NCBI RefSeq assembly: GCF_001187555.1 | Contig: NZ_LFIJ01000002.1 | Coordinates: 745,920-809,919, forward strand | Direction of reading: 5' to 3' | Source of the DNA: Gilvimarinus polysaccharolyticus | Lineage (GTDB): Bacteria; Pseudomonadota; Gammaproteobacteria; Pseudomonadales; Cellvibrionaceae | DNA: 64,000 nucleotides | Shown here: one piece after another, positions 1 to 64,000 of the stretch | Position numbering within the stretch: the stretch's first letter is position 1 | How the letters are laid out: each line of letters opens with the position of its first letter | Translations under genes and position numbers: made by a program | The notes under the pieces: model-generated | Databases searched by the model: none | The model's input: only the letters and a program-made list of their open reading frames with translations | Told to the model about the DNA's origin: nothing

Positions 1-356
1 AGCCTAATCGGTTGCGATTGTTTTGGCTCTTGGTTCATATCGACAAGCGAATTAGTGTGGCAGAAGCAATGGATGTTATCGGCGATACACAATACAACGT
101 TTCTCGAAATTTAAAAATGTTATATAAATCCGGATTATTGACCCCTAAAAAACAGGGGAAGTGGGTTTATTACACTTTAAATGAACATAAGTTACCTCAT
201 TGGAAATATCTGGTTGAGTCTATAAAGATGTTGCCTGAAAAGAATTTTTCAGATGTTACGAAGCGATGCTTGAAGCGATTATCTATGAGAGTCAATGATG
301 AATGTGTTATCGGTGCTGATAGTGATGAATGGCAATCTATTATCGCTAGAAAATAA
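1..356 (+). CDS. ArsR-type winged-helix regulator, 5' truncated by window edge
   Basis: The reading frame is open from base 3 and runs off the left edge; the first residues read PNRLRLFWLL, which matches the start of helix 1 of ArsR/SmtB regulators, so the real start lies outside the window and a TTG at 12 is probably internal. A helix-turn-helix (about residues 20-50, TQYNVSRNLKMLYKSGLL) is followed by a beta-wing (KKQGKWVYYTLN). No CxC metal-binding pair is visible in the part present, so an arsenic or metal role is not supported. The C-terminal 50 residues are charged and not recognised. It presumably represses a nearby operon upstream of the window; the target cannot be inferred. Confidence 0.7.
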   Translation, partial: PNRLRLFWLLVHIDKRISVAEAMDVIGDTQYNVSRNLKMLYKSGLLTPKKQGKWVYYTLNEHKLPHWKYLVESIKMLPEKNFSDVTKRCLKRLSMRVNDECVIGADSDEWQSIIARK

Positions 357-457
357 GCATGGATGTCCATTATTATTTTACAAAATTAAAGTGATGTTGA
401 ATTTTATGATAGGCAATGATTTTCTTAGATTGTTAGCTTATTTTAGCAGAAACGAAT

Positions 458-796
458 ATGCGTAAAACCGATAAAAAAATAGATAATCAGATAAGAAAGA
501 TTTTAAACGCTGCATGTGAAACGGCATTAAATGATTATTTTGGATTCCAGTGGTTGACACATTTGGTCGATTACTCTGTTTTTCCTAAAAGCTTAAAGGT
601 TGTTTGTGTTTTTGACACGGACTTTAATCTTGATAACTTTGTCACAAGCGGTGGCCGTAATAAACTTGATGGTGATATTCGAGGAGGTCTTGCTGACATT
701 GGTATCGATATAGGCATTGCCCATATTTTGTACGATACGGAAGAAGGTTGCGGTAGAGATCATAATGGCAGGTGGATCGATCGGTTTAAAAAATGA
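458..796 (+). CDS. Small conserved protein of unknown function
   Basis: This 112-residue protein begins MRKTDKKIDNQIRKIL and contains FGFQWLTHLVDYSVFPKSLKVVCVFDT near its middle. I recognise this pattern from a small family in Vibrio, Shewanella and Pseudomonas that is often labelled Fis-family regulator, but I see no helix-turn-helix here and do not support that label. The C-terminus has a DTEEGCGRDHNGRW motif with conserved-looking Cys and His. There is no signal peptide or membrane segment, so it is probably cytoplasmic. It lies 100 bp after the ArsR-type gene with no strong ribosome-binding site. Function unknown. Confidence 0.6.
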   Translation: MRKTDKKIDNQIRKILNAACETALNDYFGFQWLTHLVDYSVFPKSLKVVCVFDTDFNLDNFVTSGGRNKLDGDIRGGLADIGIDIGIAHILYDTEEGCGRDHNGRWIDRFKK

Positions 797-977
797 TTTC
801 GCCAATTAAACATTGTTCTGAGTGGCGCTTTTGATTTAGCGCGTTTGCGGCGATGTTCGGTTATAGCACTAATAGCTCCGCTTGTCCCTTAGCTTAGATT
901 GGCCTACTTGATGCTTTTTGAGGGCTTGGTGGCGCAAACGCTAAGCCGCTGTGGGTTTGTCTGATGCTTGTCCTGCG

Positions 978-1006
978 TGATTAGGCCACGGGGCCGGTAG
1001 TATAAT
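978..1006 (+). promoter_or_regulatory. Candidate promoter in the 797-1182 non-coding stretch
   Basis: A perfect TATAAT at 1001-1006 lies 17 bp after a weak -35 (TGATTA, 978-983). Transcription would start near 1013 and leave a 5' leader of about 170 nt before the lipoprotein gene at 1183. The rest of the 386-bp gap holds a 9-bp inverted pair (GCGTTTGCG near 841 and CGCAAACGC near 933) but no gene I can support. Confidence 0.3.
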
Positions 1007-1182
1007 GGGGGCTTTGTTAAGAAGAGTATTAAGGAGTCCTAATAATTGATAAGGTCAATGACGGTTGAGGTGTGCTGGGTTAGACTAGATTGATTTTTAG
1101 GCGATTTCCATCTTGTATAGGGTGAGCGCTGGTTGGTAAGAAAAATAATAGCCCTTTCACTTAATCTAGTGTGTCCATAATT

Positions 1183-3669
1183 ATGAATATTCATCGCATC
1201 TTGGCGGTTTTACTGTTAGCAATATCGGCTGTTTTTATAGCATCTTGTTCTGAGTCAAATGCCGTATTAACCGATTCTCCTGTCTCAGAGGGGGCCTCAG
1301 ATCAGCTTAAATCGGTGCTGATTTTCTCTAAGACTACGGGTTGGGTGCACGATTCTATTCCCGAAGGGGTTGCGGCGGTTACGGCGTTAGTCGAGCAAAA
1401 AGGCTTAACGCCTGTGGCGACCGAGGATGCGAGTATTTTTACCGATGAGCAGCTGCGTAATATGGCGGCCATTGTGTTTGTAAGTACCACGGGTGATGTT
1501 CTTAATAACCAGCAGCAATTGGCCATGGAGCGCTACATTCAAGCAGGCGGTGGGTTTGTTGGTATTCACGCGGCGACAGATACCGAGCGTGAAGGTGATT
1601 GGTACTGGTATCGACGCTTGGTGGGGGCTGCATTTAAGTCGCACCCCAATGATCCATCAAACGTTCAGCGGGCTAAAGTCAAAGTGGTCGATGGTAGCCA
1701 TGCGGCAACACAAAACTTACCCAAAGAATTTTATGTGACGGATGAGTGGTACGACTTTGATTCGCTCTCTGATAGCCGCAATGATCTGTTGGTTGTGGAT
1801 GAGCGCAGCTACCAAGGTGGTTTGCATGGTGCTTATCATCCCATAGCTTGGTATCACGAATTTGACGGAGGTCGAGCGTTTTATACCGGCTTGGGGCACA
1901 CCAAGCAGTTATTTCAAAAAGAATGGTTTGTCGCACACTTATCCGGCGGTCTTGATTATGCGCTGGCTGAGCGTAACGCCTTAGATTACGCCCACGCTCG
2001 GCCTGACTCGCGTCGTTTCTCTAGAAACACACTGGTAGAGGGCTTAAACGAACCGGTTAGTTTTGACGTGACAAAAGATTATTCGGCGGCCATGATTGCA
2101 GAGCGCGAAGGAAAATTGCTGTGGCTAGATGTTGCCAGCAAAAAAGTACATAGCATGGCTGAGTTTGATGTATTTGCGCCCGCTAAAAGAATTGAGTTTG
2201 GCTTAATTGCCGTCGCATTTGATCCGGACTTTACGACCAATCAGCTTATTTATGTTATGTACAATTTGGCCGACAAGAGCGGCAAGCATGAGCTGTTGCA
2301 ACGTGTGGCGCAATTCACGCTGACCAATAAGACAGTTGATATGGCGTCTGAGCAAGTCTTGCTGGATATTCCTAATGACAATACTTGTTGTCACACCGGT
2401 GGAAATTTAGAGTTTGATCGTGCTGGTAATTTGTTTGTCGCTCTAGGTGATAACTCTAATCCGTTTGAATCAAACGATTCTGGCCCGATGAATAACAAGC
2501 CTGACGGCACCTATCACGATGCTTTAAGAAGCTCGAGCAATACGCAAGATTTACGCGGTAAAATTTTACGTATAACTCCCGATAAAAAGGGCGGTTACGC
2601 TATACCTAAAGGCAACTTGTTTGCCGCGCCCGACCAAGGCCGGCCAGAAATCTATGTTATGGGCACTCGCAACCCTTATACGATTGCGATAGACGATAGT
2701 ACCGGTGATTTGTATTACGGTGATATTGGCCCCGATGCCAAAGCGGATAGCGAAGAGTTTGGCCCGCGTGGCTATGATGAGATCAACAAGGTTACCCAAG
2801 CAGGCTATTTTGGTTGGCCGACGATGGTAGCGAATAATAAACCGTATCGGATGTACGACTATCAAGCCGCTAGTAGCGGTAAGTTGTTTGATCCGTTAGC
2901 GGCTAATAATTTTTCGCCACGTAACACCGGTTTAAAGGTTTTGCCGCCGGCACAGCCAGCACTTATTTGGTATCCCTATGCGCGTTCAGAGCGTTTTCCT
3001 GAATTGGGTCAGGGTAGCCGTAATGCTCTGGTAGCGGGAATTTATCCAGAAAAAACCACTGATGATTTGGCTTATCCGGCGTACTACCAAAATAAATTAT
3101 TTATCGGCGACTTTATGCGTAGCTGGATAAAAGTGGTGACCTTGGATGCCTACGATAACGTGGTAAAAATTGATAACTTTGCCCCAACTGTTAAATTTGC
3201 TGGTCCGCTGGATATGAAAATAACCAAAGACGGCCGTTTATGGGTGCTAGAGTACGGTACTCAGTGGTGGACCGGCGGTAGTGAGCCTAAGTTGAGCTAT
3301 ATCGATTACGATCCCGATATGGTGTTAGCCGAGTTGGCTGTCGAGGACGATGCCAGTAAGCTCGCTGCAGGTGGTTTGGGACATGCAGCACAAGTAGAGG
3401 TTGCCCAGGGCAAAGAGCTGGCGCAAAACACCAGCTGTATTGCATGCCATAAAGAAAACGCCGCTTCGGTAGGCCCGAGTTTTTGGCAAATCAAACAAAA
3501 GTATAGTGAACTCGAAGACCCTAAAGCTTATATCGTAAATACTATTGCCGAGGGCAGTAGTGGTAAATGGGGTGAGCACGTTATGCCTGCGCACGATTTT
3601 TTGGATGCCCAAACACGAGCTAAAATAGCGGCCTATATTTTGTCTGTAACCGATAAAACCGAAGAGTAA
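1183..3669 (+). CDS. ThuA / PQQ-type sugar dehydrogenase / cytochrome c fusion lipoprotein
   Basis: A three-domain secreted lipoprotein of 828 residues. The N-terminus is a lipoprotein signal with lipobox IASC, so it should be anchored in the envelope. Next comes a ThuA-like domain (about 40-260) that opens with FSKTTGWVHDSIPEG. A glucose/sorbosone-dehydrogenase beta-propeller (about 280-720) carries the NTQDLRGKILRI signature. The C-terminal cytochrome c domain has a heme site SCIACH and a likely distal Met in HVMPAHD. The layout suggests periplasmic oxidation of a sugar or sugar derivative with electrons passed to the covalently bound heme. The start chosen is the ATG at 1183, which begins the signal peptide; an in-frame GTG at 1171 would add four residues. 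Substrate unknown. Confidence 0.85.
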   Translation: MNIHRILAVLLLAISAVFIASCSESNAVLTDSPVSEGASDQLKSVLIFSKTTGWVHDSIPEGVAAVTALVEQKGLTPVATEDASIFTDEQLRNMAAIVFVSTTGDVLNNQQQLAMERYIQAGGGFVGIHAATDTEREGDWYWYRRLVGAAFKSHPNDPSNVQRAKVKVVDGSHAATQNLPKEFYVTDEWYDFDSLSDSRNDLLVVDERSYQGGLHGAYHPIAWYHEFDGGRAFYTGLGHTKQLFQKEWFVAHLSGGLDYALAERNALDYAHARPDSRRFSRNTLVEGLNEPVSFDVTKDYSAAMIAEREGKLLWLDVASKKVHSMAEFDVFAPAKRIEFGLIAVAFDPDFTTNQLIYVMYNLADKSGKHELLQRVAQFTLTNKTVDMASEQVLLDIPNDNTCCHTGGNLEFDRAGNLFVALGDNSNPFESNDSGPMNNKPDGTYHDALRSSSNTQDLRGKILRITPDKKGGYAIPKGNLFAAPDQGRPEIYVMGTRNPYTIAIDDSTGDLYYGDIGPDAKADSEEFGPRGYDEINKVTQAGYFGWPTMVANNKPYRMYDYQAASSGKLFDPLAANNFSPRNTGLKVLPPAQPALIWYPYARSERFPELGQGSRNALVAGIYPEKTTDDLAYPAYYQNKLFIGDFMRSWIKVVTLDAYDNVVKIDNFAPTVKFAGPLDMKITKDGRLWVLEYGTQWWTGGSEPKLSYIDYDPDMVLAELAVEDDASKLAAGGLGHAAQVEVAQGKELAQNTSCIACHKENAASVGPSFWQIKQKYSELEDPKAYIVNTIAEGSSGKWGEHVMPAHDFLDAQTRAKIAAYILSVTDKTEE

Positions 3670-3700
3670 GAAGTTTTTAGTTTGGTCTGTACGGTTAACG

Positions 3701-3734
3701 AGCCTTACTAGCAACACTAGGTGTTAGTAAGGCT
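3701..3734 (+). terminator. Strong hairpin after the dehydrogenase gene
   Basis: AGCCTTACT (from 3701) pairs perfectly with AGTAAGGCT (to 3734), and AACAC pairs with GTGTT inside, leaving a small AGC bulge and a TAG loop. There is no T-run afterwards, so it may be a weak terminator or an mRNA-stabilising hairpin. Confidence 0.5.
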
Positions 3735-3799
3735 AACTTGTATGCTTTATCGTGCTCTCGATTAATAAATTGATCTAGTGTTTATCCTACTTTCCCCAT

Positions 3800-4015
3800 T
3801 TAATGCTGGCGGCTATAGACGAGCTTTTGACTCACGGTTAAAGCGCTACGTTTGGGATCTGGGCCGCAAAATCTGTTATCACGCGACTTAACTTCCAGTA
3901 TATCCGGCAGGCTGCTCAAAATAAGGTACACTCTATAAACCCTTTGGCAATTTTTAATGATTTTAGCCAAAGCCTCTGTGTTATCAATGACTTGGCTGGC
4001 CCGCTTTAGGTGCAC
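3800..4015 (-). pseudogene. Possible remnant of a DciA/DUF721-like gene
   Basis: The 3735-4177 gap contains a 71-residue minus-strand frame. Its N-terminal half (KRASQVIDNTEALAKIIKNC followed by QRVYRVYLILSSLP) resembles the helical start of DUF721/DciA helicase-loading proteins. After about 45 residues the match is lost, as if by frameshift or decay, and no strong ribosome-binding site precedes the ATG. The similarity is recalled by eye and weak; it could equally be a chance frame. Confidence 0.2.
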
Positions 4016-4177
4016 GGTTTAGGTAAGCATACTTGAGGTGAAGTCACTGGCGAGAAAGCGGCTAAAGGTGGATGTATTACGAAGCGGTAGTGCCTAAGGC
4101 GGCCTATGCAAAACTATGGTCGTAATGGTGATAGCGACCCTAGTCTTTTATGTTCACCTAATTGAGACGAGCGTAGC

Positions 4178-4384
4178 ATGAGTAAAGGTATCGTTAAGTG
4201 GTTTAGTGCAGATAAAGGCTTTGGTTTTATTACCCCAGAAGACGGCAGCAAAGACTTATTTGTTCATCATTCTGAAATTCAGGCTGGTGGCGGATACGCT
4301 ACTTTAAACGACGGCCAAGAGGTTGAGTTTGAAGTTGGGCAGGGCCAAAAAGGTCCGTGTGCTAACAAAGTACGCCCGCTGTAA
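4178..4384 (+). CDS. Cold-shock domain protein (CspA family)
   Basis: A 68-residue single cold-shock domain, the usual length for CspA-type RNA chaperones that bind single-stranded RNA and DNA in the cytoplasm. RNP1 is KGFGFI and RNP2 is DLFVHHS; the usual form is VFVHFS, so the second aromatic of RNP2 is replaced by His. The middle loop ([12 protein letters not shown]) is close to that of stationary-phase or constitutive paralogues. A second cold-shock gene lies at 55578-55790 with more canonical motifs, so the two may differ in regulation. The gene stands alone between 793 bp of mostly empty upstream sequence and the VOC gene. Confidence 0.93.
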
Positions 4385-4609
4385 GACAGTTAGACTGCTA
4401 AAAAGCATCGCAACTTTAGGTGGCCGATATTTTAGGCTGCCTCAAGTTGTTGTGTTGCCTATCATAAAAGCGTAACTTCCCGACTATTATTGATTTCTTT
4501 GCTCGGTTTGCAGCAAGGCACTTTGCTATGCGCAATCCGTTTGTCGATGATCTGTAATTGATTTAGTTTATACTTTTAGGCTTAACTTTAAGCGATAAGG
4601 ACGACCTTT

Positions 4610-5005
4610 ATGGCAAGTAATATGGTTCCAATGCTAATGTTTGCGGCAAATGCGGATGAAGCAATTAGCCTGTACGTTTCGTTGTTTGAGAACTCTGGGG
4701 TGCTGTCTATGGAGTATTACGGCCCTGATGAGCAAGGCGCCGAAGGCTCGCTAAAAAAGGCATCATTTGTGGTGGCAGGACAACACTTGTTGGCAATAGA
4801 CAGCCCGATTGAACATGATTTTAGTTTTACCCCAGCCATCTCGTTATTTGTTGAATGCGCCAGCACCGAGCACTTTCAAGATGCTCTCGCTCAGCTGTCC
4901 GATGGCGGCAAAGTGCTTATGCCTGCCGATAATTATGGGCACAGTGAATTATTTGCTTGGGTAAGCGACCGCTTTGGCGTGTCTTGGCAGTTAAGCGTGG
5001 GTTAA
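4610..5005 (+). CDS. VOC / PhnB-like family protein
   Basis: A 131-residue protein of the PhnB or 3-demethylubiquinone-methyltransferase-like branch of the vicinal-oxygen-chelate superfamily. The beta-alpha-beta start (PMLMFAANADEAISLYVSLFENS) and the ending DRFGVSWQL are typical. The family is structurally well known but usually has no proven enzymatic role; the old methyltransferase name is misleading. The metal-ligand pattern of true glyoxalases is not evident. A purine-rich AAGGACGACC precedes the ATG. No operon partner is apparent: the next gene follows after 36 bp and encodes a secreted protein. Confidence 0.8.
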   Translation: MASNMVPMLMFAANADEAISLYVSLFENSGVLSMEYYGPDEQGAEGSLKKASFVVAGQHLLAIDSPIEHDFSFTPAISLFVECASTEHFQDALAQLSDGGKVLMPADNYGHSELFAWVSDRFGVSWQLSVG

Positions 5006-5041
5006 TGGTTGTTTGGTTAATAAGATGTTTTATGAATCAAT

Positions 5042-5485
5042 ATGACTAAATTTTTACGCAATAGCTTGGCGGCAACTATGTGGCCGTTACTTGTGTGCAT
5101 TTACGCTGCAAGTGTAAATGCCCAAGATCTTACCCCTTTTACGAGCGATGGTTGTAGCGCCTTTCCCGATGGCACATTTACTCAAGAGCGGCTCTGGCTT
5201 GCTTGTTGTGAAGCTCACGATTTAGCCTATTGGCAAGGCGGCACGTACCAGCAGCGCCTACAGGCCGATGAAGCCCTTGAGGCCTGTGTCGCGCAGGCCG
5301 GTGAGCCAGAGGTGGGGCTGTTGATGTTGGCAGGCGTGCGAGTCGGCGGAAGCCCGATATTTATGACGGATTATCGCTGGGGGTATGGTTGGCCTTACCC
5401 CCGTTGGTATGGTGAGTTAACGGCTGCAGAGCAGAGTCAGGTTAAGAGACTCATGCCCCCTTCCCCGTCGGCACCTGAGCTTTAA
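5042..5485 (+). CDS. Secreted Cys-rich protein with phospholipase-A2-like motif
   Basis: A signal peptide ends near residue 27 (SVNA). The mature part starts [16 protein letters not shown] and carries [13 protein letters not shown], resembling the CC-x-x-HD active-site helix of phospholipase A2 proteins, where the His/Asp pair acts with calcium. A second conserved block reads [20 protein letters not shown]. The protein belongs to a family of small exported proteins in gammaproteobacteria that I recognise but cannot name functionally; phospholipase activity is inference. It converges with the chemoreceptor gene and overlaps its stop by 4 bp. Confidence 0.65.
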
Positions 5486-6978
5486 GTTTTAAACTGCGAC
5501 ATTTCATCACGCAAATTATGGCTCTCTTCATCTAGCACGGCGCTCGCCTCACGCACTACGTCGGCGTCGCGTGAGACGTGTTCGGTTAAATCATGAATGG
5601 CTGTTATATTTTGGCTAACCTCGCCGGCCACAGAGCTTTGTTCACCGGCTGCTGAGGCAATATGATGGTTCATGGCGTTAATCGATTCGATATTAGAGCG
5701 AATCTTTTCTAGCGCACCATCTACTTGGCTTGAGGCCTCGATAGTTTCTTGCACGGCTTTAACGCTGTGTTCCATAGAGTTGTGCGTGTCGTCGGCCGAT
5801 TGTTGCAACTCGACGATAATAGCTTCTATTTCTTCGGTCGACTGTCGGGTTTTTTGTGCCAGCGAGCGCACTTCATCGGCTACCACTGCAAAGCCGCGTC
5901 CTTGGTCACCAGCACGGGCAGCTTCGATGGCAGCGTTAAGAGCAAGCAGGTTAGTTTGTTCGGCAATGGAGCGAATCACTTCCATCACGGAACCAATCGA
6001 ACCGCTGCGCTCGCGCAGCCCCATAATTTTATCGGCGGTAGTTTGAATTTGCGTGGTTAGGTGGTTAATGGTGGTAATCGCCCCCTTAACAATGACTGAG
6101 CCGGCGTCGGCTAAATCTAGTGTGTCTTGTGTGTCGTTAGCGGTTTTGCGTGCGCGGTCTGCAACGTCATCGGCCGAGTAAGACATTTCTTGTAGTGCGG
6201 CCGCGACTTGTTCGATTTCGCGAATCTGCTGTCGAATCGAATCTGCAGTACCCGCAGCGGCGCCGGTCATTTTTTCGGTCTGTTTGGTGACGCTGGTACT
6301 GGATTGGTTAATGCGCTGAATAATAGAGGCGATTTGCTCCATGACTCGGTTAAAGTTTACACACAGCTCGGCAATTTCGTCTTTGCTATTGGTGGGCAGC
6401 CGACGTGTTAAGTCGCCACCGCCATCGGCGATTTCTTTTAGTGATGCACTGACTTCCAGCACCCGATGGGAGACCATCCGTTGCATTAACAGAGCTACGG
6501 TTATTAGTCCGGCTAATAGCAGGGCTATAACGGTAATAATGGTGCTTTGGTTTTGGCTGCCTAGTACCGCTAACATTTGTGCTTGAGAAAAGTCGGCATT
6601 GAAGTAACCAACCAGCTTATCTTTGCGAAAAATCTCGTGGCGTGGGATTTGGGTAATTACGTTGGCGGCCGGTTGAGTGTCGTCTTGACTATTGGCCAGT
6701 AGTTTGCCGCGATGATCGTACACAGAAAACGATGCAATCAGTGGTGTATTGACCAACGATTGGGCGATGGCCTCGATTTGTGCTAAATCGTAAGAGAATA
6801 TTGGCTCGCGCAATGCCGATTCGGCGAGTTGAACTTGACCAGCGACACTGGCTTCAAAGTCTGCTTGTTGTCGTTTACTTTGCAACTGATAGCTAACGCT
6901 AACAATAACGGCCGCGACTAACAGCAGAATAACAGTAAGGGCAAACATTAATTTTATGGTTAGGGTTCTTTTTATCAT
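5482..6978 (-). CDS. Methyl-accepting chemotaxis protein
   Basis: A 498-residue inner-membrane chemoreceptor. TM1 is at about 8-30, a periplasmic sensor of about 110 residues follows, TM2 is at about 143-165, then a HAMP domain and the cytoplasmic signalling rod. The hairpin tip ([20 protein letters not shown] followed by [17 protein letters not shown]) is nearly invariant in the family and contacts CheA/CheW. The gene starts 15 bp after the stop of the binding-protein gene at 6994-7911, so both are probably co-transcribed, which suggests that the binding protein presents a ligand to this receptor. The C-terminus lacks the NWETF-type pentapeptide for CheR tethering. Confidence 0.93.
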
Positions 6979-6993
6979 AACGCTTTACTCTAA

Positions 6994-7911
6994 TTAAGGC
7001 GCATTATTGGCGGTTGTTGAGTCGTCCTTTGACTGAGGTGGCAAGCTTGTTGTGGTTGAGTCGAGCTCGGTTAGCGTTGCCGGATCAAACCACAGGGTCG
7101 GGTCATCGAGGGGTGTGGCTTCGGGTAAGTTGGGGTTTTTTAATTCGAAGGCTCGACGATTGGCAATATTGCCGTATTTGACGACGGTCTGTACGGTCGG
7201 GTCGCTCATTACTAATGCATCAAAACTGCCGTCTTTTAGCGCTAGATTAAAGCCTTCTTTAAGAGCTTCGGCCAGTTCGGGGTGATGCGGGCTGACAAAT
7301 AAATAAAACGGCATGCGATAAACAAACATCAGATTATTGTCGACCGTAAGCTCGAGCTCGGGGCGAGTTTCAACCTCACTCCAAGGTTCGTGAATGCCGC
7401 GAGGAAAAGCATCAAAGCGTTTGCCGTCGGCCATTAAAAATAGGCCTTCGTAGGTGCCGGTTTCGACTGTCAGGCCGTTGTGACGCATGATGTCAGTGTC
7501 GGGCCAGCCGCGCCCTTGACCAAATACATAGTTTTTTAACTGCGAATAATCATTAACATCGGCAAATAGGTCGCGATTATCTTTATGAATAATAAATACG
7601 CGATAGCCTAACAAGCCTTTATATAAAGGCACACGAATAGGGATTAGGTGTTGTTCGGTCCGCTTGGTAGCGGCGGTCCAGATGATATCGATTGTGCCGT
7701 CGAGCGCATCTTGAAATTGGCGCGCCGCGGTTAGTGTGCCGGGTGAGATGTTTAGCTGATAATCTAAGCCGGCTTTGCCGAGAGCTAGCTCAAGGGCTGC
7801 AATTGCGTGTTTCGCGTTACTGTCATCGCGTGACACAAGGTTAATATTCACTTGGGCGAATGCCGGTAGCGACAGGCATAGCGCTAACAGTAATGTTAGT
7901 CGTTTTCTCAC
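6994..7911 (-). CDS. Periplasmic solute-binding-like protein paired with chemoreceptor
   Basis: A 305-residue protein with a clear signal peptide (ends AFAQ) and a type-2 periplasmic binding fold: residues 22-250 contain ALDGTIDIIWTAATKR and RFDAFPRGIHEPWSE, the latter found in proteins labelled ABC-transporter substrate-binding although no transporter is linked. There are no permease or ATPase genes nearby; the downstream partner is a chemoreceptor 15 bp away. The likely role is ligand capture for taxis rather than uptake. The last 30 residues are Thr/Ser-rich and low complexity. Ligand unknown. Confidence 0.75.
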   Translation of the reverse strand: MRKRLTLLLALCLSLPAFAQVNINLVSRDDSNAKHAIAALELALGKAGLDYQLNISPGTLTAARQFQDALDGTIDIIWTAATKRTEQHLIPIRVPLYKGLLGYRVFIIHKDNRDLFADVNDYSQLKNYVFGQGRGWPDTDIMRHNGLTVETGTYEGLFLMADGKRFDAFPRGIHEPWSEVETRPELELTVDNNLMFVYRMPFYLFVSPHHPELAEALKEGFNLALKDGSFDALVMSDPTVQTVVKYGNIANRRAFELKNPNLPEATPLDDPTLWFDPATLTELDSTTTSLPPQSKDDSTTANNAP

Positions 7912-8100
7912 TGTTGTACCTTTTGGTTATTATCGTTATATGTTTGTGCAGGATGTATCGAGCGATAGAATTCCGGGTCCCTTCGTGCCGTACAATACGG
8001 GCAAGAAACACAAAGCTCCCCGGTATTAAGGTTGGCGGCGGCGGCAGCAAAAACTTGAGTCTAATCTCTAGTGCCGCCGTTTATACTGCCCTTGTGCGGG

Positions 8101-10452
8101 TTATTTCTTCTTCATAGCTTGCTGTAGTAACGCTCCCATGCTGCCTAGCGAGGCTTTATTGTCTCCGTTTGGCGCGTTCCGTCCGCGTGCGTTGCCGCCG
8201 GTGCGGGGGTTATCGCTCTTATTGTTTCGGGCGCGGCGCGGCGTGTCTGCGCCAGTGGTTTTCTCGCCTGGAGTGTCGTCTAGGCGCATTGATAAACCAA
8301 TACGCTTGCGATCGACGTCAACCTCCATCACTTTAACTTTAGCAATATCGCCGGCTTTTACCACTTCGCGGGGATCTTTAACAAAAGTGTTAGACAGTGC
8401 CGATATGTGTACTAGGCCATCTTGATGCACGCCGATATCCACAAACGCCCCAAAGTTAGTAACGTTAGTGACGGTGCCCTCTAAAATCATACCGGGCTCA
8501 AGGTCTTTAAGGGTTTCGACGCCATCTTGGAACTTGGCGGTACGAAACTCGGGGCGTGGATCGCGGCCGGGTTTATCCAGCTCTTTTAAAATGTCGGTAA
8601 CGGTCGGTAAGCCGAATTGTTCGCTGGTGTAATCGGCCGCTTTGAGGCTGCCTAAAAAGGCTGAATCACCAATAAGGCCGGCAATGCGGCGCTCGTTTTT
8701 AGTGGCGATAGCTTCAACTACCGCGTAAGACTCGGGGTGTACCGCCGAGGCGTCCAGTGGGTTGTCGCCCCCAGCTACACGTAAAAAGCCAGCGGCTTGC
8801 TCAAAGGTTTTAGCGCCAAAGCGAGTGACCTTTTTAAGTTGCTCGCGTGAGCTAAAGGCTCCGTTTGTATTACGAAAATCTACGATATTGTTGGCAAGTG
8901 TTGCGTTAAGCCCAGAAACACGCGCTAAAAGTGCCGCCGATGCGGTGTTTACTTCAACCCCCACGGCGTTTACGCAGTCTTCCACGACCGCATCCAGTGA
9001 TCGCGCCAGCTGGGTTTGCGATACATCGTGTTGGTATTGGCCTACACCAATAGATTTAGGATCAATTTTCACCAGCTCGGCCAGTGGGTCTTGCAGGCGA
9101 CGGGCAATGGAGATCGCTCCGCGAATGGTTACGTCTAGGTCGGGAAACTCTTTTGCGGCAAATTCAGATGCCGAGTACACCGAGGCGCCGGCCTCATTGA
9201 CCATTACCGGTTTGGCGCTAAGCTCGGGGTATTTGCCGAGCATGTCTTTAACAAACTTTTCGGTTTCGCGGCTGGCGGTGCCGTTGCCAATGGCGATTAA
9301 GCCGACATTATACTTTTGGCACAGTGCCGAGAGGACTTTTTCGGATTCGGCGGTACGCATTTGTGGCATGGTGGGGAAGATAGCGCAGTGATCGAGCACC
9401 TTGCCGGTGGCGTCTACCACAGCGACTTTAACGCCTGTGCGCAAACCTGGATCGAGTCCTATAGTGGCCTTTTGGCCCGCCGGTGCAGCCAGCAGTAAAT
9501 CGTTAAGGTTAGAGGCAAACACCTTAATGGCGCCCTCTTCGGCGCGTTCGCGTAGCTCTCCTAGCAAGTCGGTCTCTAAGTGGGTTAATAGTTTGACGCG
9601 CCAAGCCCAGCGCACCACCTCAGACAGCCATTTATCGGCGGCGCGATCGTTGTCGCGAATGCGCCAGTGATCGGCTACCATTGCTTCGCAAGGGTGTGAG
9701 CTGGTGGGTTCAGACGGATCGCCCACGACTATGGCAATGGTCAGTACGCCTTCGTTGCGGCCGCGGAACATGGCCAGTGCACGGTGCGACGGAGTGGACC
9801 TAAGAGGTTCATCATGCTCAAAGTAGTCGCGGAATTTCTGCACTTCTTGTGAGGTGTTAGTGTCTTTGCCGCTGGCAACGCGAGCGCTGATGTTGGCCTC
9901 TTTTTGCAGAAAATCACGTAATTTAGCTAGCAAGTTGGCATCTTCGCTGAACTTTTCCATCAAGATAAACTTGGCGCCATCTAGGGCTGCCTTAGTGTCC
10001 TCAATTTTGAATTCAGGGTTGAGGAACTTAGTGGCTTCTGTTTCCGGGTCTAGGGTCGGGTCGGCTAGCAGTCCTTCGGCCAAGGGTTCAAGGCCGGCTT
10101 CGATGGCGATTTGGCCTTTGGTGCGGCGCTTGGGTTTGTAGGGCAGGTATAAATCTTCTAATCGGGTTTTGGTGTCGGCGCTGAGTATCTCGCTTTCGAG
10201 CGCGGGGGTTAGCTTTTCTTGTTCAGTAATACTTTTTAAAATCGCTGCGCGGCGGTCTTCTAGTTCGCGCAAATAACGCAATCGCTCTTCTAGGTTACGC
10301 ATCTGGGTATCATCCAGCCCGCCGGTAACTTCCTTACGGTAGCGGGAGATAAACGGCACAGTGGCCCCTTCGTCCAGCAGCGCCACTGCGGCATCCACCT
10401 GTTGCTCGCGTACATTTAGCTCGTCGGCGATACGTTGAAAAATACTGCTCAT
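8101..10452 (-). CDS. tex: Tex family S1 RNA-binding transcription accessory protein
   Basis: 783 residues, the usual Tex length. An N-terminal Tex helical domain ([19 protein letters not shown] near 35-55) is followed by a YqgF-like RNase H fold ([17 protein letters not shown] near 335), helix-hairpin-helix repeats (about 490-560) and an S1 RNA-binding domain ([20 protein letters not shown] near 655-725). The tail of about 60 residues is basic and Gly/Asn/Arg-rich. Tex is a cytoplasmic nucleic-acid-binding protein linked to transcription and RNA turnover. It stands alone and reads away from the 428-bp gap that must hold its promoter. Confidence 0.97.
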
Positions 10453-10880
10453 GGGCCTTGCCTGCTTAATTCAATGGGTCTGATGGAAGCCACGTATGCG
10501 GCGTTTTCAGCATTATGCGTAAAACTCCGCATGATAACAGTCTTGAATTGCGATTTGGTTTGTGCTTTTTGTCTTTTGATGTGCACGGATTGGCCAAGGT
10601 AGCGGATGTGAAGGAGGCTTATATACTGAGTCAGGACTCGCCGGAGGGCTAGAAAGCCAGCTCGCTTATCGTAAAAAATTGCCGTAAATGAGTAGGAAGG
10701 GTGCTCGAGCATTGGTGTGCGGGCTATAAGCTGGAGCGGTGTGGTAACGGCGCCGATTTGGATCAGATTGCTCTGGCGTTTATCGCGATCCGCTTTAGCA
10801 TTACAATAGACCCAACAGTCACTGCTGGGCGCCATAATGGCGCTCTGAACGCCTGGTGAATAAAACCTTAGAGGTGATCG
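10453..10880. other. Non-coding gap between tex and small membrane protein gene
   Basis: This 428-bp divergent gap should carry promoters for tex and for the plus-strand gene at 10881. A minus-strand frame of 128 codons crosses it and overlaps the tex start by 4 bp, but it has no recognisable motif or plausible composition and I do not call it. No tRNA or strong hairpin was found. Confidence 0.4.
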
Positions 10881-11069
10881 ATGAATGATGCAATTGTGGT
10901 AAGTGGTGGTTATGCGGTTGGTTGGGGCACATTGGCGTTAATTAATGCCGGTCTTGCGCAGGGTAAAAACCGCAGTGGTTTAGGTTGGTTTTTGTTATCT
11001 TTATTGCTTGGGCCCATTGCCACCTTAATTTTAGTGTTGCTTAATAAACCGAATCGTCCATTTGGCTAG
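10881..11069 (+). CDS. Small inner-membrane protein
   Basis: A 62-residue protein with two hydrophobic stretches, about 8-25 and 35-55, joined by a polar turn (QGKNRSGLGWFLLSLLLGP) typical of small two-helix membrane proteins. GAGGTG lies 6 bp before the ATG, a good ribosome-binding site. It is followed after 25 bp by a secreted NTF2-like protein. Function unknown. Confidence 0.6.
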   Translation: MNDAIVVSGGYAVGWGTLALINAGLAQGKNRSGLGWFLLSLLLGPIATLILVLLNKPNRPFG

Positions 11070-11094
11070 CAGGGCTTTTTATATGAGAGCAACT

Positions 11095-11496
11095 ATGAAT
11101 ATTTATAGCCGTTTTGGGGTGGCTATTCTGTTGTTGTGGCTAAGTGCTGTGGCGACGGCGGCACCGTTAGAATCTTTAATCATCAATCAGACAAACGCTT
11201 ACAATCAGCACGATATCGACACTTATGCAGAATATTTTCATCCTGATGTCGAAGTTTATAATTACCCCGATCATCCGATTACCGCCAGCCGTGGGGCGTT
11301 AATCGAGACCACGCTTAAAACCTTTAAAGAGCGCAAACCACAGACGGTGGTCGAAACGACTATGGTCTTAAAAGATAAGGTCGTTACCTTAGAGCAGATA
11401 AGCTTTAATGTTGCAGGGGTGCGCCAAACAGCCAAGATTATTAAAATTTATCAGTTCCAAAACGGTTTAATTCGCCGTATGACCTTTATGAACTAA
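11095..11496 (+). CDS. Exported SnoaL/NTF2-like protein
   Basis: 133 residues with a signal peptide ending near VATA. The mature part (LIINQTNAYNQHDIDTYAEY and FHPDVEVYNYPDHP) is a typical start of the SnoaL-like NTF2 fold, a cone-shaped barrel used by isomerases, hydrolases and binding proteins. The catalytic type cannot be judged. The ATG at 11095 was chosen because a GAGAG lies just upstream and the signal peptide starts there; an ATG at 11083 and TTG at 11062 are in frame. It sits 24 bp before the DUF3144 gene, so these may be one operon. Confidence 0.75.
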   Translation: MNIYSRFGVAILLLWLSAVATAAPLESLIINQTNAYNQHDIDTYAEYFHPDVEVYNYPDHPITASRGALIETTLKTFKERKPQTVVETTMVLKDKVVTLEQISFNVAGVRQTAKIIKIYQFQNGLIRRMTFMN

Positions 11497-11520
11497 CCAC
11501 ACAGCCCTAAGAGAACATAT

Positions 11521-11847
11521 ATGCCACAAGTCGATGACGAGCGCCAGTACTGGGATCTGGTAGACGATTTTATCTCGCGTGCCAATGAGCACTGTGACAA
11601 TACCGATCCGAGTATGGTGAGTGCGGCGATATTACAGGCGGCCTCGCGGTTTAATGCTTTTATTGTTGCCAGCTCATCGGTCGACCGCAAAGAGTATACC
11701 GAAGAGCTAGAGGCCTCTTTACGTTATTTGACTAACCAATACCGCGACCAACTGAGCGATAATTTAGAAGATTACCGTGAGAACTTTAAAGTTTACACCC
11801 GTACCGAGAACGATGACTCGACCGACGATCAGGCAATAGACTCTTGA
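11521..11847 (+). CDS. DUF3144 protein
   Basis: A 108-residue acidic, mostly helical cytoplasmic protein. The core WDLVDDFISRANEHCD and ASRFNAFIVASS is the DUF3144 signature known from many gammaproteobacteria; the function is unknown. The C-terminal 15 residues are Asp/Thr-rich and probably disordered. The stop codon overlaps the TTG start of the LpxR-like gene by 4 bp, indicating translational coupling. Confidence 0.85.
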   Translation: MPQVDDERQYWDLVDDFISRANEHCDNTDPSMVSAAILQAASRFNAFIVASSSVDRKEYTEELEASLRYLTNQYRDQLSDNLEDYRENFKVYTRTENDDSTDDQAIDS

Positions 11848-12839
11848 AAAAATCCAATTTTGTGGCGAGGCTTTGCCCCTGTCATTTGGCGTTTGCGCTG
11901 TTCGCTGCCGGATTAGCACAAACGAGCCAAGCGCAGACAACGGATTGGATATCGTTGGTATGGCAAAATGATTTGTTTAGTGGTCGTGATGGTGGTGGCT
12001 ATACCAACGGTTTGTTTATTTCTTTGTATCAAGTGGCCGAGGCCGAAGCTGAACCGCTTGTCGAGCCCACGCTTATCAAGCCGCTTAGTTGGTTGTTAAA
12101 CGATGGCTATGATTTGGCGTTTAACGAGCACTCGGTCGGCCAAGTCATGATAACGCCGGCGGATATTAGCAAGTCGACTCCAGCCCCTCACGAGGTGCCC
12201 TACGCGGGTTTGTTAACCTATCGCGCCAGTCGCGTGCTGGTAAATGACAATATTGCCGATATGGTACGTACTACTGTAGGTGTTATTGGTCCGGCATCGA
12301 TGGCCGAACAGTCACAAAAGTTTATTCATAAAGTTGTGGGCTCTACCGAGCCTAAAGGCTGGGACTACCAGCTGGAAAACGAGCCAGTCATCGCCGTGCG
12401 TCGCGCGCGCGTATGGCGTTATGAGTTAAGTCCGATGATCGACACGGTACTGTTGGCGCAGGGCCGCGCAGGCAATCTAGAGTCGGCCGTTGGCGCTGGT
12501 GCTTTGGTGCGTTTTGGGCGCGGCTTGCAGCGCAGCTTTGCGACTACCTTGTTGCAACAAGGACGTACCAGCACACCCACCGCTGTCGAAGATGGCTGGT
12601 ATCTATACGGCGGTTTTGAAGCCGATTATGTATTTAATAACATCTTTGTTAACGGCAATACTTACCGCGATAGCCCCTCCTCCGATTTGCGTCATAATCA
12701 ACTCAGTTTTACCGCTGGCATGAGCTACGCTTGGGATGCTTTTAGTGTGACGTTTGGCTACAAGTCGGGTACTAAACTGGATATTCACGATTCATCTCGC
12801 GACAGTTTTGGCACACTTAGCTTTGCCTGGAAACTGTAA
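11844..12839 (+). CDS. LpxR-like outer-membrane protein (DUF2219)
   Basis: 331 residues with a signal peptide ending near SQAQ. Directly after it is WISLVWQNDLFSGRDGGGYT, matching the N-terminal strand of LpxR lipid A 3'-O-deacylases, where Asn and Asp of the QND motif sit at the active site. The rest alternates like a 12-stranded beta-barrel and ends in an aromatic-rich strand (GTLSFAWKL), as expected for BAM substrates. LpxR removes the 3'-acyloxyacyl chain from lipid A in the outer leaflet; activity here is inferred from family. The TTG start overlaps the previous stop (TTGA). A glycosyltransferase begins right after the stop, which supports an envelope-glycolipid role. Confidence 0.8.
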   Translation: MKKSNFVARLCPCHLAFALFAAGLAQTSQAQTTDWISLVWQNDLFSGRDGGGYTNGLFISLYQVAEAEAEPLVEPTLIKPLSWLLNDGYDLAFNEHSVGQVMITPADISKSTPAPHEVPYAGLLTYRASRVLVNDNIADMVRTTVGVIGPASMAEQSQKFIHKVVGSTEPKGWDYQLENEPVIAVRRARVWRYELSPMIDTVLLAQGRAGNLESAVGAGALVRFGRGLQRSFATTLLQQGRTSTPTAVEDGWYLYGGFEADYVFNNIFVNGNTYRDSPSSDLRHNQLSFTAGMSYAWDAFSVTFGYKSGTKLDIHDSSRDSFGTLSFAWKL

Positions 12840-14123
12840 ATGCAAACGGCGCTCTTTGTTGGCTATGTGTGGCCCGAGCCTAACTCGTCAGCCGCCGGGC
12901 GACGAATTTTAGATTTAATTGACGCGTTACAGGCCGGCGGTATTGCTGTGCACTTTGCCTCAGCCGCCTCTCCCACTGAGCATCAGTGTGATTTAGCCGC
13001 TCTTAATGTCACCACTCATACTATAGCTTTAAATTGCGCCAGCTTTGATCGTTGGGTGGCCGCATTGGCCCCTGAGGTGGTGGTGTTTGATCGGTTCGTG
13101 ACCGAGGAGCAATTTGGTTGGCGGGTTGCCACTGCTGCGCCTAAAGCATTGCGGGTGTTAGACACCGAAGACTTACACAGCTTGCGCGCGGCCCGCGAGT
13201 TAGCCTTAAAGCGCGCGCTTGGTGCTCAGCCGGGTGCCGATGTCGGAGCGATAACGGCCACTGCCGTCGAGCTGTATGGCTTGATGCGTGAAGACGACAT
13301 GTTGCTGCGTGAGTTGGCGGCGATTTTTCGCTGTGATTTAACGTTAATGATCTCAACTTTTGAAATCGAGTTGCTACAGCGCTTTTGCCAGGTGCCCGCT
13401 TCGTTGTTGTATCACTTGCCTTTTACCGTAGATCAGCCCAACAACGGCGAGCGGCCAGATTTTGCTCAGCGCGAACATTTTGTCAGCATTGGTAACTTTC
13501 GTCATCGCCCCAATTGGGATGCGGTATTATGGCTAAAGCAACATGTTTGGCCCGCTATTCGCCGGCAGCTGCCGCGTGCCGAGCTGCACATTTACGGCGC
13601 TTATCCGCCGCCTAAAGCAACCGCGCTGCACAATAAGCAGCAAGGTTTTTTAGTGAAGGGCTGGGCCGATGACGCTCTGACGACAGTGGCCCAGCACAAG
13701 GTGCTGCTGGCACCGCTACGGGTGGGTGCCGGAATAAAAGGTAAATTGTTGGATGCAATGCTAACCGGTACGCCCAATGTAACCACCAGTATCGGTGCTG
13801 AGAGTATGCAGGGCGAGTGCGATTGGCCTGGAGCCATTGTCGACAGCTCTGCCGCCATTGCCGCCGAGGCCGTGCGGCTGTATCAAGATCAATCTTATTG
13901 GCAGCAAGCGGCCGATGCCTGTGGCCCACTGTTGGTTAAAAACTATCACCGTGCCAGCCTTGGGCCGGCGTTTTTGGCCGCCCTGCACGCGCGCTATCAA
14001 AACCTAACAACTTCGCGCCGCGACAATATTTTAGGCGCCCTGTTTAACTACCATGGACAGCGCAGTACTGAGTTTATGTCGCGTTGGATTGAGGTGAAAA
14101 GTCGTTTAGCCCAAGAGCCTTAA
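12840..14123 (+). CDS. GT4/GT1-type glycosyltransferase
   Basis: 427 residues, GT-B fold. The N-terminal Rossmann half starts with YVWPEPNSSAAGRRILDLI; the C-terminal half has NFRHRPNWDAVLWLKQHVWP and LAPLRVGAGIKGKLLDAML, the nucleotide-sugar-binding block typical of family 4 enzymes. It starts on the base after the LpxR-like stop codon, so expression is coupled. It probably decorates a surface glycan or lipid A, but donor and acceptor are unknown. No membrane segment is evident. It converges with the MgtC gene with a 4-bp overlap. Confidence 0.85.
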   Translation: MQTALFVGYVWPEPNSSAAGRRILDLIDALQAGGIAVHFASAASPTEHQCDLAALNVTTHTIALNCASFDRWVAALAPEVVVFDRFVTEEQFGWRVATAAPKALRVLDTEDLHSLRAARELALKRALGAQPGADVGAITATAVELYGLMREDDMLLRELAAIFRCDLTLMISTFEIELLQRFCQVPASLLYHLPFTVDQPNNGERPDFAQREHFVSIGNFRHRPNWDAVLWLKQHVWPAIRRQLPRAELHIYGAYPPPKATALHNKQQGFLVKGWADDALTTVAQHKVLLAPLRVGAGIKGKLLDAMLTGTPNVTTSIGAESMQGECDWPGAIVDSSAAIAAEAVRLYQDQSYWQQAADACGPLLVKNYHRASLGPAFLAALHARYQNLTTSRRDNILGALFNYHGQRSTEFMSRWIEVKSRLAQEP

Positions 14124-14554
14124 TCGCGGGGTTGTTGTTTTTTAAACGGACTGGCAAATTGCAAAATAATAAAGTTAGTCAGCGATAGTACCAATGCGAT
14201 CTCGTAACGGTTATAAGCTACCGATACGCCAATAGCGCCGGTGTTCCAGATACTCGCGGCTGTCGCCGTGCCTACGGTGTGGTCGTCATTTTTTAAAATA
14301 GCGCCGCCGCCAATAAAACCGATACCGGTAATAATACCGTACATCACTCGCGCTTCGGCATCGGAGCCCGAATACACTTGAATGCCCACCAGCATATAGG
14401 CACAGGCGGCTAATGCCACTAGCGGAAAGGTGCGCAGTCCGGCGCCACGTGCACTTTGTTCGCGGTTAAACGCCATGGGCAGTGCCAGTATCAGTGCGAT
14501 ACCAAGACGCAATAAATGCTCGATAATTTCCTGTAGGCTTAAATCAAAAGTCAT
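14120..14554 (-). CDS. MgtC/SapB family membrane protein
   Basis: 144 residues with about four transmembrane helices and the family block ITGIGFIGGGAILKNDDHTV followed by GTATAASIWNTGAIGVS. This matches the N-terminal membrane domain of MgtC, which modulates the F-type ATP synthase and helps cells tolerate low magnesium; the soluble C-terminal domain of true MgtC is missing, as in most environmental SapB-type relatives. It lies 26 bp after the SIMPL gene on the same strand. Confidence 0.9.
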   Translation of the reverse strand: MTFDLSLQEIIEHLLRLGIALILALPMAFNREQSARGAGLRTFPLVALAACAYMLVGIQVYSGSDAEARVMYGIITGIGFIGGGAILKNDDHTVGTATAASIWNTGAIGVSVAYNRYEIALVLSLTNFIILQFASPFKKQQPRD

Positions 14555-14580
14555 AGTGTGTCTTAGTGTGGGAGGCTGAC

Positions 14581-15309
14581 TTAATCGGCCAGATAATATT
14601 CCACGGTAGAAACCACCCGTATTTTTTTGATATGCGGGTTATTGGCGTCGCGTGCATTGATAGAAAACTGCCCCTGTGAGGCGCGCTTAATTTTTCCGAG
14701 ACGGCTGTCGGAGTCGGCGGCGAATTTGCCTGCCACTTCGCGGGCGTTTTTAGTGGCCTGCTCAATCATGCTGGGCTTAATATCATTCAGCCCAGTAAAT
14801 AAATACTGCGTTTGATTGTCGTAATTACCGGCGGTAAGCACGATACCTTGCTTGCCTAGCTCGCCGACGTTACTCATGGTGTTGCGCACTGTATCGATGG
14901 CGGTACTGTAAACAGTCACTGTTTGCGTCGCCGAATAACGAAACGTAGGGGCTGGGCCACCGTAAGATTGGGCGGTTTTGTCGGTGACAGAGGGGGTGTT
15001 GAGGCTGATGTCGTCCGCGGCAATATCGTGTGCCAGTAAAAACTGTGTAATGGTGTTACTGTTGTCGTCAATGTCGCGATACAGAGCGGCTAAATCGTTG
15101 CTCGCCAAGGCATAGCTGATAGGCCAAATAATGATATTGGCGGGCAGCTCACGTTCGGCCAAGCCCTTTACGGTGACGGTTCGTTCGTAATCTTTTACCG
15201 CAATAGCCGTTTTGTTTAGCTGGTAGCTTAATAAACCGGTTCCGGCCAATAGGCAAATACCTAATATAATGGCAGCGGGTGTGTTCGAGCGAGCGGGGTG
15301 ATCGGTCAC
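14581..15309 (-). CDS. SIMPL domain protein (DUF541)
   Basis: 242 residues. One N-terminal membrane helix (about 12-29, probably an uncleaved anchor) is followed by a periplasmic SIMPL domain starting VTVKGLAERELPANIIIWPI. SIMPL proteins form oligomeric periplasmic or surface assemblies; in E. coli YggE is linked to oxidative stress, but the molecular role is unknown. Co-oriented with and likely co-transcribed with the MgtC gene downstream. Confidence 0.88.
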   Translation of the reverse strand: MTDHPARSNTPAAIILGICLLAGTGLLSYQLNKTAIAVKDYERTVTVKGLAERELPANIIIWPISYALASNDLAALYRDIDDNSNTITQFLLAHDIAADDISLNTPSVTDKTAQSYGGPAPTFRYSATQTVTVYSTAIDTVRNTMSNVGELGKQGIVLTAGNYDNQTQYLFTGLNDIKPSMIEQATKNAREVAGKFAADSDSRLGKIKRASQGQFSINARDANNPHIKKIRVVSTVEYYLAD

Positions 15310-15450
15310 GGTTTAACCTCGTTACATAAGGGCATGGTTTAGTATGCCAAATTGCATTTTAGTTTGCTTTGTCCTCGTACTAATACCTTTTATAGTACGT
15401 TACGGTATAGTTTACCTTCAAGTGATGAGATGTTATTAAAAGGAGTCGTA

Positions 15451-16425
15451 GTGAACGGACCATCCGGCGATCAATGGCAAGTCGATACCGAGCTCAAAAA
15501 TTTTGAGCAAACTCGGTTACCGGTGAGCTATAAACGACGCACCTTACAGGCCACCTTAGTGAGGGCGACAGGTAACCCCAAAACGGCCAAGCGCGCGGTA
15601 TTGTATATTCATGGTTTGACGGATTATTTTTTTCAGGTGCACATGGCCGATGCCTATCGCGCCCAAGGCTACGCTTTTTACGCGTTAGATTTACACGGTT
15701 ATGGACGCTCGCTGCGAGCGGACGAGCGGCCTAACTACTGTGAAAATATTGCCGAGTATTACCCTGAAATAGATGCCGCAATTGAGCACATAAAAAGCAC
15801 AGGTGTCGAGCAGTTAGTGATTAATACACACTCGACAGGCAGCTTAATTGCAGCTATGTACGCTCACGAGGGGCGTTATCGTGACACGATAAATGCCTTG
15901 TATTTAAACAGTCCATTTTTTGAATTCCCACTGCGTGGCTGGCAGCCATTATTGCTGCGCGTGATTGTCGCGCTGGGCCGCTGGTTCCCTTATATCAAAT
16001 ATAATAATGCCATGCCTTCGTTGTACGCTAAAAGTATCCATCGCGATTTTTATGGTGAGTGGAGCTATAACAAAAAACTAAAGCCGAGCAATGGGTTTGC
16101 TATTACTGCGGGTTGGGCGCGGGCCATTTATATCGCGCAGAGACGGTTACAAAAAGGCTTAGATATTCGCTGCCCAGTGTTAGTGATGCATTCGGCGAAG
16201 TCAGTTCGCGTATGGCAGTGGAGTGATGAGTTGTTGCACGCTGATTCGGTATTAAATGTTGATGATATGCGCCGTTTTGGACCAGGGTTGGGCGAGCAGG
16301 TCGAGCTGGCCTGTATCGACGGCGCTATGCATGATTTGGCCCTGTCTTCTGCTGCTGTACGAGCTGAAGTGTTTAGGGTTACTTTTTTGTGGTTGGAGCA
16401 AGTACTAGGCAAAAAGCAGAGTTAA
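15451..16425 (+). CDS. Alpha/beta hydrolase, lysophospholipase-like
   Basis: About 324 residues. The oxyanion region YIHGLTDYFFQVHMAD and the nucleophile elbow INTHSTGSLIA are in the right places for a monoacylglycerol-lipase/lysophospholipase-type hydrolase; the usual first Gly of GxSxG is Thr here (THSTG). The catalytic His is probably in DGAMHDLAL near the end. No signal peptide, so cytoplasmic. I chose the GTG at 15451 because AAAAGGAG sits 5 bp before it; upstream starts at 15430 (ATG) and 15352 (TTG) lack one. A pair divergent from the SIMPL gene. Confidence 0.75.
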   Translation: MNGPSGDQWQVDTELKNFEQTRLPVSYKRRTLQATLVRATGNPKTAKRAVLYIHGLTDYFFQVHMADAYRAQGYAFYALDLHGYGRSLRADERPNYCENIAEYYPEIDAAIEHIKSTGVEQLVINTHSTGSLIAAMYAHEGRYRDTINALYLNSPFFEFPLRGWQPLLLRVIVALGRWFPYIKYNNAMPSLYAKSIHRDFYGEWSYNKKLKPSNGFAITAGWARAIYIAQRRLQKGLDIRCPVLVMHSAKSVRVWQWSDELLHADSVLNVDDMRRFGPGLGEQVELACIDGAMHDLALSSAAVRAEVFRVTFLWLEQVLGKKQS

Positions 16426-16506
16426 ACATTAAAATCTGATTTGTTTTTCTGTATCAATACATAATCATTTGGCCTAAACGGCCCATTAACCAATAGTGCT
16501 ATTACT

Positions 16507-17319
16507 ATGCCCGAGTTGCCCGAAGTCGAAACCACTCTGCGCGGAGTGGCGCCACATATTATTGGGCGCACAGTTGCTGGCGTTATCGTGCGTCAGCCGC
16601 GCTTGCGCTGGCCGGTGCCGGTCGAGCTTAATGAGTTGCTATTAGGGCAAACTTTGTTGGGTGCTACGCGACGTGGTAAGTACTTGTTACTTACGTTTGC
16701 ACAAGGAACTCTATTAATACATTTGGGGATGTCCGGTAATTTGCGGATTGTCCCCGTGGGTACGCCGGCAGCATTACACGATCATGTCGATATTATATTT
16801 GGAACACAGGTGTTGCGCTATCATGATCCGCGTCGTTTTGGCTCTATTTTGTGGCAAGAGGGCGATGCGCAGCAACACGCACTATTAGCTCACCTTGGCC
16901 CCGAACCATTAAGTGATGTATTTGATGGTGAATATTTATTTACGCGCTGCCGTAAGCGTACTCAAAATATAAAACAGTTTCTAATGGACAGTAAAGTCGT
17001 GGTCGGGGTCGGTAATATTTACGCTAACGAGGCGCTGTATTTGGCCGCTATTAAGCCTATTCGTAAGGCCGGCACACTCAGTCGAAAAGAAAGCAGTGAA
17101 TTAGTTGCGCAGGTAAAAAGAGTGCTGGTACATGCTATTGAGCAGGGCGGCACGACGCTGCGGGATTTTGTCGGGGGCGACGGCAAGCCTGGTTATTTTA
17201 AGCAACAGTTACTTGCTTATGGTCGTGGCGGAGAGCCTTGTGTTCAGTGCCAGAAACCGTTAAAAGAAACTCGTTTAGGTCAGCGTACAACCGTTTACTG
17301 TACCGTTTGTCAGCGTTGA
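16507..17319 (+). CDS. mutM: Formamidopyrimidine-DNA glycosylase
   Basis: 270 residues, the E. coli Fpg length. It begins MPELPEVETTLRG, where Pro2 is the Schiff-base nucleophile after Met removal and Glu3 is catalytic. The helix-two-turn-helix region includes VVVGVGNIYANEAL, and the C-terminal zinc finger is CVQC-16-CTVC. The enzyme excises 8-oxoguanine and formamidopyrimidines and nicks the abasic site. Expressed alone; 81 bp after the hydrolase. Confidence 0.98.
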   Translation: MPELPEVETTLRGVAPHIIGRTVAGVIVRQPRLRWPVPVELNELLLGQTLLGATRRGKYLLLTFAQGTLLIHLGMSGNLRIVPVGTPAALHDHVDIIFGTQVLRYHDPRRFGSILWQEGDAQQHALLAHLGPEPLSDVFDGEYLFTRCRKRTQNIKQFLMDSKVVVGVGNIYANEALYLAAIKPIRKAGTLSRKESSELVAQVKRVLVHAIEQGGTTLRDFVGGDGKPGYFKQQLLAYGRGGEPCVQCQKPLKETRLGQRTTVYCTVCQR

Positions 17320-17496
17320 GTTGAGATTGTGTTGCGCTATTACGTAACTGTTTTAAAAGTATGCTATAAATACGCGGCATTTTTTTACCGCCACATTGGT
17401 GGCAATTTATACTCATAAAAGGCTCTAAATGATGTCTCAGCGCAGTTTTTAGCGTTGTTAACCGATTGAGAGCCTAAATATTAGGGATAAAAAACA

Positions 17497-17952
17497 ATGA
17501 AAAAATTACTCGCCGTGTCATTGATGACTCTTTGTCTGTCCACTCAAGCGGCTGAGCCCGTGTATGAGCTAATGGACTTGGTGGGCAGCAAGGATCAAAT
17601 GGAGCAGATGTCAGATCAGATGGTTACTATGATCACCTCGGCTAACCCCGCACTGATGCCACATCAAGATAAAATTTCCGCCTGGACCAATAAGTATTTT
17701 ACTTGGGAGGCAATGAAAGAAGATATGGCAGGCATCTATCGTAAATATTTTACCGATGATGAGATCAAAAAATTGATTGAGTTTTATAAAACACCGGTAG
17801 GAGAAAAAGCGATTAATGTGATGCCGCAATTGTTTCAAGAGGGAAGCCAAATTGGCATGAAGATCGCCCAAGAGCATCAAGCCGAGCTACAAGAAACGTT
17901 AGAGCAGGCTCAAAAGGCGTTAGAGGCCGAGACTAATACAGCGGCAGAATAA
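17497..17952 (+). CDS. DUF2059 exported protein
   Basis: 151 residues with a signal peptide (ends TQAA). The DUF2059 core is at about 60-115: MAGIYRKYFTDDEIKKLIEF then YKTPVGEKAINVMPQLFQE. The family is helical and exported, with unknown function. A Glu/Gln/Ala-rich helical tail follows. It is followed by a clear terminator hairpin, so it is monocistronic. Confidence 0.88.
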   Translation: MKKLLAVSLMTLCLSTQAAEPVYELMDLVGSKDQMEQMSDQMVTMITSANPALMPHQDKISAWTNKYFTWEAMKEDMAGIYRKYFTDDEIKKLIEFYKTPVGEKAINVMPQLFQEGSQIGMKIAQEHQAELQETLEQAQKALEAETNTAAE

Positions 17953-17963
17953 TATCCTTAAAT

Positions 17964-17995
17964 AAAGCAGGTTAGCCGTGCAGCTAACCTGCTTT
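17964..17995 (+). terminator. Hairpin terminator
   Basis: A perfect 13-bp stem (AAAGCAGGTTAGC with GCTAACCTGCTTT) and a 6-nt loop. It lies between the converging DUF2059 and YqaE genes and could serve both strands; there is no long T-run. Confidence 0.75.
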
Positions 17996-18055
17996 AGGAT
18001 TTTAGTGCGGGTATAAAGCTGGCCGAGACTGTATTGGTATAGTAATACCGCCGTC

Positions 18056-18214
18056 TTAACGCCGAGCAATAATCCAAACCGCATGAATAATACCGGGTAA
18101 ATACCCGCATAGCGTTAATAGAATATTCAGCCAAAAATGCAAACCTAATCCTACCTGTAAAAATACACCGACCGGTGGCAGTAAAATAGACAGTATTAGA
18201 CGAACGATATCCAT
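18056..18214 (-). CDS. YqaE/Pmp3 family small membrane protein
   Basis: A 52-residue protein found by translating the minus strand: it begins MDIVRLILSILLPPVGVFLQ and continues with GLGLHFWLNILLTLCGYLPG and IIHAVWIIARR. This is the Pmp3/YqaE signature: two transmembrane helices with PPVGVF and the LPGIIHA turn. Relatives are stress-induced membrane peptides affecting membrane potential and salt tolerance. AAGGAG lies 6 bp before the ATG. The gene stands alone and converges with DUF2059 across a shared hairpin. Confidence 0.93.
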   Translation of the reverse strand: MDIVRLILSILLPPVGVFLQVGLGLHFWLNILLTLCGYLPGIIHAVWIIARR

Positions 18215-18515
18215 AAGTGACTCCTTTTTAATATTTTTGAAAATTAAAAGTGCTCGTGACCTTGGTGCAGATTGACCGAATAGGCTGTTTGCTTAGGCTC
18301 GAGCGGATGCTTAAATCTTTGGCAAAAATCATATGATTTAGAGCCATGCTGCTTAAATCGTATTTCTACCTATAGGGTAAAGCAAAAAGTGATCCAAGCT
18401 GATTTTATTGCAGCTAAAAGGTTTATAGCTCTTGTGTGGTGTGGACTAGAGGCGATTCGACTGTATTTGGAAATTTAATTCACGCTGAAGGTTATTAAGA
18501 TCAGGTTTGAATTTT
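18215..18515. other. AT-rich non-coding gap with a 14-bp palindrome
   Basis: This 301-bp stretch upstream of the YqaE-type gene holds a perfect palindrome AAATCATATGATTT at 18326-18339, a candidate regulator site. No gene was found in any frame. Confidence 0.4.
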
Positions 18516-19175
18516 TTACAAGTTATAGTGCTGGGCGAGCCAAGCTTGCGCTTCTTGCATCGAGTCGAGTATTACCGTAGCGCCACTAAAGTCTAAGCCG
18601 CGTGAATAATCGTTTTGCACGACGATACAATCGAGCCCAGCGGCTAATGCCGAGTGTAAACCGGTGGGGCTATCCTCCAGTGCAATACAGGTATTGGCAC
18701 TGATGCCCATGCGTTTAAGCGCGAGCAGATAAACGTCGGGGGCGGGTTTTGCATTGGCGACATCATCGCGGGCGGCAACGATAGAAAAATGCCGGCCAAA
18801 AGCGTAATGATCTAATGTTGGTTGCACTTCATATGCTGTGGCACCCGTGGCGATGGCCATTTTTAACGATTTATTCGCAACCCACTCTACTAGCTCCGAT
18901 GCGCCAGATATAAGAGGGCAAGGTTTTTTTCCAAAGGCGTCCTGAGTGAGCGCTTCGCGTTTGCTCAATAGTGTGGCAGCAGATATTGGCAAAGGGTAGT
19001 GAGTGGTTAAATATTCAGCATTAAAATGGGTCGGAACCCCCGCTAAGTGCGCTTTGTAATCGGCTTCGGGGAACTCGACGCCATACTCGGCCAGCAATGT
19101 AACCCATAGTTGGTAGTGTTTGCGCTCGGAGTCAACCAGAGTGCCGTCGTGATCAAAAATAACGCCTTGGAGCAT
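18516..19175 (-). CDS. HAD-superfamily phosphatase (beta-phosphoglucomutase-like)
   Basis: 219 residues. Motif I is FDHDGTLVDS with nucleophile Asp and acid/base Asp; motif II is MAIATGA (Thr in place of Ser); motif III Lys is in ANAKPAPDVYL; motif IV is ALEDSPTGLHSA. The helical cap between motif I and II places it in HAD subfamily IA with beta-phosphoglucomutase and phosphatases such as Gph and YqaB. The substrate cannot be read from sequence. It reads away from the CsgG-like gene after a hairpin, so it likely has its own promoter. Confidence 0.88.
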   Translation of the reverse strand: MLQGVIFDHDGTLVDSERKHYQLWVTLLAEYGVEFPEADYKAHLAGVPTHFNAEYLTTHYPLPISAATLLSKREALTQDAFGKKPCPLISGASELVEWVANKSLKMAIATGATAYEVQPTLDHYAFGRHFSIVAARDDVANAKPAPDVYLLALKRMGISANTCIALEDSPTGLHSALAAGLDCIVVQNDYSRGLDFSGATVILDSMQEAQAWLAQHYNL

Positions 19176-19221
19176 AGCTGGAAGTCTCGGCGGGGGGAGA
19201 AGTTATCAATGTGCGGTGCTG

Positions 19222-19255
19222 AGGAAGGCGCACAACCTAGAGTTGTCGCCTTCCT
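19222..19255 (-). terminator. Hairpin after the CsgG-like gene
   Basis: AGGAAGGCG pairs with CGCCTTCCT (9 bp), then a one-base bulge and ACAAC with GTTGT around a CTAGA loop. It starts a few bases after the stop of the CsgG-like gene at 19263 and is probably its terminator. Confidence 0.6.
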
Positions 19256-19262
19256 GCGAGCG

Positions 19263-20150
19263 TTAGCGGTGTGCGGAATCGCCCACTTTAAAGCCTGAGC
19301 CTTCTGTGATTTCAGCTTCGGCGTAAGCGCTTTCGACATTGGTGATTTTAATTTCACCTAAAGTGTCGTAGTTAACTTTAAGTACGGCACCTGTGGATGG
19401 GTCTTTGATTTCACGGCCTTTACGTTTAACGGTTAAGGTTTGCCCGGTTTTTAGTCCTGCATTACTGCCAGCGTTAAGAATAACTTGTTTGCCATCAATG
19501 TCGGCAAGCAACAGTGGTGTTGAGCTTGAGGCTGTCGCAGTTGGCGCCGCCGTTGCACTTGAAAAGTCTGAATTGACCAAGCTTTTAGTGACTTGGTCAA
19601 TGGCATCGCGCAAAGCTTCGGTAGCGTGCTTCTCGTTCCAGCTTTCGCCACCGCCAAAGCCAAATACACGTACATTCATTGAGGATTTATTGCCGGTACC
19701 GGTGTCGGCAAACAGTATGCGAGAGGTGTTAACGTCGACAATGCGTACATCAACAGTTGCGGCATAGCCTTTTTTACCTACATGTACACCACCGCCACCA
19801 CCGCCGGCATTACTTTCGCCGTATTCGGTCACGGCCCCAGTGATAATGTATTGCACGCCAATAATTTTACCGATTTTGGCGGCTGTAGCCGGATCGACGC
19901 GCCCAGAGCTGCCTAGGTTTTGCTCTTCAATAAGACTATTTAAGCGGCCGCGCTCAAAGATATCGTAATTGGTTTGTTTGACCAGTGCGGTGGTTAGAAT
20001 GTCGGCGGCACCTTGTCCGATACGCCAGCCGCCATGTTGGCTTTGATTTTCAAAGTCCATAACGGCGACTTTAGGGGCAGCGGCGAACGCCGGTAAGGCC
20101 CAGGTGGTTAATAGTGCGATAAAAACAGTGATGGTAGCTTTGCGTATCAT
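19263..20150 (-). CDS. CsgG/HfaB-family exported protein
   Basis: 295 residues with a signal peptide ending near AFAA; there is no lipobox Cys, unlike true CsgG. The CsgG domain covers about 25-195: KVAVMDFENQSQHGGWRIGQ, ADILTTALVKQTNYDIFERG, and YIITGAVTEYGES, followed by a glycine-rich GGGGGGVHVGKKGY loop. The remaining 90 residues resemble a FlgT-like C-terminal beta domain (NAGSNAGLKTGQTLTVKRKG). CsgG forms the curli secretion pore, but no csg genes are here, so it is more likely an envelope or polysaccharide-linked relative. Monocistronic. Confidence 0.85.
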   Translation of the reverse strand: MIRKATITVFIALLTTWALPAFAAAPKVAVMDFENQSQHGGWRIGQGAADILTTALVKQTNYDIFERGRLNSLIEEQNLGSSGRVDPATAAKIGKIIGVQYIITGAVTEYGESNAGGGGGGVHVGKKGYAATVDVRIVDVNTSRILFADTGTGNKSSMNVRVFGFGGGESWNEKHATEALRDAIDQVTKSLVNSDFSSATAAPTATASSSTPLLLADIDGKQVILNAGSNAGLKTGQTLTVKRKGREIKDPSTGAVLKVNYDTLGEIKITNVESAYAEAEITEGSGFKVGDSAHR

Positions 20151-20326
20151 ACAGATCTCCTTGAGGTGGCCATGATGCCGGCATCGATGTCTATTATGCC
20201 AACAACTTGGCGATTTTCTAGCTTCATTCTATGGGTTTGTGGAAAAAGTCCTGCCAAAGTTGCGGGTTATCGGTATAAGCTAATCGCAGCTAAGCTCGCG
20301 ATTGATTTGAAAGTGTGGAGGTACTC

Positions 20327-20563
20327 ATGAGATCCCTGATTGTTATTGTCGTTATGTTGGTGCTGTGTTGGCTATTTACCGATGTGCGTTCCGAGCATGC
20401 GGTTTTTAATGTGTTAGCACCATTAGGTGTAGCGATATCTGTGCTGGCACTAACAATATGGGGGGTGTTTGCGATGGTTTCCGGTCGTAAAAAATACGAT
20501 CAGCGGCCGCCGCCGCCAGAGTTTTTTAAATCACACGACAACCCTAGCGATGACAATATATAG
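20327..20563 (+). CDS. Small two-helix membrane protein
   Basis: 78 residues with two membrane helices (about 3-17 and 27-52) and a proline-rich, acidic cytoplasmic tail (QRPPPPEFFKS). GGAGG lies 5 bp before the ATG at 20327; an in-frame GTG at 20315 overlaps that site and was rejected. No family recognised; the next gene on the other strand converges with it. Confidence 0.6.
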   Translation: MRSLIVIVVMLVLCWLFTDVRSEHAVFNVLAPLGVAISVLALTIWGVFAMVSGRKKYDQRPPPPEFFKSHDNPSDDNI

Positions 20564-20593
20564 AGTGTAGGGCTGGCTTATGGTCTTAGTCAG

Positions 20594-20833
20594 CTACCAG
20601 CACCAGGTGCGAGGCAGTTGTTTAAGGTAAGCTCGGCGGCTGCTAATTAGCTCGGCGTAAGAGGCCATTAACGATAAATCGACGGCACGACCACCGACCT
20701 TAAGTACCCGCACTTGGCGCTCTAGGCCGGTAATCTCAGAGATCAATTGGCGCCGCAATGCCCCCGTATGATTGATGTTGATAGACATCCCAAAGCCGCT
20801 GCTTGGTTGTTTATGTGATCGGCGAGATGACAT
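20594..20833 (-). CDS. Small hypothetical protein
   Basis: 79 residues, basic, with a helical middle (RRQLISEITGLERQVRVLKV). GGAGA lies 5 bp before the ATG, which supports translation. I recognise no family. The following 300 bp (20834-21133) shows no gene. Confidence 0.4.
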   Translation of the reverse strand: MSSRRSHKQPSSGFGMSININHTGALRRQLISEITGLERQVRVLKVGGRAVDLSLMASYAELISSRRAYLKQLPRTWCW

Positions 20834-21133
20834 GGAGATCTCCGTTGTCGCGTAAAACCGGCCGGTATGAGTTTGCCGATCATGGTTTGTTGTATTGTTT
20901 TTGCTCGTTAGAGCTTAGCACGCACCGAGCTGATTGGCCTGTGACAAAAGTGGTGTAGTTAGATCTTTACCTAATTAGTAGCCCTAAAACTGGGTTGCCC
21001 AACTACTAAAAGCCGCCGATTGAAGTATCTATTGGCTTTATATGTGCCAGCCGCACTGACATCTTGGTTCGCTAAGAGTTTCGAGCAGTGCCGCGTGTAG
21101 GCGAAGGGCTTTCTGGGGCGTCAGCGCGGTACA

Positions 21134-21682
21134 TTAGCCGTGACGCTCAAGCCAAGCACGTGCCATAAATAGGGCGGCGATGGTACGACCTTCGATCACA
21201 TCCTCGCGCATCGACAGCTCTAATAAGTCATTAATATTACAGGGCACCACTTCTAATGGTTCGGGTTCATCGCCGGTTAGGCGTTCGGGGTATAAGTTGC
21301 GCGCTAGCAGTACGTGAATTTTGTGCTCCATATACGCCGGTGATAAATGTAAACATTTTAAGTAATCAAGTGTATCGGCACCGTAGCCGACCTCTTCTTT
21401 CAGCTCGCGATTGGCTGACTGTTCGGGAGTTTCGCCTTTGTCCATTGCGCCCTTGGGCAGTGACAAATGGTAATTCTCGAGCCCCCCGGCGTATTCACGC
21501 ACCATAAGCACAGTGTTAGGGTCGAGCATCGGCACCATCAGTACGGCTCCTAAGCCGCCACTGCAGAGCTTTTCATAGCTGCGTTCGACGCCATTGCTAA
21601 AGCGTAAGTCCAGTTGCTCGACTCGAAACAGCCGGCTTTGGGCAACGGTTTGGCGCTGTAAGATTCTGGGTGTTTCGGGCAT
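21134..21682 (-). CDS. nudE: ADP-compounds Nudix hydrolase NudE
   Basis: 182 residues. The Nudix box runs GAMDKGETPEQSANRELKEE then VG, fitting G-x5-E-x7-REUxEExGU. The flanks match E. coli NudE, which splits ADP-ribose, AppA and NADH-like compounds. In E. coli nudE neighbours yrfG-hslR-hslO; here the same group is interrupted by an export cassette, with nudE reading away from it. Confidence 0.92.
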   Translation of the reverse strand: MPETPRILQRQTVAQSRLFRVEQLDLRFSNGVERSYEKLCSGGLGAVLMVPMLDPNTVLMVREYAGGLENYHLSLPKGAMDKGETPEQSANRELKEEVGYGADTLDYLKCLHLSPAYMEHKIHVLLARNLYPERLTGDEPEPLEVVPCNINDLLELSMREDVIEGRTIAALFMARAWLERHG

Positions 21683-22009
21683 ATATATGTCCGTCAGTTG
21701 GTGTTGGCTGAGCGGTGCACGCCGTATAAATGGGTTACACTAACGCGCTGAAGCCAGCAACTAGTTTGATTAATGGCATAGCAATAGTAACAACAACCGC
21801 GCTACAAACACGACTATAAATTCGGCGTAAGTCATCAGCGGGTGGCTCACTTAAGTATGATTAGCTGCGTAGCTCAGCGATAGGCCAGTATTTTTAATGT
21901 ACGAGAGTCTACCTTACCTGAAACCGGCCAGTGCAACTAAAACGCTTGCGTGTGCGTCTATCAATAGCTGGCGCGGCTGGACGCGCATGAATATCAACGG
22001 GAAGAGCGC
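21683..22009. other. Divergent promoter gap between nudE and the ABC cassette
   Basis: 327 bp between divergent genes. It must hold promoters for both, but I see no clear -10/-35 pair, palindrome, RNA gene or frame to support. Confidence 0.3.
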
Positions 22010-22717
22010 ATGATTAGATTAAATAATATTCATAAATACTACCGTGCCGGCGAACAGTCTCTACATGTTCTTAAGGGCATTGATTTGACCATTGCCGAGG
22101 GTGAGTTGGTCTCTATTATGGGTTCGTCCGGCTCGGGAAAATCAACCCTGCTTAATATATTGGGTGTGTTAGACCACTACGACAGTGGCGAATACACCTT
22201 GGCTGGGCACCCGATCAATCATATTAAAGAGCGTCAAGCCGCCGAGTTACGCAACCGTTTTATCGGTTTTGTATTTCAGTCGTTTAACTTACTGCCTTTT
22301 AAAAATACCCTAGAGAATGTTGCATTGCCTTTGTATTACCAAAAAGTTAATCGCAAAGTGCGCAATGCTCGGGCGCTGGAGTATTTAGATATGGTGGGCT
22401 TGGCTGATCGTGCCGAGCATATGCCCTATCAGTTATCGGGCGGACAAAAGCAGCGGGTGGCCATGGCCCGTGCGCTGGTGACCCAGCCTAAAGTGATTCT
22501 CGCCGATGAGCCTACCGGCGCACTGGACAGTAAAACGACCGATGAAGTGATGGCGGTGATGCACCAAGTGCATCAGATGGGAAACACCATCGTGATCGTT
22601 ACCCACGAGCAGGACATTGCCAATCAGACCCAGCGACAAATTATTTTGCGTGACGGTTTGGTGGTGAATGCCGACGGCGATCCTATAACGTCGCAATCAG
22701 TGCCCATGGAGGCCTGA
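22010..22717 (+). CDS. ABC transporter ATPase, MacB/LolD type
   Basis: 235 residues with Walker [11 protein letters not shown]-loop FQSFNLLP, signature LSGGQKQR, Walker B VILADEP and the H-loop VTHE. This belongs to the MacB/LolD/FtsE class that powers mechanotransmission transporters. It is the first gene of a four-gene cassette with 2-41 bp spacing: ATPase, two FtsX-like permeases, membrane-fusion protein. Likely export of a peptide, antibiotic or envelope molecule. Confidence 0.95.
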
Positions 22718-22719
22718 TT

Positions 22720-23958
22720 ATGTGGGATAGCTTGCAAGAAATTCTTTTTACCTTACGGCAAAATAAATTGCGTACTGCCCTGACAGCGTTTGGAGTTTTT
22801 TGGGGTATTTTCATGTTGATTTTATTGCTCGGTGCTGGCCGTGGTATGCAAAACGGAGTGATGAATACCTTCGGCGATGAGTCGCTCGATTCGATAGTAA
22901 TTTGGACTGGAACAACCTCGGTGGCGTATCAGGGCCGGGGATTGGGCCGAAAAATTATGTACACCAATGAGGATATCGATGCGGTACGTAACCAAGTCGA
23001 CGGCCTGCGTTACATTACCGGCGCTAACTCTATGGGACAGGGCTCGGTGGTGTACAACAATAAACAGGGCATGTTTGAAACTTACGGTATTGATGATCGT
23101 TTTTTTAAAATTCGAGACAAAGTTCCCTTTCGGGCAGGCCGCACCATCAATGCTCTGGATGAGCGCAATACCCGTAAAATTGTCGTAATTGGTACCAGTG
23201 TGCGCGACCGTTTATTTAGTCCCAATAGCGATCCTGTGGGGGCATGGATTAAAGTTAATAATATACATTTAAAAGTGGTTGGGGTGTTTCAAGATCGCGG
23301 CAACAACGGGCGTGACTCGGAGCGTGTGTATGTACCTTACAGCACCTTTGCAAAAACGTTTGGGCGCGGCAATCAAGTGCATACCATTTGGGCCCGCCCC
23401 GATGCGGACGCTGATGGTTTTGTGGTGCAAGAGAAAATAATCAAGTTGCTTAAGCAGCGTCACGGTGTTTCGCCGGATGACCGTCGTGCGATTCAATCGT
23501 TTAATTTTGCCGAGCCGGCGAAAATGATTAAGGGGTTGTTCGTTGCCATTAATGGTTTTATTTGGTTTGTAGGGCTCGGCACGCTCACCGCCGGTATCGT
23601 TGGTATCAGCAATATCATGATTATTACCGTTAAAGAACGCACCCGCGAGATTGGTATTCGTAAAGCCCTTGGCGCTACGCCTTTTAGTATCGTCAGTACG
23701 TTGTTAATGGAGTCGGTATTAGTAACCAGTATTGCCGGCTATTGCGGTTTAGTCTTGGGGGTGGGACTGGTCGAGCTAATGGCTTACGGTTTAAAGGTTT
23801 CGGGCGCGGAGTTGGAGTTCTTTCGTCGCCCCGAGGTGAATTTTCAAGCAGCGGTCACGGCGGTGTTGTTATTAATTGTGGTGGGTGCATTGGCAGGTTT
23901 AATTCCGGCTATGCGAGCGGCACGAATTATGCCCGTTGAAGCCATGAAGGCGGAATAA
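22720..23958 (+). CDS. MacB-like ABC permease, first
   Basis: 412 residues. One N-terminal membrane helix (about 18-38), a large periplasmic MacB core domain (about 45-270) and three C-terminal FtsX helices with the ITVKERTREIGIRKALGATP coupling helix. It starts 2 bp after the ATPase stop. It is about as long as, and clearly similar to, the next permease, with shared RTALTAFGVFWGIFML near the start, so the two form a heterodimer and come from tandem duplication. Confidence 0.92.
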   Translation: MWDSLQEILFTLRQNKLRTALTAFGVFWGIFMLILLLGAGRGMQNGVMNTFGDESLDSIVIWTGTTSVAYQGRGLGRKIMYTNEDIDAVRNQVDGLRYITGANSMGQGSVVYNNKQGMFETYGIDDRFFKIRDKVPFRAGRTINALDERNTRKIVVIGTSVRDRLFSPNSDPVGAWIKVNNIHLKVVGVFQDRGNNGRDSERVYVPYSTFAKTFGRGNQVHTIWARPDADADGFVVQEKIIKLLKQRHGVSPDDRRAIQSFNFAEPAKMIKGLFVAINGFIWFVGLGTLTAGIVGISNIMIITVKERTREIGIRKALGATPFSIVSTLLMESVLVTSIAGYCGLVLGVGLVELMAYGLKVSGAELEFFRRPEVNFQAAVTAVLLLIVVGALAGLIPAMRAARIMPVEAMKAE

Positions 23959-23985
23959 CCAATATGATAAATCAAGGGCTTAAGC

Positions 23986-25245
23986 GTGATTGATTTTGAT
24001 AAGTGGCGAGAGATATTCACCTCATTGGCGCAACATAAATTGCGCACTGCACTGACGGCATTTGGGGTGTTTTGGGGGATTTTTATGCTGACCGTTTTAC
24101 TTGGCGCCGGCACTGGGTTACGCAATGGCGTAATGGATGGATTTCCAAAATCGCCCAACAATATTTTTATTTGGAGCGGCAGTACCACACAGTTACCTTA
24201 TAAAGGCTTGCCTGTTGGTCGTCGTGTAACTCTTAAACCAGAGGATGTGGCGGCAATCAAGCGAGATGTGCCCAGTGTGCAGGAGGTCTACGGTCAAAAT
24301 AGTATCGGAGTCTGGTCGGGCACACCGCCTTATACCGTGCATAAAAATAACAGTGGAACATTTTTTGTGCAGGGTTCACACGCCGGAATGGCACCCATCA
24401 ACTCGGTAACGGTGACAGAGGGCCGTTACTTAAATGAGATTGATGATCGCGATAAGCGTAAGGTGGCGGTGATTGGCGCACGGGTTAAAGAGCAATTGTT
24501 TGACGCGGGCGACGAGGTGATTGGCGCTAATATTCGAGTGGCGGGTATTAATTTTCAGGTGGTGGGTACGTTTGACTCGCAGCAGCGCGGCAATAACTCG
24601 CAAGACGAAGAAAAAATACATATTCCTAACGATACTTTACGTCACGCGTTTAATCAGTCGGGTTGGATCGGTAGTTTTGTGATTCAGCCCAAGTCCGGTA
24701 TTCATGCAAGCATAGTCGAACAAGAAGTTAAAAAGTATTTGTCGCAACGCAAAGATATTCATCCCAATGATGTTGGTGTGTTAGGTAGTTTTAATTTGCA
24801 GGTAGAGTACGACAAAATTCAAGGATTATTTACAGGTATTAATTTTTTTAGTTGGTTGGTGGCGATAGGTACAATTACTGCTGGGGCCATCGGTGTTGGC
24901 AATATTATGCTAATTGTAGTGAAAGAGCGTACTCGTGAAATCGGTGTAAGAAAAGCGCTAGGGGCTACCCCGGCGTCGATTGTGTCGATGATCGTGCAAG
25001 AGTCGGTATTGATTACGGCGGTGGCTGGATATTTTGGCTTGGTGGTTGGCGTTTTGTTGTTGGCAGGTGTGTCCAGTGTGTTGGAGATGACGGGAGGCGC
25101 GGATATGTTTGCTCGGCCTTCGGTTGATTTTAGCACGGCGTTGATTGCTGTTTTAGTGTTGATCGTCTCGGGTGTTTTGGCCTCTTTGTTGCCAGCGGCA
25201 AAAGCGGCAGGCGTCAACCCTATTATTGCTTTGCAAGACGAATAA
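23986..25245 (+). CDS. MacB-like ABC permease, second
   Basis: 419 residues, same layout as the preceding permease: N-terminal helix, periplasmic MacB core, then three FtsX helices with VVKERTREIGVRKALGATPA. The GTG start at 23986 is preceded by AAGGG; the ATG at 23964 is closed by a stop after nine codons. A paralogous pair of permeases implies a heterodimeric transporter, in contrast to homodimeric MacB with fused ATPase. Confidence 0.92.
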   Translation: MIDFDKWREIFTSLAQHKLRTALTAFGVFWGIFMLTVLLGAGTGLRNGVMDGFPKSPNNIFIWSGSTTQLPYKGLPVGRRVTLKPEDVAAIKRDVPSVQEVYGQNSIGVWSGTPPYTVHKNNSGTFFVQGSHAGMAPINSVTVTEGRYLNEIDDRDKRKVAVIGARVKEQLFDAGDEVIGANIRVAGINFQVVGTFDSQQRGNNSQDEEKIHIPNDTLRHAFNQSGWIGSFVIQPKSGIHASIVEQEVKKYLSQRKDIHPNDVGVLGSFNLQVEYDKIQGLFTGINFFSWLVAIGTITAGAIGVGNIMLIVVKERTREIGVRKALGATPASIVSMIVQESVLITAVAGYFGLVVGVLLLAGVSSVLEMTGGADMFARPSVDFSTALIAVLVLIVSGVLASLLPAAKAAGVNPIIALQDE

Positions 25246-25286
25246 ATTATAACGAACGGAATTCACTTTTTATTGAGTTAATTATC

Positions 25287-26360
25287 ATGAAAAAATTTCT
25301 ATGGATGTTCTTATTATTGTTAATCGCGGTATTGTTTGTCGGTACGGCGATATTTTTGTATAAAAAATCACAAGAGCAGCCGGTAGTGTATGAGGTGAGC
25401 TCGCCGTTCACATCGACTGTTGTGAAAAAGACGGTGGCCACGGGTAAAGTGATTCCGCGCAAACAGGTCAATGTAACCTCGCAAGTATCTGGCGTGGTGG
25501 ATGAGCTGTACGTTACGGCGGGTGATACCGTTAAGAAAGGTGATTTAGTGGCGAAGATATCATTGGCTCCTAATATGGTGACCTTGAACCACGCCGAGTC
25601 GCAGCTTGAGAGTGCGCGTATTAGTTTTAATAATGCTAAAGAAGAGCTGGATCGACAAAAAAATCTTTTACAGCAGAAATTGGTGTCAGTATCTGCTTAT
25701 AATAAATTTCGTTTGAATTATGAATTAGCGCAAGAGTCAATGCAGTCGGCAGAGAATAATTTACTGCTGATTCGCGAAGGTGCAACGCGCCAGTCGGACT
25801 TAGTCTCTAATATGATTCGGGCGACGGCCGATGGCATGATTTTAGATGTTGCCAATAAAGAAGGGGCTTTTATCGTTGAGTCGAGTACATTTGGCGCTGG
25901 CACGACAGTGGCCACTTTAGCCGATATGACCGATATGGTTTTTGAGGGCTTGGTAGATGAAGCCGAAGTTGGAAAAATTAGTGAAGGTATGGAGCTATTG
26001 CTTGATGTTGGAGCGTTAGAGGGCGAACCGTTTGCGGCCGTTTTGGAATACATCTCACCTCAAGGGCAGGATGATCAAGGTACGATTAAATTTGAAATTC
26101 GCGCGGCGGTAACCTTGTCCGACAAATTATTCCTTCGGGCCAACTACAGCGCTAATGCCGATATTGTGCTCGATAAGCGCGAAGATGTGCTGGTGATCAA
26201 CGAAAGTAACCTATTAATCGAAGAGGATCAGTATTTTGTCGAGGTGCAAACCGCACCTCAGCAATTTGAGCGCCGTGAGATTGAAGTAGGTTTGTCGGAC
26301 GGTATTAATATTGAGGTTGTATCAGGCTTGTCGGAAAGTGATAAAATCAAGCAACAGTAG
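25287..26360 (+). CDS. HlyD/MacA-type membrane-fusion protein
   Basis: 357 residues: N-terminal membrane anchor (about 5-27), a biotinyl-lipoyl-like half (VVDELYVTAGDTVKKGDLVA), a coiled-coil hairpin (about 100-155), the second lipoyl half and a beta-barrel domain. It links the inner-membrane permeases to an outer-membrane channel; no TolC-like gene is present here, so a channel encoded elsewhere is needed. Last gene of the cassette before a strong hairpin. Confidence 0.92.
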   Translation: MKKFLWMFLLLLIAVLFVGTAIFLYKKSQEQPVVYEVSSPFTSTVVKKTVATGKVIPRKQVNVTSQVSGVVDELYVTAGDTVKKGDLVAKISLAPNMVTLNHAESQLESARISFNNAKEELDRQKNLLQQKLVSVSAYNKFRLNYELAQESMQSAENNLLLIREGATRQSDLVSNMIRATADGMILDVANKEGAFIVESSTFGAGTTVATLADMTDMVFEGLVDEAEVGKISEGMELLLDVGALEGEPFAAVLEYISPQGQDDQGTIKFEIRAAVTLSDKLFLRANYSANADIVLDKREDVLVINESNLLIEEDQYFVEVQTAPQQFERREIEVGLSDGINIEVVSGLSESDKIKQQ

Positions 26361-26361
26361 C

Positions 26362-26417
26362 GTCTGGGGGGATTCTGGGCGTTAAACGATGGGTGCAATC
26401 ACTGCCCAGCCCCAGAC
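26362..26417 (+). terminator. Two-step hairpin after the export cassette
   Basis: GTCTGGGG pairs with CCCCAGAC (8 bp), and CTGGGC with GCCCAG (6 bp) inside, with a 5-nt bulge and a 23-nt loop. It ends 15 bp before yrfG and likely separates the cassette from the housekeeping genes. No T-run. Confidence 0.55.
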
Positions 26418-26431
26418 TCTAGAGGTGCACA

Positions 26432-27094
26432 ATGATCGATTGGCAAGCTATTGATACCGTTATGTTAGATATGGACGGTACCTTGCTCGATCTGCATTTT
26501 GATAACTACTTTTGGCTGCATCATTTGCCCGCGCGTTACAGTGAGATCCATGGGGTGGATTTTGAAGTTGCCCGCGCTAAGCTTGCCGCGCGTATTGATG
26601 AGCACGTGGGCAGCTTGCAGTGGTATTGCTTGGAGTTTTGGTCTAATGCACTAGAGCTGGACATAAGAGCATTAAAAGCAGAGATAAAACACAAAATTCA
26701 GGTGCGTCCACACACCGAAGAGTTTCTCGCGCGCTTACGCGCGGCCGGCAAACACGTGATGCTCGTTACCAATGCTCATCCGCAAAGCATGTCGTTAAAG
26801 TTTGAAACCACCCAAATTGACAAACACTTTGATTTGATTGTCTCCTCCCATGAGTTCTCACACGCTAAAGAGGCGCAAGAGTTTTGGCACTCGTTGGCCG
26901 CGCACCAGCCGTTCAATCCGGCGCGTACCCTCTTTGTCGACGATACTTTGCGTGTATTAGATTCGGCGCGGGATTTTGGTATTGCCCATTTACTGGCGAT
27001 TCACCAGCCTGACAGTCAAATGGTGCGTCGTGTTGAAGGCTACCCTGCAATTGAACATTTTAGTGAAATTATGCCGGAGGTGTTTCGTGGGTGA
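26432..27094 (+). CDS. yrfG: GMP/IMP nucleotidase, HAD family
   Basis: 220 residues. Motif I is LDMDGTLLDLHFDNYFW, motif II MLVTNAH, motif III Lys in SHAKEAQEFW and motif IV LFVDDTLRVLDSA, matching YrfG, which hydrolyses GMP and IMP. The stop overlaps the hslR start by 8 bp. Same order as in E. coli (yrfG-hslR-hslO). Confidence 0.93.
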   Translation: MIDWQAIDTVMLDMDGTLLDLHFDNYFWLHHLPARYSEIHGVDFEVARAKLAARIDEHVGSLQWYCLEFWSNALELDIRALKAEIKHKIQVRPHTEEFLARLRAAGKHVMLVTNAHPQSMSLKFETTQIDKHFDLIVSSHEFSHAKEAQEFWHSLAAHQPFNPARTLFVDDTLRVLDSARDFGIAHLLAIHQPDSQMVRRVEGYPAIEHFSEIMPEVFRG

Positions 27095-27494
27095 ATCCGC
27101 TAATAGTAAAGTTCGAGTGGATAAATGGTTGTGGGCGGCGCGCTTTTTTAAAACTCGTAGCCTCGCCAAAGCCGCAATCGAAGCGGGTAAAGTTAATACC
27201 GATGGCCAACGACTGAAGCCCAGTCGTGAGCTAGAAATTGGTATGCTGTTAACGATTCGTCAGGGCTGGGATGAAAAAACAGTTCAAGTATTGGCGTTGT
27301 CCGGCCAGCGCCGAGGTGCCCCCGAAGCGCAGTTACTGTATCAAGAAACCGAAGCCAGTATTGCCTTGCGCGAGCAGCGGGCGATCGAGCGCAAGGCGGG
27401 GCTAGGCAGTTTTATTATTAGTGAGCACCGACCTAATAAAAAAGAGCGCCGCCAGATCCATCGATTTAAACGCATTATGGATGAACCAAATTAA
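27087..27494 (+). CDS. hslR: Ribosome-associated heat shock protein Hsp15
   Basis: 135 residues, near the 133 of E. coli Hsp15. The S4 domain starts VRVDKWLWAARFFKTRSLAK. Hsp15 binds free 50S subunits with stalled nascent chains. I chose the GTG at 27087 because GGAGG lies 6 bp before it; the frame is open much further upstream inside yrfG but that part is out-of-frame coding for yrfG. Confidence 0.95.
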   Translation: MGESANSKVRVDKWLWAARFFKTRSLAKAAIEAGKVNTDGQRLKPSRELEIGMLLTIRQGWDEKTVQVLALSGQRRGAPEAQLLYQETEASIALREQRAIERKAGLGSFIISEHRPNKKERRQIHRFKRIMDEPN

Positions 27495-27568
27495 CCGACA
27501 GTTGCACTCTAGATTATTGATGAGCTTGCACGCTAACACATTATTTATTGCCAGTTTTGGAACCCGTT

Positions 27569-28444
27569 ATGATCAGCAACGATTTACTACACCGCTTTAT
27601 ATTTGACGATTGTGATATTCGCGGTGAGGTGGTGACGCTTGGTAGCAGTTACCAAGAGATCCTGAGCCACAATGATTACCCCAAAGTTGTCCAAGCGCTG
27701 TTGGGCGAATTTGTTGCCGCTGTTGCGCTGTTGTCGAGCACCCTTAAGTTTGATGGCGTGGTGACATTGCAGGCGCGTGGCGCAGGTGCTCTATCGCTGG
27801 TGATGGCAGAGTGTAGTCATCACAATGAGGTTCGCGCGATTGTGCGTCCGGCGGCCAACGGCGAGATAGACGCCGATGCAGCTACCCTGTCTGACTTACT
27901 CGGTGAAGGTGTACTGACCATTACCTTAGACCCAGCTCAAGGTGAGCGCTATCAAGGTGTGGTGCCGCTGGATGCCGATAATGTAGCCGGCTGTTTAGAG
28001 CATTACTTTCGTCAGAGCGAGCAATTAAAAACACGTTTTTGGTTGGCTGCCGATGACAGTACCGCCTCGGGATTATTGTTGCAAGCATTACCACAACAGC
28101 TTTCGGCCAGCACTGAGGCGAATGCCGAGCAGTGGCGTACGACAGTGGCATTGGCCGACACTGTGTCGGGCGAAGAGCTGCTGCGGATTGATCATAACCA
28201 GTTGTTGTATCGTTTGTTTAACGAACAACCATTGCGCTTGTTTAGCCCCAGTGAAGTGCGGTTTGCCTGTAGTTGCTCACGCGAGCGCAGTGCCGAGGCA
28301 TTAAAATCGCTAGGACAAGATGACGTTGAGCAATTGTTAATCGAGAAAGGGGAAATCGAAATCGATTGTCAATTTTGCAATCAGTTTTATCGCTATAAAG
28401 CGGCGGATATTCGCGCTTTATTTGGCCCGGGGACGCTGCATTGA
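27569..28444 (+). CDS. hslO: Redox-regulated chaperone Hsp33
   Basis: About 291 residues. The N-terminal domain is typical (RFIFDDCDIRGEVVTL) and the C-terminal zinc site has CSCSRER and CQFC, the four Cys that bind zinc when reduced and form disulfides on oxidation, switching on the holdase. The ATG at 27569 gives the normal start; an in-frame upstream start at 27548 adds seven residues. Its stop overlaps the MipA/OmpV start by 4 bp (TTGA). Confidence 0.96.
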   Translation: MISNDLLHRFIFDDCDIRGEVVTLGSSYQEILSHNDYPKVVQALLGEFVAAVALLSSTLKFDGVVTLQARGAGALSLVMAECSHHNEVRAIVRPAANGEIDADAATLSDLLGEGVLTITLDPAQGERYQGVVPLDADNVAGCLEHYFRQSEQLKTRFWLAADDSTASGLLLQALPQQLSASTEANAEQWRTTVALADTVSGEELLRIDHNQLLYRLFNEQPLRLFSPSEVRFACSCSRERSAEALKSLGQDDVEQLLIEKGEIEIDCQFCNQFYRYKAADIRALFGPGTLH

Positions 28445-29319
28445 AATCGTTACTGAAAGGTTGTCTCATTGCCATTGGGTGTTGCTCGGTCGGGTTGAGT
28501 CAGGCGCAAACCCAAGTGACGGAGCAAAAACCGCCGCCGGAACCGATCAGCAAAAAATCATCGCCCATAGATTTGACACTGACCAAAGAAGCCTCAGAGA
28601 AACGCTGGGAGGTTGGAGTTGGTGTGGGGGGGCTATATGGCCCAGACTATCGCGGCTCTAAATCCTATCGTGATTACATAGCCCCTATCCCCTATGTGGT
28701 GTACCGAGGGCCGGTCTTCCGTACCGATGGTGATGGTTTACGGGGTGACGTGTTACGTACCGACGTATTTGAGCTGACCGCCAGTATGGCGGTGTCCGTG
28801 ACCCCTGATAGCGATAAGAACCTATTGCGCACCGGGATGCAGGAGCTTGGCTCGACACTCGAGTTTGGGCCGGCGGCTAAAATTAATCTAACGGGGGTCG
28901 ATTTTTCCCAGGGTTTTTCACTCAATATACCGGTACGGGCCGTTATGGCCTTAGGTGATGGATCACCCGAATATATCGGTGTTGTGAGTGCGCCGTCGCT
29001 GGTCTATAAGCGCTCTATCCTAGGCGGCTGGAAGTGGACAACACGTACCGGCCCAGTGTTTGCTTCGGGTAAATACCACGATTATTACTATACGGTTAAG
29101 CCACAATATGCCCTACCCGACCGGCCGAGCTATGAGGCCGGTAGCGGTTACAACGGCTTCAATGCCCAAATGGCACTCAGCCGACGCTTTAGTGATTATT
29201 GGTTTGCATTTTATTTGCGCTACTCTAATTTGCAAGGCACAGATTTTGTTGATAGTCCGCTGGTTGAGACTGAGCATAATGTAATGGGTGGTTTTGCTAT
29301 TAGCTGGGTCATTTTTTAA
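28441..29319 (+). CDS. MipA/OmpV family outer-membrane protein
   Basis: 292 residues with a signal peptide ending near SQAQ. The barrel starts WEVGVGVGGLYGPDYRGSKS, with YIAPIPYVVYRG next, the MipA/OmpV signature, and ends in a short aromatic strand. Members are small outer-membrane barrels; MipA scaffolds murein enzymes in E. coli. The TTG start overlaps the hslO stop as TTGA, the same arrangement as at 11844, so translation is coupled to hslO. Confidence 0.88.
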   Translation: MKSLLKGCLIAIGCCSVGLSQAQTQVTEQKPPPEPISKKSSPIDLTLTKEASEKRWEVGVGVGGLYGPDYRGSKSYRDYIAPIPYVVYRGPVFRTDGDGLRGDVLRTDVFELTASMAVSVTPDSDKNLLRTGMQELGSTLEFGPAAKINLTGVDFSQGFSLNIPVRAVMALGDGSPEYIGVVSAPSLVYKRSILGGWKWTTRTGPVFASGKYHDYYYTVKPQYALPDRPSYEAGSGYNGFNAQMALSRRFSDYWFAFYLRYSNLQGTDFVDSPLVETEHNVMGGFAISWVIF

Positions 29320-29372
29320 GAGTGCGGCTCTCACTTGGTGTCGCCGTTGTATTGACGAAGCCGTGAAATCAT

Positions 29373-29407
29373 CATTATTATTAGTGACCATAAAATTAAT
29401 AATAATG
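29373..29407 (+). repeat. AT-rich inverted repeat before the ExoP-type gene
   Basis: CATTATTATTA (29373-29383) and TAATAATAATG (29397-29407) are perfect 11-bp arms with a 13-nt spacer, 14 bp upstream of the next ATG. It could terminate the OmpV transcript or be an operator for the next gene. Confidence 0.55.
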
Positions 29408-29420
29408 CTGAGGTGACACC

Positions 29421-30074
29421 ATGGTTCGTACATTTTTGATGAGTCTGACTACAACCCTGACCTTGCTGCTAAGCGCCATAACGTTAGCGGCCGAACAGCC
29501 GCCGTTAAACCCCAATTTTATCTATTTTTCCAATGGTCAGACGCCGGATGCTTGGCACTGGGTGTTATCCGACCCGGGCAACTGGTGGCAACCGATCGAC
29601 GCTAACGAAGGTAAAAGCAGTGGCGGCAAAGTCACCATGTCGAGTGCGGCCACCGAGCAGTTTCCCGGCGCGATCAAGCTGAAGTGGGATCGCCGTGATA
29701 ATTGGGGCGCTGCGGCTATTAGTGGGCGTACTGTCGATTTGTCAAAATTTGAACACGCAGCCGAATTGATGGTAGCCATTAAAGTCGAGAGCCGTGTACC
29801 TCACTCTGTTAAGGTTAAAATGATGTGTGGCGAGGGCTGTGAGGCGGAAGTAGACGTGGCTGACAACCTTAGGGAGATGCCGCGCGGTCAGTGGATGGCG
29901 TTGCCGTTGGCGCTGGATTGCTTTGCTGCAAACGGGGTTGATTTGAGCAAAGTGACCTCACCTTTTAGTGTGGGCAGTAGTGGTGCCTTAGAGCTGCATA
30001 TCGCTGAGATTAGTCTTGGTTCTATGGTCGCTGGTGATCAAGGTTGTGTGCCCAATGAGCCTGCCACGCCATAG
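29421..30074 (+). CDS. Secreted ExoP-type galactose-binding-like domain
   Basis: 217 residues with a signal peptide ending near TLAA. The mature protein resembles the C-terminal galactose-binding-like (ExoP) domain of marine GH3 beta-glucosidases: YFSNGQTPDAWHW near the start, SGRTVDLSKFEHAAELMVAI in the middle, MMCGEGCEAEVDV and PLALDCFAANGVDLSKVTSP further on. Here it stands alone with no catalytic partner. It may bind cell-surface or plant glucans, or tether another enzyme. GAGGTG lies 5 bp before the ATG. A terminator follows, so monocistronic. Confidence 0.7.
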   Translation: MVRTFLMSLTTTLTLLLSAITLAAEQPPLNPNFIYFSNGQTPDAWHWVLSDPGNWWQPIDANEGKSSGGKVTMSSAATEQFPGAIKLKWDRRDNWGAAAISGRTVDLSKFEHAAELMVAIKVESRVPHSVKVKMMCGEGCEAEVDVADNLREMPRGQWMALPLALDCFAANGVDLSKVTSPFSVGSSGALELHIAEISLGSMVAGDQGCVPNEPATP

Positions 30075-30094
30075 CGGGTGTATGTGATTGTAAG

Positions 30095-30125
30095 GCGCAA
30101 CGCTTAGGAGTCCTAAGCGTTGCGC
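30095..30125 (+). terminator. Bidirectional hairpin
   Basis: A perfect 12-bp stem (GCGCAACGCTTA with TAAGCGTTGCGC) around GGAGTCC. It sits between converging genes (stops at 30074 and 30135) and has TATTT after it on the plus strand. Confidence 0.8.
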
Positions 30126-30134
30126 TATTTGAAT

Positions 30135-30587
30135 TTAAGGTGTGTAACGTTGCCACTCTTGGCTGCGACCAAACAGCGAAAATCCAATAAAACCGCGCAC
30201 ACTTAGGCTGTTACCGCTTTCATTAAGCTCGAGCTTGGCTTTGTAGATCTTACCGCTTTTGGGATCAAGAATATGGCCGCCTGTCCATTCACCGGTGGCT
30301 TCACGGGTGAGTCCCCACATAAACGTTAAGCCCTCTAGTGGCTTATTTTTAAAGTCATCGGGACATTTGTCACACAGCGAGCCTTTGGCTGCCTCACGCA
30401 GTAGTTCGGTAATCGTGCCGCTTAGCTCCCCCGTCTCATTGATATTTAAGGTCACAATACTTTTACGGCTGCCGTCGCGATCATCAATAGTGATCCAGCG
30501 TCCTTCAACTTCTGTAGCTTGGCTTACGGTGTACAAAAAAGATAATACAAGCAGTAAGCTAAGGCGAATGTGGGGGAGCAGTTGCAT
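30135..30587 (-). CDS. DUF2147 exported protein
   Basis: 150 residues with a signal peptide ending near QATE. The domain has the usual VEGRWITIDDRDGSRKSIVT start and TGGHILDPKSGKIYKAKLEL near residue 105, a lipocalin-like beta-barrel of unknown function. In the middle is CDKCPDDFKNKPLEGL. It reads towards the hairpin at 30095. Confidence 0.9.
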   Translation of the reverse strand: MQLLPHIRLSLLLVLSFLYTVSQATEVEGRWITIDDRDGSRKSIVTLNINETGELSGTITELLREAAKGSLCDKCPDDFKNKPLEGLTFMWGLTREATGEWTGGHILDPKSGKIYKAKLELNESGNSLSVRGFIGFSLFGRSQEWQRYTP

Positions 30588-30736
30588 AACATACCTCGAG
30601 GTTAGAGATGCCCTGTGTCAGGGGTGCTGCGGGCACTGCTGTAAACTATAGATCTATTGCCGGCTTGCTGCCAGTTTCTGGGCGGGAATTTTACGCGCGC
30701 TGCGCCAGTGATGTTTTACTCGAGAGAGTTTAGATA

Positions 30737-30777
30737 CCATTAGACCCGTAACGCAGCAAGTGATACGCGTCTAATGG
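30737..30777 (-). terminator. Intergenic hairpin
   Basis: CCATTAGAC pairs with GTCTAATGG (9 bp), with GTA and TAC pairing further in. It lies 35 bp after the stop of the minus-strand gene at 30812 and is probably its terminator. Confidence 0.5.
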
Positions 30778-30811
30778 AGCGCGGATGTTAATGAAGTAGA
30801 GTTTAGACTGG

Positions 30812-31255
30812 TTATTGACGGCGCATGGGTACGGGTACATCTTTTGGTTTGACTAGCCCAGGCTCGCTTTCAAAACGTTGGTAGGCATTGTCGTGGGCTG
30901 TTTTTATCCGACCCATAGCGGCATTAAGCTCCGGGTCGTCGCAACCATCGAGCATCTCCCATAATTTGTCAGCCGTGGCGCGAGCATTTTTTTTGTCATC
31001 GGACTTATTGATCTTCATCATGAGTTGAATGTGATTTTGAAGGCCAAGTTTATTTTGCATTTGTTTTTCGAGCGCTGAGCGCGCAATGATCTCGGGCGGT
31101 GTTAGCTCGGGGCAATGGTTTTGCATCGTATTGATGATCGTGTAATTTGCCATCATGGTACGAAAATCAAACCCCAATTGTTTTAAATCGGCATGCGCAT
31201 TAAATGCGGCGGTCGTAAGTAATAGCGCTAGCGCGGTGCGAATAAGTGTGTGCAT
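30812..31255 (-). CDS. Exported helical protein of unknown function
   Basis: 147 residues. A signal peptide ends near NAHA; the mature part is helical (QLGFDFRTMMANYTIINTMQ, then two Cys at about 48 and 106) and ends in a proline-rich tail. I recognise no family. It follows the DUF885 gene by 54 bp on the same strand and may share its transcript. Confidence 0.55.
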   Translation of the reverse strand: MHTLIRTALALLLTTAAFNAHADLKQLGFDFRTMMANYTIINTMQNHCPELTPPEIIARSALEKQMQNKLGLQNHIQLMMKINKSDDKKNARATADKLWEMLDGCDDPELNAAMGRIKTAHDNAYQRFESEPGLVKPKDVPVPMRRQ

Positions 31256-31309
31256 AAAGCCTCTTGAGATAATAGATATTGGTTTGCCGAGGGCGCAATT
31301 GTATCACCC

Positions 31310-33127
31310 TCATTGTGGCTCGTGAGTGCCGGTTGCTATCCAGTGCCGAATGCGTCGCTCTAAAATGGTTAACGGCAACGCGCCGGCCCCCAACACTTGA
31401 TCGTGAAAAGCTTTCAGGGAAAAGCGTGGGCCTAGTTCCTTCTTTGCCTCGGCGCGTAGCGCGAGTATGGCGTTCATGCCGATTTTGTAACTGGTGGCTT
31501 GGCCGGGCATCACAATATAGCGCTCTACCTCGCGGCGTGCGTCGTCGCGAATCATGGGGGTATTTTCGACAAAGTAATCAATCGCTTGTTCACGACTCCA
31601 TTTTAGGTGATGGATGCCAGTATCAACCACTAAACGCACAGCGCGCCATAGCTCGAAGCTCAAGCGACCAAAGTCAGAGTAAGGGTCGGTGTACAGGCCG
31701 ATCTCTTTGGGTACTTGTTCGGCATACAGCCCCCAGCCTTCGGTGTACGCGGTATAACCGCCATGGCGTCTAAATGCGGGTAAGTCGGCAAGTTCTTGGG
31801 CGATGGCAATTTGCATGTGGTGGCCGGGCAAGGCCTCGTGATAGGCGAGCGCCTCCATTTGATAACGAGGCATGGCACTTAAGTCGTGCAAGTTGACGTA
31901 ATAAATACCGGGGCGCGAACCATCCACCGCAGGCGACTGGTAAAAGGCTTTACCGGCTGATTTTTCGCGAAACGGCTCGACGGCTTTAACGTTAAGCTCG
32001 GCCTTCGGTAAATGACCAAATAACTCTGGTAGTCGCGTGTGCATAGCGTCGATTAGCGCTTGGGTATCTGCAAGATATTGTGCTCGACCAGCATCGTTAT
32101 CACGGTAGTAAAGTGCTGGATCGTCCTGCAATTTTTTATAAAACTCTGGCAAGCTGCCGCTAAAGCCTACCGCTTGTTTAATAATGTCCATTTCAGCGTG
32201 TAACCGCTCAACTTCGGTAAGTCCCAGTTGGTGAATCTCGTTAGCGCTCATATTGGTCGTGGTGATTTTTTCCAGCGCGTAATTGTAATAGGCGTCACCG
32301 CGAGGGAATTTCCACGCACCGTCACGATTGTCGGCTTTTTTTGCCAGTTCGTCCCACGTTGCTAATAACTGCTGGTATCCGAGTTTAACGCTACCGAGTA
32401 GCGCAAGATCGGCAGCGGCTAATAATTGCTGACGAAGTTCGGGCTTTAAATCTAAGGCATTCACCTTGCGTATGAAGTCGGCCTGCAGAGGACTTGGTTT
32501 ATCACTGTTACTGTCAAACGGTTTTCCAGTGGTGATATTAACGATATCGCTACGCACCTGCGGGTAAACAAAAGCCGGCGCCAAAATACCTTGTTGCGCA
32601 CGACGTTTAAGGTTGCTGCTAAGCTGTGTGAGCAATGCGTTAACGCCTTGCAGTCGTGAGATGTAAGCATTTGCCTCGTTTATATTATTGATTTGATGCG
32701 AGTTGATTAAAAACGAGGCGACGGTGGCGTGTAGCCCAAACATTTGGTTAACGGGGTAGTTGTGGTCGCGCCACTGATAGCCGTTAATATTTTGCTCGAG
32801 CTCAAAGCGCATTAACTCAACACTAAGCTGGTTATCGGCATTGAGCTTAGACACGTCGAGGCGCTTTAAACGTAACAATTGATCTTGGCTTAGGCGCAGG
32901 TACAGGGCACTTTGTGCGGGACTGATATCATCCCACTCACCATAATGGGTTTTGCGTCCCAAATGAGTTTGATACATGGGGCTGAGGGACACTTGCTCTT
33001 CAAAAAATTGTTCGAACAGCGCTTGGGCTTTTGTGTCTTCTGTTTCAAGGTTGGCAGATTGACTAATGGCAAGTTGGCTAACCGCAAGCAGTACTGCGCC
33101 AATAACCGCGCGTTTAAATAAGCTCAT
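31310..33127 (-). CDS. DUF885 family metallopeptidase-like protein
   Basis: 605 residues with a signal peptide ending near AISQ. DUF885 proteins are helical zinc-peptidase-like; the family motif is visible as YHEALPGHHMQIAIAQELAD with GGYTAYTEGWGLYAEQVP after it, the HExxxGHH pattern and a distal Glu. The protein also has VSLSPMYQTHLGRKTHYGEW near the start. Probably an envelope carboxypeptidase or dipeptidase; substrate unknown. A neighbouring membrane protein is only 8 bp upstream, indicating an operon. Confidence 0.9.
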   Translation of the reverse strand: MSLFKRAVIGAVLLAVSQLAISQSANLETEDTKAQALFEQFFEEQVSLSPMYQTHLGRKTHYGEWDDISPAQSALYLRLSQDQLLRLKRLDVSKLNADNQLSVELMRFELEQNINGYQWRDHNYPVNQMFGLHATVASFLINSHQINNINEANAYISRLQGVNALLTQLSSNLKRRAQQGILAPAFVYPQVRSDIVNITTGKPFDSNSDKPSPLQADFIRKVNALDLKPELRQQLLAAADLALLGSVKLGYQQLLATWDELAKKADNRDGAWKFPRGDAYYNYALEKITTTNMSANEIHQLGLTEVERLHAEMDIIKQAVGFSGSLPEFYKKLQDDPALYYRDNDAGRAQYLADTQALIDAMHTRLPELFGHLPKAELNVKAVEPFREKSAGKAFYQSPAVDGSRPGIYYVNLHDLSAMPRYQMEALAYHEALPGHHMQIAIAQELADLPAFRRHGGYTAYTEGWGLYAEQVPKEIGLYTDPYSDFGRLSFELWRAVRLVVDTGIHHLKWSREQAIDYFVENTPMIRDDARREVERYIVMPGQATSYKIGMNAILALRAEAKKELGPRFSLKAFHDQVLGAGALPLTILERRIRHWIATGTHEPQ

Positions 33128-33135
33128 GTATATCC

Positions 33136-33558
33136 TTATAGAGGGTTCTGTTTGTTTTGATCCATCGCAACATCGGCGCGACTGCGCAGCTTGTCTTTGG
33201 TACGAATCGTCGCAAAGGGATCGGGGCCTGGGGGAATGTCTGGATTAGCGGAGGCCGGTTTGCGACGCGATTTTGATTTTTTCGCGGCGCTTTCGGTTGT
33301 GTTATTGGTTTGCGCCAAAGGACGGGTATTAAACCAGTAATAGAGTATTGAAACGCCAATTAACGCTAGCCATTTAACGACAAACGATGCCCACAGGTGT
33401 CCGTGTTCGGCTGTGGTGGTGGCCCAAGCAACATAATCGCTGTGTACCATGGCAATAAAAAAGTAACTGATAAACAGCGCCAGGGTCGAGCCAATGGGGC
33501 GTCGGTAGCGCTTCCAAACAACGGTGGCCAAGGCCGATTTAGCGAGAAACCTAAACAT
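33136..33558 (-). CDS. Membrane protein of unknown function
   Basis: 140 residues, two hydrophobic helices at about 24-40 and 60-78, then a basic and proline-rich cytoplasmic tail (KKSKSRRKPASANPDIPPGP). No family recognised. It precedes the DUF885 gene by 8 bp on the same strand. Confidence 0.55.
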   Translation of the reverse strand: MFRFLAKSALATVVWKRYRRPIGSTLALFISYFFIAMVHSDYVAWATTTAEHGHLWASFVVKWLALIGVSILYYWFNTRPLAQTNNTTESAAKKSKSRRKPASANPDIPPGPDPFATIRTKDKLRSRADVAMDQNKQNPL

Positions 33559-33579
33559 ATCGGCGTGTTACCTTCTGCA

Positions 33580-33858
33580 CTATGGAAACAAGCTTAAACC
33601 CAGCGCGGCAATAAGTGCCACAATGCCGCGGGATTTATATTCGCTGATGATTTTATCTTCTTCCTCTTTGACGATAATCTCTAGCACCTCGGGCTCGTAA
33701 TCTTCTGGCTTGCGACCGTGCAAATAAATACGCGTGCGCGCTCGCTCGATCGCTTTGTGACGGATCTTGCCGGCGTATTTACGTTTAACTTTTTCGTAGT
33801 TACGGCGCAGTAAATTACCGCGGCTAGTCTCACGCAACTGATCTTCCGGTAAGCTCAT
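33580..33858 (-). CDS. Small basic protein with C-terminal membrane tail
   Basis: 92 residues. A very basic helical start (LLRRNYEKVKRKYAGKIRHK), an acidic middle (EPEVLEIIVKEEEDKIIS) and a hydrophobic end (GIVALIAALGLSLFP). I have no family name. It lies between the GH5 gene (30 bp upstream) and the membrane protein (21 bp downstream), so these likely form an operon. Confidence 0.5.
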   Translation of the reverse strand: MSLPEDQLRETSRGNLLRRNYEKVKRKYAGKIRHKAIERARTRIYLHGRKPEDYEPEVLEIIVKEEEDKIISEYKSRGIVALIAALGLSLFP

Positions 33859-33888
33859 AGTCGCTCCGATTAACGCCGTAAGTGTTTG

Positions 33889-34872
33889 TTACAAACACTC
33901 GCCGTTTTTTTGTAAGTGAGTACGTTTGGCGTTGCGGGCAATCGCGTAGTCTGCATCGAGCATAACTTCGCGGCCCCAGCCGGTTAAACCCTCAAAAGTA
34001 CCGTCACGGCTCATGTCTAAATGTTTTTGAGGTTTGTTGCCGGGCCCCCACGACCAAGGTAAAAATCCGATTTCTAACTCTAATGCTGTTTTTATAATGG
34101 TTTGATAGGGAATCGCGCCGCCTTCACTGCCGTCCCAGCGATCGCCAAACTCGCCAATTATTAAAGGTAAATTGGCATCGGCTGATTCTTGCATTTCGGC
34201 GCGTACGCGCGCCGCGTCATAGCCCCACATTTTGGGCCACCACATGTGTACTGAGAGCAGAATGTTTTTTTGCGGATCGGCTTTTATCAGCGCTGGTCCC
34301 GCCGCTTGTAGCGTGTCGATGTCTTTGCCCCAGCCGGGCGCGTCGATCATCAGTGGTACGCGATAACCCGCTTCACGCAGTCGAGTAATGGCGCGGCTGT
34401 AGCCTTTGGTGTATTGCTCTAAGGCGATTTTGTCGCCAACTTCGTTGCCGATATTAACAATGGTGTAGCGCTGATGCTTGGCGATAGTGGCGGCGATTTC
34501 GGGTCGGGTCCAATAGTTAATAAGTAGGTCCAGCTTAGACCAGTCGCCGGTGGCATCGTGCAGTTCAATAATAGGAAATAATTGCTGTTTGAACGCATTT
34601 TTTAGTACTGCATCGAGTTCGGCGGGTTTGCCTTCTGTGGTCCAGACGATGCGCACGCTATTGGCGCCGGTTTTGGCAATCTCGCTAAAGCTTGATAAAC
34701 CGCTACGATCGAGCCAGAACACCATGCGATTAGGGCCCATGGGTACAAAGTGTTCACCACAAGCATCAAATAGCTGGCGACCTTTCACGGTAAAGGTTTT
34801 GGCGGGCTGAGTATCAGCCGCGTTAGCGCCACAAATGAGCAAGAGGGTGGTTATTAAAGCCAATATTTTCAT
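33889..34872 (-). CDS. Secreted GH5-type glycoside hydrolase (cellulase-like)
   Basis: 327 residues, signal peptide ending near ANAA. A TIM-barrel GH5 layout: acid/base Glu144 in VNIGNEVGDKIAL, and nucleophile Glu241 in LIIGEFGDRWDGSE; SVHMWW gives the conserved His. The fold fits endoglucanase or mannanase clans. No CBM and no Ser-rich linker, unlike the GH26 protein. The Met at 34872 starts the signal peptide; the frame extends 21 residues further upstream to 34935, which I reject. Downstream genes follow within 30 bp; the neighbours are not CAZymes. Confidence 0.88.
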   Translation of the reverse strand: MKILALITTLLLICGANAADTQPAKTFTVKGRQLFDACGEHFVPMGPNRMVFWLDRSGLSSFSEIAKTGANSVRIVWTTEGKPAELDAVLKNAFKQQLFPIIELHDATGDWSKLDLLINYWTRPEIAATIAKHQRYTIVNIGNEVGDKIALEQYTKGYSRAITRLREAGYRVPLMIDAPGWGKDIDTLQAAGPALIKADPQKNILLSVHMWWPKMWGYDAARVRAEMQESADANLPLIIGEFGDRWDGSEGGAIPYQTIIKTALELEIGFLPWSWGPGNKPQKHLDMSRDGTFEGLTGWGREVMLDADYAIARNAKRTHLQKNGECL

Positions 34873-34996
34873 ACGGTTTATAGGTATCCGCTGAGGGGCG
34901 AGGTTGCCCCAGTTTACGCTGTTTTTATGCGTCAAGAGCTAGGTTTCAGTTGTTTAAAGGTGTTATTTATGGGCCGCCCGCAACCGGGTAGCGTGA

Positions 34997-35866
34997 CTAG
35001 CTGTTAAATTGGCCGGCAATAATGGCGATAAAAATCACCACACCCACCCAATTATTATTAAGAAATGCGTTAAAGCAGGGGCCGCGTTGGCGGTAGCGAA
35101 TGAGCCGTTGTTGGTAGATAAATAAGCCTGCGGCCGCCGCGACGCCCAGATAGTAAAAGTTGTTTAACTCAAAGCGCGATCCCATTAGCAGTAAACCAAT
35201 AATGACTAATACCTGCAAACTTGCGGTAATAACGCGATCTTGGTCGCCAAACAGCACCGCGGTAGATTTTATGCCGATACGCAGGTCGTCGTCGCGATCG
35301 ACCATGGCGTAAAAGGTGTCGTAAACGACTGTCCAGAGCACTACGGTAAAGTAGATCAACCAAGCCTGTTGTGGCACATGGTTTTGGGCGCTGGCAAACG
35401 CCATCGGAATACCCCAAGCAAAAGCGGCACCCAGCACGACTTGTGGCAGGTGGGTGTAGCGCTTCATAAAAGGGTAGCTACAGGCCAAGACCAGCCCGCC
35501 AACGGCTAAATACAACGTTAATGTGTTGGTAAGCAGCACCAGAGCAAAAGCCAGCAGTACTAACACGGCAAACACGGCCCAAGCCTCTTTGACGGTGACT
35601 TTGCCGGTGGCTAGTACGCGATCTTTGGTGCGCTCGACATGGCTGTCAAAATTGCGATCGGCGTAATCGTTAATCACGCAACCGGCCGAGCGCATGGCGA
35701 TGGCACCCAATGTGTAAATAATAACGAGGTGTATTGGTGGTTTACCGTCAGTGGCTAACCATAATCCCCACAGGGTGGGCCACAGCACTAGCAGCCAACC
35801 AATTGGGCGGTTTAGGCGGGTGAGCTGAGCGTACAATTTAAGGCGGTTTAGAAGGCTGCTAATCAT
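34997..35866 (-). CDS. ubiA: 4-hydroxybenzoate polyprenyltransferase
   Basis: 289 residues with about eight transmembrane helices. The two Asp-rich sites are NDYADRNFDSHVERTKDR and YDTFYAMVDRDDDLRIG, which bind Mg-polyprenyl diphosphate. UbiA prenylates 4-hydroxybenzoate in ubiquinone synthesis. It overlaps the ubiC stop by 8 bp, so both form the usual ubiCA operon. Confidence 0.97.
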   Translation of the reverse strand: MISSLLNRLKLYAQLTRLNRPIGWLLVLWPTLWGLWLATDGKPPIHLVIIYTLGAIAMRSAGCVINDYADRNFDSHVERTKDRVLATGKVTVKEAWAVFAVLVLLAFALVLLTNTLTLYLAVGGLVLACSYPFMKRYTHLPQVVLGAAFAWGIPMAFASAQNHVPQQAWLIYFTVVLWTVVYDTFYAMVDRDDDLRIGIKSTAVLFGDQDRVITASLQVLVIIGLLLMGSRFELNNFYYLGVAAAAGLFIYQQRLIRYRQRGPCFNAFLNNNWVGVVIFIAIIAGQFNS

Positions 35867-36467
35867 TGCTTAGGGTCCGAGAGTCGATCAATGCTGGTAA
35901 AAACACCTCGCTAACCAGCAGGGTTTTACCGAACAGAAAAAACTTGGAGCGGCGACCCCAAAGCATATCATTTCCCTGCACTTCGGGGGGAACCAGGTGC
36001 TCGTGGGGCGGCAGCTGGGCAATTTGCATGGCTGAGCGTCCTAGCTGGCGATGACTAAACAAAAAGCCCCCGAGAGGACGGTTGGCCAGCTTGCGTAAAT
36101 GGCGCAATTTGCCGGTAAGGCTGGCGGCGGGAAACACGCTGCGAGCGTACACCCAAGGCACGTTATCGGGGCCTAATAACAGGACTTCGCGAATTAACGC
36201 TGCGCCCGAGCTTAGTAGCGTGCGGCGCTCTGATAAAGTCGGCCGTCCCCAGTATTGTCGCAGGACTTGCACCTGTAATTGGCCGGCACTGCGTTTGCGC
36301 AATTTTGCGGTAAGCGAGCCGTCATCGAATAGCCAACTGTGCAGAGTGTGCGGTACGCCAAAGCTATGGGCAGCTGGCTGCCAAAGCCCCTGTCCGCACC
36401 GAGCAAACCGCCCGGGTACGCCAAGCGATACGGCTGGCCGTGGTTGTGGCGCGCGCAATTGAATCAA
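35859..36467 (-). CDS. ubiC: Chorismate lyase
   Basis: 202 residues. It shows the UbiC pattern: LRQYWGRPTLSERRTLLSSG and REVLLLGPDNVPWVYARSVF followed by RPLGGFLF and a C-terminal WGRRSKFFLFGKTLLVSEVF. The enzyme makes 4-hydroxybenzoate from chorismate, the first committed step before UbiA. The TTG start at 36467 is supported by GAGGT 5 bp upstream. Confidence 0.94.
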   Translation of the reverse strand: MIQLRAPQPRPAVSLGVPGRFARCGQGLWQPAAHSFGVPHTLHSWLFDDGSLTAKLRKRSAGQLQVQVLRQYWGRPTLSERRTLLSSGAALIREVLLLGPDNVPWVYARSVFPAASLTGKLRHLRKLANRPLGGFLFSHRQLGRSAMQIAQLPPHEHLVPPEVQGNDMLWGRRSKFFLFGKTLLVSEVFLPALIDSRTLSND

Positions 36468-36617
36468 ACGGTACCTCGGGTAGCTGGTAAACGTAACATT
36501 TTAGCAGCTGTCGCTGGCAACAGCACAGGACAATTGCGCTTCGCTGGGGTAACCTCGCAAGCTAAGGCTGTCTTAAGGCCGCCATGCGTACATCGCTGAA
36601 ATAATACGAGATTGTAT

Positions 36618-37871
36618 ATGAGCCTAACAAAAAAAATATTAACAGCCATGCTGCTAGGGATCTCTATTGGGTTGTTGCTGAACCTGTTTAGCGGCCGTGA
36701 GGCGGATAATTGGGTACAGATTTACTTAGTGGATGGGCTGTTTGATACCGTCGGTCAGATCTTTGTTGCATCACTCAAATTACTGGTTGTGCCTTTGGTG
36801 TTTGTCTCTTTGGTGTGCGGAACCGCCAAACTGGGCAATCAGGCGCGTATGGGTGGATTGGCAATTAAGACCATTGGGTTATACCTATTAACGACAGCTA
36901 TCGCTATTACTTTGGCGATTACGGTGGCGAGTTTGTTGGGGCCGGGTTTAGGCTTAAACCTAGAGGCCACAGGCACGTTAAGCATGGATACCGATCTGTC
37001 GTTAAAGCAGACCATTCTTAATATCTTTCCCAGTAATCCAGTGGCGGCTATGGCTCAAGGCAATATGTTGCAGGTCATTGTGTTCTCGGTGCTGTTGGGG
37101 GTGGCAATCGCTAAGACGGGCAAGCAAGGCGAACCGGTGGCGAGCTTTTTTGAGAATCTTAACCATGTGGTGTTGCGCATGATTATGATGCTGGTACAGC
37201 TGGCGCCGTACGGCGTGTTTTGCTTGCTGGCTAAGTTGTTTGCCTCTATGGGCTTTGGGGTATTTCAAGATTTATTGTTTTACTTTTTTACCGTTGCTGG
37301 GGTGTTGGTGCTGCAGTGTTTGCTGGTGTATCCGGCCTTGATCAAATTGCTCTCGGGCCTGAACCCCTTGATATTTTTATGTAAAATGTATCCGGTGATG
37401 GCTTTTGGTTTTTCTACCGCCTCGAGCAACGCGACTCTGCCAGTTACTTTAAGTACCGTCGAGGGCAAGCTGGGGGTCGACAACAAGGTTGCCTCTTTCA
37501 CCCTACCTTTGGGGGCGACTATTAATATGGATGGCACCTCAATTATGCAGGGTGTGGCCACCGTGTTTATTGCTCAGGCTTACGGTATTGATGTGGGCCT
37601 TATGGGTTACTTAATGGTGGTATTAACCGCGACGTTGGCTTCTATTGGCACTGCGGGCGTGCCCGGCGTTGGGATGGTGACCTTGGCGATGGTATTGCAG
37701 CAGGCGGGCTTACCGGTGGAGGAGGGAATTGCTCTGATTATTGGCGTTGATCGCCTGCTGGATATGGTTCGTACGGCGGTGAATATCACCGGCGACGCCG
37801 CCGTGACCACCGTAGTGGCCAAGAGCGAGCAGTTGCTGGACGAAGACTGCTACCGCAGCCGAGCCACGTAA
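36618..37871 (+). CDS. Dicarboxylate/amino-acid:cation symporter (DAACS family)
   Basis: About 417 residues with eight membrane helices and two re-entrant loops. The substrate region is FSTASSNATLPVTLSTVEGK, and GATINMDGTSIMQGVATVFI then ASIGTAGVPGVGMVTLAMVL follow, as in GltP and SstT-type glutamate, aspartate or C4-dicarboxylate carriers. The exact substrate cannot be told. The ATG at 36618 has GAG upstream; the TTG at 36612 was rejected. It is divergent from ubiC. Confidence 0.92.
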   Translation: MSLTKKILTAMLLGISIGLLLNLFSGREADNWVQIYLVDGLFDTVGQIFVASLKLLVVPLVFVSLVCGTAKLGNQARMGGLAIKTIGLYLLTTAIAITLAITVASLLGPGLGLNLEATGTLSMDTDLSLKQTILNIFPSNPVAAMAQGNMLQVIVFSVLLGVAIAKTGKQGEPVASFFENLNHVVLRMIMMLVQLAPYGVFCLLAKLFASMGFGVFQDLLFYFFTVAGVLVLQCLLVYPALIKLLSGLNPLIFLCKMYPVMAFGFSTASSNATLPVTLSTVEGKLGVDNKVASFTLPLGATINMDGTSIMQGVATVFIAQAYGIDVGLMGYLMVVLTATLASIGTAGVPGVGMVTLAMVLQQAGLPVEEGIALIIGVDRLLDMVRTAVNITGDAAVTTVVAKSEQLLDEDCYRSRAT

Positions 37872-37883
37872 GGTAAAAGTTGC

Positions 37884-39311
37884 CTAGCTGTGATTAAGGG
37901 CGCTGGCGATATGTTCTAGATCGTCAGCCGACTCCATTACGTTGGTTACGGTAGCTTCGGCCTTGGCTCGGGTGAGTTGCAGTTCATCAAATAGCGAGTC
38001 GGGTATCCTCACGCATGGACCAGTCCCTATGTTGTGTTGACGCAACAGCATGCGTGCGAGATAAACCAGTTTGGCGTAAACCGCGAATTCACCCTGATAA
38101 TTGGGATTGCTCTGGTGTCGTAGCCCGGCAATAACCTCCTCTGGCATTGACCACAATTCCATTAACTTACTGGCTATTTGATCGCGGCTGACATTGAGCA
38201 AATGGCGTTCGATAGTTTGTGGGGTTACATGCGGATTGGCCTCACTTAAGCGACAAAACTGCGAGTAATACGGTGGAAACACCTCAGCCATTATTAAGGC
38301 GCCAAAATTATGCAAGAGCCCGGTAAGGTAGGCCATACCAAAGCTGGGGCGAGATTCGCGCGGGATGGCAGTGACTAAGCCCTCGATAGTGGCGGCCATA
38401 TAAACCGATTGTTGCCAATAGGGCAGCTCACCATTTGGGCCATCTTTAGGGAGGTGCAAGGTTTTACCCAGTGCCAAGCCAAGAGCCAAGTTGAGCACCA
38501 TATCAAAACCCAGCACACGCACAATAGCGTCGTGGATGGATTTAATTTTTCCCGGCGCGGAATAGTAAGGCGATGCCGCCCAGCTGACGACTTGTGCGGC
38601 TAAGCTAGGATCGGTTTCAACAATTTGTGCTAAATCTGAAATGTCGGCATTAGGGTCGACCCGCAGCTTGATGATGCGTTGTGCAGTATCGGACAGGGGC
38701 GGCAGTTCAAGGGTTTCCTCTAGGCGCTGGCGAATACGCAGTTGAGTAAAGCTGCTTATAGCGCCCTCAATTTGAGCTAGATCATCGGCGCCGCTATCTT
38801 CGGCCTCTAGTGGCGAGAGCGCCACGGATAACTCACAGACCACCGCATCTTTTAGTATTTGTTGAAACTCATTGCTTTGTACGCGAATTAACTGAGTGTC
38901 ATCGCCCGAATCTAATAGCAGGCTGTCGCGCTGTAGTAGTTGCTCATCGACCAGTGTTAATAAACCTGCGACCTGCGGTAGTGCGGGCAGCGATTGAAAT
39001 TGATTGGCCTCGCAAAACTGCTTAAGGGCATCGGGCTCGGCGGCGTGTAGTTCGCGATTTAAATGGCGGTTAACAAGGGTCAAGTCAAGTAGGCGGTCGG
39101 CCCCTAGCACGACTTGAACCCGGCCGATATCGTCTTGCAATAAAATCGACCGTGCGGCGCCTTGTTGGCGAAGATGTTGCTGATGCCAGATAAGTGGGTC
39201 CTCGCCTCCGGGCGTGGCAGAGGCAAGGTCGTAAATGATGTTCTGACTACTGAGCAATGTTTCGACACTCGTGGGTACTGACACTGAAATATCTCCTGGC
39301 GCGATACTCAT
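37884..39311 (-). CDS. HDOD protein with YbaK-like N-terminal domain
   Basis: 475 residues. The first 160 residues read like the YbaK/ProX aminoacyl-tRNA deacylase fold (LSSQNIIYDLASATPGGED, then RSILLQDDIGRVQVVLGADR). A middle linker leads to an HDOD domain at about 200-400 (LPPLSDTAQRIIKLRVDPNA and YLTGLLHNFGALIMAEVFPP). HDOD domains lack the HD catalytic pair and act as signalling modules in c-di-GMP, stress and motility control. The fusion suggests that deacylase-type ligand binding feeds into signalling. Monocistronic and convergent with the symporter (12 bp apart). Confidence 0.88.
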   Translation of the reverse strand: MSIAPGDISVSVPTSVETLLSSQNIIYDLASATPGGEDPLIWHQQHLRQQGAARSILLQDDIGRVQVVLGADRLLDLTLVNRHLNRELHAAEPDALKQFCEANQFQSLPALPQVAGLLTLVDEQLLQRDSLLLDSGDDTQLIRVQSNEFQQILKDAVVCELSVALSPLEAEDSGADDLAQIEGAISSFTQLRIRQRLEETLELPPLSDTAQRIIKLRVDPNADISDLAQIVETDPSLAAQVVSWAASPYYSAPGKIKSIHDAIVRVLGFDMVLNLALGLALGKTLHLPKDGPNGELPYWQQSVYMAATIEGLVTAIPRESRPSFGMAYLTGLLHNFGALIMAEVFPPYYSQFCRLSEANPHVTPQTIERHLLNVSRDQIASKLMELWSMPEEVIAGLRHQSNPNYQGEFAVYAKLVYLARMLLRQHNIGTGPCVRIPDSLFDELQLTRAKAEATVTNVMESADDLEHIASALNHS

Positions 39312-39447
39312 TTAGGCGCGCGCGTAAAATGGAATGGCTTCCTTAATTAACAATATAAAGCCTATTTGAGCTAGCGGCTATGGTTACGTTTAACCTGTGA
39401 TGCAGTTAACACTTTTTGGTGCTGGCACTTTGCGTTTTTACGTCAGC

Positions 39448-41538
39448 CTAAGCGCCCAGATAGCGTTCACGTCCGCCGAGCCAACGCTCGACAATGGCGC
39501 CGGCGCGTGCCGGATCATGCTTAATGATTGACACCCCAGCTTGTCGCACAGCATCCAATAAGTGGCCATCGCGTTGCAAATCGGCCACTTTAAACTCCAT
39601 CTGACCGGTTTGGCGAGTGCCCAGTACTTCGCCTGGGCCGCGCAGCTCTAAATCTTGCTCGGCGATGTAAAAACCATCGTTGCTTTCACGCATGACTTTA
39701 AGGCGCGCTTTGCTGTTGCGTGATAACGGGGTGCCGTACAACAGTACACAGTGGCTCGCCTCGGTACCTCGCCCTACTCGGCCGCGTAATTGGTGCAGCT
39801 GAGACAGCCCCAAGCGCTCGGGGTTTTCAATAATCATTAAGCTGGCATTGGGCACATCGACGCCCACCTCAATCACCGTGGTGGCAACCAGTAAATCCAG
39901 CTCGGCGGATTTAAACGAGCGCATCACCGCTTCTTTTTCCGCCGCTTTTAACCGCCCGTGCACCAAACCAATACGTAAATCGGGCAGTTGCTCTCTCAGG
40001 CTATCGGCCGTTGCCTCGGCCGCTTGAGCCTCAAGTGATTCAGATTCTTCGATCAGTGTGCAGACCCAGTAAGCCTGCCTGCCTGCAGCACAAGCGGCGC
40101 GCACACGCTCAATAATCTGCTCGCGACGTTGGTCTGAGATTACGGCAGTGGTGACAGGGGTGCGCCCCGGTGGTAATTCATCAATGACCGAACAATCTAA
40201 ATCGGCGTAGGCGCTCATGGCCAAGGTGCGAGGAATAGGGGTGGCGGTCATAATCAGCTGGTGTGGGGTAAATTGGCCACGAGCCCCCTTCTCGCTTAAG
40301 GCTAGTCTTTGATGTACGCCAAATCGGTGCTGTTCGTCGATGACGGCTAAGGCTAAGTTGGCAAACACAACCTCTGCCTGAAACAGCGCGTGAGTGCCTA
40401 CCACCACCTGCGCCTCGCCACTGGCGATGGCGGCCAGTTGTTCGCGGCGCGCCTTTTGTCCAAGCTTGCCGGTTAGCCAGCCAAGCTTAATGCCTAAAGG
40501 TTCGAGCCAAGCGGCAAAATTAATGCGGTGTTGCTCGGCCAAAATTTCGGTGGGCGCCATAATAGCCGCCTGCTTCCCGGCCGCCACGGCGGCTAATGCG
40601 GCCAGTGCCGCAACCACCGTTTTACCCGAGCCGACATCTCCCTGAACCAGTCGCAACATAGGTTCGGGGCGGGTTAAATCATGCAGTATGTCAGCGCTTA
40701 CTCTTGCTTGAGCACCGGTCAGTTCAAAGGATAGTTGTGCTTTGAGTTGTTGCTGTAGCTGTTGCCCGGCGTTTAGGCGCGGTGCTTTTTGGCTGCGAAT
40801 ACCCTGACGAAACTGCAACATGCTTAGCTGGTGTGCCAACAATTCTTCAAAAGCTAAGCGCTGCTGAAAGGGGTGAACACCTTCGGCCAGCTGTTGTAAG
40901 TTGACGTCTTTGGGAGGGGTATGCAGCAATGTGAGCGCCTCGGCCAAAGGTATTTGATCAAGACTTTTGCGCACCTGTTCAGGCAGTAGTTCTTCTAGCT
41001 GGTAGCGCGCCAACATGCTCAGCGCTTGTTGCGTCAGAGTGCGCAGGCGTGGCTGGGTCAGGCCATCGGTGGTTGGGTAGTGGGGTGTTAAGCTTTGGGC
41101 CAGTGGTGTGTGGTCGCTGTCATCCAGAAGTTCGTACTCGGGGTGGACCATCTCAAGCCCACTGGCACCGCGGCGCGTCTCGGCAAAACAGCGCAAGCGC
41201 GCACCGCTCACCAAGCGCTGCTTTTGGGCGCCGCTAAAGTGGAAAAATCGTAATGTAAGGGTGCCAGTGCTGTCTTGTACACGGCATAGCAGTGAGCGCC
41301 GCCGCCCGTACACCACATCGGCGGCGCGCACTTCGGCCTCAATAACGGCACTTACGCCGGGCTGTAAACCGCCTATGGCTTGTACTCGGGTGCGGTCAAG
41401 GTAGCGCGATGGTAAATGAAACAGTAATTGTTGTACGGTGCGCACACCCAGCTTGGCGAGCTTTTCGGCCAGCGCTGGGCCTACGCCCGAGAGCGCGGTA
41501 ACCGGTAGGCTCGCTAACGTGTCGGATTGTTCGCTCAC
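39448..41538 (-). CDS. recG: ATP-dependent DNA helicase RecG
   Basis: 696 residues, about the E. coli length. The N-terminal wedge domain starts TALSGVGPALAEKLAKLGVR. Helicase motifs: Walker A GDVGSGKTV, motif II DEQH, motif III TATPIPRTLA, motif VI QLRGRVGRG. RecG drives fork reversal and branch migration. It follows oxyR by 3 bp on the same strand, the arrangement found in pseudomonads. Confidence 0.98.
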   Translation of the reverse strand: MSEQSDTLASLPVTALSGVGPALAEKLAKLGVRTVQQLLFHLPSRYLDRTRVQAIGGLQPGVSAVIEAEVRAADVVYGRRRSLLCRVQDSTGTLTLRFFHFSGAQKQRLVSGARLRCFAETRRGASGLEMVHPEYELLDDSDHTPLAQSLTPHYPTTDGLTQPRLRTLTQQALSMLARYQLEELLPEQVRKSLDQIPLAEALTLLHTPPKDVNLQQLAEGVHPFQQRLAFEELLAHQLSMLQFRQGIRSQKAPRLNAGQQLQQQLKAQLSFELTGAQARVSADILHDLTRPEPMLRLVQGDVGSGKTVVAALAALAAVAAGKQAAIMAPTEILAEQHRINFAAWLEPLGIKLGWLTGKLGQKARREQLAAIASGEAQVVVGTHALFQAEVVFANLALAVIDEQHRFGVHQRLALSEKGARGQFTPHQLIMTATPIPRTLAMSAYADLDCSVIDELPPGRTPVTTAVISDQRREQIIERVRAACAAGRQAYWVCTLIEESESLEAQAAEATADSLREQLPDLRIGLVHGRLKAAEKEAVMRSFKSAELDLLVATTVIEVGVDVPNASLMIIENPERLGLSQLHQLRGRVGRGTEASHCVLLYGTPLSRNSKARLKVMRESNDGFYIAEQDLELRGPGEVLGTRQTGQMEFKVADLQRDGHLLDAVRQAGVSIIKHDPARAGAIVERWLGGRERYLGA

Positions 41539-41541
41539 GAG

Positions 41542-42477
41542 TTAATTGCGCAGGGTAATTAGTGGGTTGTCGTGTTGGCAGCTGCGGATGGCGTTACGCA
41601 GTGCATCGACGGCTTTAAAGCGCGGAAAGCTGGCGCGCCAAGCTAAGGCGACTGTGCGGCTTGGCGCGGGGTCGTTAAAGGGGCGGGTGACCAATACTTC
41701 TTCGCTATAGCGGCTAATGCCGGCTGCCGAGATGGGTAGCACGGTAATTCCGAGTCCCGAGGCAACCATGTGGCGCAAAGTTTCTAATGAGCTGCCCTCG
41801 GCGGCGGTACGTAGACCGCCGCTGTGGGCCTCGACAGATGCTTTAAGGTGCGGGCATGTCTCTAGTACTTGGTCGCGAAAACAGTGGCCTTCGCCTAACA
41901 GTAAGACCTCTTCCGAGTTTAGTATGCTGGGGTCTATTGTGCTGTGTTGGGCCAACGGGTGGTCTTTGCGCATAAGCACGACAAAGGGTTCGTCGTACAG
42001 TGGCTGGGTCACCACATCGGCCTCGGTAAATGGTAGCGCGACGATAATCACATCCAGTTCGCCCTTACGCAATTTAGTGCGCAAGGTGCCGGTGTAGCTT
42101 TCCTCAACATACAGCGGCATTTTGCTTACGTTTTTCTGCAGTTCGGGGATAAAGCTTGGCAACAGGTAGGGCCCAATGGTAAAAATGGCGCCGATACTCA
42201 AAGGGCTGGAGAGTTGATCTTTACCGGCGTTGGCAATGTCTTTAATGGCCGCTGATTGCTCAAGCACTAAATTGGCTTGGGCGACGATTTTTTCGCCCAA
42301 AGGGGTGGCTGATACCCGCGATTTTGAGCGCTCAAACAAGGCGACACCCAACTCCTCTTCTAGTTTTTTAACGGCGATGCTCAAGGTTGGTTGGCTGACA
42401 AAGCAGCGCTCGGCGGCACGGCCAAAATGTTGCTCCTGAGCCAAGGTGACGATATAGCGTAGTTCTGTCAGAGTCAT
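41542..42477 (-). CDS. oxyR: LysR-family peroxide sensor OxyR
   Basis: 311 residues. The N-terminal winged helix is TLTELRYIVTLAQEQHFGRA. The sensor has Cys199 and Cys208 in GEGHCFRDQVLETCPH, exactly the positions of the E. coli redox pair that form a disulfide on peroxide exposure and activate katG/ahpC-type genes. Divergent from the epimerase-like gene, with the start 52 bp from that gene's preferred start, so OxyR could autoregulate there. Confidence 0.97.
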   Translation of the reverse strand: MTLTELRYIVTLAQEQHFGRAAERCFVSQPTLSIAVKKLEEELGVALFERSKSRVSATPLGEKIVAQANLVLEQSAAIKDIANAGKDQLSSPLSIGAIFTIGPYLLPSFIPELQKNVSKMPLYVEESYTGTLRTKLRKGELDVIIVALPFTEADVVTQPLYDEPFVVLMRKDHPLAQHSTIDPSILNSEEVLLLGEGHCFRDQVLETCPHLKASVEAHSGGLRTAAEGSSLETLRHMVASGLGITVLPISAAGISRYSEEVLVTRPFNDPAPSRTVALAWRASFPRFKAVDALRNAIRSCQHDNPLITLRN

Positions 42478-42529
42478 GAGTCAGGTTCCTATTGGGAGCG
42501 ACGGTTTTATTCACAGGTACACTAGCAAA

Positions 42530-43378
42530 ATGCATAGCGAAAAACTATTAATAATCGGTTGTGGTGATTTAGGGCGACGTTTGGCCAGCCAATTGACCGA
42601 CAGTGGTATCGCGATCACGGGGGTGCGCCGGCGTCCACCTGCGACCACCGATAATTTGCAGTACAAGGCGGTAGACGCCACCGATGAACGGGCGATGAGC
42701 TCGCTTGTAGCCGAAGACTTTGATTATATCGTCCTGACGTTAACGCCTGCTGAGCGCAGTGAGGCCGGTTATCATGCCGGTTATGTTCAGCCTTGCGAAA
42801 GTTTAGTGCGCGCATTGGCGAGCGCTCAAGTGCAGCCGCGCAAGGTGCTGTTTGTCTCCAGTACCGCCGTTTATGGCGAAGACCATGGCGAGTGGATTGA
42901 TGAGGCAACGATCCCTCGACCTACACGCTATAACGGCCAGCAAGTGTTGGCCGCCGAGCAAGTGCTGCGTGAAGCTAATTTGCCCCTAAGCGTGCTGCGC
43001 TTATCGGGTATTTATGGGCCGGGACGCAATCGTTTAATCGATAGTGTGCGTCGAGGTGCTGCGGCGCCTAAGCCATCGTGGACTAACCGTATTCACGCTG
43101 ATGATGCGGCGGGGTTTATGGCGTACCTGTTGCGCAAGGTGGCCAAGCCGCAGTCTTTGTATCTGGTAAGCGATAGTGAGCCCGCCCCTTATGCCGAGGT
43201 GGTGGGGTATGTGACTGAATGTTTGGGGGTGGCTTTGCCGCAAACATTAGCGGTGGATGGCATGAACAAACGTATTGATAACCGCCGGTTGTGTACCAGC
43301 GGTTATCAATTGCGTTACCGCGATTATCGCGAGGGTTTTGCCGAGCTATTAGGCGCAACCGATACAATAATTGCTTAG
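42530..43378 (+). CDS. NAD(P)-binding SDR/epimerase-like protein (YeeZ-type)
   Basis: 282 residues. The dinucleotide site is [16 protein letters not shown] near residue 5, with [11 protein letters not shown] and [11 protein letters not shown] further on, typical of extended SDR epimerase-like proteins such as YeeZ. The active Tyr is not in the usual YxxxK context. The ATG at 42530 begins at the Rossmann strand; an upstream frame start at 42476 would overlap oxyR by 2 bp and is rejected. It ends overlapping ridA by 4 bp in converging direction. Confidence 0.82.
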
Positions 43379-43764
43379 CCGGCGGTAACCATAATACCAT
43401 CGGCCTCGACTTGAGCGCCCTTGGGTAGCTGGCTAATGCCGATAGCGGCGCGAGCGGGATAAGGTGCGTTGAAGTAGCGCGCCATGACTTCATTCACGAC
43501 GGGAAAGTTATTCAGATCGGTGAGGTAAATATTCAGCTTAACCACATCTTTTAAACTGCCGCCTGCGGCTTCACATACAGCAGCTAGGTTTTTAAAGACC
43601 TGATCGGCCTCGGCTGCGAAGTCACCTTGAACCATTTCCATGGTTTCTGGGATAAGTGGAATTTGGCCAGACAAATACACAGTACCATTGACCTTAATGG
43701 CTTGGGAGTATGTGCCGATCGCCTCTGGTGCCTGATCGGTATGAATAATGGCTTTGTTGGGCAT
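43375..43764 (-). CDS. ridA: RidA family reactive enamine/imine deaminase
   Basis: 129 residues, with [36 protein letters not shown] and [20 protein letters not shown], where the Arg and Glu of the active site lie. RidA hydrolyses 2-aminoacrylate and related enamines. There is a Glu (VEADG) before the last strand as in active members. Monocistronic. Confidence 0.95.
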
Positions 43765-43921
43765 GGTGTTCCTTGCAATGAATAGGGAAAAGCTCGTTAG
43801 TATAAACTGCCTAGTTGCCAGTGGCCAACGGTTGCGCGTCGGGCGCTATCAAGAGGGGAGCCTTGGGGTAAGATGCAGGCAGGCGCGGCACAATTAATAA
43901 TAGGAAAAAGGAAAATCACGC

Positions 43922-46636
43922 ATGGAATTACTGTTGGCTCTGGTTATTGTGGCATTGATTTATCTGTTTTCGCAGGTGAGTCAACTTAATAAAACCGTAA
44001 AATATCTACAACAGCAGTTGCTTGCTCGTGCACGTGATAACACGATTGACGCACCAGCTAATCGCTCTGCCGCTACGGTTAATACAGCGGCGCCTGCCGC
44101 GCCAGAGCAGGATCTAGATTTAGACCCAATAGATTTAGAGCCGAATGAATTGCCCGCGACTCGGCCGATATCCGATTCATGGCGCGAGCCCAAAGCGGCA
44201 GCAATACCGCAAGTGGCCGTTATACGTGAGCAGCTCGCGGTCGATTCCCCCGAGCCTAAACCTGCAGTATTTGTATCAACACCAGCACCAGCAACGCCGT
44301 CATCTCCCGATCTTTTTGATCGTGCTTTAACATGGCTTAAAAACTACTTTACCGAAGGCAATGTGATTGTACGGGTTGGTCTTATTGTATTGTTTTTTGG
44401 TGTGGCTTTTTTACTGCGTTACGCCAATCAAAACAGCATGATATCGGCAGAGTTTAAAATGGCGTCGGTGGCGGCGTTGGGTATCGCCTTACTGTCACTC
44501 GGCTGGTGGTTGCGCAGCAAACGGCTAACCTACGCCTTAATTTTGCAAGGTGGTGGTCTTGGAGTTCTGTATATCACCGTGTTTGCGGCGCTGCGACTGC
44601 TACATTTAATTCCACCGGCAGCTAGTTTTGTTTTGTTGTTAGTAATGGTGGTTATGTCGGCAGCTTTAGCGGTTTTGCAAAACTCTCGATCGCTGGCGGT
44701 AATGGCGATTACCGGTGGCTTTCTCGCGCCTATTCTTAGCGCAAGTGATTCGGGTGATCACATCACCTTATTTAGTTATTACGCATTACTTAATGCCGGT
44801 ATTGTCGCGGTTGCTTGGTTTAAATCGTGGCGGCCACTTAACTTATTAGGCTTTATATTTACCTTTGTGATTGCAAGTGTTTGGGGTGTTTTGCAGTACC
44901 AGCCGAGCCATATGCCCAGTGCCCAGTTTTTTCTAATACTATTTTTTCTCTTTTATGTTCTTATCTCGATCTTGTTTGCGCGTCGCCAGCCACCTAATTT
45001 GAAAGGTTATGTGGATGCCTCTTTGGTGTTTGGTGTGCCTTTGGTGGGATTTGGTTTGCAGGCGGCCATGGTGCATCAATACCAATACGGTTTGGCTTAC
45101 GCGGCATTAATTGTGGGCATTTTTTATAGCGCATTATGTTGGGCTTGTCGGCGCTTTTTCGCTCCAGCTTATCGCATGTTGTCTGAGGCTTATTTGGCCT
45201 TGGCCGTGGTGTTTTTGTCACTGACTGTACCATTTGCTTTAGATGGCGAATGGGTTGCCTCGGTGTGGGCGTTAGAAGGCGCTGCAGTTCTTTGGATAAG
45301 CTTGCGCCAAGGGCGACAGCTGGGGGCGGTGTTTGCGATGGGCTTACAAGCTTTTGCCGGTGTTGGCTTTTTGGCGGCACAAGACGCACGCGATGCTGGC
45401 CCATTATTGCTTAATAGCGTCTTTTTAGGTGGAGTGTTACTGGCGCTGAGTGCAGGCTTTAGCAGTTATTTATTACGTCATTGCGCACAAAGCACATGGA
45501 GAATAATTAAGCAGTTTTCTCTACCGTTTTTACTGTTGGCGTTAAGTTGGTGGTTTATTAACGGCACACTGGAAATAATGCTGCAGCTTGAGTCATATTA
45601 TCGTTTGGTTGTGTTAATGAGTTTTGTTGCTGCATCTTGTGCGTTACTGGCGGTGTTAGAGCTAAAGCTACAATGGCACGAGCTGCGTTACACATCGAAC
45701 GGTTTGTTGCTGTTTATGGTGTTGGTGGCAGCTTGGGGGATGATGCAATTCACGCATCCAGGTGCGCAACTTGGTTATATTGGTTGGCCTATAATTTTTG
45801 TGGTTTACACGATGTTATTGTATTTGCGCGACCATCAACCGTTGCAGGAAATACAGCTAAAGTGGCTGCATATATTGGCTTGGTTGTTGTTTGCTTTATT
45901 GGCAAGTGTAGAATTGCATTGGCTTATGACGACACGCTTAGCATTGTCGCAAGGGTGGCAAGCGGTTGCATTTATGCCGATTAGTGTGACACTTATTTGG
46001 CTGACATTAAAAGTTAAGACTTGGCCTTTTAATGTGCATAAAACGCTGTACTTAAATCATGCGAGTTTTGTGCTAATCGGCTTTATGGCGCTATGGAGTT
46101 TTGAGGTTAGCGCATTTAATCGTGCAAATTTTTCGCCGTTGACGTACCTGCCATTGTTAAACCCGTTAGATCTAACCCAGCTGGCAGTGTTATTAACGGG
46201 TGCTTATTGGTGGCGAGTTTTTTGCCAGCATAATGATTGTACTAAAGTGATTCATTGGGGTTGGGCCGCAATAGCCGGTTTAACCTTTATTTGGTTTAAC
46301 GCGATATTATTGCGCAGTTTGCATCATTGGAGTGGCTTACATTATGAGCTAGACGCTATTGTGGCGTCGGTGTTAGCTCAGGCGGCACTCACTGTATTTT
46401 GGGCGTTAACGGGTTTGTCCGTGATGTTTGTCGCCACCCGTAAGCATTGGCGCAATGCTTGGCTGGCTGCCGCGGCACTATTGTCTGTGGTAGTTGGCAA
46501 GTTATTTTTACTTGATATGCGCGATAGCAATACGCTGGAGACAATTCTCTCGTTTATTGCCGTGGGTATATTGCTGTTGGTGGTGGGTTACTTCTCACCG
46601 CTGCCGCCCAAGGCTAAAAGTGATTTGCCAGCATAG
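43922..46636 (+). CDS. DUF2339 polytopic membrane protein
   Basis: 904 residues. It starts with a short helix and a low-complexity Ala/Pro-rich region (about 35-130), then about 20-24 transmembrane helices to the end; the segment WLKNYFTEGNVIVRVGLIVL at about 138 marks the start of the membrane block and matches the DUF2339 start. The family is of unknown function, widespread in gammaproteobacteria and often linked to envelope. It appears monocistronic and stops before the hairpin at 46680. Confidence 0.92.
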   Translation: MELLLALVIVALIYLFSQVSQLNKTVKYLQQQLLARARDNTIDAPANRSAATVNTAAPAAPEQDLDLDPIDLEPNELPATRPISDSWREPKAAAIPQVAVIREQLAVDSPEPKPAVFVSTPAPATPSSPDLFDRALTWLKNYFTEGNVIVRVGLIVLFFGVAFLLRYANQNSMISAEFKMASVAALGIALLSLGWWLRSKRLTYALILQGGGLGVLYITVFAALRLLHLIPPAASFVLLLVMVVMSAALAVLQNSRSLAVMAITGGFLAPILSASDSGDHITLFSYYALLNAGIVAVAWFKSWRPLNLLGFIFTFVIASVWGVLQYQPSHMPSAQFFLILFFLFYVLISILFARRQPPNLKGYVDASLVFGVPLVGFGLQAAMVHQYQYGLAYAALIVGIFYSALCWACRRFFAPAYRMLSEAYLALAVVFLSLTVPFALDGEWVASVWALEGAAVLWISLRQGRQLGAVFAMGLQAFAGVGFLAAQDARDAGPLLLNSVFLGGVLLALSAGFSSYLLRHCAQSTWRIIKQFSLPFLLLALSWWFINGTLEIMLQLESYYRLVVLMSFVAASCALLAVLELKLQWHELRYTSNGLLLFMVLVAAWGMMQFTHPGAQLGYIGWPIIFVVYTMLLYLRDHQPLQEIQLKWLHILAWLLFALLASVELHWLMTTRLALSQGWQAVAFMPISVTLIWLTLKVKTWPFNVHKTLYLNHASFVLIGFMALWSFEVSAFNRANFSPLTYLPLLNPLDLTQLAVLLTGAYWWRVFCQHNDCTKVIHWGWAAIAGLTFIWFNAILLRSLHHWSGLHYELDAIVASVLAQAALTVFWALTGLSVMFVATRKHWRNAWLAAAALLSVVVGKLFLLDMRDSNTLETILSFIAVGILLLVVGYFSPLPPKAKSDLPA

Positions 46637-46679
46637 CGGGCTAGGGATTAGCTGGTTATTAGTAACCCGTTATAGAATT

Positions 46680-46702
46680 GCTCGGCATTTATGTTGCCGA
46701 GC
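46680..46702 (+). terminator. Short GC-rich hairpin
   Basis: GCTCGGCA pairs with TGCCGAGC (8 bp) around a 7-nt loop, between the DUF2339 stop and the converging response-regulator gene. No T-run follows. Confidence 0.5.
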
Positions 46703-46771
46703 GGTAATGCCCGGATTGTTCTGGAAAATCTCAACAACGCGACCGGTATTGTTGTGCTCGATAACCGACCT

Positions 46772-47200
46772 TTAGCTGGCGCGGGCCAACCAATGGTTGA
46801 GCTCTTGGTGTAAGCGCGAGGTGAAGTGTCTAAAATCGACGGTTTTTTGCAGATAACTGTTGGCCCCCAATTGTCGAGTTTGCACTAAATCTGTGAGTTC
46901 ATCGGAGGTGGTTAGGATCAATACTGGGGTTTGGTGGTGTTCGGCTGAGGCGCGCATGCGTTGTAAGACGCTTAAGCCATTGCCGTGGGGCAGATTGATA
47001 TCCAATAAAACCAATGCGGGCTTTTGTTCTATCGGTCGACTTGCGTAGCGGCCTTGGGCATATAAATACTCAAGCGCTTGCTCGCCATCGGTAACCAGTT
47101 GAATATGATAATCGCCACTGATGTGTTTTAGGCTTAACAGTGCTAATTCGGCATCGTCGGCGTTATCCTCTACCAACAGTATTGTCTCTTTGCTCATCAT
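46772..47200 (-). CDS. Rcp1-like single-domain response regulator
   Basis: About 142 residues, receiver only: ILLVEDNADDAELALLSLKH, phosphorylation Asp67 in LVLLDINLPHGNG and a conserved Lys near the end (YLQKTVDF). This type pairs with hybrid-like or phytochrome-type kinases and works through protein contacts. The ATG at 47200 with AAGG just before it is preferred; the frame runs 60 codons further upstream inside the kinase gene. It overlaps the kinase gene by 38 bp, so they are coupled. Confidence 0.9.
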   Translation of the reverse strand: MMSKETILLVEDNADDAELALLSLKHISGDYHIQLVTDGEQALEYLYAQGRYASRPIEQKPALVLLDINLPHGNGLSVLQRMRASAEHHQTPVLILTTSDELTDLVQTRQLGANSYLQKTVDFRHFTSRLHQELNHWLARAS

Positions 47201-48731
47201 CCTTGGTGCTTTCCTTGAAACAAAAATAAAAAGTGGCGCCCTTATTTGGGGTTGATTCGGCCCATATCCGGCCACCGTGTCGACTGATAATACGCTGAAC
47301 TGTGGCCAGTCCGATACCTGTTCCTTCAAATTCTTCGGCTTTGTGCAAACGTGAAAAAGGCGCAAACAAGCGCTCAGCATAGTTCATGTCGAATCCGGCG
47401 CCATTATCTCTAATATAAAACACCGACTGGCCTTGGTAAAGACATTGCCCGATTTCGATCTGTGCGTGGGCTTTGGGGCGTGTGTATTTAATGGCATTTT
47501 CCATCAAATTGGTTATTAACATCGTAAAAAAGCGCTTATCGGCCCAAGCTTGCAGATTGGGTTGCACCACGAGGCAGATGTCACGTTCGGGCTCGCGTTC
47601 ACGCAGTACCGTAAAGAGCTGTTGGGCTTGTTGAGTGACGTCGATTGGCTCGCGGTGTAGCTCGCCGAGGGTAGCGCGAGATAGATGTAAAAAGCTGTCA
47701 ATCATCTCCGACATCTCAAGCGTACCGGCTTCGATACGGCCTAGATAGTGTTGGCTTTGGTCTGGCAGAAGCTCGTTGCAATCGTCCTCTAGCATGCGAC
47801 GAAAACCTTCAATACGGCGCAGTGGTGCGCGCAAATCGTGAGATACAGAGTAACAAAAGCTGGCCAGCTCATCGTTCGCTGCTTGTAGCTCGGAGGTGCG
47901 TTGTTTGACTCGATCTTCCAGAATGGTGTTTAAGTATCTGACCTCTTCTTCAGCTTTGCGTCGTGCTAGCACGTCACGGGCCAGCGCATCGTTAGCTTGG
48001 CGCATACGATCGTAGGCTTGTGTGAGGTTGTCACTAAGACGGTTAAAGGCGCCGACAACTTGATCCAGTTCATCGTGATGGTTGTGGTTGCGGCGCTCGA
48101 GCTGTAAAGGTTCGGGCGAGTCGGCAACATCAAATTGATTGACGTATTGGGCAATGCGCACTAAGTGTGTGGTGATGAGCCGATAGACAATAAACAGAAT
48201 AAACAGCGACACTAAAAATGTTTTGATGCCTTGTGTAAACAGAATAATAACCAGCTTTTCCCAAAGGCGAGAGTAGACCCCGTTTAATGAGGCCTGAACT
48301 CGAAGTGTCCCGATATGACGCTCGCCGTCTGCGGCATGGTGGGTAATGGCGTAGTCGCGATTGATGGCTCGTTGTTGTGTAAACTCACCTAAGACGATCG
48401 TTAAAGGTTCGGCTATGTCGGCCGGATCTTCATAAATAGCCACCGCCTCTACATCAGGCAATTGTCGGATGCCTTCCATTTGCAGTTTGAGGTGGCTAGG
48501 ATCGAGGTTCCAGAGACTGGCACTAATACTGGCCAAATAGCTACTTTGCACGTCGTCGAGACGTGTTTTGATTTGTCCGATATCCCGTTGAAAGTCGATA
48601 AACAGTTGAAATACGGTAGCCAGTAAGGTGACCAACGAACTAAACAGCACGATTGCAAACAATAGGCGGCGGCCGATGTGATCACTAGATAACGTTGAGC
48701 CGCGATTTAAAAATTTACCCATAGAGTGCAT
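47163..48731 (-). CDS. Membrane sensor histidine kinase
   Basis: 522 residues. TM1 about 22-44, a periplasmic sensor of about 110 residues, TM2 about 160-185, a HAMP-like region (190-245), a coiled coil and HisKA with His298 in SVSHDLRAPLRRIEGF, then the HATPase with NLMENAIKYT, DNGAGFD and GTGIGLATV. The RAPLRRIEGFR type is that of bacteriophytochrome-like kinases that partner Rcp1-type regulators. It starts 1 bp overlapped with the binding-protein stop (TAATG), so the three genes form one operon. Confidence 0.95.
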   Translation of the reverse strand: MHSMGKFLNRGSTLSSDHIGRRLLFAIVLFSSLVTLLATVFQLFIDFQRDIGQIKTRLDDVQSSYLASISASLWNLDPSHLKLQMEGIRQLPDVEAVAIYEDPADIAEPLTIVLGEFTQQRAINRDYAITHHAADGERHIGTLRVQASLNGVYSRLWEKLVIILFTQGIKTFLVSLFILFIVYRLITTHLVRIAQYVNQFDVADSPEPLQLERRNHNHHDELDQVVGAFNRLSDNLTQAYDRMRQANDALARDVLARRKAEEEVRYLNTILEDRVKQRTSELQAANDELASFCYSVSHDLRAPLRRIEGFRRMLEDDCNELLPDQSQHYLGRIEAGTLEMSEMIDSFLHLSRATLGELHREPIDVTQQAQQLFTVLREREPERDICLVVQPNLQAWADKRFFTMLITNLMENAIKYTRPKAHAQIEIGQCLYQGQSVFYIRDNGAGFDMNYAERLFAPFSRLHKAEEFEGTGIGLATVQRIISRHGGRIWAESTPNKGATFYFCFKESTKDDEQRDNTVGRG

Positions 48732-49492
48732 TACAGCTCGTGCAGTTGCTGAATGGTATTAAAGACGCCTTCGTTATGCATATCACGTAATGCCTGATTA
48801 ATTACGGGCATAGCGTCTAAATGTGTCGATAGTTTAGAGCACTGGAACACTAAGGGAATATTGCGCAGCACTAAAGGCTCACCCAGTGATTCGGTAATGC
48901 CTTCGAGTCGAGCTATATACAGTAGAGTGGGAATGGCACCAACCACCACATCGACCCGGCCTCGAGCGACTTTACGCAAACCCGTAGCGTAATCGGTATC
49001 AAACACTTTCTCGAGCTCGCTATCGGCATCAAACCGCTCGCTTAGCGATCCACCACGCAACACGGAAATTCTTAGATCATTTAAGTCCTCGTAACGACTC
49101 AGTGACACACCTTTGCGCGGAATAGCTCCAAGAGGGTGCGGAAAAGTCAGTTCACCCGTGACGACTTTCTCTGAGTTAAGTGGCGCCAGAATGGTGCAGT
49201 CTTGTGTGCCTCTTTCAATTTCTCGGCCCGCGCGGGCGAATGGGGTGATGGTCATCTCAAATTGATAATCAGTGCGCTCCTCCAAAGCTTTGACTATATC
49301 GACAAATGCGCCTTCCAGCTCATTACTCTCGACGGAGCGCGAGGCCCACGGCGGCGCGGCGATGGTGACAATTTTTAAGGCTGGCTTGGGTGAGGGGTCG
49401 GCATTGCCGAGTGTGGGCAGTAACACCAGCAGCGCGGCTAGGGGCACACCTAGGTGGCACCGGATCATTTTAAAAAAAGCATGACTTTTCAT
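48731..49492 (-). CDS. Periplasmic amino-acid-type binding protein, sensor partner
   Basis: 253 residues with a signal peptide ending near NADP. The mature domain is SBP_bac_3-like: LKIVTIAAPPWASRSVESNE, GAFVDIVKALEERTDYQFEM, and VDVVVGAIPTLLYIARLEGI. No ABC transporter genes are near; instead a sensor kinase follows with a 1-bp overlap. It likely binds a solute and triggers the kinase's periplasmic domain, or it senses by itself. Ligand unknown. Confidence 0.88.
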   Translation of the reverse strand: MKSHAFFKMIRCHLGVPLAALLVLLPTLGNADPSPKPALKIVTIAAPPWASRSVESNELEGAFVDIVKALEERTDYQFEMTITPFARAGREIERGTQDCTILAPLNSEKVVTGELTFPHPLGAIPRKGVSLSRYEDLNDLRISVLRGGSLSERFDADSELEKVFDTDYATGLRKVARGRVDVVVGAIPTLLYIARLEGITESLGEPLVLRNIPLVFQCSKLSTHLDAMPVINQALRDMHNEGVFNTIQQLHEL

Positions 49493-49694
49493 TGATTTGC
49501 GTCTCGCTATTGATGGGGGCTCACGTATTTAAGTCCAGTGATCAGTATAGCGTGACTTGTTCGGCTAGTCAGTCTCCCTTTCCTCTCGACTGTGACGCCT
49601 CTGTCGTGGAGGGTTTCGGCCTTTCGCATCGTTATTTTACAAACAAATTACCTCTGCATCATGGCTCAGCATAATTCTAGCTACTATCAAAAGG

Positions 49695-49726
49695 CGGCAC
49701 AATTTTCCTCATTCGTGGGTGTGCCG
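49695..49726. promoter_or_regulatory. Inverted repeat upstream of the AfsA-type gene
   Basis: CGGCACA (49695-49701) and TGTGCCG (49720-49726) are perfect 7-bp arms with an 18-nt spacer, 42 bp before the ATG. It may be a regulator site or a leader hairpin. The divergent 276-bp gap upstream serves both this gene and the binding-protein operon. Confidence 0.4.
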
Positions 49727-49768
49727 TGAAGCTGTAATTCATCTATTTAATAGTTAAGAGGTAATACC

Positions 49769-50566
49769 ATGAACGATCGTATTTTATTAGTAGTTGGTGA
49801 CAAGTTTGCTCCTTACATTGTGCAAAAAGAGGCTATCACGGTTTCCCAGTTACATGGGTTGCTGAGTTTGCCGGTCCATATTCTTGGTAATCAAGAGCGC
49901 ACGGTATTGGTGCCTGGTCAGGGTATAGGTGATATTAGTCGTCAGCGGTTGCTAGCGGCGGCGAGTCAGTCGAGCAATGTATCGGGGTTTGATTTTTCAC
50001 TGTGGCACAACTTGCCCGAGCGTGCCAGCGGTGCCCTATCGCACAAGGCCGAAGTGTGTAATGTTTTGGTGTCGATGCCCCATCAAGTGTCTGCCAGTGA
50101 GTATGAGCTGGCGATGATGATCGATGAAGACTGCGAGTTAATGAAGGACCATTTGAGTGGTCAGCATGTCCAAGGGATGGTTGTTATTGAGGCTGCTCGG
50201 CAAGCGATGCTGGTGGTTACCGAGGCGTATTTAATGCCTAAGTCTGTTATCGATTATGCCTTCGTGTTTAACGCCTTATCGGTTAGCTATAGTCATTATG
50301 CTTTTCCTGTTAGTGCGATGATTCGCACTCATATCACTGAGTGTGCGATAGACAATCCTAAGTTCTTAAAGTTTGCTGCGATCACCCGTGTCGAACAGTG
50401 TGGGCGCTCGGTGGCCGAATTTACCATGTCGTTTTCTGCTATGGAAAAATCTAGGTTAGTTAAGCAGGAGAGGATGCAGTCGGTTAAGGCGCATCGTCAG
50501 TTTGTCAGCGCCGTTGCGGCTGAACTGGAAACGCCGCAAACACTGGTTGAGCATGCACACCGATAA
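49769..50566 (+). CDS. AfsA-type hotdog-domain protein
   Basis: 265 residues, no signal peptide. The AfsA hotdog core is visible at about 90-235: SHKAEVCNVLVSMP at 91-104, a DH at 127-128, and HVQGMVVIEAARQA at 133-146, which is the hallmark of A-factor synthase AfsA (DH then GM-x-x-EA-x-RQ). AfsA joins a beta-ketoacyl-ACP to dihydroxyacetone phosphate on the way to gamma-butyrolactone signals in Streptomyces. This copy seems to hold one full hotdog block and a diverged N-terminal 90 residues, shorter than the about 300-residue double-hotdog AfsA. AGAGGT precedes the ATG. The HAD-IB gene follows after 27 bp. Product unknown. Confidence 0.85.
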   Translation: MNDRILLVVGDKFAPYIVQKEAITVSQLHGLLSLPVHILGNQERTVLVPGQGIGDISRQRLLAAASQSSNVSGFDFSLWHNLPERASGALSHKAEVCNVLVSMPHQVSASEYELAMMIDEDCELMKDHLSGQHVQGMVVIEAARQAMLVVTEAYLMPKSVIDYAFVFNALSVSYSHYAFPVSAMIRTHITECAIDNPKFLKFAAITRVEQCGRSVAEFTMSFSAMEKSRLVKQERMQSVKAHRQFVSAVAAELETPQTLVEHAHR

Positions 50567-50593
50567 ACTCCCATCAAATAGAGGTGAAAGGTT

Positions 50594-51274
50594 ATGAGCA
50601 ATATTAAACCGTTAACAGCTGAGCATTGTTATGCATTTTTTGATGTGGACAATACCTTGATTACGCAAAATAGTATGTTGAGCTTTCAGAATTATTGGTA
50701 TCAAATGTATCCTGATTTGGCGGCGGAGTCATTATATCGCGCCGATTTAATGACACATGTACACGAACATGCCTGTTGGGAGACGCTGAATAAACTTTAC
50801 TACCGTCATTTTTCTGGTCGATCAGTCGCGGCGTTAACCGATGCTGGAGAGTCTTGGTTTAAACAACAGCTGCAGCGTTCCGATGGCTTTTACTACCAAG
50901 CAGTATTACGAGAGCTACGCCGCCATCAAGAGAATGGTTTTGAGGTAATAATGGTGTCGGGTTCTTTCTCTGCGGTATTAACTCCTATTGCGCGTGATTT
51001 AGGGGTAGAGAAAATACTGTCCTCGCAAATGGAGGTTCGTGCAGGTGTATACACTGGTTACTTGTCGGCACCACCGATGGTGGGAGCTGGTAAGCGTGAT
51101 GCTGTGAAAGCATTGCTGTGCAACACCCGTGTTGCACAATCTAGTTATGCCTACGGGGATGATATATCGGATATTCCCATGTTGAGCTTGGTGGGGTATC
51201 CGGTGATGGTATCCGGTGGACGGCTGTCACGTACAGAGGTGGATAAATTGGGTTTTCGATTAATCACAGTTTAA
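50594..51274 (+). CDS. HAD-IB family phosphatase linked to AfsA-type gene
   Basis: 226 residues with nucleophile and acid/base Asp17 and Asp19 in FFDVDNTLI, motif II VSGSFS, motif III Lys167 and motif IV YGDDISDIPML, matching the SerB-like IB group that hydrolyses phosphoserine and lipid or glycerol phosphates. AGGTGAAAGG precedes the ATG. It lies 27 bp after the AfsA-type gene; in A-factor synthesis a phosphatase is needed after the AfsA step, so this is a good candidate for that role (inference). A hairpin at 51447 may end the pair. Confidence 0.9.
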   Translation: MSNIKPLTAEHCYAFFDVDNTLITQNSMLSFQNYWYQMYPDLAAESLYRADLMTHVHEHACWETLNKLYYRHFSGRSVAALTDAGESWFKQQLQRSDGFYYQAVLRELRRHQENGFEVIMVSGSFSAVLTPIARDLGVEKILSSQMEVRAGVYTGYLSAPPMVGAGKRDAVKALLCNTRVAQSSYAYGDDISDIPMLSLVGYPVMVSGGRLSRTEVDKLGFRLITV

Positions 51275-51342
51275 TTGCACGTCTGTCTTAATACTCACTT
51301 CTGTCACTAGTGATTTATAGGGACATTGCAAAATAAAAGGAG

Positions 51343-51439
51343 CACCCCAAGGTACGCGGTGCAACGCGAAAGCGCTTGAGTAACAGTACCTGAACAATAC
51401 GCTCAATCACGATTGTCGATACAGCACCGGGTGCCTTGG
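51343..51439. repeat. Long interrupted inverted repeat
   Basis: The 16-bp arm at 51347-51362 (CCAAGGTACGCGGTGC) is repeated in inverse form at 51424-51439 (GCACCGGGTGCCTTGG), 14 of 16 matching, with 61 nt between. Each arm also contains a local GCACC/GGTGC pair, and the middle has TTGAG/CTCAA. This looks like a folded RNA or a site for a recombinase or regulator; no attC-type GTTRRRY core was found. Confidence 0.5.
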
Positions 51440-51446
51440 CGATGTG

Positions 51447-51464
51447 GGCCGCTAGAGAGCGGTC
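51447..51464 (+). terminator. Possible terminator of the AfsA/HAD pair
   Basis: GGCCGCT pairs with AGCGGTC (one G-U pair) around AGAG, followed by TTTATGGTTT. It is the only T-rich-ended hairpin before the converging GGDEF/EAL gene. Confidence 0.45.
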
Positions 51465-51493
51465 TTTATGGTTTAATACGTCCGGAAATATTC

Positions 51494-53611
51494 TTATAGG
51501 CTATGCAGTTGTAATTCGATTTTTTGTTGTAACTCGTCAATAGCAATAGGTAAGCTAAATAAAAACCCTTGGGCTTGTTTACAGCCAATTTTTAGTAATA
51601 ATTCACGTTGCTCTTGAGTTTCAATCCCTTCCGCCACCACATCTAAGCCGAGCCCTTGAGCCAGTAAAAAAATAGTATCAACCAGTCGATGAGAATTATC
51701 ACTTTCATGCATTCCGGCAACAAAACTACGATCGATTTTTAATGTATGTAACGGGTAGCGCTGTAGGTAACCCAATGATGAATAGCCGGTGCCAAAATCA
51801 TCTACCGATAACCGTATGCCGAGCTCCGAAAGAGCATTTATGTTGTCGTTGGTGGTGTTGGCGTCATTGACTAAAACACGTTCGGTAATTTCTATTTCAA
51901 GTTGGTCGGCATTAATTTTATAAGCCTGAAGTTGATCGGCTACAAAATTTGCGTAGCCAGGGATTTCTAGTTGACGCGGCGAAATGTTCAGCGCCAGGCG
52001 TAATCCCCCTTCACTATTGCGCAGCAATTTTGCAGTTTCACGGCACGCCGTCTTAAACACCCAGCTGTCAATTTCTTGAATGATACCAATGTCTTCTGCT
52101 ACAGGGATAAAGTTGTTGGGCATGCGTATTGTGCCGTCGGTCTGATGCCAGCGAACTAATGCTTCAAACCCTACAATAGTATTGTCTGCAAGATTAAAAA
52201 TAGGTTGGTAGTGCAATAATAATTCATTACGCTTAACAACATGGCGTAGCTTTTCTTCTAAATCTAATCGATCAATGAGTTGATCGTTAATCTCTTGGGT
52301 AAAAAATTGAAATTGGTTGCGACCCTGATCTTTGCATTGGTACATGGCAAGATCGGCATTGCGCAAGAGTAAATGGGGGTTGCTGGCATCGTTGGGGTAA
52401 ATGGCGATACCAACACTACATGTTACAAAATAATTGCGGCCAATAATGAAGAATGGCTCGGTAAACTGTTCAACGATACTCTGCGCTATTTTTTCAGCGG
52501 TAGTATTGTCATTTAAATTTGGCAATACGGCGACAAACTCATCGCCGCCCATACGGGCAAGGGTGTCTCCTGGTCGCATGCAGCGAGTCAAGCGTGCGGC
52601 AGCCTCTTTAAGTAAAAAGTCACCAACACTGTGCCCGACACTGTCGTTTACATTTTTGAAATGATCGAGATCGATTCCAAGTACGGCAACCAGGGTTTGT
52701 CGCTGGGTTGCCTCTTGCAGAGCTTGAGTTAGTTGTTCGATCAGCCGGACACGATTTGCGAGGCCGGTCAGGTCATCGTAGTGCGCTTGGCGCAACAATT
52801 GTTGTTCGTAATTACGACGTACAGTGATGTCTTCTTTGAGTATGAGATTGTGACTTAATCTATTGTCGATATCGGTCAGAGGCGAGACTTTAACGTTTTC
52901 CCAGTAGAGTTCGCCGTTGGCTCGTAAGCTGCAGACCTCACTCCGCCATTGTTGACCGCTGTTAACGGCGCTGCTTATTTGTTCCATGATTTGCAGGCGA
53001 TCTTCTTCTAGCAATGTAAAGCCTAGCGTTTGTCCAATCGCTTCACTTGCGTTGTAGCCGCTGACAGTTTCAAAGCAGGGGTTAACATACTGAATTTCAC
53101 CCTCAGGACTGGTAATAATGACAGACACAGGGCTTTGCTCCAGCGCTTGAGACAAAACCCGTACCTGTGCATCGGCGCGGCGGCGCTGTTCGCGGATACT
53201 GGCCTCGCGCAGCTCACGTTCAATGGCCGGCACTAGGCGCGCCAGCGCATTTTTGTTCATAAAATCGTGCGCGCCTCGCTTGAGCAGGCTGACGACATCT
53301 TCGGCGCTGACGGCGCCGGACGTAATAATAAATGGTAGGTCTTTACCGCTCTCTTTCAGGGTGTCTAGTGCAGCTTCGGCGCTAAAGCGGGGTAGGCGAT
53401 AGTCGCAAATAATTAAATCCCACGGGTGGTTAGCTAATGCGTTGTGCATATCGTCGCGGGTTTCAACTTGTTGTATCTCTGGGGAGAAACCGCCGCGAAC
53501 CAGTTCGGCGGCAGTGAGTTCGGTGTCGGCTTCTGAGTCCTCGACAAACAGTACCTTGAGTGGTGTTCCCATGCGGCATTCCATTCCTAGGCTAGGGGTG
53601 GTCAATATCAT
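51494..53611 (-). CDS. REC-PAS-GGDEF-EAL c-di-GMP signalling protein
   Basis: 705 residues: receiver (Asp70 in LIICDYRLPRFS), PAS at about 150-260 (SVIITSPEGEIQYVNPCFET), GGDEF with intact MGGDEF motif near 355, and EAL with FEALVRW near 480 and VAEGIETQEQ near 665. Both halves look catalytic, so it could synthesise and degrade cyclic di-GMP; dominance is unknown. The receiver suggests control by an unlinked kinase. In-frame Met at 53584 and 53572 are alternative starts; the latter has GGA 7 bp upstream. Confidence 0.95.
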   Translation of the reverse strand: MILTTPSLGMECRMGTPLKVLFVEDSEADTELTAAELVRGGFSPEIQQVETRDDMHNALANHPWDLIICDYRLPRFSAEAALDTLKESGKDLPFIITSGAVSAEDVVSLLKRGAHDFMNKNALARLVPAIERELREASIREQRRRADAQVRVLSQALEQSPVSVIITSPEGEIQYVNPCFETVSGYNASEAIGQTLGFTLLEEDRLQIMEQISSAVNSGQQWRSEVCSLRANGELYWENVKVSPLTDIDNRLSHNLILKEDITVRRNYEQQLLRQAHYDDLTGLANRVRLIEQLTQALQEATQRQTLVAVLGIDLDHFKNVNDSVGHSVGDFLLKEAAARLTRCMRPGDTLARMGGDEFVAVLPNLNDNTTAEKIAQSIVEQFTEPFFIIGRNYFVTCSVGIAIYPNDASNPHLLLRNADLAMYQCKDQGRNQFQFFTQEINDQLIDRLDLEEKLRHVVKRNELLLHYQPIFNLADNTIVGFEALVRWHQTDGTIRMPNNFIPVAEDIGIIQEIDSWVFKTACRETAKLLRNSEGGLRLALNISPRQLEIPGYANFVADQLQAYKINADQLEIEITERVLVNDANTTNDNINALSELGIRLSVDDFGTGYSSLGYLQRYPLHTLKIDRSFVAGMHESDNSHRLVDTIFLLAQGLGLDVVAEGIETQEQRELLLKIGCKQAQGFLFSLPIAIDELQQKIELQLHSL

Positions 53612-53904
53612 TGTGCTTCTTTATTTATTCTCAACGTGTGCTTTGCGAGCATAACGGCTTCGCCTTTAGTCTAATGTAGCGGCTTAAGCTGAAAATTGCG
53701 ACTGTCGGCGAGGGTAATTTATGACAGATTCTTAAATGTGGGGGGTAACTTTTTGAGGGGGTAATGCTTAGCGGTCATTGTGCAGCCGGCGCCTGTGAGC
53801 CGCTTGATAAAAGCTCTTGCAAGACAGTTGCTGGGCGTGGGTTATATGTGCGGCGGATATGTTCGGGGCTTAGTGGGGTGCTCTGTGTGCTTGAATATTC
53901 TTGA

Positions 53905-53918
53905 TGTAATCGGTTACA
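53905..53918. promoter_or_regulatory. LacI-type palindromic operator before the mannanase
   Basis: TGTAATCGGTTACA: 5-bp arms TGTAA and TTACA around TCGG, of the TGTAAnCGnTTACA kind bound by LacI-family sugar regulators. It overlaps the -35 of the promoter at 53914-53943, as a repressor site should. Confidence 0.55.
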
Positions 53919-53943
53919 ATTGGAGTGTTTTATGCTCGATAAT
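53914..53943 (+). promoter_or_regulatory. Candidate promoter of the GH26 mannanase
   Basis: -35 TTACAA (53914-53919), 18-bp spacer, -10 GATAAT (53938-53943). This would give a leader of about 55 nt before the ATG at 54003. The -35 lies inside the palindrome. The rest of the 391-bp gap (53612-54002) has nothing else I can support. Confidence 0.45.
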
Positions 53944-54002
53944 AATGAATGCAGGTGTAGGGTTAATCGCCCTTTGCTCTGCCTACAAGAGATTACAGCC
54001 TT

Positions 54003-55478
54003 ATGATGTATCGCTTTTGTGCGTTAATAGTTTTCTCCATTGCCGGTCTCGCGGCGTGCGGCGGTAGTGGTGGCTCCAGTGATAATGGTGTGTCCAATTC
54101 ATCCCGCAGCAGTGTTAAGACCTCAAGCGTTTCAAGCAGTGTGGCCAATAGTTCTAGTTCGAAAAGTAGTGCGGTTAATAGCAGTTCGTCTGTCAGTTCG
54201 GTCGTGGCGGGTTTGACTCCCAACGCTGCTAGTAATGGTTCGCCTTATTGCCGTTACGATGACGCTGAAAGCGGCTGGGGATGGGAGAACGGTGCTAGTT
54301 GCGTGGTATATCAGTCTAAAGCTGACCCAGGTGTGGGGAGCTTTGAGTATTGTAAGGTGGGCAAAGAAGCGCTTAATTACTGTGCTGATGACGCCGAAGA
54401 TTGGGCTTATGCCAACGGTAGCTATTGTATCGCACGAGATTTTTGCCCCGGTAATGCCGTAAAAATCCAAGCGCAGCAATCGCATGAGCTGGTTACGGCT
54501 GGTGCCAGTGAGGAGGCTCAGGCGGTTTTTGCGTATTTAAACGGTATCTGGGGCAGTAAGATGCTGTCGGGGCAGATGGATTTAACGTGGGACGATAGTA
54601 TCGATATGCGCCAGCGGGTTATTGATGTTACCGGTAAGGCCCCAGCAATAATGGGCTACGACTTTATGAATTACGGGGTCTACGACAATATTTCTGGTTT
54701 GGCGCAAACGGAAGAGGCTCTGGCGCATTGGCGCAGTGGTGGCTTAGTAACTTTTGCTTGGCACTGGCGCGATCCATCTAATGAGACGGTAAATTTTTAT
54801 GTGGCGCAGGCGGAGGCCAGTAAAAATACTAATTTTGAAATTCCGTTCAAAAATGGCGAATTGGATAGGCAAAGTGAAGCTTTTATTGCTATAGAAAATG
54901 ATGTGGATTTAATTGCCAGCGAGTTACAACAGTTGGCGGCTGCCAAGGTGCCAATACTCTGGCGACCGCTACATGAGGCAGCTGGCGGGTGGTTTTGGTG
55001 GGGACGCGAGCGTACCGACGGTGTTCCGGCGGCTTACGCGCAAAAACTGCTGTGGCGCTATCTGTACGATCGCCTAAGTAATTACCACGGCCTTAATAAT
55101 TTAATTTGGGTTTGGAATGGGCAAAATGCCATTTGGTATCCCGGTGACGATGTGGTGGATATTGTCAGTACTGATATTTATGACGGCGAGCGCAATACTG
55201 AATCACAAATAGCTTACTACAACTTAACTGGAGCCTATCCGCATCAAGAAAAAATGGTGGCCTTAAGTGAGAACAGTAATATCCCTGATCCAGACTTAAT
55301 GCAGGCTGATGGCGCTTGGTGGCTTTGGTTTATGGTGTGGAATGACGGTGCCGTTAATACCACGGAAGATCACTCTAGCAATTTTTGGACGGGTGAATAC
55401 TATAATACCGATGCTCATAAAAAGCATGTGTACAACCACGAGCGGGTGATTACCCTTGATGAGCTGCCGAGCTTTTAA
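54003..55478 (+). CDS. Lipoprotein GH26 beta-mannanase with CBM10-like modules
   Basis: 491 residues. Lipobox LAAC at 16-19 with GG after it, then a Ser-rich linker (about 24-70) typical of Cellvibrio-type secreted enzymes, and two Cys/Trp-rich CBM10-like modules (CRYDDAESGWGWENGASC at 83-100, and about 117-148). The GH26 barrel follows from about 155: acid/base Glu325 in RPLHEAAGGWFWWG and nucleophile Glu423 in ALSENSNIP, as in Cellvibrio Man26A. It hydrolyses beta-1,4-mannan or glucomannan, anchored to the outer surface. Probably regulated through the upstream LacI-type palindrome. Confidence 0.93.
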   Translation: MMYRFCALIVFSIAGLAACGGSGGSSDNGVSNSSRSSVKTSSVSSSVANSSSSKSSAVNSSSSVSSVVAGLTPNAASNGSPYCRYDDAESGWGWENGASCVVYQSKADPGVGSFEYCKVGKEALNYCADDAEDWAYANGSYCIARDFCPGNAVKIQAQQSHELVTAGASEEAQAVFAYLNGIWGSKMLSGQMDLTWDDSIDMRQRVIDVTGKAPAIMGYDFMNYGVYDNISGLAQTEEALAHWRSGGLVTFAWHWRDPSNETVNFYVAQAEASKNTNFEIPFKNGELDRQSEAFIAIENDVDLIASELQQLAAAKVPILWRPLHEAAGGWFWWGRERTDGVPAAYAQKLLWRYLYDRLSNYHGLNNLIWVWNGQNAIWYPGDDVVDIVSTDIYDGERNTESQIAYYNLTGAYPHQEKMVALSENSNIPDPDLMQADGAWWLWFMVWNDGAVNTTEDHSSNFWTGEYYNTDAHKKHVYNHERVITLDELPSF

Positions 55479-55500
55479 GCTTGCTAAATAAAGGGCAATA

Positions 55501-55533
55501 AAAAAGGGCAAGCCCAGAAGGCTCGCCCTTTTT
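55501..55533. terminator. Bidirectional terminator, mannanase and cold-shock genes
   Basis: AAAAAGGGC pairs with GCCCTTTTT (9 bp) and, after one A-C mismatch, AGCC with GGCT around a CAGAA loop. T-runs and A-runs flank it, as for a bidirectional intrinsic terminator between converging genes. Confidence 0.85.
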
Positions 55534-55577
55534 AGTAAACACTAGGAGCAGGGCTACTAGTGTTTAAACATGGTCAC

Positions 55578-55790
55578 TTAGATAGCAACGATGTTTTCAG
55601 CTTGTGGGCCTTTTTGGCCTTGAGTTACGGTGAACTCAACTTGCTGACCTTCAGCTAAGGTTTTGAAGCCTGAGCTAGCAATAGCGCTGAAGTGAGCGAA
55701 CACATCTGGACCACCAGACTTCTGCTCGATAAAACCAAAACCTTTAGCTTCGTTGAACCACTTAACGGTTCCTTGAGTAGTATTAGACAT
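55578..55790 (-). CDS. Cold-shock protein CspA family
   Basis: 70 residues: RNP1 [11 protein letters not shown]2 DVFAHFSAI, ending [12 protein letters not shown]. The ATG at 55790 gives the normal CspA start ([20 protein letters not shown]); the frame upstream to 55943 is not conserved sequence. A long leader would fit the cold-shock type of mRNA control. Closer to canonical CspA than the copy at 4178. Confidence 0.96.
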
Positions 55791-56132
55791 AATAACATCC
55801 TGAATTTTAAATATAGGGTTGCCTACAAGAGGCTTGAGTAGCATAAAATGTAGACTGATCTTTAAAGCTGCAGGACGAGGTGTTACGAATAATACGTCGA
55901 AATGTAGGATAAAAACTTGCGGTCGATTTCTAGCTGAGCCCACTGTATAGCGATTACTTGAGTCTGTCCACCTTTATTTTGGATGTTGCCATTTATGGTG
56001 TTGCCAGACTAGCGCATAAATTGCGGGTCGTAAGGTGGCTATGGCAGTGGCTGGCGGGTCGTACGTTAAACGCATCCATGCGTTTATGTTAATCCATTAT
56101 TTTCTGAGCTCGGTTTTTAATGGCCGGCGCGG

Positions 56133-57308
56133 TTAACCTTTAGCTCGCGCTTCCAGAATCTCAACCGCAGGCAATTTTTTGCCTTCGACAAACTCTAAAA
56201 ATGCGCCGCCGCCGGTGGAGACGTAACTGATTTTATCGGCCAAGTTCCACTTGTCGATAGCGGCCAAGGTATCACCGCCACCGGCAACAGAGAAAGCATC
56301 GCTGTCGGCAATTGCACGTGAGATAACCTCGGTGCCTTGGGCAAAAGCGTCGTATTCAAAGACACCACAAGGGCCGTTCCACAGTACGGTTTTGGCGTTT
56401 TTGATGATCTCGGCAACGCGCGCTGCGGTTTCTGGGCCGTAGTCGATAATTTCTTCGTCGGCCTTGATGTCGCTGGTGTCTTTAACTTCAGTCTTACTGT
56501 TATGGCTCCAGTCGCTAAAGCCTTCTTTGGTGGTGCGCACGTCGGTGGCAAAAATCACGTCGGTGGTTTCACGCAGGCGTTTTGCCTCGGGAATTAAGTC
56601 GGCCTCGTACAGCGAGTTGCCTACTTCGTTACCGGCTGAGGCAACAAACGTATTAGAAATGCCGCCGCCTACCACGAGAGTGTCGGCAATTTTAGACAGC
56701 GCATCCAATACGCTGAGTTTGCTCGATACTTTTGAGCCACCAACAATCGCCACCAGTGGCCGTGCTGGCTTATCCAATGCTTTGCCGAGGGCGTCTAGTT
56801 CGCTGGCTAGCAGAGGGCCTGCGCACGCAACAGGGGCGTATTTAGCGACGCCGTGGGTTGATGCTTGTGCGCGATGCGCGGTGCCGAACGCATCCATCAC
56901 AAACACGTCACACAAGGCGGCCATTTTTTTTGCCAAGCCATCGTCATTGGCTTTTTCGCCAACGTTAAAGCGCACGTTCTCAAGTAATACAACCTTAGCT
57001 GAGCCCATATCAACGCCATCAACCCAGTCTTTAATTAAGGGTACGTCACAGCCTAATTGCTTGCTTAGTTCGGTCGCTACAGGCGCCAGCGAGGCGGCTG
57101 CATCAAAGCTACCTTCTTCGGGGCGGCCAAGGTGCGACATCAGCATGACTTTGGCGCCGGCATCAAGTGCGGTTTTAATGGTGGGGATAGACGCGAGGAT
57201 ACGCACAGTGCTGGTGATTTTACCGTCTTCTAGCGGTACGTTAAGATCTTGACGAATCAGAACGCGCTTGCCTGCTAGATCCTGATCACTCATCAATTTT
57301 ACGTTCAT
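56133..57308 (-). CDS. pgk: Phosphoglycerate kinase
   Basis: 391 residues. The N-terminal [15 protein letters not shown], the hinge-linked [16 protein letters not shown] and the nucleotide site [15 protein letters not shown] are all as expected. It makes ATP from 1,3-bisphosphoglycerate. I chose the ATG at 57308 because GGAG lies 6 bp upstream; a longer start at 57320 adds four residues. It follows tkt by 112 bp on the same strand; the epd gene usually between them in pseudomonads is missing. Confidence 0.98.
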
Positions 57309-57386
57309 GTATGGCTCCAAATAGTGATGCGCTTACGCGACATTAAATAGCACAGAGTATAAATAGGGTAATAGATGGGAAAGGGT

Positions 57387-57408
57387 TGCACCGCCTTTGG
57401 GCGGTGCA
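57387..57408 (-). terminator. Hairpin between tkt and pgk
   Basis: TGCACCGCC pairs with GGCGGTGCA (9 bp) around TTTG, 13 bp past the tkt stop on the minus strand. It may end tkt transcription or adjust read-through to pgk. Confidence 0.65.
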
Positions 57409-57420
57409 GCAAGCCGGGGC

Positions 57421-59421
57421 TTAGTCGAGCAGTTCTTCAGCGGTGGCAACAATATTGTCCACGGTAAAGCCGAAGTATTCTAAAAGGTCTGGCCCTTTGG
57501 CGGATTCACCGAAGCTGTTCATGCCGACAACGCGGCCATCAATGCCTACATACTTCCACCAGAAGTCTACGTGTGCCGTTTCTACCGCCACTCGTGCAGA
57601 GACTTCTAACGGCAATACGCTTTGACGGTACTCGGCATCTTGTTGATCAAACACATTGGTGCTTGGCATAGATACGACGCGCACTTTTTTACCGCTGGCA
57701 GAGATTTTGTCGGCCGCTTGTACAGTCAGTGGTACTTCTGAGCCGGTGGCAATTAAGATCAGGTCGGGCGTGCCGGCGCAGTCTTTTAAGATATAACCAC
57801 CTTTGGCGATATTGGCTACTTGGTCGTCGGCGCGCTCAACCGTGTCGATACCCTGACGCGAGAAGATCAGTGCGCTGGGGCGATCTGGCAGCTCAAGAGC
57901 TGACTTCCAGGCCACGGCAGTTTCGGTCGCATCACAAGGTCGCCAGGTGTTTAAGTTGGGTGTCATACGCAACGAGCCGAGTACTTCGATGGGCTGGTGC
58001 GTCGGACCGTCTTCACCCTGACCAATAGAGTCGTGAGTGAAGACAAAGACGTTGCGCAGCTTCATTAATGCTGACATGCGTATCGCGTTGGCCGCGTACT
58101 GTTGGAACATTAAGAAAGTCGCGCCGTAGTTAACAAAGCCGCCGTGCGCGCTCATACCGTTCATGATAGTGCACATGCCAAATTCGCGCACACCATAATA
58201 GATGTAGTTACCGCTGGCATCTGTGCCGGTAACGGGCTTGGAGCCGTCCCACATGGTGAGGTTGGAGCCGGCTAAGTCGGCCGAACCGCCGACCATTTCT
58301 GGCAGCAGTTTGTTAAAGGCGGCGATGGTGTTTTGCGAGGCTTTACGCGATGCCAGTTTTTCTGGATTTTTGTGGCACTGTTGAATAAACGCATCGGCCT
58401 TTTCAGCAAAGTCGGCCGGCAGCTCACCTTTAATGACGCGGCGCTCGTACTCGGCCGCCTCAGTCGGGTAGGCAGCCTTATAGGCGGCAAATTTTTCGTT
58501 CCAGCTTTGCTCGGCTTTGGCGCCTTTATCTTTGGCGTCCCAACCGGCGTAGATGTCAGCGGGGATTTCAAACGGTGCTGGCTCCCAGTTGAGGAACTTG
58601 CGGGTTGCGGCGACTTCGTCATCACCTAGTGGTGAGCCGTGGCAGTCATGGGAGCCGGACTTGTTAGGTGAGCCAAAACCAATGGTGGTTTTACAGCAAA
58701 TCAAAGTCGGTTTATCGGTTTCAGCCTGAGCCGCTTCAATAGCTTGCTTAATGGCCTCTGGGTCGTGTCCGTCAACGTCGGTAATCACGTGCCAGCCGTA
58801 AGAGTCAAAGCGCTTCGGAGTGTCGTCGGTAAACCAGCCTTCAACGTGGCCGTCAATTGAAATACCGTTGTCATCCCAAAAGGCGACTAACTTGCCGAGC
58901 TTTAAGGTGCCCGCCAGTGAGCAAGTCTCGTGTGAGACGCCTTCCATCATGCAGCCATCGCCTAAAAAGCAGTAGGTGTAGTGGTCGACGATGGCGTGGC
59001 CATCACGGTTAAATTGTGCGCCCAACATACGCTCGGCCAGCGCCATACCAACGGCGGTACTGATACCTTGGCCCAGCGGGCCGGTGGTGATTTCAACGCC
59101 AGGGGTATAACCCAACTCGGGGTGTCCTGGGGTTTTAGAGTGCAGTTGGCGGAAGTTTTTTAACTCCTCCATTGGCAAGTCGTAGCCCGATAAATGCAGC
59201 AGCGAGTAGACCAGCATCGAGCCATGACCGTTAGACAAAACAAAGCGGTCGCGGTTATTCCAATTGGGATTGCTGGGGTTGTGCTGTAAAAAATCGTTCC
59301 ACAGTACTTCGGCGATATCGGCCATACCCATAGGGGCGCCGGGGTGGCCACTTTGGGCTTTTTGTACGGCATCCATACTTAGGGCACGGATGGCGTTTGC
59401 GAGTTCATAACGAGACGGCAT
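57421..59421 (-). CDS. tkt: Transketolase
   Basis: 666 residues, the E. coli length. The thiamine diphosphate site [20 protein letters not shown], the N-terminal [20 protein letters not shown] and the C-terminal [18 protein letters not shown] are typical. It transfers two-carbon units in the pentose phosphate pathway. GGAG lies 10 bp before the ATG. It is divergent from the SahR-like regulator, as in pseudomonads. Confidence 0.98.
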
Positions 59422-59630
59422 AGGGGCTAGGCTCCTTTAAAGTAACAATTGTGAGTTCGGAAGTGACCTCTAACGGGCCTAATTATAGTGCTGCGCAACC
59501 TTGTAATGTATGGCTTGCGGGCGGGAGGCAAAATCAAACCTCGCCTGCGATGCCACAAATGCCGCGTATTCTCTCGCAACCGGCGCCATCAGTAAAGGTA
59601 TGGGCGCTTAGCGGAATTAATTCTTGCTGC

Positions 59631-59670
59631 AACACAATCTATATCAAAATATTTTGATATAGATTGTGTT
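59631..59670. promoter_or_regulatory. Perfect 40-bp palindrome, likely SahR-type operator
   Basis: The 20-bp half AACACAATCTATATCAAAAT (59631-59650) is followed directly by its exact reverse complement (59651-59670). It lies 18 bp upstream of the ArsR-methyltransferase ATG. Such a site could bind a dimer pair of the SahR-like regulator or fold as a cruciform. Core ATATCAAAATATTTTGATAT. Confidence 0.8.
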
Positions 59671-59682
59671 GGCTGTTATCAT
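59654..59682 (+). promoter_or_regulatory. Candidate promoter, predicted leaderless
   Basis: -35 TTGATA (59654-59659) inside the palindrome, 17-bp spacer, -10 TATCAT (59677-59682). The predicted transcription start is at about 59689, which is the A of the ATG, so the mRNA may be leaderless; no ribosome-binding site is visible. Confidence 0.4.
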
Positions 59683-59688
59683 GCCACC

Positions 59689-60720
59689 ATGACAAATTCT
59701 GCCGTTCAGGTGGTCGCGCCGGCGATTGCTACAGATAGCCCCGCTACCGCACCTAATGCCGAATTAAGTGCCGAGCTATTAGCCGCGCAGCTTAAAGCCG
59801 CGGCCGATCCGCTGCGTATCGAGATCTTGGCCGTACTGGCGCAGAACTCTTACGCCGTGTCCGAGCTGGCGCGAATCTTCGATATCGGTCAGTCGGGCAT
59901 GAGTCACCATTTAAAGCTATTAACGGGAGCTGGCCTAACCACTACTCGGCGTGAGGGCAACTCCATTTTTTATCGTCGCGCCATGGTTACCCCTGTACAA
60001 CCGTTGGCCGGTTTACAGCATGCATTGTTTGCCAGTGTTGATCAGCTTGGTTTACGCGCGGATATTTGCGCTCAAGCCGAGGCAATAGCCATCGAGCGGG
60101 CTGCCGCTTCACAGCAGTTCTTTGCCGCTAACGCCGATAAGTTTCGTGCCCAGCAAGATCTGATCGCCAGCTTTCCGGTTTATGGCGAGCAAGTATCACA
60201 ATTGCTTAACAACACACCGTTGGCAAGCCGCCACTTGGCTTTAGAGGTTGGTCCGGGGCAGGGTGAGTTTTTACCTATGTTGGCGCGTCGTTTTAGTCAT
60301 GTAGTGGCGTTGGATAACTCGGATGAAATGCTGTCGTATTCGCGGGCGGCAGCCGAGGCGGCTGGGCTTGGGAATGTTGAGTTTATTTTGGGCGATACCG
60401 CAACTCTGGCCCAGCACCGTGTGCTGGCCGACTGTATCGTTATGAATATGGTGCTGCATCACACACCGTCACCGGTGGATATTTTTAAAGATTTAAGTCG
60501 AGCACTGGCCCCCGGTGGGGCGTTAATCGTCACCGATTTATGCCGTCATGAGCAAGATTGGGCACGTGCTAACTGCGGCGACTTATGGCAAGGCTTTGAT
60601 CCGGCCGACTTTACAGGCTGGGCAGGCGATGCCGGTCTGAGTGAAGGCCAAAGTTTGTACATAGCACTGCGCAATGGGTTTCAGGTGCAGTTGCGACAAT
60701 TTTTTAAACCTTCAAATTAA
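59689..60720 (+). CDS. ArsR regulator fused to SAM-dependent methyltransferase (SahR-like)
   Basis: 343 residues. An Ala-rich start is followed by the ArsR winged helix (about 38-105: KAAADPLRIEILAVLAQNSY, then SGMSHHLKLLTGAGLTTTRR) and a class I methyltransferase domain (about 165-340) with ALEVGPGQGEFLPML as motif I and IVMNMVLHHTPSP as the later motif. The family includes SahR, which reads S-adenosylhomocysteine and represses methionine-cycle genes in proteobacteria; the domain may be the SAH sensor. It is the first gene before metK, ahcY and metF, which supports that role. Divergent from tkt. Not proven to methylate. Confidence 0.88.
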   Translation: MTNSAVQVVAPAIATDSPATAPNAELSAELLAAQLKAAADPLRIEILAVLAQNSYAVSELARIFDIGQSGMSHHLKLLTGAGLTTTRREGNSIFYRRAMVTPVQPLAGLQHALFASVDQLGLRADICAQAEAIAIERAAASQQFFAANADKFRAQQDLIASFPVYGEQVSQLLNNTPLASRHLALEVGPGQGEFLPMLARRFSHVVALDNSDEMLSYSRAAAEAAGLGNVEFILGDTATLAQHRVLADCIVMNMVLHHTPSPVDIFKDLSRALAPGGALIVTDLCRHEQDWARANCGDLWQGFDPADFTGWAGDAGLSEGQSLYIALRNGFQVQLRQFFKPSN

Positions 60721-60750
60721 ATTACTTTATTGCTGAGCAGGAGCCACGTT

Positions 60751-61905
60751 ATGGCCGAATACGCTTTATTTACGTCCGAGTCAGTATCGGAAGGTCACCC
60801 CGATAAACTGGCCGATCAAATATCCGATGCGGTATTGGATGCCATTTTAAAAGATGACCCAGAATCGCGGGTTGCGGTAGAGACGTTAGTCAAAACCGGC
60901 ATGGCTATTGTGGCCGGTGAAGTACGTACCTCCACCTATGTCGATCTAGAAGATTTGATTCGCCAAGTAATTCTGGATATCGGTTATAACAGTTCCGAGG
61001 TTGGCTTTGACGGTGCATCTTGCGCGGTACTCAATGCCATCGGCAAACAATCTGCCGATATTGCAGTGGGCGTTGATGAGGCGAGCGATAAAGACTTAGG
61101 TGCGGGCGATCAAGGTTTGATGTTTGGTTACGCCTCGGATGAGACCGATGTGTTAATGCCAGCGCCTATTTACTTTGCGCATCGGCTGGTCGAAAAGCAA
61201 GCCGAGCTGCGTAAAAACGGTAAGCTCGGCTGGTTGCGTCCCGACGCTAAAAGTCAGGTGACGTTGCGTTACGCCAACGGCAAGCCTGTGGCCATTGATG
61301 CTGTGGTGTTGTCTACACAGCACGACCCGAGTATCAGTCTGTCTGACTTACAAGAGGCGGTACGCGAAGAGATTATTAAACCGGTTTTGCCGGCCGAATG
61401 GTTGCACGACGAAACCCTGTATCACATCAATCCTACTGGCCAGTTTATTATTGGTGGCCCTGTGGGTGACTGCGGTTTAACCGGGCGCAAAATCATAGTC
61501 GATACTTACGGCGGTATGGCGCGTCATGGTGGTGGTGCCTTTTCGGGTAAAGATCCGTCTAAGGTGGATCGTTCGGCCGCTTATGCGGGACGTTACGTGG
61601 CTAAAAATATTGTTGCCGCAGGCCTTGCTCGTCGCTGTGAGATCCAAGTGTCTTACGCCATTGGCGTGGCCGAGCCTACCTCTATTGCCATTAACACTTT
61701 CGGTACAGGAAAGTTGCCCGATGCTGAAATTGCAACATTAGTGCGCGAACATTTTGATCTGCGGCCACGCGGATTAATCGAGATGCTTGATCTTAAGCGT
61801 CCAATTTATCGCCAAACAGCGGCTTATGGTCACTTTGGGCGAGAGCTTCCCGATTTTACGTGGGAAAAAACCGATAAGGCCGAATTGCTTAAAAAGTATC
61901 TGTAA
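60751..61905 (+). CDS. metK: S-adenosylmethionine synthase
   Basis: 384 residues with [36 protein letters not shown] and [20 protein letters not shown]. It makes SAM from methionine and ATP. AGGAG lies 7 bp before the ATG at 60751; an upstream frame start at 60730 adds seven residues. 30 bp after the regulator, so likely co-transcribed. Confidence 0.98.
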
Positions 61906-61949
61906 CGTTCTGTCCTAGCGATACTAATAGCACTATTAAAACATTGACA

Positions 61950-61979
61950 AAGAGCGGTCAAATTTTGAAAGCCGCTCTT
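61950..61979 (+). repeat. Hairpin between metK and ahcY with operator-like core
   Basis: AAGAGCGG pairs with CCGCTCTT (8 bp). The loop contains TCAAATTTTGA, close to the centre TCAAAATATTTTGA of the palindrome at 59631. It may be an attenuator or a second weak site for the regulator. Confidence 0.5.
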
Positions 61980-62004
61980 GATTAACCAAATATTGGAGAT
62001 AACT

Positions 62005-63396
62005 ATGACTAACTTTACCGACTACAAAGTGGCTGCCGGCTCAGCCGAAGAGTTTGAAAAACTGGCCCTGTGGGGACGCCGTGAAATTGAAATCGCCGAA
62101 GGTGAAATGCCGGCGCTGATGGCACTGCGTACAGAGTATGCGGCGCAGCAACCATTAGCGGGTGCCAAAATCATGGGTTGTATCCACATGACTATTCAGA
62201 CTGCGGTATTGATCGAGACGCTGATTGCCTTGGGTGCCGAGGTGCGCTGGTCGAGCTGTAATATTTTCTCGACACAAGATCACGCTGCCGCCGCTATTGC
62301 CGCCGCCGGGATTCCGGTGTTTGCTTGGAAGGGCGAAACCGAAGAAGAGTTTTGGTGGTGTATCGAGCAAACCGTGGTTAAAGACGGGAATGTTTGGGAT
62401 GCCAATATTATTCTGGATGATGGCGGTGATTTGACTGAATTGGTACACGAGAAGTACCCCGAGCTACTGAATAACATTCACGGTATTTCAGAGGAGACCA
62501 CCACCGGTGTTCATCGGCTGCAAGACATGCTGAAAAAGGGCACGCTTAAAGTGCCCGCTATTAATGTTAATGACGCTGTCACAAAAAGTAAAAACGACAA
62601 CAAGTACGGTTGTCGTCACAGCCTAAACGACGCGATAAAGCGCGGTACCGATCACCTGTTGTCGGGTAAAAAAGCCTTGGTTATTGGTTATGGCGATGTC
62701 GGTAAAGGTTCGGCTGCATCACTGCGCCAAGAAGGTATGATTGTTAAAGTCAGCGAAATCGATCCGATCTGTGCGATGCAGGCCTGCATGGATGGCTATG
62801 AAGTTGTCTCGCCTTACAATAACGGTATTAACACTGGCAATGCGGCAGATATTAATTTAGAAGTGTTGGCTAAAACCGATTTGTTGGTAACCACTACAGG
62901 CAACTCAAACGTGTGTGATGCGGCCATGTTGCAAACGCTAAAAAATGCAGCTGTGGTGTGTAATATTGGTCATTTCGATAACGAAATCGACACCGCCTAT
63001 ATGCGTGAGAATTGGGAGTGGGAAGAAATAAAGCCACAGGTTCATAAGATTTATCGCGACCGTAAGGCCGGTGATCATTTATTGTTGTTGTCAGAAGGTC
63101 GTTTGGTTAATTTGGGCAACGCTACCGGTCACCCATCGCGGATTATGGACGGCTCGTTTGCCAATCAGGTGCTGGCGCAAATTTACTTATACGATAAAAA
63201 GTTTGCCCAATTGCCTGCCGATGAAAAACCTAGCAATGTTTATGTGGAAGTCTTACCTAAGCAGCTCGACGAAGAAGTCGCGCGTCACATGGTAGAAGGT
63301 TTTGGTGGTGTTATTACTCAGCTTCGCCCAGAGCAAGCCGAGTATATTGGTGTGGCCGTAAATGGCCCATATAAGCCCGAAAGCTACAAGTATTAA
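62005..63396 (+). CDS. ahcY: S-adenosylhomocysteine hydrolase
   Basis: 463 residues. [20 protein letters not shown] marks the active site and [20 protein letters not shown] the NAD site; the protein ends [18 protein letters not shown] with the C-terminal Lys and Tyr that close the NAD pocket of the neighbour. It splits SAH to adenosine and homocysteine. GGAG lies about 7 bp before the ATG; a weaker start at 61978 lies upstream. Confidence 0.98.
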
Positions 63397-63413
63397 GTCG
63401 GAGTACGAGGTCG

Positions 63414-63430
63414 GGGCGCAGTGCGCGCCC
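63414..63430 (+). terminator. GC-rich hairpin between ahcY and metF
   Basis: GGGCGC pairs with GCGCCC around AGTGC and is followed by ATTTAATTT. It may be a partial terminator that lowers metF relative to ahcY. Confidence 0.5.
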
Positions 63431-63462
63431 ATTTAATTTGCCCGTCCCGTTAAGGATTGTTT

Positions 63463-64000
63463 ATGAGTGATGAAGCTTTGCGTTTAAGTTTTGAATTTTT
63501 TCCGCCAAAAACTGACGAGGGCAGGCTTAAGCTTGCTGGCGTGCGTGATACTTTGGCCGAGTTTGATCCTGATTTTTTCTCGGTTACCTATGGTGCTGGC
63601 GGATCCACCCGTGACAACACCAAAAACCTAGTAAAACAGTTTAATGCGTATGATGCTAAGGCTGCACCACACCTGTCATTTGGCGGTGATGATGAGGCGA
63701 CCATCAAAGCACTGTTAGAGGAATATCGGCTTGCCGGTGTCGAGCGTATCGTCGCGTTGCGCGGTGATATGCCCTCTGGCGTCGGTGGCTCTTATCAGTT
63801 GGTGTACGCTAATGAATTGGTGGCATTTATTCGCCAGCATTTTGGTGATGCTTTTGCGCTGGAAGTGGCGGCATACCCTGAGGTTCATCCGCAAGCAAAA
63901 AGCTACGACGACGATGTACGCTTTTTGAAAGGCAAGTTTGATGCCGGTGCTAATAGCGCTATTACACAGTATTTTTATAATCCTGATGCCTATTTTTATT
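63463..64000 (+). CDS. metF: 5,10-methylenetetrahydrofolate reductase, 3' cut by window edge
   Basis: 179 residues are visible and the frame runs off the right edge; a full MetF is about 280-290. It starts with LSFEFFPPKTDEGRLKL, and VTYGAGGSTRDNT, RIVALRGDMP and AAYPEVHPQA follow, the FAD- and folate-binding blocks. It makes 5-methyl-THF for methionine synthesis. TAAGGA lies before the ATG. With the regulator, metK and ahcY it completes the activated-methyl cycle. Confidence 0.97.
   Translation, partial: MSDEALRLSFEFFPPKTDEGRLKLAGVRDTLAEFDPDFFSVTYGAGGSTRDNTKNLVKQFNAYDAKAAPHLSFGGDDEATIKALLEEYRLAGVERIVALRGDMPSGVGGSYQLVYANELVAFIRQHFGDAFALEVAAYPEVHPQAKSYDDDVRFLKGKFDAGANSAITQYFYNPDAYFY

Follow-up and report, generated by a model that had tools for sequence, protein, structure and literature searches.

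An AfsA–HAD phosphatase gene pair at the centre of a conserved five-gene module in Gilvimarinus polysaccharolyticus: a candidate butenolide signalling circuit

The stretch of DNA analysed here (hereafter the window) comprises 64,000 nt of Gilvimarinus polysaccharolyticus (NZ_LFIJ01000002.1) and harbours, on its forward strand, a gene for an AfsA-type protein (afsA, positions 49769–50566) followed by one for a HAD-IB phosphatase (50594–51274). Around this pair, three further genes complete a conserved module of five. Divergent from afsA, across an intergenic region of 276 bp (49493–49768), runs a reverse-strand operon for a periplasmic solute-binding protein (SBP) of the SBP_bac_3 type (48731–49492) and a CHASE5 histidine kinase (47163–48731), the two open reading frames sharing base 48731, while a gene for a REC-PAS-GGDEF-EAL response regulator (51494–53611, reverse strand) converges with the HAD gene. 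An earlier sequence-only reading of the window had singled out the AfsA–HAD pair; its family calls and the conserved pairing hold up, whereas its scope proved too narrow, the pair being the middle of the five-gene module. A sixth gene on the reverse strand, overlapping that of the kinase, encodes a stand-alone response regulator consisting of REC only (46772–47197; PF00072 with 1.6e-18 for 46775–47197), where the start at 47197 (MSKETILL) is our choice and the mechanical open reading frame begins at 47380. This gene adjoins the kinase gene in 14 of the 19 module loci and is an accessory that is present in part of them rather than universal. Polysaccharide-degrading enzymes are encoded near the module in some loci, i.e. 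a GH26 in the window and a GH115 in locus L034.

The 265-aa product of afsA is a single-hotdog AfsA protein and putative phosphorylated-butenolide synthase. The sequence-only reading had recognised the open reading frame at 49769 by its AfsA hallmarks and had called for profile searches, structural modelling and a survey of the pairing in relatives. The coordinates are exact, the residues quoted (DH at 127–128, GM at 136–137 and EAARQ at 141–145) are all found, and the profile search places the protein within the family (PF03756, 60.7 bits against a cut-off of 24; E 2e-16), with one domain found by Pfam over residues 92–223. All 27 aligned homologues carry H92, K93, N98, D127, H128, M137, E141, R144 and Q145 unchanged, and it is from this conservation that catalysis on a beta-ketoacyl thioester and dihydroxyacetone phosphate is putatively assigned. 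An AlphaFold model built on the same 27-row alignment (pLDDT 89.5) yields a single hotdog (residues ~85–226) whose central helix is long, preceded by a small alpha/beta part (residues 1–90) that has no Pfam match and contains an invariant GQG.

Searching with this model, Foldseek returned hotdog enzymes, namely FabZ dehydratases and hotdog thioesterases, with the FabZ 7qv0 in first place (E 4.8e-7); the anammox FabZ structures 7qv0 and 8ayb, both among the first matches, gave TM scores by target of 0.71–0.74. By sequence, nothing significant was found in the PDB, the best match being a FabZ-like dehydratase at E 0.42. FabZ acts on acyl-ACP with a histidine and an acidic residue ~14 positions apart, a spacing that resembles that of H128 and E141 in the AfsA protein. 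PKS-fused AfsA domains from two relatives (L051, L056) share the HK, the N, the EAxRQ and the H of DH, with E replacing D, and the C-terminal repeat of a Streptomyces ScbA-type protein, for which L185 alone served as the double-hotdog comparison, aligns only over DH..H..G..EAxxQ.

The HAD gene begins 27 bp after afsA, exactly as the earlier reading had it, and encodes a protein of 226 aa and putative phosphatase of the AfsA product. Its profile match (TIGR01490, 121.9 bits against a cut-off of 98.3; E 4e-35) bears out the HAD-IB assignment, and the motifs DxDxT, SGS, K and GDD-SD, described as complete, are intact in 19 of 19 module copies. Identity as a histidinol-phosphatase (76.9 bits against an equivalog cut-off of 280) or as SerB (38.4 bits against 144) was rejected on these scores.

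Pairing was counted over 101 AfsA loci, 30 from related genomes and 71 others, the latter drawn from 80 of at least 91 confirmed loci and leaving out nine duplicates and a second PKS locus (L060) of G183. Of the 30 loci from relatives, 27 have a HAD-IB gene no more than 5 kb away from AfsA, always on the same strand and in 23 cases within 100 bp, which confirms the conserved pairing that the earlier reading had named as support for its proposal. Among the other loci, the corresponding numbers are 62 of 71, with 61 on the same strand and 27 within 100 bp. The farther sequence of the same loci (828 kb) contains 2 HAD matches, both ~6 kb from AfsA, in a distance control that underrates unrelated HADs because its profile was built from 23 AfsA-neighbour HADs and 140 bits were demanded. 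Chance adjacency of AfsA and HAD is ruled out by the comparison of 27/30 and 62/71 with 2 matches in 828 kb. The pair is thus widespread and linked across phyla: going by record titles, we take the 71 loci to come from Alpha-, Beta- and Gammaproteobacteria, actinobacteria, a myxobacterium and others. In L051 and L056, the AfsA domain that a HAD gene adjoins is PKS-fused.

What such a pair might make is suggested by the gladiostatin/gladiofungin pathway of Burkholderia gladioli, whose AfsA (PBS) domain joins a 3-keto thioester to dihydroxyacetone phosphate in vitro, with a butenolide arising after phosphatase treatment (PMC7756379). Given a 3-ketooctanoyl thioester and then commercial shrimp alkaline phosphatase, this PKS-fused domain yielded a 2-acyl-3-hydroxymethylbutenolide without any reductase (PMC7756379). 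Because the chemistry, as far as described there, needs no reductase, an AfsA protein plus a phosphatase can be a full short path, and by analogy it is reasonable to regard a butenolide as a chemically plausible product of the window's pair. The domain in B. gladioli differs in serving as PKS-fused chain release for an antibiotic (PMC7756379).

Nor is the pair itself an undescribed system, as had been proposed: in Chromobacterium subtsugae, the same two genes, AfsA and HAD-IB, have been reported as up-regulated at high density, where they occur with DUF2165 and MarR genes and are counted as AHL-dependent (PMC12114271). The C. subtsugae locus (L105) contains no match to the SBP, the kinase or the GGDEF-EAL protein. 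In Pseudomonas, a cluster resembling that of A-factor has likewise been described, as has a KS-AfsA PKS, and the same paper cites salinipostin-like clusters for 12 phyla (PMC8719888). AfsA-type signals in actinobacteria act through intracellular TetR-type receptors; to our knowledge, no receptor is known for the products of Gram-negative AfsA–HAD pairs. Among the literature matches listed, viewed as titles and abstract openings and including few subscription papers and no preprints, no report of the signalling module was found, and a search for Gilvimarinus together with quorum sensing returned, by title and abstract, only unrelated work.

Candidates for sensing and output flank the pair. The sequence-only reading had supposed the rest of the path to be elsewhere or different, and it is correct that neither a reductase nor an ArpA-like receptor is found among the module genes; a candidate receptor, a kinase and an output protein, on the other hand, are encoded on either side of the pair and occur together with it. 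The SBP (PF00497, 3e-6) is a putative periplasmic receptor; by eye, its N terminus looks like a signal peptide. The kinase (522 aa), a putative signal transducer, combines CHASE5 (2.1e-22), HisKA and HATPase_c domains, and its phospho-acceptor histidine is present in 18 of 18 aligned rows. In the 705-aa response regulator, a putative c-di-GMP output protein with its domains assigned by Pfam, the REC aspartate is found in 17 of 17 rows that include the region and the GGDEF and EAL motifs in 17 of 18 each, so that both of the latter domains look active from their sequences. No ABC permease was found among the annotated neighbours, a subset of all neighbours, which speaks against an ABC importer to which the SBP would belong. 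The module contains no exporter.

With respect to noncoding elements, the hairpin said to end the pair has a counterpart in an inverted repeat of 16 nt with a 61-nt loop where the HAD and GGDEF-EAL genes converge (51347–51439), a unit that occurs once in the genome, and in a terminator-like stem at 51446–51465; the number of such stems is, however, near the shuffled level (10 found in 7.3 kb vs 8.7 in shuffles), making the predicted hairpin after the HAD gene weak evidence. No Rfam family reached its gathering score in the window.

AfsA is present in 30 of 195 related genomes, and orthologues of the SBP (E <= 6e-35; next match 2e-22), of the kinase (E <= 1.5e-108, with the best 7 candidates per genome scored; next match 2e-76) and of the GGDEF-EAL protein (E <= 9e-207, best 5 candidates per genome scored; next match 6e-148) occur in 19 of the 195 each. 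These are the identical 19 genomes for all three proteins, and all are AfsA-positive; the signalling genes are absent from the other 11 of the 30 relatives with AfsA. Co-occurrence of the SBP with AfsA has a Fisher p of 5e-19 when phylogeny is ignored, the 19 genomes not being independent because they represent six genera of one family. One of these genera (g2) includes members with the module and members without it. Over the ~20 kb around AfsA that were compared, the same gene layout recurs in several genera: the SBP gene adjoins AfsA in 18 of the 19 genomes, the exception being G009, in which the SBP contig ends shortly after an IS21-type istB-like open reading frame (named by eye), and the GGDEF-EAL gene adjoins the HAD gene in 18 of 19, with G003 retaining the orthologue on another contig.

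This conservation bears on the proposal that the butenolide is not a signal but acts like an antibiotic or on membranes, the c-di-GMP genes being linked for an unrelated reason. Elsewhere, AfsA–HAD pairs do lie in larger biosynthetic-looking clusters (L054, by eye) or next to PKS genes with a terminal AfsA domain, and gladiostatin, for which the chemistry of a Gram-negative AfsA domain has been demonstrated, is an antibiotic (PMC7756379). Yet the 19 module loci have three sensory genes in common, and within the ~20 kb compared no other gene cluster is shared by all 19. We give this proposal little credence.

Outside the close relatives, 398 genomes sampled across the phylum gave 5 SBP matches at 1e-25, two of which are Gilvimarinus. 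Two weaker matches (5e-30 and 6e-28) belong to genomes without AfsA, and G346, with a strong SBP match (6e-76) at a contig end in a genome lacking AfsA and HAD, is the clearest exception to SBP–AfsA co-occurrence. Partial modules are found in two Alphaproteobacteria. Kiloniella laminariae has AfsA (43% identity), HAD, a CHASE5-PAS kinase and an SBP; no REC-PAS-GGDEF-EAL orthologue was found in this genome, the best match (1.7e-100) covering the GGDEF-EAL part only. A Ferrovibrio MAG carries AfsA (44%), a CHASE5 kinase, a REC-PAS-GGDEF-EAL orthologue (51%) and a sub-threshold SBP_bac_3 match (21.7 vs 26.4 bits) that is 21% identical to the SBP of the window, and HAD was not found in that genome. 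Gene orders in both differ from that of the window; the linkage therefore either outlived rearrangement or arose again.

The same two genomes help to weigh a reading in which the REC-PAS-GGDEF-EAL protein itself detects the butenolide within the cell, through its PAS domain, with the SBP and the kinase providing a second input to that protein. BDSF is sensed intracellularly by the PAS domain of RpfR. Both the window and the Ferrovibrio proteins contain a PAS domain, and since the Ferrovibrio SBP shares so much less identity with that of the window than the GGDEF-EAL protein does (21% against 51%), the SBP may not be the receptor there. Kiloniella, however, has AfsA, HAD, SBP and kinase without this protein, even though its kinase does carry a PAS domain, and in all 8 pairs that have the two proteins, GGDEF-EAL is more conserved than SBP, with the qualifier that its conservation relative to AfsA is higher in 4 pairs, equal in 1 and lower in 3. 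Overall, intracellular sensing by the PAS domain strikes us as quite improbable.

Starting from the observed gene content, motifs, conserved linkage and co-occurrence, we infer a product, a ligand, a contact between SBP and kinase, a phosphotransfer and a phenotype for the module. Judging from its family and from published chemistry, AfsA would join a beta-ketoacyl thioester from fatty-acid synthesis to dihydroxyacetone phosphate, giving a phosphorylated 2-acyl butenolide, and the linked HAD-IB enzyme would strip off the phosphate. The lipophilic butenolide would exit the cell by diffusion and, as linkage and co-occurrence suggest, be captured outside by the orphan periplasmic SBP, which, once loaded, may dock on the CHASE5 domain of the kinase and activate it. 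Given the intact motifs, the kinase would then alter the phosphorylation of the REC-PAS-GGDEF-EAL protein and with it the level of c-di-GMP, and this change would shift cells between an attached and a free-living state as population density varies. The module is real and extends beyond a pair, and it is probably a signalling circuit of known logic with new parts; for the specific version of a self-contained cell-to-cell circuit with an AfsA/HAD butenolide, SBP/kinase sensing and a c-di-GMP output, we lean slightly in favour.

Evidence on the ligand of the SBP points both ways. The model of this protein (pLDDT 90.9) shows a good binding-protein fold of the amino-acid type, and most of the top sequence and fold matches listed bind amino acids, while a few are sensor domains, e.g. 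the binding-protein domain of RmcA and one kinase sensor domain. That the nearest structures bind amino acids is a point against a butenolide ligand. In amino-acid-binding SBPs, an arginine of the ER motif and a later aspartate hold the amino acid. Compared with an ancestral Arg/Gln binder, the ER-motif arginine falls on a variable column and the aspartate on a gap in the SBP alignment, and the apparent lack of counterparts in the window SBP was counted in favour of a butenolide; this argument could reflect an alignment shift because most SBP orthologues have an arginine one column earlier, where the window SBP has a leucine.

These structural relatives speak for an alternative in which the SBP and the kinase sense an outside cue such as an amino acid or a plant or algal breakdown product, the AfsA–HAD metabolite being an output rather than the ligand. 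Consistent with this, the module has glycoside hydrolase genes in its vicinity, a GH115 in L034 and a GH26 in the window, and three SBPs encoded near two kinases bound GABA or 5-aminovalerate, in a report which adds that an SBP and a kinase encoded side by side need not be linked (PMC11113362). The hydrolase neighbours are not common to all loci, however, whereas AfsA, SBP, kinase and GGDEF-EAL protein co-occur in 19 of 19, and control of afsA by the kinase would presumably be indirect because the conserved output is a c-di-GMP protein. Sensing of an outside cue is the most serious competitor, albeit an unlikely one.

The circuit we favour, i.e. SBP-mediated sensing of the module's own butenolide, has partial precedents. 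In the Rpf/DSF system, the synthase of a fatty-acid-derived signal is encoded together with its sensor kinase and with a response regulator that changes c-di-GMP (PMC9864630). Linkage of synthase, sensor kinase and c-di-GMP regulator is the shared feature, a likeness of layout only, the synthase role being putative here. The Rpf/DSF synthase is the enoyl-CoA-hydratase-type RpfF and its output an HD-GYP protein, whereas the module has an AfsA hotdog protein with a HAD phosphatase, a REC-PAS-GGDEF-EAL output and, in addition, a separate SBP; Pfam found neither an RpfF-type nor an HD-GYP domain in the five module genes. LuxP–LuxQ, a periplasmic binding protein and a sensor kinase that read the autoinducer AI-2, resembles the sensing half, but the SBP of the module is of the SBP_bac_3 type, and the Pfam matches of the kinase include CHASE5 instead of the LuxQ periplasmic domain. 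With the Streptomyces A-factor system (AfsA/ScbA, BprA, ArpA), the module shares the PF03756 synthase family and the same expected first reaction. Streptomyces ScbA/BarX synthases have two tandem AfsA hotdog domains, whereas the window protein has one AfsA domain and a different N-terminal part, and scores 22.2 bits against a cut-off of 200 with the ScbA/BarX equivalog NF041195, covering 6–145 of 290 positions. No BprA-like reductase and no TetR-type ArpA receptor are found among the six module genes, and in contrast to the TetR-type A-factor receptor, the candidate receptor of the module is periplasmic.

By supplying a concrete candidate receptor, kinase and output, the module makes both ligand and circuit testable and, if the circuit is true, would join butyrolactone-type hormones to c-di-GMP lifestyle control in marine bacteria. 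A bolder extension holds that it represents a new Gram-negative quorum-sensing class in which A-factor-family butenolides are read outside the cell by an SBP and a kinase that feed into c-di-GMP, with synthase–receptor allelic types exchanged among marine bacteria, a possibility to which we assign somewhat less than even chances. The specificity types of the agr and com systems offer a comparison for such allelic types. Distance correlations with rpoB removed were calculated for 16 of the 19 genomes, leaving out G057 (split rpoB), G009 (no SBP or kinase on the locus) and G003 (detached GGDEF-EAL gene). SBP distances correlate with those of AfsA (partial r 0.64), GGDEF-EAL (0.53), HAD (0.42) and kinase (0.42), a co-divergence that is suggestive; the SBP–AfsA value may be plain linkage because AfsA correlates as well with HAD (0.74), kinase (0.70) and GGDEF-EAL (0.64). 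In 9 of 9 pairs of loci compared by protein, the least conserved module protein is HAD or SBP, never AfsA, and because the partner that has diverged most from the SBP is often HAD rather than AfsA, the odds of the bolder reading are slightly lowered.

Trees of 18 or 19 rows were used to follow the inheritance of the genes, with the AU hypotheses of genus monophyly taken from taxonomy codes and that of a clade of the window with Marinimicrobium from a prior FastTree look. Gilvimarinus is grouped in the rpoB tree with a support of 100/100. AfsA rejects monophyly of the genus (p 2e-6) and SBP does so marginally (p 0.03), whereas HAD (0.14), kinase and GGDEF-EAL do not. The clade of window and Marinimicrobium is supported by only 69/92 for AfsA and 89/87 for SBP, and HAD, kinase and GGDEF-EAL do not reject it (p 0.18–0.45). 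A strict synthase–receptor swap with all else inherited vertically is not established, the HAD, kinase and GGDEF-EAL trees being weakly resolved; joint travel of synthase and receptor is suggested as a lead, not a result.

Apart from the nine protein comparisons, six pairs were compared by synonymous change and two along the DNA. In the two closest pairs, the module is set apart from its surroundings. Between L034 and L037, with rpoB 99.0% identical, the five module proteins are 56–75% identical and the right-flank proteins 94–99%, with DNA identities of 56–74% vs 89–98% and pS of 0.75–0.88 vs 0.14–0.19. On the left side, two genes are 94–96% identical (pS 0.57–0.62), and the divergent tract exceeds the module because GH115 and DUF6491, which adjoin it, are divergent too (66–73% identical, pS 0.76–0.77; GH115 DNA 53–85%). 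Between L046 and L050 (rpoB 99.5%), pS amounts to 0.52–0.55 in kinase, SBP and AfsA, to 0.29 in GGDEF-EAL and to 0.09–0.42 in other neighbours, and the HAD genes are 94.6% identical when the stretch overlapping AfsA is excluded. The minimum of DNA identity within this module (71–76%) covers the SBP start and the SBP/afsA intergenic region, where constraint may simply be low, and a deeper dip (62%) lies outside the module. The remaining four of the six pairs show little contrast between module and flanks. Positive selection as the cause of the divergence was rejected, with dN/dS at 0.02–0.29 in the 10 of 25 comparisons in which it could be estimated, the other 15 being saturated. High synonymous change combined with low dN/dS is more in line with old alleles having been exchanged than with proteins changing fast.

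Beyond the module, AfsA recurs in a second setting, which comprises a LysR regulator, a protein of about 203 aa, AfsA, a protein of about 277 aa and HAD (most of L079-L106, L120 and L126, all loci from other genomes). Many of these loci additionally carry MFS, carboxymuconolactone-decarboxylase-like, thiolase and aldo-keto reductase genes. The gene families of this setting were checked in the Vibrio locus L106 only, where the 203- and 277-aa proteins had no Pfam match at 1e-5.

AfsA and HAD-IB are also found together in biosynthetic-looking settings. Two relatives encode polyketide synthases that end in a C-terminal AfsA domain (L051, 6771-10642; L056, 13784-17793), an arrangement resembling the release domain of gladiostatin, a Burkholderia gladioli antibiotic; in both, a HAD-IB gene adjoins the synthase gene. 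At L054 (2610-11002), AfsA-HAD lies in an apparent cluster, judged by eye, that also encodes an acyl ligase, an ACP, an FAD monooxygenase, a hydrolase and an EmrAB-like export pair; it is a candidate source of a butenolide natural product.

The module itself varies in genus g3 (Endobugula type), where L044, L048 and L180 each contain two tandem SBP genes rather than one, which may reflect two ligands or two affinities. L180 comes from a symbiont genome matched to Candidatus Endobugula sertula (G009). At 5364-6970 and 8894-9499 of this locus, the kinase appears as two frames that overlap, and the SBP, at the contig end, is adjoined by an ORF that by eye is istB-like, of IS21 type. This module may be decaying. 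In a distant proteobacterium, a strong module-type SBP (L177, 9291-10046) sits at a contig end, and no AfsA was found in that genome; an assembly gap and an eavesdropper are candidate readings.

Within the window, AfsA begins with an alpha/beta part of 90 residues (49769-50040), in which GQG is invariant and which has no Pfam match. An inverted repeat (51347-51439) with a loop of 61 nt, present in one copy, lies where the HAD and GGDEF-EAL genes converge.
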